A stretch of DNA of 47,496 nt, taken from positions 1 to 47,496 of the forward strand of contig VGWG01000011.1 of assembly GCA_016873675.1 (NCBI GenBank), read 5' to 3'. Under the pieces are notes generated by a model. It saw only the letters and a program-made list of their open reading frames with translations, did no database searches and had not been told where the DNA came from. Below, in pieces: positions 1 to 47,496 of the stretch. Both the position numbers and the translations under genes were made by a program. Positions within the stretch are counted from its first letter, which is position 1. Each line of letters starts with the position of its first letter. The DNA is from Lentisphaerota bacterium. GTDB taxonomy: Bacteria > Verrucomicrobiota > Kiritimatiellia > RFP12 > JAAYNR01.

Positions 1-198
1 TATGCCTTACGAACCTGGACACATCGTCCCGCCGCCGGGGTAGACGTCTTTTTGTGCGTGCACTTCCACGCCAAAGGCTATTGGCGGCTGGATTGGATGC
101 GGCGGCACGTCATGGACGGCGAGCCTCTGCCCGAGGTTCCCGACCCCGGTCGCGGCACGCCGATCTTGCCCGGCATGGAGGATTTTTTGGAGGGGTAG
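1..198 (+). CDS. C-terminal end of an unidentified protein (partial)
   Basis: Frame 1 is open from the left edge to TAG at 196-198, giving 65 residues rich in His, Trp, Arg and Pro. They include a VDVFLCVHFHAKGYW stretch and an acidic end (GMEDFLEG). I do not recognise the family. No start is visible because the gene begins outside the window. It converges on the protease-like gene that ends at 201, with only two bases between the stops. Without the N-terminal part no function can be given. The open frame and the natural stop right at the next gene boundary support it being real. Confidence 0.55.
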   Translation, partial: YALRTWTHRPAAGVDVFLCVHFHAKGYWRLDWMRRHVMDGEPLPEVPDPGRGTPILPGMEDFLEG

Positions 199-200
199 GT

Positions 201-905
201 TTACGGCAAGGCTGTGCGTGCGGGACGGTTGGGCAGGAGGCGGCTTGCCTGCCGCACCGTGAGCGTGTACGCTCTGCGCGTGCGTGCGGTCAGGGCATCG
301 GCGTACGCCGCAGGGTTGGCTGGCGTCGTGCAGACGATCCAGAGTCCGACGCCGGCGAGATTGAGCAGATAGATCAAGATGTAGGAGAAGAGCCGCCCGC
401 AGGCCGCGATATCGGGCTGGTGGATCAGCAGGCTGTTGAGGGTGAAAGTGAGGTGAAAACTCCACGACAGGCCGATCAGAAAAAGCCAGAGCAGATGGTA
501 CGGCGCGGGCTCCATGAACAGGCCGAGCAACAGCCGGATGGCGACGAGGATCAGGGTGTAGAACGGGAAGAAGTAGGGGGCCAGCGTGATGAGCGTGTTG
601 GTCTTGGTCAGATGAACGCTGCCACCCGTTGGCTGGATGTCCAGCCTGCTGACACGGGCCCCGAATATCAGTCCCCAGACGGCGTGGGTCAACTCATGAG
701 CGACTATGTAGGCGCGCATCGGATGTGGCAGGAACAGATAGAACACCACCCACAGCACCCCGCCGCCGGCCAGAGCCAGCGCGGAGGGCGCGAACGGGGA
801 AACCGCCGTCGAGGAGATGAACACCATGTCGGCCGTGGCCCGAGTGACCGCCACGCAGAGCGGCAGGAGCAGCAGGGCGATCACGAAGCGTACGATTTTA
901 TTCAT
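201..905 (-). CDS. Integral membrane HExxH protein, M50-like putative zinc metalloprotease
   Basis: The 234-residue product starts with a basic, hydrophobic segment (residues 1-25, signal anchor) and has about five to six membrane segments. An HELTH motif at residues 70-74 lies at the end of a loop before a hydrophobic helix. HExxH is the zinc-binding and catalytic signature of metallopeptidases, and its placement in or near a membrane helix resembles site-2-protease/M50 relatives. A later QPD near residue 185 could supply a third ligand, which is inference. I chose the ATG at 905 rather than the longer frame from 1040: GGAG lies just upstream and the extra 45 residues look like non-coding translation. 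The gene is divergent from the S1-repeat gene. Substrate unknown. Confidence 0.7.
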   Translation of the reverse strand: MNKIVRFVIALLLLPLCVAVTRATADMVFISSTAVSPFAPSALALAGGGVLWVVFYLFLPHPMRAYIVAHELTHAVWGLIFGARVSRLDIQPTGGSVHLTKTNTLITLAPYFFPFYTLILVAIRLLLGLFMEPAPYHLLWLFLIGLSWSFHLTFTLNSLLIHQPDIAACGRLFSYILIYLLNLAGVGLWIVCTTPANPAAYADALTARTRRAYTLTVRQASRLLPNRPARTALP

Positions 906-1027
906 GGCTCTCCGCAGCGGTAACGCAACGGCGCCCGTAGTATGCCGGATGACGGCGAATCCGTAAAGCCCAATCCTCGGCGTGGAGAAATGCGGTGGAG
1001 AATTGCTGGGTTTCGCGTGATCCGGCG

Positions 1028-1056
1028 TTGCCGAACACACCCCGTTCGGTTACACT
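1028..1056 (+). promoter_or_regulatory. Sigma-70-type promoter for the S1-repeat gene
   Basis: TTGCCG (1028-1033), a 17-base spacer and TACACT (1051-1056) match the housekeeping -35/-10 layout. It lies 60 bases upstream of the ATG at 1117, in the gap between divergent genes. Called by eye only. Confidence 0.5.
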
Positions 1057-1116
1057 AACACCTTTTCGGATCGGAAAGCGTTCGCGCGTGAGGCGCGTCA
1101 TCAAGGAATCGGATCT

Positions 1117-2568
1117 ATGGCACAACAGACGAATCATTCGGCGGCATCGGCCGCTTTTGCGGCGATGCTGGACACCCAGACGGTGGTCTACCGCAAGGGG
1201 TTTAATCCGGGCGAGCGGGTGAGCGCGCGCGTTCTGGCGCTGAACGACGTCTACGCGATTTTGGACGTGCAGGCCAAGAACGAGGGGCTGCTCCCGATTG
1301 CGGAGGTGTTGAACGAGGCGGGCGAGCCGACCGTTAAACCCGGCGATAGCCTGACGGTCATCTTCACCGCGATGCAGGGCGGCGCGTTCATGTTTGCCCT
1401 GCGGGTCTCGGGTTCGCTTCTCATGGATCAGACCGTCGGCCGCGCCTTCGAAAGCGGCATGCCGATCGAGGGGCTCGTTAAAAGCGAGATCAGCGGCGGT
1501 TACGAAGTGGCGGTTGGTGCGACTCGCGCCTTTTGTCCCTATTCACAGATCGATTTGCACAAGACCGAAGGGGCTGTGTATGTCGGCCAAAAATTCGGCT
1601 TTCTGGTGAGCGAGTACGGCGAGGAGGGCCACAATGTGGTGCTGAGCCGTCGCGCCTTGCTGGAGAAGGAGCGGGAAGCGCAACGCGAGTCCCTCCTGGC
1701 TGATCTGCGCGAAGGGGATGTGCGCAAAGGGGTGGTTTCGCGCCTGACCGATTTCGGTATTTTTGTCGACTTGGGCGGCATCGATGGGCTGATCCCGCTG
1801 CGGGAACTCTCGTGGGTGCGGGATACGAAGCCCGAAGACGTCGCCAAGGCGGGCGACACGGTCGAGGTCCAGGTGCGCGAGGTTGATCTGGAACGCAACC
1901 GCGTCTCGCTCAGTCTGCGCGCGACCCAACGCGATCCGTGGCAGGACGCCATCGAGCGGTATCCGATTGGCAGCACGCTGACGGGCAGGGTCTCGCACAT
2001 CGAGCCGTTCGGCGCGTTTATCGCGATCATCCCCGGCGTCGATGGCCTGGTGCCGATCAGCAAGCTGGGCAACGGCCGACGCATCCTCTCGGCCCGCGAG
2101 GCGGTGAGCGAGGGACAGGAGCTGCTGGTGCAGGTCGAGGCGATCGATCCTGAGCGCAGGCGGATCGCGTTGAAGCCCGTTGACGTGCGGGTGCAGGCGC
2201 TCAAGCCGGGCGAGCTGGCGCCGGGGAGCGAGGTCGAGGGCATCGTGGAGGGCATCAAGGAATTCGGCGTATTCGTCCGCCTCTCCGAGGAGAAGGCTGG
2301 CCTGCTTCATATCAGCGAGACCGACATCCCCAAGGGCGGCGCGCCAGCGGCCCGGCTGGAGCGGATGTTCGCTCCCGGTTCGGCGATCAAGCTGATCGTG
2401 AGATCGATCGAGGGAGGCCGCATCTCGCTGACCACGCCCGCCAAGTGGCAAGCGCGGACGTCGGGTGAGGGACAGGAGGCGGAGGTGTCCGCCTTTCTGG
2501 CCTCGTCCAAAGCGCCGGCGAAGGGCCTCGGAAACCTCGGCGACGTCTTCGGGTCTTTGAAGCTGTAG
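1117..2568 (+). CDS. S1-repeat RNA-binding protein, ribosomal protein S1 homologue
   Basis: The 483-residue protein has five consecutive S1 (OB-fold) repeats at about residues 30-100, 113-180, 198-270, 285-355 and 370-440. The third, fourth and fifth show the typical G.V....FG.FV....DGL.....S pattern. Bacterial S1 helps load mRNA on the 30S subunit and usually has six repeats in about 550 residues. This one has five, with a degenerate first repeat and a short unstructured tail. The ATG is preceded by AAGGA at 1103-1107. It could be the cell's only S1 or a paralogue; the window cannot tell, because the usual cmk neighbour is absent. A promoter lies at 1028-1056, and no clear terminator follows the stop. 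Confidence 0.85.
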   Translation: MAQQTNHSAASAAFAAMLDTQTVVYRKGFNPGERVSARVLALNDVYAILDVQAKNEGLLPIAEVLNEAGEPTVKPGDSLTVIFTAMQGGAFMFALRVSGSLLMDQTVGRAFESGMPIEGLVKSEISGGYEVAVGATRAFCPYSQIDLHKTEGAVYVGQKFGFLVSEYGEEGHNVVLSRRALLEKEREAQRESLLADLREGDVRKGVVSRLTDFGIFVDLGGIDGLIPLRELSWVRDTKPEDVAKAGDTVEVQVREVDLERNRVSLSLRATQRDPWQDAIERYPIGSTLTGRVSHIEPFGAFIAIIPGVDGLVPISKLGNGRRILSAREAVSEGQELLVQVEAIDPERRRIALKPVDVRVQALKPGELAPGSEVEGIVEGIKEFGVFVRLSEEKAGLLHISETDIPKGGAPAARLERMFAPGSAIKLIVRSIEGGRISLTTPAKWQARTSGEGQEAEVSAFLASSKAPAKGLGNLGDVFGSLKL

Positions 2569-2578
2569 CCTATTCTCC

Positions 2579-2608
2579 TTGACCCGTCCAATACGTTTTT
2601 ACTATTCT
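2579..2608 (+). promoter_or_regulatory. Putative promoter for the SGNH hydrolase gene
   Basis: TTGACC (2579-2584), an 18-base spacer and TATTCT (2603-2608) stand in the gap after the S1-repeat gene, about 85 bases before the next ATG. This suggests the hydrolase is transcribed separately. Called by eye. Confidence 0.45.
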
Positions 2609-2692
2609 CACACCTTTCACACGCCGTTTTCAGGTCGGATGCAACGGAACTGACCGATCCATGGCGACGCTTTTCCAACAAGGAGAATCTGC

Positions 2693-3898
2693 ATGAGCGA
2701 ACTCAAGGACATGAAGCATCTGCTGCACACATGCGCGTACCATCCGATTGAAATCGAGCGGTACATGGATCCGAAGAATCCGGCGATCCTCAAGTTTGAC
2801 GCGGAATTGGGTTATATCCACCAGAACCATTGCATGAAAGACGGCATGGAGGGGACCGTCACCCTGGGAACGTACGACCGCCGCTATTATAACCGCACCA
2901 TGATCAACTACGCGGATCAGCCGTGCCGGATCAACACCTACGGCGACAGCTACACCCAGGGGGCTCAGGTGAGCAACGGCGAAACGTGGCAGGAGTTTCT
3001 CGCCGCCAACTTCCGCGAGCCGATCCGAAACTTCGGCGTTGGCGGCTACGGCGTCTATCAGGCCTACCAGCGGGCGATGCGTATGGAGGCGATCAAGGAA
3101 GTCGCCGCCGAAAATATCATTCTCAATGTGTGGGATGATGACTACCTGCGCAACATCGACGCCGCCCGCTGGGTGCGTGTGGCGTGGATGTGCCGGGCAC
3201 TCCCGCGCGGTAAGAAGGACGGCTATCCGGTTCATGGATTCCCTTGGAATCACCTGCGCCTGGATACCGATACGGGCACGTGGGTCGAACGTCCCGGCAT
3301 GTTCAAGAAGACCGCAGATCTCCGCAAGCTCGTGGGAGCGGATAACTTTTACAACGCCTTCAAGGATGATCAGGGCGCGCAATTATACTGCCTGCGCGAA
3401 GGGGGCGAAGCGCCTGTCGAGCAGTCGGAAAAGCTGGCCGAAGCGCTGGGTGTCAAGGTCAACCTGCGTAACGCGAAGACCCGGCAGGCGGATGCCCAGA
3501 AGCTGCACCTCGCTTACGGCATCCGCTCCACCATGTACACCGTGGACAAGTTCCGCACGTGGTGCAAGGCCAACAAGCGCAAGTTCATGATCATGCTGAG
3601 CTATGATGTGCCGACGCTGGAGAAATACTTTAAGACCGGAAAGCGGTTCGATCAGGAGTTTGTGGACTTCCTGAACCGGGAGAAGTACCTGTACATCGAC
3701 ACCCTGCCGAAGTTTGCCGCAGAACGGAAGGTGTTCAAGGGAACCAATGAAGAATTCTTCAACCGATTCTTCGTGGCCCGTGCCGGCGCCCAGGTGTTCG
3801 GGCACCACACGCCGCCCGGAAACTTCTGGTTCGCCTACGCCATCCGCCCGGAATTGCTCAACTGGCTCGATCCCAAACCGCCCGCGTACCGGGGATAA
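2693..3898 (+). CDS. SGNH/GDSL-family hydrolase
   Basis: The 401-residue protein carries the four SGNH blocks. GDSYT is at residues 84-88 with candidate nucleophile Ser86. The glycine block is near NFGVGGYG (113-120), an Asn lies in ILNVWDDD near 145, and a late His-His at about 371-372 comes before a hydrophobic end. This family hydrolyses esters, often acyl or acetyl groups on lipids, sugars or cell-wall polymers. The natural substrate is not readable here. No signal peptide is seen, so it is probably cytoplasmic. The start is well supported by AAGGAG eight bases before the ATG. It appears to be a single-gene unit, with its own promoter and a hairpin after the stop. Confidence 0.75.
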   Translation: MSELKDMKHLLHTCAYHPIEIERYMDPKNPAILKFDAELGYIHQNHCMKDGMEGTVTLGTYDRRYYNRTMINYADQPCRINTYGDSYTQGAQVSNGETWQEFLAANFREPIRNFGVGGYGVYQAYQRAMRMEAIKEVAAENIILNVWDDDYLRNIDAARWVRVAWMCRALPRGKKDGYPVHGFPWNHLRLDTDTGTWVERPGMFKKTADLRKLVGADNFYNAFKDDQGAQLYCLREGGEAPVEQSEKLAEALGVKVNLRNAKTRQADAQKLHLAYGIRSTMYTVDKFRTWCKANKRKFMIMLSYDVPTLEKYFKTGKRFDQEFVDFLNREKYLYIDTLPKFAAERKVFKGTNEEFFNRFFVARAGAQVFGHHTPPGNFWFAYAIRPELLNWLDPKPPAYRG

Positions 3899-3908
3899 AC
3901 ATCATCGC

Positions 3909-3937
3909 GACCTGCATCCGCGCGGCGATTGCAGGTC
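3909..3937 (+). terminator. Hairpin after the SGNH hydrolase gene
   Basis: GACCTGCA at 3909-3916 pairs perfectly with TGCAGGTC at 3930-3937 around a GC-rich 13-base loop, 11 bases after the stop, followed by TATTGTTG. The T tract is weak, but the position between convergent genes fits a terminator. Confidence 0.5.
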
Positions 3938-3962
3938 TATTGTTGAGTTCCGCCCGTCTTCA

Positions 3963-3982
3963 TGAGTCGGAAGCCGACCTCA
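3963..3982 (-). terminator. Hairpin at the 3' end of the mscS unit
   Basis: TGAGTCGG (3963-3970) pairs with CCGA-C-CTCA (3974-3982), with one bulged base and a three-base loop. It lies 19 bases past the mscS stop in the minus direction. There is no clear T run, so it is only a candidate end for the argC-parB-mscS unit. Confidence 0.3.
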
Positions 3983-4000
3983 GCCTGGCGATCATCACTA

Positions 4001-4828
4001 TTAGGTAGCATCGACCATGCGCACGGGGAAGGGGGCTGAGTTTGCGCCAACGTACAGCGTACGATGCGGAAAGGGGAACTCGATCCCCTCGCGATCAAAC
4101 CGTGATTTGATTTCTTTCATGATCGAATTGCGCAGCGTCATGGTGTCCGTTTTCTCAAACCACACGCCGAGCAGAAACTCGAGCGCCGAGTCTCCGAAGC
4201 CCTTGAAGAGAATCAACGGCGCCGGCTCGTCAAGCGCATAGGGGTTCTGATCGGCAATCTCCGTCAGCACGCGGACAACGTGATCCACGTCTTCCTTGTA
4301 AGCAACGCCGATATCGATATCCATCCGCCGGATCGGAAACCGCGTGATGTTGATGAATGTGCTTTTGATCAAGGATTCGTTTGGAATACGGACAAAACGG
4401 TTGTCAAACGTCCGCAGCTTGACCGACAGCAGATCAATCTCATGGACCAGCCCCGTCGTCTCCCCGACTTGGAGCACGTCATCGACATGGAACGGCTTTT
4501 CGAGAATCAAGAACAGCCCGCTGATCAGATTCGACAGGCTTGTCTGAGCGGCAAAGCCGATCGCCACGCCGGCGATGCCCGCCGCGCCGAGAATGGCGGT
4601 CAAATTGAACCCCATCTCGCCGAGCAGGACCACGGCCAGAACCGTCCCAAGCCCGTAGCGAATCAATTTGCGCAGGAGCATCACCCCTTGCGGCGAGAAT
4701 TTCTTCGCTCCCACTCGGCGCGCAATCTTTTCGGCCAACCCGATCAGGGGCACGCCGATGATCACCAGAACCACCAGCCGGGCCAGCGCAATGTGGTGCG
4801 CGTAGAACCAATCGATAAGTCCTTGCAT
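4001..4828 (-). CDS. mscS: MscS-family small-conductance mechanosensitive channel
   Basis: The 275-residue protein has the compact MscS layout. Membrane helices lie at about residues 14-34 and 54-72, and a Gly/Ala-rich pore helix at about 78-107 (GIAGVAIGFAAQTSLSN, then ISGLFLIL). The beta domain begins with KPFHVDDVLQVGETTG and contains VRIPNESL, followed by an alpha/beta C-terminal domain. MscS channels open under membrane tension to release solutes on osmotic downshock. AGAGGA precedes the ATG. The DUF432-like gene ends ten bases upstream, so the two are very likely co-transcribed and may work together. It is the last gene of the argC-parB run. Confidence 0.93.
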   Translation of the reverse strand: MQGLIDWFYAHHIALARLVVLVIIGVPLIGLAEKIARRVGAKKFSPQGVMLLRKLIRYGLGTVLAVVLLGEMGFNLTAILGAAGIAGVAIGFAAQTSLSNLISGLFLILEKPFHVDDVLQVGETTGLVHEIDLLSVKLRTFDNRFVRIPNESLIKSTFINITRFPIRRMDIDIGVAYKEDVDHVVRVLTEIADQNPYALDEPAPLILFKGFGDSALEFLLGVWFEKTDTMTLRNSIMKEIKSRFDREGIEFPFPHRTLYVGANSAPFPVRMVDAT

Positions 4829-4838
4829 GGTGTCCTCT

Positions 4839-5642
4839 TTAAAAACCGGAAATGGATTTGAAGGTGCCGAAAGCGCGCATCATCCGGCTCTGCTTGTGGG
4901 GTTTGCGCGGCTCCGCCACCAACCGTCTCGCGCGGTCATACGGGGGCGGGGTCGTTTCGAACGTGATGTTTGCCGGATGATCGTCGCCGCGGTACACGAG
5001 CGTTCCACGATTCGTCCAGAGATGATGCGTGCCCGCATAGATGCCGAGCGATTGCGTCCGCAGACAGAGTCGCTCGAACGTCAGGCTGTGACTGTCGGCG
5101 TTTTGAATGGTGACCGGACACACGGCCAGATGCGCATCGTGGCGCAACTCGTCCAGATGTCGACGGGCGTGGGTCTTGACCGCATAGCACAACTCGCCCT
5201 CGATCGGTGGTCCGAACCATGAGTTGGATAGCAGGACTGACGGTTCCTCGCACACCTCGCGCGGTTCGCCCCCGTCCCGGACACAGAGGACGGCCACGCG
5301 TATCGGAATGCTGACAAAGAAAGCGACTTCCTCGCCGGGCAGGACCGTCACCGGCATCGCAGGACGCACGATGACAGGGCGGGGGGGGAGCCGCGGTTCC
5401 AGCGCAATCTGTATCGGCCTGCTCCCGCATACCCAGCGCCGCCACGCCGCCACATCCGCCTCCGCCGGTTGAGCCGGAGCCGCTTCCGCGCGGGCGTCCG
5501 TTTCATCGATCAACCCCGCAGCGAGATGCAATTCGTCGCCGCGATGCGCCAGCCATAACTGCAGCGGGCCGATACGCGGCGCATGTATCTTCCCCGGTTC
5601 CAGGGTTTGGGGCACCCACATTTCAGACAAGGCGTCGTTCAT
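4839..5642 (-). CDS. DUF432-like protein encoded with MscS
   Basis: This is a 267-residue soluble protein without signal or membrane segments. It is rich in beta-type sequence: PVIVRPAMPVTVLPGEEVAFFVSIPI in two parts, then a WFGPPIEGELCYAVKT stretch at about residues 160-175, and later LRTQSLGIYAGTHHLWT. The pattern and the position next to mscS recall DUF432, a family of unknown function known mainly from archaea, where I recall it near MscS genes. I assign it by resemblance only. It lies 12 bases downstream of parB and ten bases upstream of mscS in the same direction. A role in sensing or gating with the channel is inference from context. Confidence 0.5.
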   Translation of the reverse strand: MNDALSEMWVPQTLEPGKIHAPRIGPLQLWLAHRGDELHLAAGLIDETDARAEAAPAQPAEADVAAWRRWVCGSRPIQIALEPRLPPRPVIVRPAMPVTVLPGEEVAFFVSIPIRVAVLCVRDGGEPREVCEEPSVLLSNSWFGPPIEGELCYAVKTHARRHLDELRHDAHLAVCPVTIQNADSHSLTFERLCLRTQSLGIYAGTHHLWTNRGTLVYRGDDHPANITFETTPPPYDRARRLVAEPRKPHKQSRMMRAFGTFKSISGF

Positions 5643-5654
5643 ACCGATTGAGGA

Positions 5655-6692
5655 TCAATCCACGGTGATGCCGAGGAGCGAGAGGAGACGGTCGAGATCG
5701 TCGTTGTCGTAGAAGTCGATCTCGATGCAGCCCTTGGACCGTTTCCCGTTGGCGTAGGTCTGGCTGGCAGTGAGACGCACATGGGTGCCGAAGTGGCGGT
5801 TCATGCGGTCTGCGAGATCCCGGAGGTGAGCCTCGGGCATGTCGGGTTTGGGGAGTCGCGCGAGGACATCAGAGTCCCGGGCGCTTTTGCGCCGAGCCAC
5901 CAGGCGTTCCAGGCTGCGGACGGTCATGCCCTCGGTCAGGCACTTGTGCGAGAGCAGGGTCTGTTCGGCGGGATCGGTGACGCCGAGAAGGACTTTGGCG
6001 TGGCCGGTGGAAAGCAGGTTCGATGAAAGCAGTTGTTTGACCTCATCCGGCAGGTCGAGGAGGCGCATGGCGTTGGTGACGGCGGGGCGCGACTTGCCGA
6101 CGCGATCAGCGACCTCCTGCTGGGTCAGGTTGAAGGTCTCGGCGAGGGTGCGGTAGCCCTCGGCTTCTTCAATGACGTTGAGATCTTCGCGCTGGATGTT
6201 CTCGATGACGGCCATTTCGGCGGCATCGCGGTCGGCGGCATCGAGGACGATCACCGGCACACGGCCGAGGCCGGCTTCAACAGCCGCGCGCAGGCGTCGT
6301 TCGCCGGCGATCAGCTCGAAACCTCCGCCATCCGACTTGCGGCAGATGAGCGGCTGGATCACGCCGTGAGCCTTGATCGATTCGGCGAGTTCGCGCAGCG
6401 CCTCCTGATCAAAGACGGAGCGGGGTTGCCAGGGACAGCGCGCGATTTCTCCCACGGGAAGGGACAGCACCGATTGCTGGCCCGGCGGCAAGGGGAGGGG
6501 ATCGGCGGGGGATGTTGTCGCGCCACGCTCGAGCGCCAGAACGGCCGTCGCATGGGGCGCGTGCGCGGCGTCAACGGATGCAGGCACGGCGCTGATGAGG
6601 GCGCCCAGACCACGACCCAAGCCGTGGCGTCCTTTGACAGCGGGGGGTGCGGCCGGTTTCTTTTGCGGCGGCGCGGATTTCTTTTTACTCAC
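5655..6692 (-). CDS. parB: ParB/Spo0J-type chromosome partition protein
   Basis: The 345-residue protein begins with a Lys/Pro-rich tail and RHGLGRGLGALIS, the N-terminal segment that in ParB proteins contacts ParA. The ParB/Srx domain follows, with the CTP-binding GERRLRAA motif near residue 130 and ENIQREDLN. Next comes a helix-turn-helix (LTQQEVADRVGKSRPAVTNAMRL) that reads parS, then a C-terminal dimerisation region. ParB loads on parS as a CTP-dependent clamp and guides chromosome segregation. The GTG start at 6692 overlaps the argC stop (GTGA), and AGGAA lies upstream. No parA lies in the window although parA usually sits directly before parB, so this copy is separated from its partner. 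Confidence 0.95.
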   Translation of the reverse strand: MSKKKSAPPQKKPAAPPAVKGRHGLGRGLGALISAVPASVDAAHAPHATAVLALERGATTSPADPLPLPPGQQSVLSLPVGEIARCPWQPRSVFDQEALRELAESIKAHGVIQPLICRKSDGGGFELIAGERRLRAAVEAGLGRVPVIVLDAADRDAAEMAVIENIQREDLNVIEEAEGYRTLAETFNLTQQEVADRVGKSRPAVTNAMRLLDLPDEVKQLLSSNLLSTGHAKVLLGVTDPAEQTLLSHKCLTEGMTVRSLERLVARRKSARDSDVLARLPKPDMPEAHLRDLADRMNRHFGTHVRLTASQTYANGKRSKGCIEIDFYDNDDLDRLLSLLGITVD

Positions 6693-7744
6693 GGGTAGTT
6701 TCCTGGACGGTTGAGACCGAGGGTTTCATCACAGTGACACATCAGGTTCATGTTCTGCAGCGCGGATCCGGCCTGTCCCTTTATCAGGTTGTCGATGTAC
6801 GCGACAACCCGAAGCCGGTTCGTGCGGGAATCGACGCTGACGACCAGGTTGCAAAAGTTCGTGCCCCGCACGTGGAGCGTGCCGATTGCAGCGGTGCTGG
6901 GGAAGACGCGGACGAAGGGACTGCCGGAGAAAAACGCGCGGTAGCAATCGAGCGCCTGATTCTCGGTCAGCGGTGCGGTCAGGGTGCCGTAGAGAGTGGA
7001 CATGATGCCGCGGCAGACGGGCGCCACATGCGCGGTGAAGGTGACGCGCATCTCGCGGCCCGCGACGAGCGAGAGTTCGCGCTCGACCTCGCAGACGTGT
7101 TGGTGACCAGCGAGCTTATAGGCGTTCAACTGCTCGTAGCGCGCCGGGTAGTGGAACGTGGGGGCGACCTTCTTGCCGGCGCCGGAGACCCCGGTGGTGC
7201 AGTCGCAAATGAGGCTTGCGGGATCAATCAGGCCGGCGCGGGCGGCGGGTGCGAGGCCCAGAATGCAGCTCGTCGCAAAACAGCCGGGGTTGCCCACGAT
7301 CCGGGCGTTCCGAATCGCCTCGCGGTGAAGTTCGGCCAGACCGTAGGCGTTCCCGCCGAGCAGATCGGGTGCGGCATGGGCGGGGTTGCGGCCGATGCGG
7401 GTTGCATAATCGGCGTAGGCTTCAGGAGTCGTAAAGCGAAAGTCACCGCTGTAATCGATGATCTTGGATCCTTTGGCGAGATCGGCGTGGGCGCGGGTCA
7501 TGCCGACACCGTCCGGCGTCGAGTAGAAAACGACATCCGCGGGCTCAGCGGCGGCGGGATCATCGGGGGCCAGGATGGGAAGTTCACAGAAGCCGGTCAG
7601 GTGGGGATACACCGCGCTCAGGGGCTGGCCGATGTCCTCACGCGCAACCAGAGTCACGAGACGCGCTTCCGGGTGTTGCAGCAGCAATTCGATGATGCCG
7701 ACTCCGCCATAGCCTGTCGCGCCGATGATTTTGACTGTAATCAT
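6689..7744 (-). CDS. argC: N-acetyl-gamma-glutamyl-phosphate reductase
   Basis: The 351-residue enzyme catalyses the NADPH-dependent reduction of N-acetyl-glutamyl phosphate to the semialdehyde, the third step of arginine (ornithine) synthesis. The N-terminal Rossmann motif GATGYGGVGI is at residues 8-17. The catalytic Cys155 sits in GNPGCFATS, and a conserved His is in AGHQHVCEVERE near residue 212. Length and motifs are typical of the type 1 family. AAGGTG precedes the ATG. It is the first gene after the promoter at 7834-7863, and its stop overlaps the parB start by four bases, so arginine synthesis and partitioning genes are translationally coupled. The other arg genes are not in the window. 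Confidence 0.95.
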   Translation of the reverse strand: MITVKIIGATGYGGVGIIELLLQHPEARLVTLVAREDIGQPLSAVYPHLTGFCELPILAPDDPAAAEPADVVFYSTPDGVGMTRAHADLAKGSKIIDYSGDFRFTTPEAYADYATRIGRNPAHAAPDLLGGNAYGLAELHREAIRNARIVGNPGCFATSCILGLAPAARAGLIDPASLICDCTTGVSGAGKKVAPTFHYPARYEQLNAYKLAGHQHVCEVERELSLVAGREMRVTFTAHVAPVCRGIMSTLYGTLTAPLTENQALDCYRAFFSGSPFVRVFPSTAAIGTLHVRGTNFCNLVVSVDSRTNRLRVVAYIDNLIKGQAGSALQNMNLMCHCDETLGLNRPGNYP

Positions 7745-7833
7745 GCGTCAATCACCTTAAAAGGGGTTCATCTTCGTTCTAATGAGCGCAAAAAAGCTGC
7801 AAGTCCGCTCTTCCAATCCGTTTGATTCGTGAT

Positions 7834-7863
7834 AATATGAAGCCTCGACACCGGTCTTGTCAA
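7834..7863 (-). promoter_or_regulatory. Promoter for argC-parB-DUF432-mscS
   Basis: On the minus strand TTGACA (7863-7858) is followed by an 18-base spacer and CATATT (7839-7834), a perfect -35 and a four-of-six -10. It lies 90 bases before the argC ATG, in the gap divergent to nadB. Confidence 0.55.
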
Positions 7864-7887
7864 GTGTGAGTCGGAAAAGGCTGTACC

Positions 7888-9525
7888 ATGCGCATCGAGT
7901 CATTTGACTATTTTATTGCTGGAAGCGGCATTGCAGGGTTGTCCGCCGCCTTGCGGATGGCGTCCAGCGGTCGCGTGTTCCTTGCGACCAAGAAGGAATC
8001 GGCCGAAAGCAACAGCAATTACGCCCAGGGCGGTATCGCCTGCGTGCTGGAGCCCGGTGACACCTTCGAACAGCATGTGGCCGACACGCTCGATGCGGGC
8101 GCGGGGTTGTGTGACGAGTCGGTGGTGCGGCGGATCGTTTCGGACGGCCCGGCGCGGATTGCCGATCTCGAGCGGCTCGGCGTGACGTTCAGCGCGAGCG
8201 CCGAGAGCGCCAGCGGCTATGATCTGGGGCGCGAGGGGGGGCATACGCGAAGGCGCGTGCTGCACGCAGGGGATATCACCGGGCGGCGTGTGGAAAGTGT
8301 GCTGCTGGAACGCGTGCTGGAGCATCCCAACATCGTGATCCGCGAGCGCACGATGGTGATCGACGCGATCACGACACGCTGGCTCGGGCTGTCCGGGCCC
8401 AATCGGTGCATCGGCGCCTATCTTCTGGACGAGGCGACCGGCGAGATCAGCGCGGTTCGGGCGCCGTGGACGATTCTGGCGACTGGCGGGTGCGGCAAGG
8501 TGTATCTCTACACGAGCAACCCCGACATTGCCACGGGCGACGGAGTGGCGATCGCCTGGCGAGCGGGCGCCGACATCGCCAACATGGAATTTATCCAGTT
8601 TCATCCAACCTGTCTCTACCATCCCCAAGCCAAAAACTTTCTCATCAGCGAGGCGGTGCGGGGCGAAGGCGCGGAATTGGTGGATCGTGACGGTCGACCG
8701 TTCATGCTCAACTATGATCCGAGAGGAGCCTTGGCACCGCGCGACATTGTAGCCCGCGCGATTGACGCCGAAATGAAGCGAACCGCTGCGCCCTACTGTT
8801 GTCTCGACATGCGCAGCAAGCCGCGCTCCTTTATCGAAGAGCGGTTTCCCACGCTGTATGCGACGGCGAAGCGGTTCGGCATCGACATGGCCGCTGATCT
8901 GATGCCGGTCGTTCCGGCGGCTCACTATTGCTGTGGGGGCATCAAGGCAACGGTTGCTGGCGAGACCACGCTTCCGGGATTGCTTGCGGTGGGCGAATGC
9001 GCCTGCACCGGTTTGCATGGCGCCAACCGGCTAGCCAGCAATTCATTGCTGGAGGCGCTGGTCTGCGCGCAGGCCGTGGCAGAGCGGGTCAGGCAGGAGC
9101 CGGTGAAACGGATCGATGTGGTGATTCCGGATTGGCAGTATGGGCGCGCTGTGGTCAGCGACGAGCAGGTGGTGGTGTCTCACAACTGGAACGAAGTCCG
9201 GACGTGCATGTGGGACTATGTCGGGATCGTCCGTTCCGGAAAGCGGCTCGAACGGGCCTTGCGGCGCATCGCCAACCTGCGCCGGGAGATCCGCCAGTAT
9301 TATTTTGATTATTGGGTCACGCCTGACACACTCGAGTTGCGCAATATCGCCGATGTTGCGGCGCTGATCATCCGCAGCGCGGCCCATCGTAAGGAAAGCC
9401 GGGGCCTGCATTACACGCTGGACTATCCGGAACGGAGTGAGACGGTGAAGCCGACGGTGATCGCTGGTCGCCGCATCCATACGCCGTCGGCGGGGTCACA
9501 TTATGCGCCGCTGCATGCGGATTGA
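7888..9525 (+). CDS. nadB: L-aspartate oxidase
   Basis: The 545-residue flavoprotein oxidises L-aspartate to iminoaspartate, the first step of de novo NAD synthesis. Visible hallmarks are the FAD-binding GSGIAGLSAALRMA near residue 13, SNYAQGGIACVL, and the catalytic region EFIQFHPTCLY...GEGAELVDRDGRPFM with APRDIVARAI. The late CTGLHGANRLASNSLLEALV and a C-terminal helical domain complete it. The SNYAQGGIA motif and overall length favour NadB over fumarate reductase/succinate dehydrogenase flavoprotein subunits. AAAAGG lies upstream of the ATG. The partner nadA (quinolinate synthase) is not nearby. The next gene follows after 14 bases, so the two are probably co-transcribed. Confidence 0.95.
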   Translation: MRIESFDYFIAGSGIAGLSAALRMASSGRVFLATKKESAESNSNYAQGGIACVLEPGDTFEQHVADTLDAGAGLCDESVVRRIVSDGPARIADLERLGVTFSASAESASGYDLGREGGHTRRRVLHAGDITGRRVESVLLERVLEHPNIVIRERTMVIDAITTRWLGLSGPNRCIGAYLLDEATGEISAVRAPWTILATGGCGKVYLYTSNPDIATGDGVAIAWRAGADIANMEFIQFHPTCLYHPQAKNFLISEAVRGEGAELVDRDGRPFMLNYDPRGALAPRDIVARAIDAEMKRTAAPYCCLDMRSKPRSFIEERFPTLYATAKRFGIDMAADLMPVVPAAHYCCGGIKATVAGETTLPGLLAVGECACTGLHGANRLASNSLLEALVCAQAVAERVRQEPVKRIDVVIPDWQYGRAVVSDEQVVVSHNWNEVRTCMWDYVGIVRSGKRLERALRRIANLRREIRQYYFDYWVTPDTLELRNIADVAALIIRSAAHRKESRGLHYTLDYPERSETVKPTVIAGRRIHTPSAGSHYAPLHAD

Positions 9526-9539
9526 GAAGGGGGTACGCG

Positions 9540-11768
9540 ATGAAACTGTTTCAGCTTGTGGCCGTCACCGCGGGCTTGGCCTATGCCGCTTTTCTATTGC
9601 TGTTCTGCGTGTCCGATGCCTTCCATCCGGGGCTGCCCACGGAAATGGGCGGACTCGTTCTGAGTCTTGATCCACAGACCGTCGCGCTTCATCAGGTCTG
9701 GTTGCTGAGCGCGCGCTGGGCCGTCGCGCTCAAGTTGGCGGAGCCCGAGGTCACGATCAACGCGCTGAGCGGGGTGTTTGCGGGCGTGGGCCTGTGCGGG
9801 TTTCTCGTTGTGTTCCGGCGGCTGTTGGCGTGCGGAATGAGCCGGGTTGACGTCTCGACGCTTTTTTTCCTTCAGGGGGACGATGACTCCGACAAGCCGC
9901 TTCCTCCGGTTCAGAGCGCGCATGAGGCAATGGCGCTGATCTGTGGGGAGTTCACGCGGCGGGAGCGACTGGCACTCGCGCTGGGGACGCTGGGCGCGGG
10001 CCTGGTGTACGCCTTCAGCGCGCCGTTCTGGATTACGGCAACGCGTGCGGGTCCGGGCTCGTTTGACGCGCTGTTGCTGCTGGTCGCGGGCTGGTTGACC
10101 TCGTCGTTTTGTCTGCGGCCATCGCTGAGTGCGGCGTGTCTGGTCAGCGCGGTGGCGGGGATCGGAATCGCAGAAAGCCCAGTCTTTGTGGTGGTGGCGG
10201 GTGTGCTGATCTTTTTTTATGTGCGGGCCATTATTCATTTCGAGTTGCCCTTCCAACGTTATTTCGTCGCTGCGATTGTCTGTTCCGGTATCGGGTTCGC
10301 GGTGCAGCTTGGCCTCGCCTCGCTGTTGCTGAGCGAATCGGTTGACACGGCCATTTCGGTGCCGCAGGTGGTGCGCGCCATGACGGCCGGTCATTTGGCC
10401 GCAGTGCAGGACGTCGGCTTGTCGCCGCATTGGATGTGGACCATGCTGTGGGCCGGAATCCCCTTCGTGCTGGCTCTGGGTCTCTCGTTGAGTCAGCAGC
10501 GCGAGCACCGATTAGGGACGACCGCCCTGTTGACTTTGGGGACGGGCGCCTTGGGGGTCGTGCTTCTGAATTTTCCATACACGCCGGGTGCCGATTGGCG
10601 GGGCCGGGGGGATGTGTCGCTCATCGCGGCCTTGGCGATTGTGTTTGCGGCAGGTTATTTCATCAGCCGCTGGTTTCTCGTGGCGACGGTTTATCGTTCT
10701 GGTAGCGGCGAAGACACGGGCGACGATTCCTTTGTGGACGTTTCGGATCGGGAAGGGATGTTGGGGTGGGTGCTGCTGCGTGTCTTCGGCGCAGGCGGAT
10801 TTATTCTGGCATTCGGATTGGCCGTGATTCAGCCCGGACTGAATTGGTCCGTGGTGAATCCCGTTCTTCTGAATGAAAATTGGGTGAAGGCCGGAAGCGT
10901 GGCGGAATCTGCGACAACGAATGCAGTCCGGCCTGAGGCCTACGTCATCGATCCAGCAGCGGATGCGGCAGCGGTTGCGGAGTCGGCGATGGTTCTGCTG
11001 GATCAGGGTCGTGCACGGGAGGTTGAACGGGTCATCTTGCCCCATCTGGCCAGAATGCGTCCGGCGTTGCATCGTGACCGAATGGATCTGCTTCGCGCGC
11101 GCATCTTGGTCGCCCGTGGCGGACGATCACTCGATTCGGCGCGCATTCTGTTGATGCGCCTCCTGCCGCGCGGGCTTCCGGAGCAGGATCGCATTGGGGA
11201 CTGGATGTTGGATGCGGGGCTCGCCAAGCAGGATTGGAATTTACTGGAGCGCGATTGCCAGACGATCCTGAAGTGTAATCGCTATCATGTGCGCGCGAAT
11301 GAAGTGTTGGGTCGGGCGCTGCTCAAACGGTCGTCTTTTCGCATGGCCGTCATTCACTTAGCCGAGACGCTGACGTTTGTCACGAACGGACCGATCCTGA
11401 CGGCGATGGGGGAGGCCTATCTGCGTACCGATCAGCCGGATCAGGCCCGGTTGGCCCTCGAAGCGGCCCTGCGACAGTCAGACGTTTCCGGTGATGCGTA
11501 TCTTCTGTTGGCGCAGGTGCTCATGAAACAGGAACATCCCGATGCGGTGGTCGAGCTGGCCAGCAATACACCCGAGCCGTTCCGTTCACCCGAACTGCTT
11601 CTGCTGTTGGCCACGGCCTTGCAGGCGCGGGGTGAGACACAAGCCAGCCTCTCGATTCTCGCGCTACTGAACGCGCGGCGCGATCAACTGACGGTCCGGA
11701 GCCTTCGAGAGCTCGATCAGTTGTTGCGTCAGACGGCAGAGAACGACCCGAAGCGTGAACCGTTATAA
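9540..11768 (+). CDS. Large multi-pass membrane protein with C-terminal TPR-like repeats
   Basis: The 742-residue protein has a hydrophobic N-terminal half (roughly residues 1-450) with about ten membrane segments. A soluble helical half follows, with TPR-like repeats such as ILTAMGEAYLRTDQPDQARLALEAAL and DAYLLLAQVLMKQEHPDAVVEL. The segment LVYAFSAPFWITATRAGPGSFDALLLL resembles the DUF2723 (GT117, O-mannosyltransferase-like) membrane proteins, but I cannot confirm that family. I chose the ATG at 9540, preceded by AAGGGGG, over the in-frame ATG at 9522 that overlaps the nadB stop. The function is unknown; protein glycosylation or envelope assembly would be guesses. It converges on trmB, which ends five bases away. 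Confidence 0.75.
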   Translation: MKLFQLVAVTAGLAYAAFLLLFCVSDAFHPGLPTEMGGLVLSLDPQTVALHQVWLLSARWAVALKLAEPEVTINALSGVFAGVGLCGFLVVFRRLLACGMSRVDVSTLFFLQGDDDSDKPLPPVQSAHEAMALICGEFTRRERLALALGTLGAGLVYAFSAPFWITATRAGPGSFDALLLLVAGWLTSSFCLRPSLSAACLVSAVAGIGIAESPVFVVVAGVLIFFYVRAIIHFELPFQRYFVAAIVCSGIGFAVQLGLASLLLSESVDTAISVPQVVRAMTAGHLAAVQDVGLSPHWMWTMLWAGIPFVLALGLSLSQQREHRLGTTALLTLGTGALGVVLLNFPYTPGADWRGRGDVSLIAALAIVFAAGYFISRWFLVATVYRSGSGEDTGDDSFVDVSDREGMLGWVLLRVFGAGGFILAFGLAVIQPGLNWSVVNPVLLNENWVKAGSVAESATTNAVRPEAYVIDPAADAAAVAESAMVLLDQGRAREVERVILPHLARMRPALHRDRMDLLRARILVARGGRSLDSARILLMRLLPRGLPEQDRIGDWMLDAGLAKQDWNLLERDCQTILKCNRYHVRANEVLGRALLKRSSFRMAVIHLAETLTFVTNGPILTAMGEAYLRTDQPDQARLALEAALRQSDVSGDAYLLLAQVLMKQEHPDAVVELASNTPEPFRSPELLLLLATALQARGETQASLSILALLNARRDQLTVRSLRELDQLLRQTAENDPKREPL

Positions 11769-11772
11769 TGGA

Positions 11773-12393
11773 TCAAATGCGGTAGGCGCATTCGCCGATG
11801 GTTTGCCCGTTGCCGCGGAAGATCAACTCAAAATCGGTTTGCTCCTCGGGCAGGCGGGGAATGGGCGGTGCCTCTTGGTACCGCGTGTCGCGGGCGAACG
11901 CTTTGCGGATCGCCTCAAAATAATCGAGGTGATCGGTAGCGATCTGCACCGTGCCGCCGGGTTGAAGCCGATCATGGAGCATATCGAGGAATTCCGGTGA
12001 GAAAAGTCGTCGTTTGTGGTGGCGTCGTTTGGGCCACGGGTCGGGGAAGTGAATGTAGACCGTCCGAATGCGTTTGGGCGGCAGAAGAAACTGCAGAGCG
12101 TAGAACGCCTCCAGGCGGATGATTCGCACATTGGCTAGCCCGTTGCGCGTCAGCTTACTGTCAATCTTGCGGACGCGTCCCAGCAGTCGCTCGATGGCAA
12201 TGTAGCACACGTCGGGATTGGCCGAGGCGCGGGCCAGCAGGAATCGTCCCTTGCCGGCGCCGACGTCGACCTCCAGCGGCGCGTCCGCCGAGAAGATCGC
12301 ATCAACGGGCAACGGCTCGGTGATCGATGCCGGCGTCAGGATAAAGGTCGTCAGTTCTCGAATGGGCGGTGAAGGCGGGGGCGATGATGTCAT
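11773..12393 (-). CDS. trmB: tRNA (guanine-N7-)-methyltransferase
   Basis: The 206-residue enzyme uses S-adenosylmethionine to methylate G46 in the tRNA variable loop. The SAM-binding motif EVDVGAGKGRFLLARA is at about residues 40-55 and YIAIERLLGRVRKI follows. The diagnostic FPDPWPKRRHHKRRLFSPEFLD lies near residue 125, together with a late TDFELIFRGNG. Family length is normal. No strong ribosome-binding site precedes the ATG; the queA stop lies 39 bases upstream, so it probably rides on the same transcript. It is the last gene of the gatC-to-trmB run and converges on the membrane/TPR gene. Confidence 0.95.
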   Translation of the reverse strand: MTSSPPPSPPIRELTTFILTPASITEPLPVDAIFSADAPLEVDVGAGKGRFLLARASANPDVCYIAIERLLGRVRKIDSKLTRNGLANVRIIRLEAFYALQFLLPPKRIRTVYIHFPDPWPKRRHHKRRLFSPEFLDMLHDRLQPGGTVQIATDHLDYFEAIRKAFARDTRYQEAPPIPRLPEEQTDFELIFRGNGQTIGECAYRI

Positions 12394-12432
12394 AGCGAAT
12401 CCGTACAGTCAAGCGGTGCAAAAACGGGCAGA

Positions 12433-13488
12433 TCACTGCAACAACATGCAGTCGCCGTAGCTGAAAAATCGGTAGCCTGCGTGGATGGCGGCGGCATAAG
12501 CGTCCAGCGTCCGTTCCCGTCCGGCGAATGCTGAAACCATCATGAGCAAGGTTGATCGGGGGAGATGAAAATTGGTGAGCATAGCGTTGACGACGCGGAA
12601 GGTGTACGGGGGATGGATGAAAAGATCGCTGCGTCCGGAGCACGCCACAATCATACCGTCGTGGGCGGCAGCGACGGTCTCCAGTGTGCGGACCGAGGTC
12701 GAGCCGACCGCCACCAGCCGACCGCCGCGGGCTCGGCACGCCTGGACCGCGTCGGCCGTTTCAATCGGCACACAGTAGCGTTCGGCGTCCATGTGATGAC
12801 CTTCCACCGTTTCGGAGGTGACCGGTCTGAACGTCCCAATCCCGACATGAAGCGTGACGGTTGCACAGGTGATGCCCAGACTCCGAATCTGATCGAGCAG
12901 CGCTTCGGTCAGGTGAAGGCCGGCTGTTGGCGCGGCCACGGCACCGACATTCCGCGCATACACCGTCTGATACCGCTCGCGGTCGATGTGCTGCCGGGCG
13001 TTATCGACAGCCGTCCGCTGTATGTAGGGCGGCAGTGGCGTCGTGCCGAAGCGGTTGAGCAGCGGCTCCAGAGGACCATTCAGATCGAACGTGATCACCG
13101 CCTGCCCGCCCTCGCCGCGGGCCACGATATCGGCCATCAGCGCCCCCTCACCGAAGCTCGCGCGCAATCCCGCTCGCACCCGTCTGCCGGACCCGACAAG
13201 CACACGCCACTGGGCGTCGGACGTGTCCTCCCGTTCGAGCAGCAGAAACTCCACGGCACCGCCGGTATCTTCCCAACGGCCCAGCAACCGGGCGGGAAAC
13301 ACCCGAGTATCGTTCAAGATTAGGAGGTCGCCCGCTTGAAGAAAACGGGGCAAGTCGGCAACCCGGTGATGCGCCAGCGCACCCGTCTGGCGATCCAGGA
13401 TCATCATTCGCGAAGACCCGCGGACGGCGGGGGGCTCCTGCGCGATCAGTTCCGGCGGCAACACATAGTCGAAATCAGACGTTTGCAT
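12433..13488 (-). CDS. queA: S-adenosylmethionine:tRNA ribosyltransferase-isomerase
   Basis: The 351-residue enzyme moves the ribosyl part of S-adenosylmethionine to 7-aminomethyl-7-deazaguanine in tRNA, making epoxyqueuosine. The N-terminus SDFDYVLPPELIAQEP followed by SRMMILDR is diagnostic. So are LLILNDTRVFPARL, GAVAAPTAGLHLT near the middle, and NFHLPRSTLLMMVSAFAG with GYRFFSYGDCML at the end. I chose the ATG at 13488; the longer frame begins with TTG at 13521 inside the end of trxB. No strong Shine-Dalgarno is visible. The other queuosine genes are not in the window, and trmB follows, so the two tRNA-modifying genes sit together. Confidence 0.96.
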   Translation of the reverse strand: MQTSDFDYVLPPELIAQEPPAVRGSSRMMILDRQTGALAHHRVADLPRFLQAGDLLILNDTRVFPARLLGRWEDTGGAVEFLLLEREDTSDAQWRVLVGSGRRVRAGLRASFGEGALMADIVARGEGGQAVITFDLNGPLEPLLNRFGTTPLPPYIQRTAVDNARQHIDRERYQTVYARNVGAVAAPTAGLHLTEALLDQIRSLGITCATVTLHVGIGTFRPVTSETVEGHHMDAERYCVPIETADAVQACRARGGRLVAVGSTSVRTLETVAAAHDGMIVACSGRSDLFIHPPYTFRVVNAMLTNFHLPRSTLLMMVSAFAGRERTLDAYAAAIHAGYRFFSYGDCMLLQ

Positions 13489-13517
13489 GGCGGTAATACG
13501 GAAAACAAAAGCAGGGG

Positions 13518-14438
13518 TCAACCCTTTGCGGCCAGGTACCGCTCGACTTCCAAGGCGGCCATGCAGCCGGTTCCAGCGGCCGTGACCGCCTGCCGATAGA
13601 CAGGATCCTGGACATCGCCAGCCGCAAACACGCCGTCTGTAGACGTCCGCGTGTTCTGCGTCACAATATACCCCGCATCGTCACACCGGACGGCCGTCCT
13701 GAACGGCTGTGTGCTGGGCGTGTGGCCGATGGCGATGAAGAGACCCGAGACCTTTATTTCGCTCCGTTCGCCCATGTTGACGTTTTGAATTACGACAGCG
13801 GACACCTCGTTTTTCTTGGGATCGAGAACCTCCGCTACCGTGCTGTCCCAGACAACCCGGATGTTGGACGTTGCCAGCACCCGATCCACCATCACCTTGG
13901 ACGCGCGGAATTCACGGCGCCGGTGAATCAGCGTGACGGTTCGCGTGATGCGTGACAGATACAGCGCATCCTCCATCGCGGTATCGCCTCCGCCCACCAC
14001 CGCAACATCCTGGTTGCGGTAAAACGCGCCGTCGCACGTCGCGCATCCCGAGACGCCGCGGCCGATCAGCGCCTGCTCCGACGGCAGGCCCAGATAGCGG
14101 GCGATGGCGCCCGTGGCGATGATTACCGTCTTCGACAGCAACTCACCATTCGCCTCCAGCGAAAGCCGTTTTACGTCGCTGCCGAAATCACATCCGCTCA
14201 CCTGATCCATCATCAAGCGGACGCCCATCCGCTCGGCCTGCTTGCGCATGGCCATGACCAGATCAAAACCGCTGATGGCGTTTTCAAATCCCGGATAGTT
14301 TTCGATATCGGTCGTCTGCGTCAGTTGCCCGCCGGGTTGCTGCCCCTCGATCACGACCGGATGCAGATTGGCGCGCGCGCAATAAATGGCCGCCGTCAAA
14401 CCGGCTGGGCCGCTCCCGATAATTGCCACATTTTCCAT
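13518..14438 (-). CDS. trxB: Thioredoxin reductase
   Basis: The 306-residue NADPH- and FAD-dependent enzyme keeps thioredoxin reduced. It has the FAD motif GSGPAGLTAAIYCARA (residues 8-23), QPGGQLTQTTDIENYPGF, and the redox pair in CATCDG (Cys132 and Cys135). The NADPH motif GGGDTAMEDALYLSR and the C-terminal FAD contact GVFAAGDVQDPVYRQAVTAAGTGC (read in parts) complete it. I start at the ATG at 14438 with GGAGA upstream; a GTG six bases earlier is in frame but less likely. It lies 20 bases after the second PilB-like gene in the same direction. Thioredoxin itself is not in the window. Confidence 0.95.
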   Translation of the reverse strand: MENVAIIGSGPAGLTAAIYCARANLHPVVIEGQQPGGQLTQTTDIENYPGFENAISGFDLVMAMRKQAERMGVRLMMDQVSGCDFGSDVKRLSLEANGELLSKTVIIATGAIARYLGLPSEQALIGRGVSGCATCDGAFYRNQDVAVVGGGDTAMEDALYLSRITRTVTLIHRRREFRASKVMVDRVLATSNIRVVWDSTVAEVLDPKKNEVSAVVIQNVNMGERSEIKVSGLFIAIGHTPSTQPFRTAVRCDDAGYIVTQNTRTSTDGVFAAGDVQDPVYRQAVTAAGTGCMAALEVERYLAAKG

Positions 14439-14458
14439 ACACACGTCTCCGTATCGGG

Positions 14459-16165
14459 TTAGGTGTAGAGGCGAATTTCATCCACCGTCGTATAGCCATC
14501 CAGCACGTTGCGTATGCCATCTTCGCGCAGCGTGCGCATGCCCATCGCCCGAGCCTTTTCACGGAGGAAGAGGGTGGGTTTCTTCTCATTGATCAGCTCG
14601 CGGATATCGTTCGAAATCCGCAGATATTCGTAGATGCCCTTGCGCCCCTTGTAGCCGGTGCTGTTGCACTTCTGACAGCCCCGCCCGTAATAAAACGGGC
14701 GCGATCCGATGTCTGATCGCGTCAAATTCAGGGTGCGCAGCGTGTCGTCGTCCGGCTCATAGGCCGTTTTGCAATTCAGGCAGATGGTGCGAAGCAGCCG
14801 CTGGCCCAGGACAGCCTCCAACGTCGAGGCGATGAGATAGGGCTCGACCTCCATGTCGATCAGGCGCGTGATGGCACCGGCGGCATCGTTGGTGTGCAGC
14901 GTGCTGAAGACCAAGTGCCCCGTCAACGCGGCCTCAATGGCGATCTTGGCGGTCTCCAAATCACGGATTTCACCGATCATCATCACATCGGGATCCTGGC
15001 GCAGAAACGCCCGCAAAGCCAGTGGAAACGTGTTGCCCGTCAGCGGGTTGATGGGCACCTGAACGATGCCGTCAATATCGTATTCGACGGGCTCCTCGGC
15101 GGTCAGCAGCTTCAGATCAATCGTGTTGATCCGTCTCAGACAGGAATACAGCGTGGTGGTCTTTCCGCAACCGGTCGGCCCGGTCACGATGATGATTCCA
15201 TTGGGTTTCTCAACGTCGTTGAAGATATCGTTCAAGACATCTTCCGGCATGCCCAGGGTGTCGAGATTGAGTGAGACCACGCTTTGGTCCAGCACACGCA
15301 ACACGACGCTTTCGCCAAAACGGGTCGGCAGGCAGGAGACGCGCAAGTCAATATGCCGACCAGCGACCGTGATGGCGATGCGTCCGTCCTGCGGCATTCG
15401 GCGTTCGGCGATGTTCAGGCCGGACATGACCTTGACGCGCGAAATGATCGCTGTCGCCAGGCGCCGGGGCGGCGGCGCCATCTCATAGAGGGCGCCGTCC
15501 ACGCGGTAACGGATGCGGAACTCCTTTTCGAAAGGCTCAAAGTGGATGTCCGATGCCCGTGCCATGACCGCATTATACAGGACCAGATGAACGAACTGAA
15601 TGATCGGCGCGGAACCGGCGGCCTCGGCAATCCCCTTGTCATCCACCTCTTCGCTCGCAGCCAGGGCGGGATCCTTGGAGATTTCGCCCTCCAGACTGGT
15701 CAGGAGATCGGCGACGGTTGCGCTGTCATCCCCGTAATACTCGGTGACGCGATCATGAATATCGCCCTCGCGGGCCATCACGAAGGAGACGTCCTTGGTC
15801 AGGACAAACATGATCTCATCCATCGCATGGGGATCGATGATCGTGGACGTGGCCAACGTCACGGCCCCGGTTCCCGTCCGTATGGGTATCACGTTGTACA
15901 TCCGCGCCACGCTGGCAGGAATGCACTTGATGACCGCCTGGGGAATGGACAATTGCGTGAGATCGACGACCTCGCACCCCTGATAGGCGGCCATCATGCC
16001 CAGCAGGTCGTTTTCGGTGACAAACTCGCTGTCCAGCAAGAGCCGCCGCATGGGTTTGCCTGAGCGTTTTTTCTCGTCGAGCAATTCCTGCGCCTGCTGT
16101 TCATCAACGAGGCCATTGGTAATGGCCAGGTCGAGAACGGGATCAAAATCGAGATGTCCGCTCAT
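14459..16165 (-). CDS. GspE/PilB-type secretion or pilus assembly ATPase (second copy)
   Basis: The 568-residue hexameric ATPase has an N-terminal MshEN/T2SSE-N domain (DPVLDLAITNGLVDEQQAQELL to about residue 130). The catalytic domain has Walker A GPTGCGKT at 329-336, the Asp box DPDVMMIGEIRDLETA, and His boxes ending in GHLVFSTLHTNDA. A Cys cluster (CLNCK, then CQKCNSTGYKGRKGIYE near the C-terminus) is the zinc motif of assembly ATPases. Such proteins drive pilin or pseudopilin polymerisation. It starts one base after pilT ends, and a second PilB-like gene precedes pilT. Whether this copy powers a type IV pilus or a type II secretion system is not decided by the sequence. Confidence 0.9.
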   Translation of the reverse strand: MSGHLDFDPVLDLAITNGLVDEQQAQELLDEKKRSGKPMRRLLLDSEFVTENDLLGMMAAYQGCEVVDLTQLSIPQAVIKCIPASVARMYNVIPIRTGTGAVTLATSTIIDPHAMDEIMFVLTKDVSFVMAREGDIHDRVTEYYGDDSATVADLLTSLEGEISKDPALAASEEVDDKGIAEAAGSAPIIQFVHLVLYNAVMARASDIHFEPFEKEFRIRYRVDGALYEMAPPPRRLATAIISRVKVMSGLNIAERRMPQDGRIAITVAGRHIDLRVSCLPTRFGESVVLRVLDQSVVSLNLDTLGMPEDVLNDIFNDVEKPNGIIIVTGPTGCGKTTTLYSCLRRINTIDLKLLTAEEPVEYDIDGIVQVPINPLTGNTFPLALRAFLRQDPDVMMIGEIRDLETAKIAIEAALTGHLVFSTLHTNDAAGAITRLIDMEVEPYLIASTLEAVLGQRLLRTICLNCKTAYEPDDDTLRTLNLTRSDIGSRPFYYGRGCQKCNSTGYKGRKGIYEYLRISNDIRELINEKKPTLFLREKARAMGMRTLREDGIRNVLDGYTTVDEIRLYT

Positions 16166-16166
16166 G

Positions 16167-17258
16167 TCATCGCTCCCGTGTTTCCAAGTCCTTCTTCAAC
16201 TTTGCGACCAGCGTGTCGGGGTCCTGCGATTTGGTCACCAAGTCGTCATAGTGGATTTTGCCGGCGAGATAGAGTTCGAGCAGATGGGCATCGAGCGTGT
16301 TCATGCCGTACTTCGTTCCGGTTTGAATGTCGGAGGCGATCTGGAACGTTTTGTTGTCGCGAATCCGTGAACGGATGGACGGCGTCGAGATCATCACCTC
16401 AAAAGCGGCGACGCGGCCCGGCTTGTCCGCGCGCGGGAGCAGCAGTTGGGAGATGACGGCGACGATGGAGACGGCCAGCTGTGTCCGCACCTCTTCCTGC
16501 TCGTTGGTCGGGAATGCGTCGACAATACGATCAACAGTGGCCGAAGCGCCCGTCGTGTGCAGCGTGGCAAAGACCAGATGCCCCGTCTCTGCCGCCGTGA
16601 TCGCAGCCCGCATCGTTTCGAGGTCACGCATTTCACCGACCAGGATGACATCCGGGTCCTGGCGCAGCGCCCGGCGCAGCGCCTCGGCGAAATTGGGGAC
16701 GTCCACCCCGATTTCGCGTTGTGTCACCAGCGATTTTTTGTGCCGATGAAAATACTCGATCGGGTCTTCCACGGTGATGATGTGGCAGTCGCGCGTATCG
16801 TTGATGATGTTCAGCATGCTTGCGAGCGTCGTGGTCTTGCCCGATCCGGTGGGGCCCGTGACCAGAATCAGGCCGCGGGGCTTGTACAGCAACTCGCGCA
16901 CTTGCTCGGGAAAGCCGATCTGTTCGAGGGTCAGCAGCGTCGTCGGCAACAATCGCATCACGACGCCGATCGTCCCCTTGGTCAGAAAGATGCTTACGCG
17001 AAACCGCCCCTGGTCGCCAAAACTCAGACCGAAGTCGACGCCGCAATCCTCGTAAACGCTGCGCTGCTGGGCCTCCGTGGCAATGTGCGCCATGAAGTTC
17101 TTCGTATCGTCCGGCGTTAGCACCGGAAGATCGAGCGGCATCAGCGCCCCGTGTATGCGCAGAACGGGCGGCGCGCCGACACGCAGGTGAAGATCCGAAC
17201 CGTTTTCGTCAATCGTCAACTGCATCAGCGCGTCGACGTCCAAGGTGAAGGTATTCAT
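16167..17258 (-). CDS. pilT: PilT-type pilus retraction ATPase
   Basis: The 363-residue hexameric ATPase powers pilus retraction and twitching. It lacks the long N-terminal domain and the Cys4 zinc motif of the neighbouring assembly ATPases. The PAS-like N-terminal domain begins NGSDLHLRVGAPPVLRIHG. Walker A GPTGSGKT is at 135-142, the Asp box RQDPDVILVGEMRDLETM lies near 200, and the His box is GHLVFATLHTTGA. The typical PilT end AGKIHYDDLVTKSQDPDTL is present. Its ATG shares a base with the upstream pilB stop (TAATG), so the two are translationally coupled. PilU is a close alternative, but its partner would be the other PilT, which is not seen. Confidence 0.92.
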   Translation of the reverse strand: MNTFTLDVDALMQLTIDENGSDLHLRVGAPPVLRIHGALMPLDLPVLTPDDTKNFMAHIATEAQQRSVYEDCGVDFGLSFGDQGRFRVSIFLTKGTIGVVMRLLPTTLLTLEQIGFPEQVRELLYKPRGLILVTGPTGSGKTTTLASMLNIINDTRDCHIITVEDPIEYFHRHKKSLVTQREIGVDVPNFAEALRRALRQDPDVILVGEMRDLETMRAAITAAETGHLVFATLHTTGASATVDRIVDAFPTNEQEEVRTQLAVSIVAVISQLLLPRADKPGRVAAFEVMISTPSIRSRIRDNKTFQIASDIQTGTKYGMNTLDAHLLELYLAGKIHYDDLVTKSQDPDTLVAKLKKDLETRER

Positions 17259-18955
17259 TAATCCGCATCCCCTAGTGTGGCCTTGAGGACCTCTTCGATG
17301 GTGGTCATTCCCGTTGCCACTTTCAACAGTCCGTCTTCCCGCAACGTCCGCATGCCCATTTCGCGGGCGCGTTGCCGGAGGGTGAGCGTGGACTGATGGT
17401 CGAAAATCATCCGCTGAATCACATCATCTACCACAAAGATCTCGAAGATGCCCTTGCGTCCTTTGTAGCCGCTCAGGGAACAGGCCGGGCACCCATGACC
17501 GTGCCGCAGCTCGGCATTGGCCAGCCCCTTGGCCAGCGGGCCCAGCATCTTGCGTTCTTTGTCGGTCATGGTATGGGATTCGCCGCACAGTTTGCACACA
17601 CACCGGATCAACCGTTGCGCCATGGCCGCTTGGAGCGCCGATGCCACCATGTAAGGTTTGACGCCCAGATCGAGCAGGCGCGTCACGGCGCTGGGGGCGT
17701 CGTTGGTGTGCAGGGTGCTGAACACCAGATGGCCCGTCAATGCCGCCTCCATGGCGATGTCCGCCGTCTCCTTATCGCGAATTTCGCCGATCATCACGAC
17801 GTTTGGCGCTTGGCGCAGAATGGATCGCAAGGCGGCTGAAAACGTTAACCCGATGTCCTCCAGAACCTGAACCTGATTGACCCCCGTCATCAAGTATTCG
17901 ATCGGATTCTCGACGGTGATGATCTTGCGATTGGGCTGGTTGATTTGCCCGAGGCAGGCATAGAGCGTGGTTGTCTTTCCCGAACCGGTGGGGCCCGTCA
18001 CAAGAAGCACCCCATGGGGGCGCTTGATCAAGCTCTCAAACTGCAGTTGATCGTCGAGCAAAAATCCCAGTTCCGGCAAACCCAGCACCAGGCTCTGCTT
18101 GTCCAGAATACGCATCACGATGCTTTCGCCATGATTGGTCGGTATGCAGGAGACGCGCAGATCGAGACTGCGGCCGCGGAAGGGAAGGTCGATGCGCCCG
18201 TCTTGCGGAATGCGCTTCTCTGAGATTTTCATCCCGGCCATGATCTTGATGCGCTGAATAATCGCCCCTTGCAGCTTTTTGGGCGGGCTCTTGATCTCGA
18301 GCAACGCGCCATCGACGCGAAACCGGACGCGGAAATGCTTCTCCATCGGTTCGAGGTGGATATCCGACGCCAGCCGGTTGCAGGCGTCCACGATGATCAT
18401 GTTGACGAGCTTGATAACGGGCGCGTCGGCGTCACTGACGCTGCCATCCGAGCCTTCGAGGATATGCGCAATATCCATATCTTCAGACGACATCTTAACG
18501 AGCAGGGACTGCATGTCGTTCTCTTGGGGATACAGGACGTCCAAGGCGGCGCGAATGTCTGCGCGCGAGGCCACGACACTCTCGATCGGGCATTTGAGAA
18601 GATACCCGAGCGTGTCGATCGTGTCGTAATTCATCGGATCGCTGACGGCCAGCGTCAGTGTCTCGCCCGTCTTGTGCAGCGGCACGACGCTGTATTTTCG
18701 GGCTGTTTCGATCGGCATGATGTCTCGGATCGTCACGTTGAGCGTCGCGGGATCCAGATGGACCCGCTCCATGCCGAATTGCGAGGCGATCAGATTGAGG
18801 GTGGCCTCTTCGGTAATCAGTCCCATGTTCAGGAGGACGTCAACGGTCGTTTCGCCCTCTTGACGCAGGGAAACCGCCGCAGCATCCACCTGTTCCTGGG
18901 TCACGAGACGCTGTTCCTGCAGTAGTTGCAGCACATAATCATCGTTCGATGTCAC
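17258..18955 (-). CDS. pilB: PilB-type pilus assembly ATPase
   Basis: The 565-residue ATPase of the PilB/GspE family has an N-terminal MshEN domain (LQLLQEQRLVTQEQVDAA...LLNMGLITEEATLNLIASQFG). Next come the mid domain, Walker A GPTGSGKT and the Asp box APNVVMIGEIRDKETA. The zinc cluster reads CVCKLCG followed by CPACSLSGYKGRKGIFE. It assembles pili from the inner-membrane platform. I chose the GTG at 18953-18955, which has a strong GGGAGGA five bases upstream. An in-frame GTG at 19000, overlapping the gatB stop, would add 15 residues. It overlaps pilT and shares the transcript with gatCAB. The platform gene pilC and pilins are not in the window. Confidence 0.88.
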   Translation of the reverse strand: MTSNDDYVLQLLQEQRLVTQEQVDAAAVSLRQEGETTVDVLLNMGLITEEATLNLIASQFGMERVHLDPATLNVTIRDIMPIETARKYSVVPLHKTGETLTLAVSDPMNYDTIDTLGYLLKCPIESVVASRADIRAALDVLYPQENDMQSLLVKMSSEDMDIAHILEGSDGSVSDADAPVIKLVNMIIVDACNRLASDIHLEPMEKHFRVRFRVDGALLEIKSPPKKLQGAIIQRIKIMAGMKISEKRIPQDGRIDLPFRGRSLDLRVSCIPTNHGESIVMRILDKQSLVLGLPELGFLLDDQLQFESLIKRPHGVLLVTGPTGSGKTTTLYACLGQINQPNRKIITVENPIEYLMTGVNQVQVLEDIGLTFSAALRSILRQAPNVVMIGEIRDKETADIAMEAALTGHLVFSTLHTNDAPSAVTRLLDLGVKPYMVASALQAAMAQRLIRCVCKLCGESHTMTDKERKMLGPLAKGLANAELRHGHGCPACSLSGYKGRKGIFEIFVVDDVIQRMIFDHQSTLTLRQRAREMGMRTLREDGLLKVATGMTTIEEVLKATLGDAD

Positions 18956-18996
18956 GCTGATCCTCCCGCGAAGCTCCGCATGGGGAGCCGTTTGCG

Positions 18997-20439
18997 TCAC
19001 CCGTTCTGTTGTGCCAGACGCTCCCCGAGCAACCGCCCGACCCTTTTGGGGTCAGCTTTGCCCTGGCTCGCTTTCATCACCTGTCCGATGAGAAACCCGG
19101 CGGCGGCCTGCTTGCCCGCCTTCCAGTCCGCCACAGACTTTGGGTGGGCCTGCATCACCGCGTCAATCCACCCGTCCAACGCGCCCGAATCGGAGACTTG
19201 GGCCAGACCGCGCGAGCGAACCTGTTCAGCCGGACTGCCGCCGGACAGAAAAACCTCTTCCAGCAACTCCTTTGCCGTGAGCGCGTTGATTGTTTGCGCC
19301 TCCACGAGCCCGATTAATTCACCCAGTGCGTCCGGAGTCAATGCGCATGCCGTGACGGGTGTTTCGTGCGCGGTCACGAGCCGCAACACATCGGTCATAA
19401 TCCAGTTGGATGCGGTCTTGCCAGTTCCGCAACGCTGTGCGACGGCCTCGAAGAAGTCGGCCAACGCCCGGTCGGCCGCAAGAACCGCGGCGTCGTAGTC
19501 GGGAATGTCATATTGCCGGGCCAGTCGCTCGCGGCGCACTGCGGGCAGTTCCGGCAGCGACCGGCGCCAGGCATCGATCTGGTCGGGAGGCGTCACGATG
19601 GGCAGCAGGTCGGGCTCCGCAAAATAGCGGTAGTCATGGGCATCCTCCTTCGAACGCATGTGGATGGTCACGCCATTGTCCACGTCCCATCGCCGCGTCT
19701 CCTGGACAATCCGCCCGCCTGCGTCCAAAACAGCCGACTGCCGCTCAATCTCATATTGCAGGGCGTCATGCGTGCCGGAAATGGTGTTCATGTTCTTGAG
19801 CTCAACCTTGGTCCCCAACGTGTCCTGCCCCGGCGGACGCAGGCTCACATTCACGTCGCACCGCATGTTACCTTCCTCCAGGTTGCACGCGCTGACCCCG
19901 ACGTACAGCAGAATTTGCCGCAGGGCGGTGAGGAATGCGGCCGCTTCATCCGCCGACGAAAGGTCGGGATGGGTTACGATCTCCATGAGCGGTGTGCCGG
20001 CGCGATTGAAATCGACGCCGCTCCAGCCGGCCTCGTGCATGCTTTTCGCGACATCTTCCTCCAAATGGATACGGATCAACCGGATCGGCTTCCGACCGCC
20101 GTCCGTCAAAGGGATGTCAATTGTTCCGTCCAGACACAAGGGCTTGTCATATTGGGTGATCTGGTAGTTCTTGGGCATGTCCGGGTAGAAATAACTCTTG
20201 CGGTCAAACGTGCTGGTCGTGTTGATCGAACACCCCAGCATCAGACCGCTGACCAGCGTCAGTCGGACAGCCTCCCGGTTCATGACCGGCATCGCTCCCG
20301 GATACCCGAGACACACCGGGCAGACGCAGGAGTTGGGGGGCGCGCCAAAAGAGGTCGCACAGCCGCAGAACAGCTTGGTCTGCGTCTTGAGCTGGATATG
20401 CACCTCCAGCCCGATGGAAACACGGTAGGTCTGTTTCAT
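18997..20439 (-). CDS. gatB: Aspartyl/glutamyl-tRNA amidotransferase subunit B
   Basis: This 480-residue subunit binds mischarged Glu-tRNAGln (or Asp-tRNAAsn) and activates it with ATP, so that ammonia from GatA can amidate it. The N-terminal IGLEVHIQLKTQTKLFCGC and PVCLGYPGAMPVMN carry a Cys cluster (Cys25, 27, 38, 40, 43), the zinc site. KNYQITQYDKPLC, the GxPLMEIVTHPD block and VELKNMNTI are typical, and the helical YqeY-like tail ends in FLIGQVMKASQGKADP. The ATG overlaps the gatA stop by four bases (ATGA). Together with gatC and gatA it forms a complete GatCAB unit, implying that at least one of Gln-tRNA or Asn-tRNA is made indirectly. Confidence 0.96.
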   Translation of the reverse strand: MKQTYRVSIGLEVHIQLKTQTKLFCGCATSFGAPPNSCVCPVCLGYPGAMPVMNREAVRLTLVSGLMLGCSINTTSTFDRKSYFYPDMPKNYQITQYDKPLCLDGTIDIPLTDGGRKPIRLIRIHLEEDVAKSMHEAGWSGVDFNRAGTPLMEIVTHPDLSSADEAAAFLTALRQILLYVGVSACNLEEGNMRCDVNVSLRPPGQDTLGTKVELKNMNTISGTHDALQYEIERQSAVLDAGGRIVQETRRWDVDNGVTIHMRSKEDAHDYRYFAEPDLLPIVTPPDQIDAWRRSLPELPAVRRERLARQYDIPDYDAAVLAADRALADFFEAVAQRCGTGKTASNWIMTDVLRLVTAHETPVTACALTPDALGELIGLVEAQTINALTAKELLEEVFLSGGSPAEQVRSRGLAQVSDSGALDGWIDAVMQAHPKSVADWKAGKQAAAGFLIGQVMKASQGKADPKRVGRLLGERLAQQNG

Positions 20440-21881
20440 GGCCGCGCCTCCCGCGCCTGCTCATAGGCATGACCAATCCGCAGAAGCGTCCCTTCCTCAA
20501 AAGCGGGGGCGAGCACCTGCAGCCCCACGGGAAGGCCCGCGCGCGTCGTCCCGCAGGGCACCGCAATGCCGCAAATGCCGGCCAGATTGGCCGTGACCGT
20601 GAAGATGTCGATCAGGTAGGCCTTGAGGGGATCCTCCGCCGTCGCGCCGATGAGATAGGCGGGATCTGGCGAGACCGGCGTCAGCAGCGCATCGCACCGC
20701 TTGAAGGCCTCATCGAAATCACGCCGGATGAGCGTGCGTACACGCTGGGCGTGGGTGTAGTAGGCGTCATAATAGCCGCTGCTAAGCACGTACGTCCCGA
20801 GGATGATGCGCCGTTTGACCTCCCGACCGAACCCCTCGGCGCGGGTGTTGAGGTACATATCGAGGGGCGTGTCGGCGGGAACCGCGCTCCGGCGGCCGTA
20901 GCGCACCCCATCGAACCGAGCCAGATTGGTCGAGGCCTCGGCCGAGGCCAGAATGTAATAGGTCGCCACGGCGTATTCGGTGTGCGGCAGGCTCACCTCG
21001 ACGATCTCCGCGCCGCACCGTCGGCACGCCTCCACCGCATCCTGAACCAGGCGGGCCACTTCGGGATCGAGGCCGGTCACGAAATATTCCTTGGGCAGCC
21101 CGAGACGCAGTCCCGTTAAATCGCCGCCAAGCGCGGCGGCGTAGTCCGGAACCGCACGATCCAGCGTGGTGGCGTCGCGCGGGTCGCGGCCGCCCATCAC
21201 ACCCAATAGCAGCGAGGCGTCCTCCACCGTCCGGGTCATGGGGCCGATCTGGTCGAGCGACGAGGCAAACGCCACCAGACCGTAGCGCGAGACCCGGCCA
21301 TACGAGGGCTTCAGCCCCACGCAGCCGCAGTTGGAGGCGGGCTGCCGGATCGAACCGCCGGTGTCGGTCCCCAGCGCCGCAAGGGCCATGCCTCCGGCCA
21401 CGGCCGCAGCCGATCCGCCGCTCGATCCACCCGGAACACGATCCGGGGCCGCCGGATTGCGCGTCAACTGGATCGCCGAATTCTCGGTGGTCGACCCCAT
21501 GGCAAATTCGTCGAGATTGGTGCGCCCGGCGAACACGGCCCCCGCCTCCCGCAGCCGGGCGATCACCGTGGCGTCATACGGCGCCCGGTAGCCCGCCAGG
21601 ATCTTGGAGGCGCAGGTGCAGGGCTGGCCCTCCACGTTGAGAATGTCTTTGATGGCCAGGGGGACGCCCAGCAGCAATCCGTCCGATCCGCCTGCCCGCG
21701 CGGCATCTGCGGCTGCGGCCTGCTTCAACGCATCAGCCTCGTCCACCCAGAGATAGGCGCCGATCACCCCGTCCCGGGCCATGATGGCATCCAATACGGC
21801 GCGCGTCAACTCGACCGACGAGAATTGCCGCTTTCGCAACCCGTCAATCGCCGCACGCACAGTCAGTGATCCGATATCCAT
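20436..21881 (-). CDS. gatA: Aspartyl/glutamyl-tRNA amidotransferase subunit A
   Basis: This 481-residue amidase-signature enzyme releases ammonia from glutamine for GatB. The catalytic Lys lies in GVPLAIKDILN and the Ser pair in PGGSSGGSAAAVAGGMALAALGTDTGGSIRQPA (read in two parts), with GLKPSYGRVSRYG following. These are the Ser-cis-Ser-Lys triad elements. I start at the ATG at 21881, which has CAGGAG ten bases upstream and gives the usual GatA N-terminus. An in-frame ATG at 21908 that overlaps the gatC stop would add nine residues. Gene order gatC-gatA-gatB, with overlaps or very short gaps, points to one transcript from the promoter at 22252-22280. Confidence 0.96.
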   Translation of the reverse strand: MDIGSLTVRAAIDGLRKRQFSSVELTRAVLDAIMARDGVIGAYLWVDEADALKQAAAADAARAGGSDGLLLGVPLAIKDILNVEGQPCTCASKILAGYRAPYDATVIARLREAGAVFAGRTNLDEFAMGSTTENSAIQLTRNPAAPDRVPGGSSGGSAAAVAGGMALAALGTDTGGSIRQPASNCGCVGLKPSYGRVSRYGLVAFASSLDQIGPMTRTVEDASLLLGVMGGRDPRDATTLDRAVPDYAAALGGDLTGLRLGLPKEYFVTGLDPEVARLVQDAVEACRRCGAEIVEVSLPHTEYAVATYYILASAEASTNLARFDGVRYGRRSAVPADTPLDMYLNTRAEGFGREVKRRIILGTYVLSSGYYDAYYTHAQRVRTLIRRDFDEAFKRCDALLTPVSPDPAYLIGATAEDPLKAYLIDIFTVTANLAGICGIAVPCGTTRAGLPVGLQVLAPAFEEGTLLRIGHAYEQAREARP

Positions 21882-21907
21882 CCGCTTGCAACTCCTGTCA
21901 GCAGCCA

Positions 21908-22198
21908 TCAGCTTTCCACAATTCGCGGAACCTTGAATGTATTGCGCATCCGCGCCGGCGCATTGGCCAGCGCCCGTTCAGCATCCAGTCCCGGTGTCGG
22001 CACGTCATCGCGCAGGACGTTATAGACCGGATGTCCGTGCGACGTCGGCTCAATCCCGCTCACATCGAGGCGGCGCAGCTTCTCCATATACGCCAAAATG
22101 ACCGGGATCTGGCGCTGAAACAACCGCGACTCTTCATCGGTCAACCGGATCGTCGCCAGTTGCGCGACATACGCAACATCAATTTCTTCCGCCGCCAC
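21908..22198 (-). CDS. gatC: Aspartyl/glutamyl-tRNA amidotransferase subunit C
   Basis: This small helical subunit of 96 residues wraps GatA and GatB together. VAQLATIRLTDEESRLFQRQIPVILAYMEKLRRLDVSGIEPTSHGHP (read in parts) is the family pattern, followed by a VLRDDVPTPGLDAERALANAPAR tail that is almost diagnostic. Two GTG starts are possible. The one at 22198 has GGAGG seven bases upstream; the one at 22204 (two residues longer) sits too close to it. It is the first gene of the gatCAB-pil-trxB-queA-trmB run. Confidence 0.93.
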   Translation of the reverse strand: MAAEEIDVAYVAQLATIRLTDEESRLFQRQIPVILAYMEKLRRLDVSGIEPTSHGHPVYNVLRDDVPTPGLDAERALANAPARMRNTFKVPRIVES

Positions 22199-22251
22199 AG
22201 CCACCCCCTCCGTTGTCGTTGAAACAGGGTATCAACTGAAAATTGTTTTTC

Positions 22252-22280
22252 ATCATACCGTTTAACAGATTAACACTCAA
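22252..22280 (-). promoter_or_regulatory. Promoter for the gatCAB run
   Basis: On the minus strand TTGAGT (22280-22275), a 17-base spacer and TATGAT (22257-22252) match the housekeeping pattern (five of six at the -10). It sits in an AT-rich gap 54 bases before gatC. On the other strand the same gap (22205-22422) holds a weaker TTGCGT-17-TCAAAT candidate at 22305-22333 for proS. Confidence 0.6.
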
Positions 22281-22422
22281 TCAAAAACAAATTCATTTTT
22301 CGGCTTGCGTAACTCGCTGATTTCGTGTCAAATACAATCTCAATGCCATCTCTGTGACTTGGGCGAATGGTCTGCAAGTGTGGCATCCCTGATTATCATT
22401 CGCCGGACTGACAGGATGTATT

Positions 22423-24156
22423 ATGCGTTGGAGCCGCACCCTCATTCCCACACTGCGTGAAGATCCGCAGGACGCCGAAATCGACAGCCATCGGCTGATG
22501 CTGCGAGCCGGCCTGATTCGGAAGCTCTCCGGTGGCCTGTACATCTTCATGCCCCTCGGTCTGCGTGCCTTGAAAAAAGTCGAAGCGATCATTCGCGAGG
22601 AGATGGACCGCGCGGGCGCCCTGGAAATCCTGATGCCGGCACTCCAACCCGCCGAGCTGTGGGAAAAGACCGGGCGACTGACCACGATGGGGCCGGGCAT
22701 GTTCAAGCTGAAGGATCGTCAGGATCGTCTCTTGGCGCTCGGCCCAACCCACGAGGAGGTCGTGACCGACCTGATCACCCGTGAAATCAATTCCTACCGC
22801 CAGCTTCCCTGCACGGTCTACCAGATCCAGACCAAGTTTCGCGATGAAATCCGCCCGCGCTTCGGCCTCATGCGCGCCAAGGAGTTCATCATGAAAGACG
22901 CCTATTCGTTCGACACCTCGCCGGAGGCGGCCGACGTCTCGTACCAGGCGATGTACGATGCTTATGCCCGCCTCTTCACCCGCTGCGGCCTGCGCGTCAA
23001 ACCCGTGGAGGCCGACACCGGCGCGATCGGCGGCAAGTGGTCGCACGAGTTCATGGTGATGGCCGATTCGGGCGAGGATGCCGTCATCGAATGCACCGCC
23101 TGTTCGTACGCCGCGAATGTGGAAAAGGCCGAACGGGCCGTCACGGTCCCCGCGCCCTGCGCCGGTTGCCCCGCGCCTGAACCGGTCGCCACGCCCAACA
23201 CCCGCACCATCGAGGCGGTTGCGGCGCTGCTGAAGGCGCCTGCGGCCCGCATCGTCAAGACCGTGATCTTCACCGCCGACGGCAAGCCGGTCGCCGCGCT
23301 CGTGCCGGGTGACCGCGAGGTCAATGAACATAAGCTGCTGCGCATTCTCGGCGCCAAAACGCTCGAACACGCCGACGATGCGACGGTCGTACGCGTGACG
23401 GGCGCGCCGGTCGGTTACGCGGGTCCCGTCGGCCTAGCCATCCCGGTCTATGCCGACCAGTCCCTCGAGAATGCCTGCGACACCCTCACCGGCGCCAATG
23501 CCGCCGACACCCATCTTCGCCACGTCTGCATCGGCCGCGATGCCCACATCACGGCATTTTGCGATCTGGTCAATGCCTGTGAGGACGATAGCTGCCCGCG
23601 CTGCGGCAGGCCGCTGCGTCTCACGCGCGGCATCGAGGTCGGTCACGTCTTCAAACTGGGAACGAAATATACCGAGGCGTTTGACACGCGCTACCTCAGC
23701 GAAGCGGGCAAGGCCGAGATCATGATTATGGGCTGCTACGGAATCGGCGTCACCCGCACCCTCCAGGCCATTATCGAACAGTGCCACGATGCGAACGGCA
23801 TAGTCTGGCCCGCATCCGTCTCGCCCTACGCCGTCGCGCTGCTGTCGCTGGACCCGAAGGACGAGACAGTCCGCAAGGCCGTGTCGGATCTCGAACGACA
23901 GCTCGAAGCCAGCGGCATCGATGTGCTGGTGGATGATCGCGATGACCGGCCGGGTGTCAAATTCAAGGACGCCGATCTCGTGGGTTTCCCGTTCCGGGTC
24001 GTTGTTGGGGCCAAATCGCTCGCTAAGGGTTGCGTCGAACTCAAGCGCCGCTCGGGCGCAGACTCCGAGCTGATCCCGATTGAAACCGCCGCCGCCCGGA
24101 TCGGGCAGGCGGTCGCCGAGGCCCGTGTCGCCCTCAATCCGGTACCTGCAAACTGA
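22423..24156 (+). CDS. proS: Prolyl-tRNA synthetase, bacterial type
   Basis: The 577-residue class II synthetase starts with RWSRTLIPTLREDPQDAEIDSHRLMLRAG (read in parts) and LSGGLYIFMPLGLRALKKVE. Motif 2 is FRDEIRPRFGLMRAKEFIMKDAYSF. Between motifs 2 and 3 it has the insertion editing domain (about residues 225-390) with KTVIFTADGKPVAALVPGD, which clears Ala-tRNAPro. Motif 3 is IMGCYGIGVTRTLQAII, and the anticodon-binding domain ends the protein. The length matches the prokaryote-type enzyme. AGGA lies six bases before the ATG. An HU-like gene and hisS follow in the same direction at 30 and 11 bases. Confidence 0.97.
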   Translation: MRWSRTLIPTLREDPQDAEIDSHRLMLRAGLIRKLSGGLYIFMPLGLRALKKVEAIIREEMDRAGALEILMPALQPAELWEKTGRLTTMGPGMFKLKDRQDRLLALGPTHEEVVTDLITREINSYRQLPCTVYQIQTKFRDEIRPRFGLMRAKEFIMKDAYSFDTSPEAADVSYQAMYDAYARLFTRCGLRVKPVEADTGAIGGKWSHEFMVMADSGEDAVIECTACSYAANVEKAERAVTVPAPCAGCPAPEPVATPNTRTIEAVAALLKAPAARIVKTVIFTADGKPVAALVPGDREVNEHKLLRILGAKTLEHADDATVVRVTGAPVGYAGPVGLAIPVYADQSLENACDTLTGANAADTHLRHVCIGRDAHITAFCDLVNACEDDSCPRCGRPLRLTRGIEVGHVFKLGTKYTEAFDTRYLSEAGKAEIMIMGCYGIGVTRTLQAIIEQCHDANGIVWPASVSPYAVALLSLDPKDETVRKAVSDLERQLEASGIDVLVDDRDDRPGVKFKDADLVGFPFRVVVGAKSLAKGCVELKRRSGADSELIPIETAAARIGQAVAEARVALNPVPAN

Positions 24157-24186
24157 TTACCCCTCACTCCACACGAAAGAGAACCT

Positions 24187-24519
24187 ATGAATAACCAGAA
24201 AAAGCCAGGCCTGAAAATGGAACCGGAAATCGATAGCAACGCGCTGACCAAGCGTGCGCTGGTCGTTCAGATCGCCAAGGATTTGGATCTGCCCCAGCAA
24301 TTGGTGTATGACGTCGTCCAAATGACCCTTGATGGCATCACCGACGCCCTCCTGGACGGCAAGCACGTGGAGTTTCGCGACTTCGGCGTCTTCGAAGTCA
24401 CCACGCGCAAAGCCCGGATCGGACGCAACCCCCGGAAACCGAAGGATGTCTTCAGCATTCCCGAACGCCAGGTGGTGAAGTTCAAGCCCGGCAGGCGCAT
24501 GAAGCAGATCACCCGCTAA
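24187..24519 (+). CDS. HU/IHF-family DNA-binding protein
   Basis: The 110-residue basic protein has the HU/IHF fold. Its dimerising helices (LTKRALVVQIAKDLDLPQQLVYDVVQMTLDGITDALL, read in parts) are followed by the beta-arm region VEFRDFGVFEVTTRKARIGRNPRKPKD. The GRNP motif carries the intercalating proline, and VVKFKPGRRMKQI ends it. It bends DNA in the nucleoid. About 18 extra residues precede the usual start of the fold (MNNQKKPGLKMEPEIDSN), so it is longer than the standard 90. AAAGAGAA lies upstream of the ATG. Whether it is HU-like or IHF-like is not decidable here. Confidence 0.93.
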   Translation: MNNQKKPGLKMEPEIDSNALTKRALVVQIAKDLDLPQQLVYDVVQMTLDGITDALLDGKHVEFRDFGVFEVTTRKARIGRNPRKPKDVFSIPERQVVKFKPGRRMKQITR

Positions 24520-24530
24520 AGGCACGCCCA

Positions 24531-25814
24531 ATGCCCGCTCAATCCATCTCTTTCGAGCCGCCCCGCGGCATGCGTGATTTCTACCCTGATGACATGGTGT
24601 GGCGCAACCACGTGTTTGAAGCGTGGCGCGCGGCCGCCACTCAGGTCGGCTTTGCGCCCTATGATGCGTGCGTCGTGGAATCGCTTGAGCTGCTCGAACG
24701 CAAGTCCGGCGAGGAGGTCTCTGAACAGATCTATGCGTTTGAGGACAAGTCGGGCCGCAAGCTGGCGCTCCGGCCTGAGATGACGCCCACGCTGGCGCGC
24801 ATGATCGCCGCTCGTCAGGGCCAGCTCCAGTTTCCCATCAAGTGGTTTACGATCGCGCAATGCTTTCGCTATGAGCGGATGACCCGCGGCCGCAAACGCG
24901 AGCATTACCAGTGGAACCTCGATGTTGTCGGCGAGACCTCGGTGTCGGCCGAGGCCGAAATTCTGGCCGCAGCCGCAGCCGCGCTCCGGTGCATGGGGCT
25001 GCCCGACAGCGCCTATCAGATCCGCATCAGCAACCGCGCGCTGCTCGCCGAGTTGCTCGCCACACTCGGAATTCCAGCCCACCAGCACGCGGCCGTTTTT
25101 CTGGCACTGGACAAGCGCGGCAAGATAGCGGATGACGAAATTGCCCAATCGTTGTTGGCCGCTGGGCTCGCCCCGGACACTGTGGCCAAAGCATTCGATC
25201 TTCTGGCCATCCGGTCGCTCGACCAGGCCGAGGCCATCGTTGGCGCGCATTCGGCCGCTCTGGCCGACCTGCGCGAGCTGATGCGCTTGGCCGCCTTCTA
25301 CGGCATTACGGATCGGCTGGTGTTCGATATCGGCGTCATCCGCGGCCTCGCCTACTATACGGGAATCGTCTTTGAGGCGTTTGACACCGCCGGCCAATTC
25401 CGAGCGATCTTCGGCGGCGGCCGCTACGACTCCCTGCTCACGACCATCGGCGGAACCCCGACGCCCGCCGTCGGACTCGGCTTCGGCGATGTGGTCGTGG
25501 TGGAGGTGCTGAAGGCGTGTTGCGGCGAGACCGCCGCGGCCGCGCGCTCGGGCGTCGCCGTCGGCTACATGTTCCCGGAGCAGCGCGAGGCCGCGACCCG
25601 CCTCGCCATCCGCCTCCGCGCCGCAGGGACCCGTGTGGATCTGGCGCTCGCGCCCCAAAAGCCCAAAGCATTCTTCTCTCGCGCTGGCAGCGGATCGGCC
25701 GCCCACGCCGTCTTCATCGGCCCCGACGATCTGGGCCGCGGCATGGCCAAACTCAAGAATCTCGAGACGCGCGACGAATCCGACATCGCGCTGGACCCGG
25801 CCGCGCCGTCCTGA
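24531..25814 (+). CDS. hisS: Histidyl-tRNA synthetase
   Basis: The 427-residue class II synthetase opens with PPRGMRDFYPDDMVWRNHVFEAW, the HisRS motif 1 region. ALRPEMTPTLARM and motif 2 FRYERMTRGRKREHYQWNLDVVG follow. The two histidine-specific stretches are present as RGLAYYTGIVFEAFD and FGGGRYDSLL. Motif 3 is TPAVGLGFGDVVVVEVL, and an anticodon-binding domain ends with AFFSRAGSGSAAHAVFIG. The length and the RMTRG variant lean toward the long type also seen in archaea and eukaryotes. AAAGG lies upstream. A HisZ regulatory paralogue is unlikely because the histidine motifs are intact and no hisG lies nearby. It ends the proS-HU-hisS set; the accessory islet follows. Confidence 0.94.
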   Translation: MPAQSISFEPPRGMRDFYPDDMVWRNHVFEAWRAAATQVGFAPYDACVVESLELLERKSGEEVSEQIYAFEDKSGRKLALRPEMTPTLARMIAARQGQLQFPIKWFTIAQCFRYERMTRGRKREHYQWNLDVVGETSVSAEAEILAAAAAALRCMGLPDSAYQIRISNRALLAELLATLGIPAHQHAAVFLALDKRGKIADDEIAQSLLAAGLAPDTVAKAFDLLAIRSLDQAEAIVGAHSAALADLRELMRLAAFYGITDRLVFDIGVIRGLAYYTGIVFEAFDTAGQFRAIFGGGRYDSLLTTIGGTPTPAVGLGFGDVVVVEVLKACCGETAAAARSGVAVGYMFPEQREAATRLAIRLRAAGTRVDLALAPQKPKAFFSRAGSGSAAHAVFIGPDDLGRGMAKLKNLETRDESDIALDPAAPS

Positions 25815-25838
25815 GCTCGTTTATATGAGGCAGGATGA

Positions 25839-25854
25839 TGCGATTCTCATCGCA
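25839..25854 (+). terminator. Hairpin after hisS
   Basis: TGCGAT (25839-25844) pairs with ATCGCA (25849-25854) around a TCTC tetraloop, 25 bases after the hisS stop. It lacks a T run, so it is only a candidate terminator. It is the first of four inverted repeats in the islet. Confidence 0.35.
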
Positions 25855-25877
25855 CAAGCGAGATTCCATTATTACCG

Positions 25878-25920
25878 GAGGCGCTTGTAAAACCTCCTGC
25901 GTCGGTTCTGCAAGCGCCTC
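25878..25920. repeat. Long inverted repeat (10 + 4 bp stem)
   Basis: GAGGCGCTTG (25878-25887) is the exact reverse complement of CAAGCGCCTC (25911-25920). Inside, AACC (25891-25894) pairs with GGTT (25904-25907) after a symmetric three-base internal loop. No T run follows, so it is more structural than a classical terminator. It could end hisS transcripts or mark an insertion boundary. Confidence 0.7.
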
Positions 25921-25955
25921 TATGCACCGCCAGGACGGGCAATTGCGTCATCCAG

Positions 25956-25989
25956 ACAGTCCCAACCATACCAGAATAAACGTTGGGAC
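25956..25989. repeat. Left copy of an 11-bp direct repeat, with an inverted repeat
   Basis: ACAGTCCCAAC at 25956-25966 recurs exactly at 26264-26274, flanking the small membrane-protein gene. Within this left copy GTCCCAAC (25959-25966) pairs perfectly with GTTGGGAC (25982-25989) across a 15-base AT-rich loop, ending 11 bases before the gene's ATG. Confidence 0.65.
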
Positions 25990-26000
25990 AAGAACGGGTT

Positions 26001-26306
26001 ATGAAACGCTGGTTTCCATACGCTTGCACGGTAGCAGTCCTGGCGTACTTATGCATTTACGGACTTCTTAGATACTATGGGGGGATCAACGCAATTCAAC
26101 CATGCCGCCTGACCGTGGGGGAGCCAACCCCTCGTCCCGTGACCGCAAGAGACGTTTTCGTAGATGGAGACCTTGGGATCTTCGCGGTGCCAACTCGGAT
26201 CCTTTTTGCACCAGTCATGTGGATTGAGAAAGCGCATTACTGCCGACAATATCAAGAATGGAAACAGTCCCAACAGAACGTTCCAGAAGCGACTTCGGAA
26301 CGTTAG
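26001..26306 (+). CDS. Small membrane-anchored protein of unknown function
   Basis: The 101-residue product has one N-terminal membrane segment (about residues 6-24, start MKRWFPYACTVAVLAY) and then a soluble part with Cys and Trp residues, ending in a polar tail. I do not recognise a family. I chose the ATG at 26001; an earlier in-frame TTG at 25983 lies inside the left inverted repeat. No strong Shine-Dalgarno is seen. The gene is less GC-rich than its neighbours and sits between two exact copies of ACAGTCCCAAC. Its last codons form one arm of a strong hairpin (26277-26304). It may be a recently acquired cassette; that it is expressed is not shown. Confidence 0.5.
   Translation: MKRWFPYACTVAVLAYLCIYGLLRYYGGINAIQPCRLTVGEPTPRPVTARDVFVDGDLGIFAVPTRILFAPVMWIEKAHYCRQYQEWKQSQQNVPEATSER
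26264..26304. repeat. Right copy of the 11-bp direct repeat plus strong hairpin
   Basis: ACAGTCCCAAC at 26264-26274 matches 25956-25966. Three bases on, AACGTTCC (26277-26284) pairs with GGAACGTT (26297-26304). The stem continues after one bulged A with GAAG/CTTC around a CGA loop, giving 12 base pairs in all. The hairpin covers the end of the small gene up to the first base of its TAG. Confidence 0.65.
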
Positions 26307-26324
26307 CGTTCGCCGGAGAAAACG

Positions 26325-26546
26325 ATGAGATCATGGATCACGATGCCTGATGATGTCTTCAGAACCGCGGATCACTTTGCGCGCGAGCAGAAGCTGAGTC
26401 GAAGCGCCCTCGTCACTCGCGCCGTGGAGGAGTTTCTGGCGCATCACCGGCGAGAAGGTGTGACCGAACGGTTGGACCACGTGTACGTGAGCGAGAACTC
26501 ACGCCTCGATCCCGTGCTCTGCAAGTTGCAGTTTGCTTCACGGTAG
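26325..26546 (+). CDS. Ribbon-helix-helix antitoxin-like protein, probably a relic
   Basis: The 73-residue protein begins MRSWITMPDDVFRTAD and continues with LSRSALVTRAVEEFLAHHR. This is the beta strand plus two helices of ribbon-helix-helix antitoxins that repress their own operon and pair with MazF/PemK toxins. The TERLDHVYVSENSRLDPVL segment is the typical toxin-binding tail. GGAG lies upstream of the ATG. The last residues (KLQFASR) differ from the usual family end, and the stop comes in a new frame right where toxin-like sequence resumes. The toxin partner is missing, so the gene is probably a leftover of a pair, though it may still be expressed. Confidence 0.7.
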   Translation: MRSWITMPDDVFRTADHFAREQKLSRSALVTRAVEEFLAHHRREGVTERLDHVYVSENSRLDPVLCKLQFASR

Positions 26547-26638
26547 ACAAGCGACTCCTGACCGAGAAGGTACGGGCGCTCGACCCGGCGACCATGGCTG
26601 AAGTGGACGATGGCCTCCGGCTTGTTCTGGCCATTTGA
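26540..26638 (+). pseudogene. Remnant: C-terminal end of a MazF/PemK-type toxin
   Basis: One frame at 26540-26638 reads TVDKRLLTEKVRALDPATMAEVDD and then GLRLVLAI before TGA. This matches the characteristic C-terminus of MazF/PemK ribonuclease toxins (VDKxRL...vg.L....m..vd.aLr.vLgL). There is no N-terminal part. The antitoxin-like frame runs into it and stops at 26546. The simplest reading is a deletion that removed the antitoxin's last residues and about two thirds of the toxin, joining both out of frame near 26530-26540. It is too short to be a toxin. It ends 20 bases before the convergent valS stop. Confidence 0.65.
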
Positions 26639-26657
26639 GGATGAGGAGAACAACGGA

Positions 26658-29351
26658 CTACGACGTTGCCTGCTTCAGTGTTGCAATGAGGCGCTCCAGC
26701 CGGGCCATCGTCTCGGGGAGTTCAACCAGTTTAGCGCGTTGTTGCTCGATCACCGCAGCGGGGGCGTTGCTGACGAATCCAGCATTGCCGAGTTTGGCTT
26801 GCACGCCCGCGAGGAAGCCGCGTGTCTTCTGCAATTCTCCCGACAGCCGTTTGATCTCGGCCGGGATATCAACCAGCCCGTCGAGCGGCAGAAAGATCGT
26901 GCCGAGCTTGGCCAGCGAGCCGGGCATGGGCAGCGCATCGGTTGCGGACGAAATCTCCACCGTCTCGGCGCGGAGTAGCGCCAACAGAATGTCGCGGTCG
27001 CGCGTCAACCGTGCCGCAGTTGTGGCGTCCGCCGCCTGCACGATGAAACGCACCGGTTTGGCGGGTGAGATGCCGTAGTCCGCGCGCAGGGCTCGTCCGG
27101 CAGTGATGAGTTCGCGACGAGCCTCGACGTAGGCGGTCACGCCGTCGGACAGGCCGTAGGCGGCCACCGTCGCAGGCGGCAGCGGCCGTGGGAATGCCGC
27201 GCGCATGATGAATTCGCCAGCCGTTGCATACCCCATCTGGTGCCACAGCTCCTCGGTGAGGAATGGCATGTACGGGTGGAGCATCCGCAGGGACTTGGAA
27301 AACACGTGCGTGAGCACCCGCAGGACGGTCTCGCGACGGGCGGCGTTCTCGCCGTAGAGGTCGTTTTTGACCGACTCCAGATACCAATCGCACAGGCCGG
27401 TCCAGAGGAATTCGTAAATCAGACGCGCGCCGTCCTGGAAGCGGAACGCCTCCAGATGGGTCTCGATCAGGGTGAGGGTCGCGTCGCAGACGGCCAGCAG
27501 ATGGCGGTCGTCGTCGGTGATCCACTCCGGGTCGACGCCGGGATCCTCGGCCTGCGCCAGCGCGCGCCAGTCGAGCGACGCCTTTTCCATGTGCAGCTTC
27601 ATGAACCGAGCCGCATTCCAGATCTTGGTGCCGAAGTTGCGCCCGATTTCAAACTTCTCCATATTCACGTAGACGTCCTGTCCGGTCGCCGTTATCATCA
27701 TCAGCGAGAAGCGGAGGGCGTCGGCGCTGGTGGCCCCGATGACCTCCAGGGGATCGAGCGAATTGCCGAGCGATTTGGACATCTTGCGGCCCTGGTCGTC
27801 ACGCACCGTCCCATGGATGTAGACCTGTCGGAAGGGGACCTCGCCCATAAACTTGAGCCCGGCCATGACCATGCGCGCCACCCAGAAGAAGATGATCTCG
27901 CTGGCGGTCGCGAGGTCGTGCGTCGGGTAATAGAACTTCAGATCGGCGCTCGCGTGAGGCCAGCCGAAGGTGCTGAAGGGCCAGAGCCAGGAGGAGAACC
28001 ACGTGTCGAGCACATCTTCATCCTGTGTGATCGCGCTCTCGGGTGCGTGGCATTTCGGGCATTTCAGCGGCGAGGACTTGGCGGCCCATTCGTGGCCGCA
28101 CGTGCCGCAGGTGTAGACCGGGATGCGGTGGCCCCACCAGATCTGGCGCGAAATGCACCAGTCGCGGATGTTTTCCATCCACTCACTGTAGGTCTTGTCC
28201 CAGCGGTTGGGAATGAAGCGGACGCGACCATCCTGGAGCGCCGCCAGCGCCGGCTCTGCGAGCGGCTTCATCCGCACAAACCACTGTTTGGAGAGGCGCG
28301 GCTCGACCACGGTGTCGCAGCGGTAGCAATGGCCGACGGCGTGCGGGTGCGGCTCAGTCTTGACCAGCAGGCCCCGCGCTTCGAGATCGGCCACCACCTG
28401 TTTACGGCACACGAAACGGTCAAGCCCCTGATACGGGCCAGCCGCCTCATTCATGGTGGCGTCGCCGTTCATCACGTTGATCGCCGGCAGGGCGTGACGC
28501 TGCGCCACGAGAAAATCGTTGGGGTCATGCGCCGGGGTAATTTTCACCACGCCGGTGCCAAAGGCGGCATCGACGTAGTCATCCGCGACGACCGGAATCG
28601 GCCGGTTGAGCAGCGGCAGGATCACGGTCTTGCCGATCAGGTGAGCATAACGCGGATCGTTTGGATTCACCGCCAATGCCGTGTCCCCCAAGAGGGTCTC
28701 GGGGCGGGTCGTTGCGACGGTAACATGCTCATCCGAGTCGGCCACCGGGTAACGGATGTGCCAGAAACTTCCCTGAGTATCGACATGCTCGCTCTCTTCA
28801 TCGGCCAAGGCCGTATGGCAGCGGGGGCACCAGTTGACGATATAGTTGCCGCGGTAGATGAGCCCTTCGTCATAGAGGCGGCAGAAGACCTCGAGGACGG
28901 CTTCGGAGAGGCCGGCGTCGAGGGTGAAACGCTCGCGCGACCAGTCGCACGAGGCCCCCAGTTTGCGGAGTTGCCGGACAATCGTGCCGCCGTACTCCTC
29001 GCGCCACGCCCAGACCCGTTCGATGAAGGGTTCGCGTCCGAGGTCATGCCGCGACGTTCCCTCCTTGCGCAGCGCTTTCTCGACCACGTTCTGGGTGGCA
29101 ATACCGGCGTGGTCGGTGCCGGGCACCCACACCACGTTCCGTCCCTGCATCCGCCGCCAGCGGACGAGGATGTCTTGGATGGTGCAGTTCAGGGCATGCC
29201 CCATGTGGAGAATTCCGGTCACATTGGGCGGCGGTATGACGATCACGTAGGGATCGCCCGGCTGCGAGGCATCGGCGTGGAAACAGCCGCCCGATTCCCA
29301 CAGAGGATACCACTTGGCTTCCACGGCTTGGGGGTCGTAATGCTTATCCAT
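26658..29351 (-). CDS. valS: Valyl-tRNA synthetase
   Basis: This is an 897-residue class I synthetase. The HIGH-type motif is in PPPNVTGILHMGHAL (HMGH at residues 49-52). WVPGTDHAGIATQNVVEK and the editing domain (about 190-340, with TTRPETLLGDTA) follow. The tryptophan-rich SRQIWWGHRIPVYTCGTCGHEW is next, then KMSKS in GRKMSKSLGNSLDP near 523, the anticodon domain and a C-terminal coiled-coil arm. A zinc-like CGTCG...CPKCH set is visible near 430. I start at the ATG at 29351 (MDKHYDPQ); the longer frame to 29462 lies inside cimA. It follows cimA by four bases, so valine charging shares an operon with the route to isoleucine. Confidence 0.97.
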   Translation of the reverse strand: MDKHYDPQAVEAKWYPLWESGGCFHADASQPGDPYVIVIPPPNVTGILHMGHALNCTIQDILVRWRRMQGRNVVWVPGTDHAGIATQNVVEKALRKEGTSRHDLGREPFIERVWAWREEYGGTIVRQLRKLGASCDWSRERFTLDAGLSEAVLEVFCRLYDEGLIYRGNYIVNWCPRCHTALADEESEHVDTQGSFWHIRYPVADSDEHVTVATTRPETLLGDTALAVNPNDPRYAHLIGKTVILPLLNRPIPVVADDYVDAAFGTGVVKITPAHDPNDFLVAQRHALPAINVMNGDATMNEAAGPYQGLDRFVCRKQVVADLEARGLLVKTEPHPHAVGHCYRCDTVVEPRLSKQWFVRMKPLAEPALAALQDGRVRFIPNRWDKTYSEWMENIRDWCISRQIWWGHRIPVYTCGTCGHEWAAKSSPLKCPKCHAPESAITQDEDVLDTWFSSWLWPFSTFGWPHASADLKFYYPTHDLATASEIIFFWVARMVMAGLKFMGEVPFRQVYIHGTVRDDQGRKMSKSLGNSLDPLEVIGATSADALRFSLMMITATGQDVYVNMEKFEIGRNFGTKIWNAARFMKLHMEKASLDWRALAQAEDPGVDPEWITDDDRHLLAVCDATLTLIETHLEAFRFQDGARLIYEFLWTGLCDWYLESVKNDLYGENAARRETVLRVLTHVFSKSLRMLHPYMPFLTEELWHQMGYATAGEFIMRAAFPRPLPPATVAAYGLSDGVTAYVEARRELITAGRALRADYGISPAKPVRFIVQAADATTAARLTRDRDILLALLRAETVEISSATDALPMPGSLAKLGTIFLPLDGLVDIPAEIKRLSGELQKTRGFLAGVQAKLGNAGFVSNAPAAVIEQQRAKLVELPETMARLERLIATLKQATS

Positions 29352-29355
29352 CTCG

Positions 29356-30972
29356 TTAGTTTCCGTTTCCGTCTGGCGTCTCGCCGCTGGCCGACTGCCG
29401 GGCGGCGTCTTCAAACAATTTGTATTCCACGCTGTCCACGAGCGCCTGCCAGGAGGCTTCAATGATGTTCTCCGATACGCCCACCGTCCCCCATTGCCGC
29501 TGGCCGTCGCCCGACTCGATCAAGACCCGCGTTTTGGCCGCAGTCGCCTGATGGGGATCGAGGATTCGCACGCGGTAATCGCTGAGCGTCACGTCAGTGA
29601 TGCGCGGATAGAATCGGACCAGCGCCTGCGAAAGGGCCCGATTCAAGGCATCGACGGGGCCGTGCCCCTCGCCGGCCATCAGCTCAGTTTCGCCATTGAC
29701 ACGCAACTTGATCGTCGCCTCCGAAACACACGGATCGTCCTTGCCGCGCTTCTCGACGATGACGCGGAAGCCCTCCAACTCGAAAAAGGGCTGGTGGGTC
29801 TGCATGACCTTCTGAACCAGGATTTTGAATGAGCCGTCGGCCGACTCGAACGAATAGCCCGCGTTCTCCTTCCGCTTGATCTCGTCCAGAACGCGGCGCA
29901 CGGCTTCCTTGTCATCGGCCAGCTCGGGAATGCCCACCTCGGCCGCTTTCATCAGCACGTTCGCCCCGCCCGATAACTCCGAGACCAGAATGCGCCGCTC
30001 GTTGCCAACCGCCTCGGGCTGGATGTGCTCGAAGGTTTGAGGATTTTTCTGCACGGCGTTGACGTGCGCCCCCCCTTTGTGACTGAACGCATTGCGTCCC
30101 ACATAGGGCTGCTGGGAGTCACTGCGCCTGTTCACCAGATCGTCGGTCACGGCAGAGAAGGCTCGGAGCTTTCTGAGTTTTTCCAGACCGATGCAGTGAT
30201 GCCCCATCTTGAGCTCCAGCGCCGGGATGATCGAGATCAGATTGGCGTTCCCCGTGCGCTCGCCATAGCCGTTGATCGTTCCCTGCACCTGGTTGGCGCC
30301 CGCGCGCACAGCCTCCAGCGAATTGGCAACCGCCAGCCCCCCGTCGTTGTGCACGTGGATGCCGACCTGGATGTCGGGAAACCGCGCTCGCACCTGCGCG
30401 GTGATCGCAAAAATCTCGTGCGGCAGGCATCCGCCGTTGGTGTCGCACAGCACGACGCCTCGCGCACCCTCGCGGACGGCCGCATCGAGACAGCTCAGGG
30501 CATAGGCCGGGTTGTCCTTGTAGCCATCAAAGAAATGCTCGCCGTCGAAAAAGACAGCCCGGCCTTGAGTCGTGAGAAAGCCGACGGTGTCGGCAATCAT
30601 CTGCAGGTTGTTCGCCTCCGTCGTGCGCAGCACGTCGCGAACGTGCAGAATCCACGATTTTCCGAAGACCGTGCAGACTGCGGTTTCGGCCGCAAGCAGT
30701 CCCTGAAGCTGCGGGTCGGCCGCCGCGTCGATATCGACCCGGCGCGTGCTGCCAAAGCCGGCCACCACGGCGTGACTCAGGCGCTCCCGGCGGATGTCCT
30801 CAAAGAATTTGCGGTCGCGTGGATTGGAGCCGGCATAGCCGCCTTCAATGTAATCGACGCCCAAATCGTCCAGCAGGTGGGCGAACCGGATCTTGCCGCT
30901 GTCCGAAAACGAAACGTCCTCTCCTTGCGCGCCATCGCGCAGGGTCGTGTCGTAGAGATGGATTTTTGCCAT
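29356..30972 (-). CDS. cimA: (R)-citramalate synthase
   Basis: The 538-residue protein belongs to the isopropylmalate/citramalate synthase family. It condenses pyruvate with acetyl-CoA to citramalate, a threonine-independent way to 2-oxobutanoate and isoleucine. The TIM barrel opens with YDTTLRDGAQGEDVSFS; IEGGYAGSNPRDRKFF and VGIHVHNDGGLAVANSLEAV (metal-binding His pair) follow. The C-terminal regulatory domain (about 390-530) includes VRILDPHQATAAKTRVLIESGD. The N-terminal RDGAQGEDVSFS and the IEGGYAGSNPRD block match the CimA subgroup better than LeuA. It lies 12 bases after lysC and four bases before valS. Confidence 0.92.
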   Translation of the reverse strand: MAKIHLYDTTLRDGAQGEDVSFSDSGKIRFAHLLDDLGVDYIEGGYAGSNPRDRKFFEDIRRERLSHAVVAGFGSTRRVDIDAAADPQLQGLLAAETAVCTVFGKSWILHVRDVLRTTEANNLQMIADTVGFLTTQGRAVFFDGEHFFDGYKDNPAYALSCLDAAVREGARGVVLCDTNGGCLPHEIFAITAQVRARFPDIQVGIHVHNDGGLAVANSLEAVRAGANQVQGTINGYGERTGNANLISIIPALELKMGHHCIGLEKLRKLRAFSAVTDDLVNRRSDSQQPYVGRNAFSHKGGAHVNAVQKNPQTFEHIQPEAVGNERRILVSELSGGANVLMKAAEVGIPELADDKEAVRRVLDEIKRKENAGYSFESADGSFKILVQKVMQTHQPFFELEGFRVIVEKRGKDDPCVSEATIKLRVNGETELMAGEGHGPVDALNRALSQALVRFYPRITDVTLSDYRVRILDPHQATAAKTRVLIESGDGQRQWGTVGVSENIIEASWQALVDSVEYKLFEDAARQSASGETPDGNGN

Positions 30973-30984
30973 GATCGCACCGTC

Positions 30985-32349
30985 TTAAGAGGTTTTGAAA
31001 TAAGCGTCATAGAGCGCCCGCACCGCGCGGGCGCGGTCGGCCGAACGGACGCCGAACATCATGCTGATCTCAGACGCGCCCTGATTGAGCATCTCGATGT
31101 TCACGTGCGCCGCCGCGAGGGCTTGGGTGGCCCGGGCCGCCATGCCGACCGTGTACTGCATCCCTTCGCCCACGACCATGATGATCGCATGCTCCCGCTC
31201 GACCAGCACATGATCGGGGGCGAGATCGGCGTGAATCCGCTCCACCACCCGCTGCTCAACCGCCGCCGTGAATTTCGCCTCGCGGATGACGACCGAGATG
31301 TTGTCAATGCCGGTGGGCATGTGTTCCCACGACAGCCCCTCATCCTCGAGGATCTGCATCAGTCGGCGCCCAAAGCCGACCTCGCGGTTCATCATGTACT
31401 TGTCAATATAGATTTGGACAAATCCGTCGTCGCTGGCGATTCCCACCACGGCGCAGGCGTCGTATTCCCGCTTGGGAACCACCATCGTTCCCGGCAGTCC
31501 CGGCCTGTTGGTGTTGCGGATGTTGACGGGGATGCCGGCTCGGATCGCGGGCAAGACCGCCTCGTCGTGAAAGACGCCAAATCCGGCATAGGCCAGCTCG
31601 CGCATTTCTCGGAAGGTCATCGCCGTGATGCCATGCTTGACCTCCGGCACGAGGCGTGGATCGACCGGATAGACGGAGTCCACGTCGGTAAAGTTTTCGT
31701 ACACATCCGCGGGTATCGCGGCGGCCAGAATCGCCCCGGTGATGTCGGAGCCGCCACGCGGGAACGTTGCCACGTCACCGCCGCGGGTGTAGCCAAAAAA
31801 GCCAGGGAATATGGCAATGCCACGAATCTGCGTGAGGTGGGCCTGAAGCAGCGGGTAGGATTCGGGCAGCAACTGGGCGTTGCCAAACTCGTCGGTCAGC
31901 AGCATCCCCGCCTCCTGGGGGTCGATATACACGGCATTCGCACCGCGCGCGCGGAGAGCGGCGGCGACAAGTCTGGCGCTGTTGTCCTCTCCCGCCGCCT
32001 TGAGGCTGTCGGTGAACTTCCCCGCGTGGCGGGTCGGCCCCGCCGCGCGCCGCCGCAGATCGGCGTCAATTTCGGTGATCAGCCCGGGGGGGAGCGCGAG
32101 ATCACGCTGGATCTCGGCATAACGGGCGACGACCGCCTGAACCTCTGCGGCGCAGGATTGGCCCGCCAGCGTCTGGTTCGCGCACTGGATCAACAGGTCG
32201 GTCACCTTGGTGTCGGCCTTGTTCCGCTTGCCCGGCGCCGAGACCACGACCACCGTGCGATCAGGATCGGCCAGCACAATGTCGCACACTTTGCGTACTT
32301 GTTCCGCATCTGCCAATGAAGACCCGCCGAATTTGCATACCTTGATCAT
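30985..32349 (-). CDS. lysC: Aspartate kinase
   Basis: The 454-residue monofunctional enzyme phosphorylates aspartate, the entry to lysine, threonine, methionine and, through threonine, isoleucine. The N-terminal KFGGSSLADAEQV, VVVVSAPGKRNKADTKVTDLL and FPRGGSDITGAILAAAI are the kinase motifs. Two ACT domains follow (about residues 310-454, for example GMAARATQALAAAHVNIEMLNQGASEISMMFGV, read in parts), the usual seat of feedback inhibition. I chose the ATG at 32349 (MIKVCKFGG), with GGAG five bases upstream. It lies 22 bases after hom and 12 before cimA, so the run carries aspartate-family and branched-chain steps together. Confidence 0.95.
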   Translation of the reverse strand: MIKVCKFGGSSLADAEQVRKVCDIVLADPDRTVVVVSAPGKRNKADTKVTDLLIQCANQTLAGQSCAAEVQAVVARYAEIQRDLALPPGLITEIDADLRRRAAGPTRHAGKFTDSLKAAGEDNSARLVAAALRARGANAVYIDPQEAGMLLTDEFGNAQLLPESYPLLQAHLTQIRGIAIFPGFFGYTRGGDVATFPRGGSDITGAILAAAIPADVYENFTDVDSVYPVDPRLVPEVKHGITAMTFREMRELAYAGFGVFHDEAVLPAIRAGIPVNIRNTNRPGLPGTMVVPKREYDACAVVGIASDDGFVQIYIDKYMMNREVGFGRRLMQILEDEGLSWEHMPTGIDNISVVIREAKFTAAVEQRVVERIHADLAPDHVLVEREHAIIMVVGEGMQYTVGMAARATQALAAAHVNIEMLNQGASEISMMFGVRSADRARAVRALYDAYFKTS

Positions 32350-32371
32350 AACGACTCCAACATCTCCTGTT

Positions 32372-33676
32372 TTAGTCCAACATCCTGAGCTTGACCGGAT
32401 CCTCGCCGACGATACCCGTCGCCCGAATCTCAGCCAGCGCCGCATCCACGTCCGCCTCGCGCGCCAGATGGGTCAGCGCGACGACCGGAACAAAGCCGCC
32501 TTCCTGATCATCCGCTCCGCCTTTCTGGCTCACGGCATGGATGCTCACCCCGTGCTTGCCGAGGATGGTGGTGAACTGGCCGAGCGTTCCCGCGCGATCC
32601 ACCACCATCAGCCGCAGGTAATAGCGCGAGTGAATGGCGCTCAGCGCGCGCACCCGCAGCGGCTCGGAGGAGAGCCTGGCGATGCCGCGGCTGTGGCGCG
32701 GGCTGCCGGCCAGCAGATTGCGGGCCACGTCGCCGATGTCGCCAATCACCGTGCTGGCGGTGGGCTCACGCCCCGCGCCGCGCCCGTAATACAGGGTGTC
32801 GCCCGCAAAATCGCCCCGAACCATGACCGCGTTGAACGCATGACTCACCGAGGCGAGCATGTGGTCACGTGTCACCAGCGTCGGATGAACCCGCACCTCA
32901 ATCTCGGCACCATCCCGCCGGATCACAGCCAGGAGTTTGATGCGATAGCCCAGTTCGCGGGCAAATTGCACGTCGACGCCCGCCAGACTGCGAATGCCCT
33001 CGACGGCGGCCACGCTCATCGGCACCTGGAAGCCGTAGGCCAGAGATGCCAGAATCACCGCCTTGTGCGCCGTATCAAAGCCGTCAATATCCAGACTGGG
33101 GTTGGACTCGGCGTACCCTGCTGTCTGGGCGGCCTTGAGCGCCTCGTCGAAGGGGATGCTTTCGTTCTCCATCCGGGTGAGAATATAATTGCAGGTGCCG
33201 TTGAGGATGCCAAACAGGCTCTGGATCGAATTGCCGACCAGACCCTCGCGCAACACGCGGACAATCGGGATGCCGCCGCCCACGCTTGCGCCGAAATAGA
33301 GATCGACGCCCGCAGTCTCAGCCAGGGAGAAGATCTCCTCGCCATATTCGGCGAGCAGCTTTTTGTTTGCCGTGACGACCGCTTTGCCCGCCTTAAGCGC
33401 CTCGATGACCAGCGTCCGGGCAATGCCCGTGCCGCCGATCAGCTCGACGACGATATCCACCGAAGGGTCGTTGATCACTGCCCGCGCGTCGGTTGTCAGA
33501 ATGGCCGGGTCAACGGCCACGCCGCGATCGCGCGCCAGATCGACATCCGCGATCCGGCGGGCCACGATATCGGCACCGATGCGATGAGCCAGCAGCTCGC
33601 GGTTTCGCTGCAACCCGTCTACCACTCCGGCACCGACCGTGCCGAAGCCAACGATGCCCACCCCAATTTGCTTCAT
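32372..33676 (-). CDS. hom: Homoserine dehydrogenase
   Basis: The 434-residue NAD(P)-dependent enzyme reduces aspartate semialdehyde to homoserine. The Rossmann motif GIVGFGTVGAGVV is at the N-terminus. VELIGGTGIARTLVIEALKAGKAVVTANKKLLAE (read in parts), LFGILNGTCNYILTRM and NPSLDIDGFDTAHKAVILASLAYG carry the substrate site, including the catalytic Lys near 205. A C-terminal ACT domain (RYYLRLMVVDRAGTLGQFTTIL) suggests threonine control. I start at the ATG at 33676 (MKQIGVGIVGFG), rather than the longer frame to 33730 that would run through the palindrome at 33702-33716. It heads the hom-lysC-cimA-valS run. Confidence 0.95.
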   Translation of the reverse strand: MKQIGVGIVGFGTVGAGVVDGLQRNRELLAHRIGADIVARRIADVDLARDRGVAVDPAILTTDARAVINDPSVDIVVELIGGTGIARTLVIEALKAGKAVVTANKKLLAEYGEEIFSLAETAGVDLYFGASVGGGIPIVRVLREGLVGNSIQSLFGILNGTCNYILTRMENESIPFDEALKAAQTAGYAESNPSLDIDGFDTAHKAVILASLAYGFQVPMSVAAVEGIRSLAGVDVQFARELGYRIKLLAVIRRDGAEIEVRVHPTLVTRDHMLASVSHAFNAVMVRGDFAGDTLYYGRGAGREPTASTVIGDIGDVARNLLAGSPRHSRGIARLSSEPLRVRALSAIHSRYYLRLMVVDRAGTLGQFTTILGKHGVSIHAVSQKGGADDQEGGFVPVVALTHLAREADVDAALAEIRATGIVGEDPVKLRMLD

Positions 33677-33701
33677 ATCCCGACTCACTTTCACTGCAAC
33701 G

Positions 33702-33716
33702 CATAACCGTGTTATG
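33702..33716. promoter_or_regulatory. Palindrome upstream of hom, possible operator
   Basis: CATAAC (33702-33707), CGT, GTTATG (33711-33716) is a perfect 6-3-6 inverted repeat, 26 bases before the hom ATG and just downstream of the proposed promoter. That is a typical place for a repressor site. The regulator is unknown. Confidence 0.4.
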
Positions 33717-33726
33717 TCAAAACGAA

Positions 33727-33755
33727 ACATTACAATAAAAAGGACGAAGTATCAA
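33727..33755 (-). promoter_or_regulatory. Putative promoter for hom-lysC-cimA-valS
   Basis: On the minus strand TTGATA (33755-33750), a 17-base spacer and TAATGT (33732-33727). The -35 is good and the -10 is weak (three of six). A second TTGACA at 33720-33715 overlaps the palindrome but has no fitting -10. Confidence 0.3.
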
Positions 33756-33887
33756 TCTTGTTGTGCATGTCGCTCTGGACAGGAATACCCGTTTCTGGCA
33801 TGCTCTCTGAAATCACAGCCCCAGCTCAGTCCGGGCTTGCGTTCGTCTGATGTCGGTTGGTGGCACCCAACAGAGGAAACACATGCT

Positions 33888-34913
33888 ATGCATATGGCCG
33901 ATGCGTCTCTTTCACCAGCAGTTGGCGGAGCCCTGTGGGCGGTGAGCGCCGGGTTGCTCGCGCACTGCGCGCGCCGGGTCAGGCAAACCCTTGACGACAC
34001 GCAGGTTCCGTTGATGGGCGTGATCGGCGCGTTTATCTTCACCGCCCAGATGATCAACTTTTCGATCCCGGCCACTGGATCGAGCGGGCATCTGGGCGGC
34101 GGCCTGATTCTGGCGATCCTTCTCGGGCCGCATGCGGCGTTCGTCACCCTGGCGTCGGTGCTGACTGTCCAGGCGCTGTTCTTCGCCGACGGCGGCCTGC
34201 TGGCACTCGGTTGTAACATCTTCAACCTGGGATTCTTTCCAGCGTTTGTCGCGTACCCGCTGATCTTCAGACCGATCCTGGGGCAGGCGAGGGGCGGCGT
34301 CCGGCTGTGGGCAGGGTCGGTGCTGGCGGCGGTCATTGGCCTGCAACTGGGTGCGTTTGGCGTCGTGCTGGAGACGACCCTGTCGGGACTGTCCGATCTT
34401 CCGTTTCGCTCGTTTGTGCTGCTGATGCAGCCGATTCACTTGGCCATTGGGGTTGCTGAGGGAGTGGCTACGGTGGCGGTGGTGTCCGTTGTTCAGCGAA
34501 CCCGGCCGGCGTCACTGGCGGTCACGAAGGCGAGTCCGCTCGTGGCTCTCAACACAGGTCGCGCTGTGGCCGGCTTTCTCATCGCCGCTGTTGTGATCGG
34601 CGGCGGCATGAGTTGGTTCGCGTCGACGCGTCCTGATGGTCTCGAATGGGCGATGGACAAGATCCGGGGGAGCGAGGCGCCCGCACGCCTGAACGAGGGG
34701 GTCCATATGCGTCTGGCGAATGTTCAGGAGCGGATCGCGTTTCTGCCCGACTACGATTTTCCGGCGCATCCGACGGCCGCCGCCTCCGAGCCCGCGCGCT
34801 GGCCCTTGGTCAGCGCAGGCACGACGGTATCCGGTCTCGTGGGAGGACTGATCGTGCTGGTCTTGGCGGGATTGGCGGGATATGGGCTGCGTAGACGGCA
34901 GACGGCGGTTTAA
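33888..34913 (+). CDS. cbiM: ECF cobalt/nickel transporter substrate-binding subunit, CbiM with PDGLE domain
   Basis: The 341-residue protein begins MHMADASLSPAVGG. In this family Met1 and His2 help bind the metal, which fixes the ATG at 33888. The CbiM part follows with GAFIFTAQMINFSIPATGSSGHLGGG, ILLGPHAAFVTLASVLTVQALFFADGGLLALG (read in parts) and CNIFNLGFFP, in about seven membrane helices. From about residue 240 the fused CbiN-like unit carries PDGLEWAM (the PDGLE motif) and a final membrane segment, as in single-chain CbiMN or NikMN proteins. It imports Co2+ or Ni2+; which one cannot be read here. No cobalamin riboswitch or NikR palindrome was recognised in the 157 bases upstream. CbiQ follows after 27 bases. 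Confidence 0.92.
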   Translation: MHMADASLSPAVGGALWAVSAGLLAHCARRVRQTLDDTQVPLMGVIGAFIFTAQMINFSIPATGSSGHLGGGLILAILLGPHAAFVTLASVLTVQALFFADGGLLALGCNIFNLGFFPAFVAYPLIFRPILGQARGGVRLWAGSVLAAVIGLQLGAFGVVLETTLSGLSDLPFRSFVLLMQPIHLAIGVAEGVATVAVVSVVQRTRPASLAVTKASPLVALNTGRAVAGFLIAAVVIGGGMSWFASTRPDGLEWAMDKIRGSEAPARLNEGVHMRLANVQERIAFLPDYDFPAHPTAAASEPARWPLVSAGTTVSGLVGGLIVLVLAGLAGYGLRRRQTAV

Positions 34914-34940
34914 GCGAATCGTGCGTGGAGTGGGGCACAC

Positions 34941-35747
34941 ATGGGATTTGGACATGATGCGGATGTCGGACGAATGGACGAACTCGGGCGTCTGGACTCG
35001 CCCGTTCACCGGCTTGACGCGCGTGTGAAGGCGTTGAGCACGATCGCTTTTCTGGTGACGGTGATGTCTTTCCCCAAGTATGAGGTGTCGGCGCTGCTGC
35101 CATTCGTCCTGTATCCCGTGACGCTCATGGCTGTGGGAGGAATCCCCCCCAGTTGCCTGTTCAGGAAGCTGCTGGTGGCCGCGCCCTTCGCGCTGGCCGT
35201 CGGCATCTTCAACCCCCTGCTCGACCGGCAGTCAGTCGCGATTCTTGGCGCACACACCCTTTCCGGCGGCTGGCTGTCTCTGGCTTCCATCGCCGTGCGC
35301 TTCATATTGACAGTCAGTACGGCGCTGACCTTAGTCGCCTGCACGGGCATCCACCGGCTCTGCGCCGGGCTGGAACAACTGGGAGCCCCACAGGTCTTCA
35401 CGATCCAGTTGGAATTGCTGTACCGCTATCTCTTCGTCATCGTCGGGGAGGGCGCGCGCATGAGGCGCGCCGCCGAGCTGCGGTCTGCGGGCCGTGGCGC
35501 GCTCCGGTTGCGCACCGTTGGCCCACTCGTTGGCAATCTGCTTCTCAGGGCGATGGACCGCGCGCAGCGGGTCTATCAGGCGATGAACGCACGCGGTTTC
35601 GACGGGCGGGTGCGTGTGTTAGGCACCACCGCGTTACGCGCCGGTGATTTGGCCTTCCTGGCCGGGTGGATCGCATTCTTTGCCGTCGCCAGGAGCGTGA
35701 ACATCGCGCGTGGGCTGGGGGCTTTCGTAACGGGGAATGGTCTGTGA
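34941..35747 (+). CDS. cbiQ: ECF cobalt/nickel transporter transmembrane subunit
   Basis: The 268-residue T-component opens with DSPVHRLDARVKALSTIAFLV, the usual CbiQ start. It has about five to six membrane helices and cytoplasmic coupling helices. The second coupling motif is YQAMNARGFDGRV (A-R-G signature) near residue 215, which docks on the ATPase. LELLYRYLFVIVGEGARMRRA is the other typical stretch. GGAG lies upstream of the ATG. The stop overlaps the cbiO GTG (GTGA), so the ATPase is translationally coupled. Together with cbiM and cbiO the importer is complete. Confidence 0.92.
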   Translation: MGFGHDADVGRMDELGRLDSPVHRLDARVKALSTIAFLVTVMSFPKYEVSALLPFVLYPVTLMAVGGIPPSCLFRKLLVAAPFALAVGIFNPLLDRQSVAILGAHTLSGGWLSLASIAVRFILTVSTALTLVACTGIHRLCAGLEQLGAPQVFTIQLELLYRYLFVIVGEGARMRRAAELRSAGRGALRLRTVGPLVGNLLLRAMDRAQRVYQAMNARGFDGRVRVLGTTALRAGDLAFLAGWIAFFAVARSVNIARGLGAFVTGNGL

Positions 35748-36523
35748 GTCATCCTCCCATCATTGAAGTCCGCGACCTCGGCTTCGCCTATCCCTGCGGT
35801 GCAGAGGCGTTGCGCGGCGTGTCATTCCAAATCGCTCCGGGCGAAGCGGTCGGCCTCATCGGCTGCAACGGCGCCGGTAAGTCGACGCTGCTGCTGCATC
35901 TGAACGGATGCCTGGCCCCGACGCGGGGCGAGGTGCGGATCGGCGATGAACGGGTGACGCGACAGACCGTGGCGGCAGCTCGGAAAGCGGTGGGACTCGT
36001 TTTTCAGGACCCTGACGACCAGCTTTTTATGCCCACGGTTTTCGAGGATGTGGCTTTTGGCCCCCTGAATCAGGGACTTTCGGATGACGCCGCCGGAATG
36101 CGCGTCACGGCCGCGCTGGAGCGCGTGGGAATGGCACACCTGCATGCCCGCCCGCCGCACAAACTATCGGCAGGAGAGAAACGGGCCGTGGCCATTGCCA
36201 CTGTGCTGGCCATGGATCCGGACATTTTGGTGATGGACGAGCCGTCATCCAACCTCGATCCGCGTGCCCGCCGCCGACTGATCCGATGGCTTCAGGGCTT
36301 TGCGCATACCCGCATCATCGCCACACACGATCTGGAATTGGTCGTTGAGGTCTGCACCCGCGTGCTCGTGATGGATGCCGGCCGGATCGTGGCAGAAGGG
36401 CCGACCGATGATGTGTTAAACGATGAGACGCTCATGCTGGCGCACGGCCTCGAACGCCCGCATAGCCTGCACCATCACCATCCGCATGAAAACGTTTCGC
36501 CGACTGGATCACGCCGTTTGTGA
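35744..36523 (+). CDS. cbiO: ECF cobalt/nickel transporter ATPase with His-rich tail
   Basis: The 259-residue ABC ATPase has Walker A GCNGAGKS at residues 40-47 and the Q-loop VFQDPDDQLFMPTVFEDVAFGPLN typical of CbiO. The signature reads KLSAGEKRAVAIA, Walker B ILVMDEPSSNLD, and the switch His is in IIATHDLELV. Standard signature motifs start LSGG; here it is LSAGE, as is common in this family. The C-terminus ends with HSLHHHHPHEN, a metal-binding-like patch that fits a cobalt or nickel role. I start at the GTG at 35744, with GGGGA upstream; the longer frame to 35666 lies inside cbiQ. Confidence 0.94.
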   Translation: MSHPPIIEVRDLGFAYPCGAEALRGVSFQIAPGEAVGLIGCNGAGKSTLLLHLNGCLAPTRGEVRIGDERVTRQTVAAARKAVGLVFQDPDDQLFMPTVFEDVAFGPLNQGLSDDAAGMRVTAALERVGMAHLHARPPHKLSAGEKRAVAIATVLAMDPDILVMDEPSSNLDPRARRRLIRWLQGFAHTRIIATHDLELVVEVCTRVLVMDAGRIVAEGPTDDVLNDETLMLAHGLERPHSLHHHHPHENVSPTGSRRL

Positions 36524-36524
36524 T

Positions 36525-36553
36525 TTGACAAGTCAGCAGGCATGGAATATGCT
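36525..36553 (+). promoter_or_regulatory. Promoter for the moxR-DUF58-vWA operon
   Basis: TTGACA (36525-36530, perfect), a 17-base spacer and TATGCT (36548-36553, four of six), directly after cbiO. This gives a 5' leader of roughly 95 bases before moxR and marks a new transcription unit. Confidence 0.65.
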
Positions 36554-36654
36554 CTTAAGGAAAAGCAGAATCAGCAGGTTCGTGTGTTCGCTGCTGACGC
36601 CTCGAAAAGGGGCAAAAGGGATCGGCTTCGCGTCAATTAAGGAGAACCGGACTT

Positions 36655-37662
36655 ATGGCCAACGAGAAACAAAACGCGGATTTGGTGGCAATTGAGCGGT
36701 GTAAGGGTGCCTACGAAAGTATACGGCAGGAGGTGGGAAAGGTCATTGTGGGACAGAAAGACGTGGTGGATGATGTCCTGATGGCCCTGTTCTGCAACGC
36801 GCATATTCTGCTGGTCGGCGTTCCCGGGTTGGCCAAGACGCTGCTGATTGCGACCCTAGGCAAGGTCTTGCAGTTGGATTTCAAACGGGTCCAGTTCACC
36901 CCCGATCTGCTCCCCGGGGACATCACAGGGTCGATCGTGGTGGATGAAATACCGGGAACGGGGCGGCACGAGTTCCGCTTTGTGGAGGGGCCGGTGTTCA
37001 CGAACCTGCTGCTGGCGGACGAAATCAACCGCACGCCGCCGAAGACCCAGGCGGCGCTGCTCCAGGCCATGCAGGAGCGGGAAGTGACCACGGGGCGCGA
37101 GACGCGTCCGTTGCCGCGTCCGTTTCTGGTGATGGCGACGCAGAACCCGCTGGAGCAGGAGGGAACCTACCCGCTGCCCGAGGCGCAGCTTGACCGGTTC
37201 ATGTTCAACACGTTTGTGGATTACCCCAGCAACGCCGAATTGGTGAAAATCGTCCAGCAGACGACAGGCGAGCAGGCGCCAGTGGCTGGCGGCGTGCTGA
37301 CAGGCGAAGAGATCATTGGTATCCAGAACATTGTGCGCCGGATACCGGTCGCCCAGCCGGTGGTGGAGTATGCCGTGCGGCTGAGCGCGGCCTCCCGGCC
37401 GAAGGATCCCTCGGCGCCCGACTTCGTGAAGAAGTATCTCAACTGGGGCAGTGGGCCGCGCGCCGCGCAGTATCTCGTGCTCGGCGCCAAGGCAAACGCC
37501 GTCTTACACGGCAACACGCATGCGTCGATCGAGGATGTGCGGCGTGTGGCCACGAGCGTCTTGCGTCATCGCGTGGCGTTGAACTTCAACGCCATGGCCG
37601 ACAAGCTGACGGATGTGGAGATCGTGGCCCGGTTGCTCAAGGAAGTGCCGGCCGAAGGATGA
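36655..37662 (+). CDS. MoxR-family AAA+ ATPase
   Basis: The 335-residue AAA+ protein of the MoxR clade has IVGQKDVVDDVLMALF, Walker A GVPGLAKT at residues 55-62, and LPGDITGSIV. Walker B is LLLADEINRTPPKTQAALLQAMQE near 120, and FLVMATQNPLEQEGTYPLPEAQLDRF (sensor 1 region, read in parts) follows. MoxR ATPases act as chaperones that help insert cofactors or mature partner proteins, usually together with vWA-domain proteins encoded next door. That is exactly the context here: DUF58 and two vWA membrane proteins follow. AAGGAG precedes the ATG at some distance. It is the first gene after the promoter at 36525-36553. Confidence 0.93.
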   Translation: MANEKQNADLVAIERCKGAYESIRQEVGKVIVGQKDVVDDVLMALFCNAHILLVGVPGLAKTLLIATLGKVLQLDFKRVQFTPDLLPGDITGSIVVDEIPGTGRHEFRFVEGPVFTNLLLADEINRTPPKTQAALLQAMQEREVTTGRETRPLPRPFLVMATQNPLEQEGTYPLPEAQLDRFMFNTFVDYPSNAELVKIVQQTTGEQAPVAGGVLTGEEIIGIQNIVRRIPVAQPVVEYAVRLSAASRPKDPSAPDFVKKYLNWGSGPRAAQYLVLGAKANAVLHGNTHASIEDVRRVATSVLRHRVALNFNAMADKLTDVEIVARLLKEVPAEG

Positions 37663-37668
37663 AGGCGG

Positions 37669-37763
37669 TTTCAGGGTTCAGGAGCCTGCATGGGAACCTG
37701 AACCTGAACCCCTGAATCCGGATTCCGAACCCTGTCTGAACCCCGAACCCCGAACCCTGAACG
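37669..37763. repeat. Degenerate heptamer repeat region (GAACCC[C/T])
   Basis: The 101-base gap between moxR and the DUF58 gene consists almost wholly of TTCAGG/CCTGAA-type units. TTTCAGGGTTCAGG (37669-37682) is followed by its near reverse complement at 37696-37715, so the RNA can fold into a long hairpin. Then come seven-base steps GAACCCC, GAACCCC, GAACCCT, GAAC up to the DUF58 start codon. A 14-base copy of the first unit recurs exactly at 44890-44903. Confidence 0.75.
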
Positions 37764-38681
37764 ATGTCAAACGGGAACAACAGTCTGACGATAGATCCGC
37801 GCCTGCTGGAGCAATTGAAAGGGATCGAGCTGAAATCCCGTTTCTTGGTGCGCGGATTCTACGAGAACCGCCACCGCACCCGGGATTTCGGCGCATCCAA
37901 CGAATTCATCGAGCACAAGGACTACCAGCGGGGCGATGAGATCCGCCGCATCGATTGGCGTGTCTTTGCCCGCACCCGCCGTCTCTACGTCAAGCGCTTC
38001 GAGATGGAAGCCAACATGCGCGTCCACTTCATCCTGGACACGTCCGACTCCATGCGCGTGCCGGCTGAAGGGGGGCGCCCCACCAAGCTGGAGCTTGCCG
38101 CGACCATCACCGGCGCGCTGGCCATGATGGCGGTGTCGCAGCAGGATTCAGCGGGATTGTTTTGCATTGGCGACATGATCGATGAGGCCATTCCCGCGCG
38201 GCAGGGCATGCGGCATCTGGCGTTGCTTTTTCAGCACTTGGGGGTGCCGCGCGGTCAGGGCGGCGGGAAATTTGGAGAGATAGCCTGGACCACCTTGCAG
38301 CAAATCGGGCGGCGGGGGGTCACGTTTGTTCTAACCGATGCGCTGGATCCGCTCGATCCGCTTATTGAAACCTTGAAGGGTCTCATGGTGCGTGAACAGG
38401 ATGTGACCCTGATCCAGGTGCTTGACGAGGCGGAGCTGACGTTCCCGTTCGACAAGATGACCGAGTTCCGTCATCCCGAAACGGGGCGGCGTATCATGGG
38501 TGATCCGCAGGCGCTCCGGGATCGGTATCTCGCGCGAATCACGGCACATGTGGAGAAAGTCCGCCTGTTTTGCATCCAGCACGGCGTGGATTATTTACGC
38601 CTCCATACCGGCGACGATTTGGCCGCCCTGCTCTCGTCGCATTTTGTGCAACGCCTGGTCAGGAGGAATAGCGCATGCTGA
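37764..38681 (+). CDS. DUF58 domain protein with vWA-type metal site
   Basis: The 305-residue soluble protein has the DUF58 core DYQRGDEIRRIDWRVFARTRRLYVKRFE (residues 53-80, read in parts). A MIDAS-like DTSDSM follows at 92-97. The DUF58 family is a vWA relative regularly found next to MoxR. It ends with FCIQHGVDYLRLHTGDDLAALLSSHFVQR, as usual. The ATG follows the heptamer repeat directly and no Shine-Dalgarno is visible, unlike its neighbours; translation may rely on other signals. Its stop overlaps the next ATG by seven bases, so the following BatA-like gene is coupled. The role is probably as partner or substrate adaptor of the MoxR ATPase, by family context. Confidence 0.9.
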   Translation: MSNGNNSLTIDPRLLEQLKGIELKSRFLVRGFYENRHRTRDFGASNEFIEHKDYQRGDEIRRIDWRVFARTRRLYVKRFEMEANMRVHFILDTSDSMRVPAEGGRPTKLELAATITGALAMMAVSQQDSAGLFCIGDMIDEAIPARQGMRHLALLFQHLGVPRGQGGGKFGEIAWTTLQQIGRRGVTFVLTDALDPLDPLIETLKGLMVREQDVTLIQVLDEAELTFPFDKMTEFRHPETGRRIMGDPQALRDRYLARITAHVEKVRLFCIQHGVDYLRLHTGDDLAALLSSHFVQRLVRRNSAC

Positions 38682-40819
38682 ATCCGCTCATGCTCCTAGG
38701 TCTGGCGGCGCTGGGCATTCCGGTGCTGATCCACCTGATCAACCGGCGGCGGATGAAGCCCCGGCAGTTCGCGACGCTTGACTTTCTCGATCAGCAGGAC
38801 GTGGCGAACGCGTTCGCTCCGGTTCCGCGCGACCTGTTACAGCTTCTGTTGCGGCTTCTGCTGCTGACGCTATTTATCCTGCTGATGGTCCGGATGACCG
38901 GACCCAGCCCGACGGTGGGACCGCGCGCGATGGCGATTGTTCTGGACAACTCGATGAGCATGAAACGGCTGACACCCGACGGCCGCCGCTTGGTTGACGT
39001 TCACCGGGAGCGCATCCTCGATCTCATACGCGGCATGAAGCAGGGCGATTTCTTCTCCTTCACGCTGGTGGGCGATCAGGTCTTTGACAGCACCGGGTTC
39101 ACGAGTGATCGCGCGCGGCTCGAACAGGCCGTGACCAACGCGTGGGCGAGCGACGGCGGCGCCCGCAGCCTGATCGCGACGCTGGAAGACAGTTTGCGCG
39201 AACTGCGATCCCGGCGTGCGCCCAACACCGCCCTGATTGTGTTTTCCGATCAGCAGAGCCAAAACTATCGCTCGCAACTCGCCTCCCCGAGCTTGGCGCC
39301 GCTGCTTCGTGGAAGCCGCATCAAGCCGGTTTTCGTGCTCGATCCCCTGACGAATGCACCCAACGTGCAATTGAAGGGCGCGGAGTTCTACCCGGAGCGA
39401 ATCTACCTGGGCGCGAGCGGTAAGGTGACTGCGCGCATGCACAATGCGTCGGAGACGCAGCAGGTGGTGACCGTGTCGCTGAAGAGCGGACCGGTGGCGG
39501 TGGAGACCCGGTCGTGCAACCTGGCCACCGGGGAGACCGCCCACGTAGAACTTCGCCAGTCGTTTGGGTCGCCCAATGACACGGCCTGGTGCGTGAGCCT
39601 CTCGGAGGACGGATTCCTGGCCGACAACGACGCCTATGCCACGGTGCGCATGCGCAGCCGGCGGCAGGTCCTGCTGGTCACCTCGATGCAGTATCCCAAG
39701 CCGGAGGGGCTGACTCTGGGAACCAGCGGTGCGGATCTATTGACCTGCGCGTTGAACCCCGCCGAGGCCACGGGGGAGGCCCGGGGCGAAACGTATATTT
39801 CCGTCAAGCGTGTGCCGATGATGGATCTGGAGCGCCGGGCGCTGTCGATGTACTCGGTGGTCGTGCTCTACGGTCTTGACCAACTCGCCTCGCCCGAGGT
39901 GGTCCAAGACCTGGCGGGCTATGTGCGCCAGGGCGGCGGCCTATACATCATCCCGGATACCACGGTCAACTCCTCGACGTTCAACCGGGAGTTGGCCCCG
40001 TTGTTGTCTGGATTCCAATTGGGGGATCGGCGGGATCCGAAGATCGCCGCGCCTCTCGACACCAACGAGAAAAATGTGGCGGACCCGCTGCTGACCGGGC
40101 TGATTCGCGGCGAATGGGGAACCGTCAACGACATCCGGTTCGCGCGCTATTTTGAGACGCTGGACATCGGCAGCACCCGGGCGGCGTTGAAGACGCAAGA
40201 TGGCGACGTGCTTCTGGCGGTCGCCGAGATGGGGAAAGGGCGGGTGTGCATCCAGACCCACAGTTGGAATGTGGAGGACACCTCCCTACCTCGCAGCCTT
40301 TCCTTCGTTGGCGTCGCGCATGCCGTCGTGGATCACCTGTCGAGTCTGGACGCGGACACGGAAGGATACAGCGGCCCCGATCAGGTTTCGGCCGGGACTT
40401 CCCATCGAATGGGGCTGCCCCAGTTCCGCGGCCTTGGCGGGGATGTCACGCTGGAGGGCCCCCGGTCCTATGCCTTTAAGCTATCGTCGGAGGATGCTTA
40501 CGTGACGGTGAAGGATATTTACGTTGCCGGCGCCTACCGCGCAACCCATCCCGCCAAGACAGCCGCCCGGGACCGGTGGTTGGCGGTGAACCCGTCCACA
40601 GACGAGTCGTCATCCGCGTTCATGAGCTCGGACGAGTTGGCGGGCCTGTGCGGTGTCGGACAGGTGACCGCGACGTCCGACCGGCTCGACGGGCTGTTCC
40701 GTCCCCGCCGCGAGCTGTTCATCCTGTTGTTGACGCTGGTTTTCGTGGCCCTGACGGCCGAGACGGCAGGCACGCTGCTGTCGCGCCAAAAGAAGGAGAC
40801 GCATGGAGCAGGTGCTTAG
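38675..40819 (+). CDS. BatA-like membrane protein with vWA and glutamine-amidotransferase-like domains
   Basis: The 714-residue protein starts with the BatA-type N-terminal region: MLNPLMLLGLAALGIPVLIHL, NRRRMKPRQFATLDFL, and a second membrane segment at 55-73. A vWA domain follows with the MIDAS DNSMSM at 91-96. The middle has beta-sandwich sequence, then a GATase1-like fold (VLLVTSMQYPKPEGL near 330; VVVLYGLDQL and YVRQGGGLYIIPD near 425) without an obvious catalytic Cys-His pair. A last membrane helix near 690 ends it. BatA/vWA proteins usually work at the membrane with MoxR ATPases. It overlaps DUF58 by seven bases and the next gene by 17, so all are translationally coupled. Confidence 0.82.
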   Translation: MLNPLMLLGLAALGIPVLIHLINRRRMKPRQFATLDFLDQQDVANAFAPVPRDLLQLLLRLLLLTLFILLMVRMTGPSPTVGPRAMAIVLDNSMSMKRLTPDGRRLVDVHRERILDLIRGMKQGDFFSFTLVGDQVFDSTGFTSDRARLEQAVTNAWASDGGARSLIATLEDSLRELRSRRAPNTALIVFSDQQSQNYRSQLASPSLAPLLRGSRIKPVFVLDPLTNAPNVQLKGAEFYPERIYLGASGKVTARMHNASETQQVVTVSLKSGPVAVETRSCNLATGETAHVELRQSFGSPNDTAWCVSLSEDGFLADNDAYATVRMRSRRQVLLVTSMQYPKPEGLTLGTSGADLLTCALNPAEATGEARGETYISVKRVPMMDLERRALSMYSVVVLYGLDQLASPEVVQDLAGYVRQGGGLYIIPDTTVNSSTFNRELAPLLSGFQLGDRRDPKIAAPLDTNEKNVADPLLTGLIRGEWGTVNDIRFARYFETLDIGSTRAALKTQDGDVLLAVAEMGKGRVCIQTHSWNVEDTSLPRSLSFVGVAHAVVDHLSSLDADTEGYSGPDQVSAGTSHRMGLPQFRGLGGDVTLEGPRSYAFKLSSEDAYVTVKDIYVAGAYRATHPAKTAARDRWLAVNPSTDESSSAFMSSDELAGLCGVGQVTATSDRLDGLFRPRRELFILLLTLVFVALTAETAGTLLSRQKKETHGAGA

Positions 40820-43064
40820 ATGGTTCGGGCTGGACCCGTTTACACAGGTTGACCGGATTACCGGGATGCGGCTCGTGACCGAGCCCGGTATGCCGCCTGC
40901 CATTGTGTGGGCGGTGGTCGTGTTCGGACTGGCCATGGCGGCGATCAATTTCCTGCCGGCGGTCAAGATGCGGATGCGGGTCCGCGTGCTGACGTTCCTG
41001 TTTCGCCTTGGGATGGTTGGCCTCTTCCTGCTGGTGCTGTTACGGGTGCATCTGGATCTGAATATCCGGCTGGCGCGCGATCAGTCTTGGCTGACGCTGG
41101 TGGATGACTCGGGATCGATGCGGACGAAGGACGTCAGGGACGGCACGCGGTTCCAGGCGGCCCTCGCCGACCTGGAGGCTGTGCGCCGGGCCGCTGGCCG
41201 CCACGTGACCCTCGATGCGGCCACGCTCAGCGGAGCACCGCTCGGCGAGGAGGCGGGGGAGAAGACCCCGACGCGTATTCACGCCGCCATCCTCCGGGAG
41301 CTGGCGGAGCGGCCGCGCCTGCAACGCTTGCTTCTGCTGACCGACGGGCGGGACGTGGAGCGGCAGGATTTTGTTGGGACCGGCGAGGCGCTGAAGTCGC
41401 ACGGCGTGGCGCTGGATGTCGTGCTGTACGGCACCGACAAGCCCATGCAGGATTCGCAGATCACCGCCAAACCGGAGCGCAGCGTGATCCGGCTCGGCGA
41501 GTCGCTGTTCATTCGCGGCGCCCTGAAGGATCCCTCGGGGAAGTCGGCCTGTACGCTGACGCTTGAAGAGAACGGCAAGAAGGTGAGGGAGGTGTCGGTT
41601 CCGCGCGACTCGTTCGGCTGGTTCGAAGTCGCCTACAAGCCGGAAAAGGCCGGTCTGCACCGTTACACGCTCGCGATGGCGGAGGAGGACACCAACCCTG
41701 GCAACAACACCGTGTCCTTCTTTGCCGATGTGCTCGAGGAGAAGATCAATGTGCTGATGATCGAGGGTTTTCCCCGTTTCGAGTTCAAACTGATGAAGGT
41801 GGCGCTTGAGACCGACCCGCTCGTGAATCTGGTGACGATCTGCCACATGCCCGGCGGCGGGGTTTATGTGCAGGGCGGCGCGCTGCACGCCAATCCGGCC
41901 GTCGGCATCATTCAGAGCGAGCCAGACCTGTTCAAGTACGACGTCGTGATCCTGCGCGATGTGCCGCGTTCCCTTTTCCGGGCGGGCGATGACCAGTCCG
42001 AGACATCCATGAAGCTGCTGGTGTCCTTCCTGCAGAAGCGGGGCGGAGGGCTCATGGTCACCGGCGGGCAGAGTGTGTACCGGGCGGGCGGGTACCAAGA
42101 CAGCCCGCTGGCTGCGGTCCTGCCGTTCGATCTGAGCGACCGGTTCTCGAAGGATCCGCAGTTTCCCGGCCGTTTCATCGTGAACGTCGTGAACGATCAG
42201 TACAACCACCCGCTCCTGCGGCTTTTGCCTGACGCGGCAGAGAACAAGGCCCGCTGGAACGCGATGCCCGAGCTTGACGGCTGTAACAACGTGGGATCCT
42301 TCAAGTCCATGGCCAAGCCGCTGCTGACCCGGCACACGCGAATCCGGAGCGCCACCGGCACCACGAACATCGTAGAGGTTCCGGTTCTGGCCTATCAGGA
42401 CTTCGGCAACGGCAAGATTCTGGCCGCCTCCGTGGACACGTTCTGGTACTGGCAGTTGCAAGCTGATATTGACCCGCCGCCGCTCGAAACGCTGACGGCC
42501 AACATTGTCCGGTACATGGCTCCTGAGCCGGGCCTGCGGGCGGGGAGCGTCAATATTGTGGCGGAAGACCCGACGCCGACGCTGGGCGACACGGTGGTGT
42601 TGTCCACCGTGCTGCGTGACAAGAGCTACGAACCCGTGCGCGGGGCGGAACTCAAGGTGCGGGTCATAAAGCCCGACGGGCAGTCGCTGACACTCTACCC
42701 TTGCGATTTGCCGGAGCGGCCGGGCTATTATGAATACCGGTTCCCGGCCGACCAGCCGGGCGACTGGACCGCCACGGTCAGTTACGCGAAGACCAACCGG
42801 ACCACCCGGTTCGTGGTGCGAAGCGAGGACGACGAGTATGCGGACCTCTCGGTGGACCGCGAGCGCATGAAGACGCTTCTGGCGGCGGCGGACGGGCGTC
42901 TGATGGAGGATCTTCCCGCCTGGGTGAAACAGGCGGACCGGCGGCCCGTCACGCAGCCGGCGGCGCGCGATCTGGAAGTGTGGAACAGCCCGGCTGTCCT
43001 GGTGTTGTTCATTTTGCTGGTGTGCGCGGATTGCTTTGTGCGCAAGCGGCAGGGACTGGCCTAG
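40803..43064 (+). CDS. Second vWA membrane protein with amidotransferase-like domain
   Basis: The 753-residue protein has two N-terminal membrane helices (about 33-52 and 62-82). A vWA domain follows with the MIDAS DDSGSM at 101-106 and LLLLTDGRDVERQDF (a second MIDAS-type Thr/Asp region). Ig-like segments come next (CTLTLEENGKKV...). A GATase1-like domain covers INVLMIEGFPRFEFKLM (near 315) to VVILRDVPRS and RGGGLMVTGGQSVYRAGGY (near 420), followed by a beta domain. The last membrane helix (SPAVLVLFILLVCADCF) has a short positive tail. It is larger than the preceding vWA protein but built the same way, suggesting a duplicated architecture. The likely role is assembly or quality control of an envelope complex; the substrate is unknown. 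Confidence 0.82.
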   Translation: MEQVLRWFGLDPFTQVDRITGMRLVTEPGMPPAIVWAVVVFGLAMAAINFLPAVKMRMRVRVLTFLFRLGMVGLFLLVLLRVHLDLNIRLARDQSWLTLVDDSGSMRTKDVRDGTRFQAALADLEAVRRAAGRHVTLDAATLSGAPLGEEAGEKTPTRIHAAILRELAERPRLQRLLLLTDGRDVERQDFVGTGEALKSHGVALDVVLYGTDKPMQDSQITAKPERSVIRLGESLFIRGALKDPSGKSACTLTLEENGKKVREVSVPRDSFGWFEVAYKPEKAGLHRYTLAMAEEDTNPGNNTVSFFADVLEEKINVLMIEGFPRFEFKLMKVALETDPLVNLVTICHMPGGGVYVQGGALHANPAVGIIQSEPDLFKYDVVILRDVPRSLFRAGDDQSETSMKLLVSFLQKRGGGLMVTGGQSVYRAGGYQDSPLAAVLPFDLSDRFSKDPQFPGRFIVNVVNDQYNHPLLRLLPDAAENKARWNAMPELDGCNNVGSFKSMAKPLLTRHTRIRSATGTTNIVEVPVLAYQDFGNGKILAASVDTFWYWQLQADIDPPPLETLTANIVRYMAPEPGLRAGSVNIVAEDPTPTLGDTVVLSTVLRDKSYEPVRGAELKVRVIKPDGQSLTLYPCDLPERPGYYEYRFPADQPGDWTATVSYAKTNRTTRFVVRSEDDEYADLSVDRERMKTLLAAADGRLMEDLPAWVKQADRRPVTQPAARDLEVWNSPAVLVLFILLVCADCFVRKRQGLA

Positions 43065-43066
43065 CG

Positions 43067-44872
43067 ATGAGTAGTGAACCCATGAACGATGTTCAGCAAC
43101 AGTTCAAGAGGCGGATCGACCGCTTTGGTCGCGCGCGGCGTCGGGTGGCGAACGGCAGGCAGGCCTATGCCGCTGGCGTCTCGATGCTTGGCGTCGGGAT
43201 CACGGCGATGCTCCTGCTGAGGGGCTGGATCGCCAATCCATTCGTCAACTGCGCGCTGACGCTGATCGGGGGCGGCCTGCTGGTCTGGCAGTTCGTTCGC
43301 CTGGCGCGGCGATGGGAATGGCGTCGCGAGACGCTCTCCGAATCCTTCCGGCTGGAGGATCTGGCCGGCGACCTCAACAGCCGTCTGATCAGCGCCGTCG
43401 ATTTTCTGAAGCGGCCCGCGCCTGTGGCGCCTTTGGTTGCCGCCCTGATCGAGCGGGCGTGTCAGGATCTGGATCGGCCGTTCGAGCATCTGATCGACCG
43501 GAGCGCGCGCAATCGCCTGCGCGTCCGGTTCGTGCTCCTGCTGGTCCTCTTCCTGCTGCTGGGGTCCGGGTTGATTTCCGGGTTCGGTTTCGCCAGGATG
43601 GGGCGCACGGTCACGCGGTCTGCGGTGGAGCTTCGGGAGATTTTGTTCCCGACTCGCTACGAACTGTTCCCGGGGACAACGGTTTGCCGGATCGGCACGC
43701 CGATGGAGGTGGGGCTTCGTTTTACCCGGTTCGGCTACCCAGACGTCACAATGCTGACCGCAGCTTCGGACCGGGAAGAGGTCGAGCGGAGCGTCCTGAA
43801 GGCTGACGCCTCGGGGCGCGTTGTCGTGACGCTGGAGTCCACGGTTGAGAGAGAATACCGGGTCCGGTTCGCCTTCGGAAAGCGCATGACCGAGGAAATG
43901 ACGCTGGTGTTCACGACGACGCCCATGATCGAGAACATGCAGGTGGAACTGGTCTATCCGCTCTATACCCGGCTGGTGCCGAAGGAGTCGGAAGGCATTG
44001 TGGACCGAGTCACTGCGCTTGCGGGAACACGTGTGAATATGGGTTTCGTATTCAGCAAGGGGCTCAAATCGGCCGTGTTGACGTTCGACGACACGACGCG
44101 CATCCCGCTGGACGTGGTGGGACGCTTCGCCTCCTTGTCGTTTGTGCATGCGCTGGAGCGAGGAGCCATCCTCCAGGTCGAGGATATACACGGGTTCGCA
44201 TTGGACAAGCCGCACGTCATCGACTTCGGCCTCACGGTGGACAAGCCGCCCAAGCTCTTCGTGCCCCCATTCCTGAAGGCGGACATGCCGCTGACGGCAG
44301 ACGAATTGGGTGGGTTCACCTTCGGCGTGCGCGTGGAGGACGATTTCGGCGCGGCCAAGTGCGTGGTGAAGTGGCACAAATCCACCACGGACAAGCCCAA
44401 CCAGGTTAAGGTGAAGGGCGAACCGATCGAACGCGTCTTCATTCCGCCCAGGCCGACGGTCGTGGCGGTCTTCGAGAATATCTTCCGCGAGCAGTCGCAA
44501 ACGGCTGAGGGCGATGATCTCTTCACCTTTCAGATTGAGGCGTTCGACAACCGGGAACCCAAGGCTCAATCGACCGTTTCCGCCAGCTTCTCCATCTTCA
44601 TCCGGGGGCAGGGGAGCGAGGGGGGGACGATCAACGATGGGGTGGATAATATCACGTCGAGGGTGAAGAGGGACGGCGGCCCGAGGGTGACCCGCGTGTA
44701 CACGCAGGTTGGCGGATCGCGCGTGATCGGGATGCCGTCTAAGCTGGACACGACGGAAAGCGGCAAGAACGAGTTCAAGAGCGATCGGGTCACCGATAGC
44801 CGCCGAGAGGTCACCGGAGCGCGCGGCGAGACGGCCGGAGACTACGGGAAAGCCTTCTCAGGAGTCAAATGA
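43067..44872 (+). CDS. DUF4175-like membrane protein
   Basis: The 601-residue protein has a charged N-terminal helix and two membrane segments near 35-51 and 60-78. A helical stretch RLEDLAGDLNSRLISAVDFLKR follows, with a third membrane segment near 153-172. The rest is a long, mainly beta extracytoplasmic part and ends with a polar, low-complexity tail. The layout recalls DUF4175 membrane proteins that sit at the end of MoxR/vWA clusters, but I assign it by resemblance only. I chose the ATG at 43067, three bases after the previous stop; the longer frame to 42980 is inside the vWA gene. Its stop overlaps the next ATG (ATGATG), so the last gene is coupled. Confidence 0.68.
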   Translation: MSSEPMNDVQQQFKRRIDRFGRARRRVANGRQAYAAGVSMLGVGITAMLLLRGWIANPFVNCALTLIGGGLLVWQFVRLARRWEWRRETLSESFRLEDLAGDLNSRLISAVDFLKRPAPVAPLVAALIERACQDLDRPFEHLIDRSARNRLRVRFVLLLVLFLLLGSGLISGFGFARMGRTVTRSAVELREILFPTRYELFPGTTVCRIGTPMEVGLRFTRFGYPDVTMLTAASDREEVERSVLKADASGRVVVTLESTVEREYRVRFAFGKRMTEEMTLVFTTTPMIENMQVELVYPLYTRLVPKESEGIVDRVTALAGTRVNMGFVFSKGLKSAVLTFDDTTRIPLDVVGRFASLSFVHALERGAILQVEDIHGFALDKPHVIDFGLTVDKPPKLFVPPFLKADMPLTADELGGFTFGVRVEDDFGAAKCVVKWHKSTTDKPNQVKVKGEPIERVFIPPRPTVVAVFENIFREQSQTAEGDDLFTFQIEAFDNREPKAQSTVSASFSIFIRGQGSEGGTINDGVDNITSRVKRDGGPRVTRVYTQVGGSRVIGMPSKLDTTESGKNEFKSDRVTDSRREVTGARGETAGDYGKAFSGVK

Positions 44873-47496
44873 TGAAGAGCGTATTCAGATTTCAGGGTTC
44901 AGGTTTCAGCGGGGGCGCTGTCTCGGTGTCGCCCGATGGAACACGGCATGAGAAACGTGCTTCCCGCTGGGTGGGGAGCGCGTTCGACACAGCGTGCAAC
45001 AGAGCCCTCCACACCATTTCTCAGACCGGGCGCCAGGTCGTCATGCTTGCGTTTTCTGTTCTTGCGTGGTGCTGCTCCAGTCTGGATTCGCACGCGGCGG
45101 CAACCTTCCGGTCGCACATGATTTGGGTGGGAGCGGAACCCCGATTACAAGTGACGGTCGATCCGGGATCGGCCGTGACCCAAACCGTCTGGATTGCCGT
45201 CAAGCCGGTCAACCAGCGCGGCGAGAGTCCCGAGGGCTTTACGACCGGTTGCGCCATAAAGCTGGCAGGGGACGGCAAGTCGGTGACGACGAACTTTCCG
45301 ATATTGAATCCAAAAATTCCGCTGGAACGGCTCTGGAAGGCTCCGGGGCGGTTGGGTAAAGAGGACGTGATGATTCCCGGTGATTACATCCGGGTGACTG
45401 CGCGGGACGATGGGATCGGATTGGCCGGCGAGGTGCTCGTGTACCCCTTCAAGCCGGATTCGCCGCTGCAGTCCTGCACGGTGCGCCTCGCGGGCGGATT
45501 CAGTGACCGCCAGGCGTACTTTGCACTGCACTTTGGTCCGCACAAGCAGGGGATTGAACAGAAGGCCGCCGTCGAGTTCCATCTTCTGGATGCCGAAGGA
45601 AACCCCGTGTCGAGCGGCGATGCCGAGGTCGCCTTGTCCGACACCCAGCCGACTCATTTCGAAAAGGACGTGACGCCCAAGCGCGACATGACCGGCCCCT
45701 ACACAGTCACGTTCACGGTGAACAACGAGACGCTGGGCATGCAGGTGGCCAGCGATGTTCGGTTTCCGTATGCCAACCTCCTGGTGCCGGTGTCCAGCAT
45801 GGAGAGCGACACACTGGCCGACTGGCATCTTCCCGGAACGCCGCTGAGCGAAGGGGCTGCGAGATCGGTGCCCAATATCCTGTTCAGCGTCTACCAGCCG
45901 TTTGATCGCCCTTTCTTCGATGCCGAGGTGAAACACCAGGGCGCCCGGAGCCTTCGAATCGACTACCTGCCGACGGCAACGGCCACCATCGGCAGCAACG
46001 TGCGCCTGCCGGGTCTGCCCACGGCGGCGCGAATCTGGGTCAAGGGGAATAACACCCGCGACCGGCTGGTGATCGAGTGGCGAGATCCCTGCAACTTCAC
46101 CGCTGCGTCCTACCAGCGTTTCATGAACGCTGCGGCCGTGGAGGTCTGCCGCTTGGATTTCTCGGACTGGAAATGTTTCACGGTTCCGGTGCTGGGCAAC
46201 GGCCTGCTCGCGCGCGACAACCGATCCTATATGGCGGGGAATTCGGGCCTGGAGCCCCGGCATCCGATCCAAACTCCTTTTCATTGCGCCGCGTTGCGGG
46301 TGATTCCTGAGCCGCAGGGCAAGGCCGCCCCATCCAACGTCGCGCCGCGAAGCGTCTGGGTTGACGATCTCCTGGTGGAAACGCAGGCGCCCCGGAGCGA
46401 GCGGATGATGCTGGAGCTGCGTGGCGACACACCGGAGAGGCGACTGCAGGCCGACGCGAAGCTGATAGTCTCGGTCGGGAACGGGACGCCCTACGACATC
46501 CGCAACGGACGCATTGCTGTGACATTCCTCGATGGTGCAGGGGAAACCGTACCGGACGCTGACCTGACGGAGGGGCTCGACGTGGGCATGGGCGAGGTGG
46601 TGGTCAAGACCCTGTCGCTGGCGGCGGTCGAGGCGCGGAAGCCGCGCGGACCGGTCACGGCCGTCGTGACCGTCACGGGGCCCGTGGCGGGACAGCGGGT
46701 CCAGGGGCGCTTGGTGTTTAGCCGCCCGACGGGCGCTGGTTTGGTTTGGAATTTTGAGCGCCAGGAGCACTTCAATCCCGTGGCGCCAGCGTGGTATTAC
46801 CAATCGACCTACCCCAAGCATTCGATGGTGCTCTCGGGCGGCAAGTATTACATCAGCCTGCAAGGCGGAAACCTGAACAAGAGGCCTCCGGGAGACAGTA
46901 AGCAGCCCGAGTGGGCGCTGGTCAGCACGCCCGTTGGCGCCGATCCGGTGGCGGGGGGCGCGGACGGCACGGCGCGGTCGCTGCCGTTAACGGTCACAAC
47001 GAATATTCCGGTATCCGTGGTTTTGCATCCAGCCCTGCCCGGGGTTGTCGAAAGCGTCGAGATGCAGGTGTTTGGCGATGGCGTTCCCGTGATGCTGCAG
47101 GCGATTTTTGCGGACAGCGGATCTGCGGAGTTCGACCTGCCGTACCAGCAGCACGCCAGTGAGCCGGTGCGGGTGGATTGGAAGGGATGGAAAGCCTGCC
47201 GTTTCGCCGCGCCTCCAATCCCTCCGGCATACGGATCGTCGGACGGTAAAGGAAATCCGTTCTATGCGCCGCGGTATCCACTGAATCTGACCCTGTTGGC
47301 CTGGACCGAGAACGGGGGGCCTGCTGCGATCCGGGTGGACCAGGTCACGGTTAGCACGCATTTGTCGGCAAAGCAGGAACTGGTCGCCGAACTGGACTAT
47401 CCGGACGAGACGATGCTGCTCGTTCCGGGGCAACCACTGAAGATGACGCTGGGCAGTATTTCAGCGGAGCCGATGTCGGTTGATGCCCGCTTCCGA
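44869..47496 (+). CDS. Large secreted or cell-surface protein (partial, runs off the window)
   Basis: The frame from the ATG at 44869 stays open for 876 codons to the right edge. The first about 58 residues are unlike the rest and contain the TTTCAGGGTTCAGG repeat (residues 8-12). A signal-peptide-like stretch follows: QVVMLAFSVLAWCCSSLDSHA, read in two parts, with probable cleavage after SHA or the next Ala. An in-frame ATG at 45043 would start just before it. The mature part is beta-rich. Around residues 300-420, ARSLRIDYLPTATATIGSNV, RIWVKGNNTRDRLVIEW and RLDFSDWKCFTVPVLG look like a carbohydrate-binding-type jelly-roll. Further sandwich repeats follow. No catalytic motif is recognised. 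It is translationally coupled to the DUF4175-like gene. Confidence 0.8.
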   Translation, partial: MMKSVFRFQGSGFSGGAVSVSPDGTRHEKRASRWVGSAFDTACNRALHTISQTGRQVVMLAFSVLAWCCSSLDSHAAATFRSHMIWVGAEPRLQVTVDPGSAVTQTVWIAVKPVNQRGESPEGFTTGCAIKLAGDGKSVTTNFPILNPKIPLERLWKAPGRLGKEDVMIPGDYIRVTARDDGIGLAGEVLVYPFKPDSPLQSCTVRLAGGFSDRQAYFALHFGPHKQGIEQKAAVEFHLLDAEGNPVSSGDAEVALSDTQPTHFEKDVTPKRDMTGPYTVTFTVNNETLGMQVASDVRFPYANLLVPVSSMESDTLADWHLPGTPLSEGAARSVPNILFSVYQPFDRPFFDAEVKHQGARSLRIDYLPTATATIGSNVRLPGLPTAARIWVKGNNTRDRLVIEWRDPCNFTAASYQRFMNAAAVEVCRLDFSDWKCFTVPVLGNGLLARDNRSYMAGNSGLEPRHPIQTPFHCAALRVIPEPQGKAAPSNVAPRSVWVDDLLVETQAPRSERMMLELRGDTPERRLQADAKLIVSVGNGTPYDIRNGRIAVTFLDGAGETVPDADLTEGLDVGMGEVVVKTLSLAAVEARKPRGPVTAVVTVTGPVAGQRVQGRLVFSRPTGAGLVWNFERQEHFNPVAPAWYYQSTYPKHSMVLSGGKYYISLQGGNLNKRPPGDSKQPEWALVSTPVGADPVAGGADGTARSLPLTVTTNIPVSVVLHPALPGVVESVEMQVFGDGVPVMLQAIFADSGSAEFDLPYQQHASEPVRVDWKGWKACRFAAPPIPPAYGSSDGKGNPFYAPRYPLNLTLLAWTENGGPAAIRVDQVTVSTHLSAKQELVAELDYPDETMLLVPGQPLKMTLGSISAEPMSVDARFR
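44890..44903 (+). repeat. Second copy of the TTCAGGG repeat unit
   Basis: TTTCAGGGTTCAGG is identical to 37669-37682 and is followed by another TTTCAG. It lies inside the first codons of the last gene, encoding FQGSG. Confidence 0.6.

Follow-up and report, generated by a model that had tools for sequence, protein, structure and literature searches.

Heptameric G-rich repeats with the units GGGNATC and GGGGA(C/T)T have been described in Xanthomonas and Nostoc (Rehm et al. 2015, PMC4692102). The GGGTTCA arrays reported here share several features with those repeats as presented in the portions of that report cited here: a 7-nt unit with a G3 tract, a dispersed and mostly intergenic distribution, a G-rich sequence that lies on the non-coding strand before genes and on the coding strand after them, convergent inverted pairs (in Xanthomonas) and a lower frequency between divergent genes. 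The intergenic TAACTGA heptamers of the Beggiatoaceae precede start codons that mostly lack a Shine-Dalgarno sequence (MacGregor 2015, PMC4679880), and the parts of that description used here agree with the GGGTTCA arrays in the presence of heptamers directly before starts, the rarity of Shine-Dalgarno sequences and a patchy occurrence over distant groups. In those same parts the TAACTGA repeats are direct, with one indirect repeat reported, whereas inward pairs are common among GGGTTCA arrays; identity of the two was rejected on a direct reading of the unit at our locus, which is unrelated. A survey of long simple sequence repeats found heptamers to be the most abundant long unit and proposed slippage over the 7-nt contact of the polymerase (Mrazek et al. 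2007, as cited in PMC4679880 and PMC4692102); this survey is general and contains no polarity rule in the portions cited.

The locus lies in contig 11 of a 3.17-Mb assembly (genome G000; 218 contigs, 95.6% complete), and this contig stretch of 47,496 nt, analysed at its full length, is referred to as the window. A run of genes of the MoxR, DUF58 and BatA/VWA types was identified, in which moxR (MoxR family ATPase, 36655..37662, plus strand; Pfam AAA_3, E 5.5e-60) is separated from the DUF58 gene (37764..38681, plus strand; Pfam DUF58, E 3.3e-38) by a gap of 101 nt (37663..37763). Reading of the sequence and an array scan detected a two-unit G-rich array, TTTCAGGGTTCAGG, on the minus strand directly after the moxR stop (37669..37682), a C-rich degenerate run, GGGAACCTGAACCTGAACCCCTGAATCC, of GAACCT/GAACCCCT type on the plus strand (37692..37719), which can pair with the G-rich array, and a C-rich (GAACCCC)n array on the plus strand (37725..37762) whose end, GAACCCCGAACCCCGAACCCTGAAC, stands one base before the DUF58 ATG. 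A second G-rich array was detected on the minus strand at 44884..44911, 11 nt past the stop (44872) of the gene that ends the run. The heptamers of the gap are degenerate versions of GGGTTCA and GGGTTCG, retain the G3 tract and occur in both orientations (GGGTTCA/CCCTGAA). Two-unit 14-mers with up to two mismatches covered 48 of the 101 nt, about half of the gap, while 1,000 dinucleotide shuffles gave a mean coverage of 0.85 and a maximum of 24 (none reaching 48) and none of 4,740 window tiles taken in 10-nt steps had this coverage. The description of this gap in the first-pass annotation as degenerate heptamers in two orientations was thus borne out. The gap contains two worn G-rich heptamer arrays that face inward as a pair, the GGGTTCA unit being read on the strand leading away from each gene.

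Inspection of start contexts agreed that the DUF58 ATG (37764) has no Shine-Dalgarno sequence. The accompanying claim that the neighbouring genes have good sites or overlaps held for moxR (aaggag before 36655), for the gene starting at 38675 (aggagg, overlapping DUF58) and for that at 40803 (aaggag, overlapping) but failed for the fifth gene of the run, where the start is ambiguous (43082 or 42980) and no site was visible. Under a lenient rule and with roughly called starts, Shine-Dalgarno sequences were detected in 503 of 1,215 called genes of five genomes, as compared with 283 of 1,215 when the upstream stretch was read backwards. The absence of such a site is therefore not rare among these genes. 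Where a C-rich array lay close upstream the proportion was 4 of 18 genes, the numbers being small. A sigma-70-like promoter was observed upstream of moxR; no predicted promoter or terminator fell inside the moxR-DUF58 gap, and an Rfam search of 37400-38000 produced no match up to E 1. In the RNA of the gap the G-rich array could pair with the C-rich run in the middle, in keeping with the earlier claim of self-folding, but this fold was not clearly better than those of shuffled sequences, either for the gap (z -1.62, with 10 of 200 shuffles equally good) or for the gap with its flanks (z -0.81, 40 of 200).

A 15-mer search allowing up to two mismatches detected 74 matches (39 + 35) in G000, against 4 (3 + 1) for the reversed pattern, so that the repeat is not unique to this site. 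In the 624 kb of this genome that was read (the window and stretches all chosen for matches; 88% coding according to a home-made caller), intergenic positions accounted for 31 of 38 strict and 39 of 58 looser arrays, which supports the suggestion that such repeats could spread within the genome; four control units in the same 624 kb gave 0 to 1 strict and 8 to 27 looser arrays. Gene calls throughout were made, without annotation, by a home-made codon-usage caller or a greedy longest-ORF caller. Array lengths, judged by coverage, peaked at two to three units. Mismatches were distributed evenly across the positions of the unit, as expected from random mutation, and a heptamer with hypervariable positions (a fixed core and a free tail) was rejected, as 11 same-column pairs were observed where 15.1 were expected. 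The arrays sit between genes inside contigs, with a few touching contig ends in this fragmented assembly, a placement that is not telomeric; the term "telomere-like" describes a likeness of letters only.

The period of 7 was not confined to GGGTTCA. With this unit masked, the values for gaps were 3.03 per thousand in G000, 1.54 in its congener G011, 4.35 in the order-level relative G007 and 6.76 in G225, as compared with shuffled values of 0.19, 0.35, 0.41 and 0.28, respectively; little enrichment was seen in G255 (1.02 versus 0.77), for which only 4.3 kb was available. In G000, the 62.9 kb of gaps contained 52 tandem arrays of period 7 and the 551 kb of coding sequence contained 35. Many differing units were present within one genome, and CTGA/TCAG occurred in 94 of the 159 period-7 arrays of five genomes. 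Enrichment of period 6 exceeded that of period 7 in the gaps of G000 and G011, and 7 is therefore not the sole step. Hexamer arrays of the AATCGT, ACCGAT, AAATCG and ACCCCG types were strongly enriched in the intergenic DNA of the same two genomes.

The orientation of the arrays relative to genes was then compared across genomes. The G-rich strand led away from the nearest gene for 62 of the 76 CTGA-type arrays of the five genomes (62:14) and for 41 of 66 arrays with other units (p 0.06). Successive arrays in one gap faced inward in 23 cases, outward in 4 and the same way in 13, with 5 undecided. All of the G000 stretches and most of the others had been picked for matches, and those of G255 because pairs had been seen in them. 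When G255 was left out, the polarity was 14:3 in convergent gaps, 31:12 in same-direction gaps and a weak 4:3 in divergent gaps (total, 49:18). The analysed rows excluded G294, in which the caller found no genes, six gaps with the 147-bp element described below and arrays not flanked by genes on both sides. Array-bearing gaps were present at 0.32 per kb in the divergent class and at 0.63 to 0.83 per kb in the other classes, a difference that was weak when expressed as the share of gaps (15/128 versus 17/95, 27/216 and 46/231). Similar patterns were detected in 80 listed loci of a named genome collection, with 19 inward, 1 outward and 19 same-way pairs within 400 bp and a nearest-gene polarity of 49 versus 20; here a crude, greedy caller, whose open frames take up 88% of the DNA, placed 78 of 141 arrays outside and 59 inside such frames. 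In 50 loci of a viral collection, pairs were inward in 13 cases, outward in 1 and same-way in 17, and nearest-gene polarity was absent (38 versus 33). In the C-rich units TGA is read toward the gene, and a stop codon was present on some strand in 115 of 159 period-7 units. A three-frame stop signal was nevertheless set aside as the common cause, since the published units GGGAATC and GGGGATT, by inspection, contain no stop yet are reported to have the same polarity.

The family was patchy in an order-level sample of 95 genomes. Matches numbered 634 in G007 (control, 6) and 214 in the congener G011 (control, 3), counts that are partly inflated by a separate multicopy element, and 4 in the same-family genome G005 (control, 7). 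A 22-mer, with one mismatch allowed, was present in 33 of the 387 genomes of a phylum sample and control matches in 5, as read by eye from the table. The 23-mer CCTGAACCCYGAACCCTGAACCC occurred in at least 119 stretches of the named genome collection. By title, the matches listed included Kiritimatiellae, Lentisphaerae, Verrucomicrobia, Planctomycetota, Acidobacteria, Omnitrophota, Bacteroidetes, several Proteobacteria, Oscillochloris, Herpetosiphon and a Methanophagales (ANME-1) archaeon; Herpetosiphon geysericola, Wenzhouxiangella sediminis and Limnohabitans sp. DM1 were non-MAG strain records by title. The 23-mer was also detected in 50 stretches that are viral by collection label only; GTAACTACTCAGGTTCA was detected in 11 stretches of viral contigs, which is about the chance level by a rough estimate. 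Overall, members of the family are dispersed through the genome, lie mostly in intergenic DNA, occur patchily among relatives and show a strand polarity.

Junctions without arrays were observed in relatives. The moxR-DUF58 gap was readable in 2 of 29 homologue loci (L041 and L063). In G007, an in-frame DUF58 ATG lies 10 nt past the MoxR stop with AAGG within this interval and no repeat; the encoded DUF58 protein is 60% identical, a BatA-like gene follows, giving the order MoxR, DUF58, BatA-like, and further ATGs downstream of the first mean that the true start is perhaps slightly later. The array is absent from the one readable orthologous junction, and neither of the two outcomes that would have spoken against the first-pass annotation, a repeat confined to this site or a leader of the same sequence in distant relatives, was observed. 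A second junction, that between ilvB and ilvN (genes named by eye from their translations), was compared in 12 genomes. The gap contained arrays in G000 (103 nt) and G011 (80 nt), with a copy number that differed between these congeners, and no array in the ten other genomes, with a length of 27 nt in G005 and 9 to 31 nt in nine. An array that precedes an EF-P-like gene in G000 was absent from the upstream stretch examined in the four closest homologues. Because short, array-free junctions are found in relatives at both moxR-DUF58 and ilvB-ilvN, the arrays appear to be lineage-specific gap fillers, recent arrivals that lengthened tight junctions. The proposal that the original leader may have been replaced was supported by the single empty-site comparison with G007, and the ilvB-ilvN junction was concordant. 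A long-gap ancestor with a loss in G007 may be the alternative to a gain here, given that this is one comparison. At L063 (G067), a more distant DUF58 homologue, the gap was at least 111 nt long and contained GAGATCA-type heptamers and CCGACTTC-type octamers.

No paper on the GGGTTCA unit was found in the literature searched; the five matches to the literal repeat strings were rodent gene-expression studies by title. The STRR heptamers of cyanobacteria are heptamer tandem repeats with units that probably differ from GGGTTCA. On comparison of the analysed features, the GGGTTCA arrays appear to belong with the Rehm-type G-rich heptamer repeats as a more worn and widely spread form. They are unlike those repeats, as described in the portions cited (PMC4692102), in their unit, in being more degenerate and often shorter than four units (the Rehm class being quadruplex-forming, with a four-unit preference), in their spread over multiple phyla and in the presence of other heptamers without a G3 tract in the same genomes. 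These results extend a poorly understood class, detailed for Xanthomonas and Nostoc, to a unit that spans many phyla and in which the odd strand rule of the class recurs.

The arrays are probably dispersed intergenic simple repeats. Each would originate in a chance seed or a small copied fragment, lengthen through replication slippage by 7 nt at a time, wear down by point mutation and survive where it does little harm. The polarity could arise in part from selection against G-rich leader RNA and against C-rich RNA past stops. At our locus, the array would have added ~90 nt to the distance between the moxR stop and the DUF58 start and put a C/A-rich leader in place of a junction that was short and probably coupled. 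The effect on DUF58 is most likely a modest change in coupling and not a dedicated switch. As arrays lengthen tight operon junctions at both moxR-DUF58 and ilvB-ilvN, their cost or use is directly testable. Slippage alone, however, does not account for the inward pairing or for how one unit came to be seeded at many sites and across many phyla.

The inward pairing, seen in three locus sets, would be accounted for if the arrays were fragments of, or related to, a small mobile element of MITE or REP type that is spread by transposition and of which inward arrays are the inner repeats. We regard this as unlikely, although it is the strongest of the alternatives. MITE and REP elements are inverted, intergenic and multicopy, and one element of the genus carries such heptamers: alignment detected a multicopy, hairpin-ended element of ~147 bp with inward heptamer arrays in G000 and G011. 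Its ends are GAGCCGCTTGCAAAACC...TGCAAGCGCCTC, and it is present at L146:8440-8600 in G011 and on contigs C84, C23, C32, C78, C10, C171 and C112 of G000. With only 40 candidates scored per genome, matches numbered 16 in G000, 71 in G011, 60 in G007, 2 in G012 and 0 in both G005 and G001, many of them partial or one copy counted on both strands; G007 had a single full-length copy with 95% identity. In addition, 5 of 6 TAACTACTC words in the 80 listed loci lay within 13 nt of an array, as compared with 3.6% of bases lying near arrays. Against this, hairpin ends and the TAACTACTC word are both absent from the moxR-DUF58 gap, the spacers of most array pairs look unrelated by eye, and the 147-bp element explains just 6 of 111 array-bearing gaps. 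The sole match to this element in the window (44884-44909) consisted of heptamers alone.

Strand polarity and nearness to gene ends would also be expected if the arrays were selected cis-elements (G-quadruplexes, i-motifs or stem-loops) with a role in transcription or translation, which at this locus would bear on the ratio of MoxR to DUF58. A G3N1-7 quadruplex motif was present in 26 of 73 arrays. At the moxR-DUF58 gap, however, this motif is borderline and requires an 8-nt loop, folding did not exceed chance, arrays are missing at the same junctions in relatives and their occurrence over genomes is patchy, and we consider selection for such elements quite improbable. We hold to be equally doubtful a broader proposal, in which inward G-rich heptamer pairs would be a general punctuation of the gaps of bacteria and some archaea, with lineage-specific units (GGGTTCA, GGGNATC and others), one strand rule and one shared placing process, either a small mobile element or linked to replication, in place of independent slippage.

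Writing of the repeats by a telomerase-like reverse transcriptase of the DRT10 kind, for which the synthesis of tandem-repeat cDNA from an RNA template provides a precedent in the portion of the report cited (PMC12632851), is highly implausible: many different units occur in one genome, and RVT_1 domains numbered one in G000 and one, partial, in G007, with none in the array-bearing genomes G011 and G225 (genomes 81 to 96% complete). Chance low complexity of a single gap, although loose 13-mer matches do arise randomly (4 seen in the window, 0.86 expected), was effectively ruled out by the shuffles of the gap and by the excess of genome-wide matches over the control.

Some small elements were observed beside arrays. 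The sequence TAACTACTC(AGG) adjoins arrays in loci L229, L239 and L268 (an uncultured bacterium, a Desulfobacterales MAG and an ANME-1 archaeon MAG) and may mark one end of a small mobile element; the sole literature match to TAACTACTC words was unrelated by title. A Y1_Tnp search of G000 gave five matches, four of them above the cut-off. A REP-like palindrome near CTGCGGCGCGGCGGGACGCCGCAGCCCTACC was present beside three G000 arrays (C15:38230-38360, C27:26550-26680 and C43:8350-8440).
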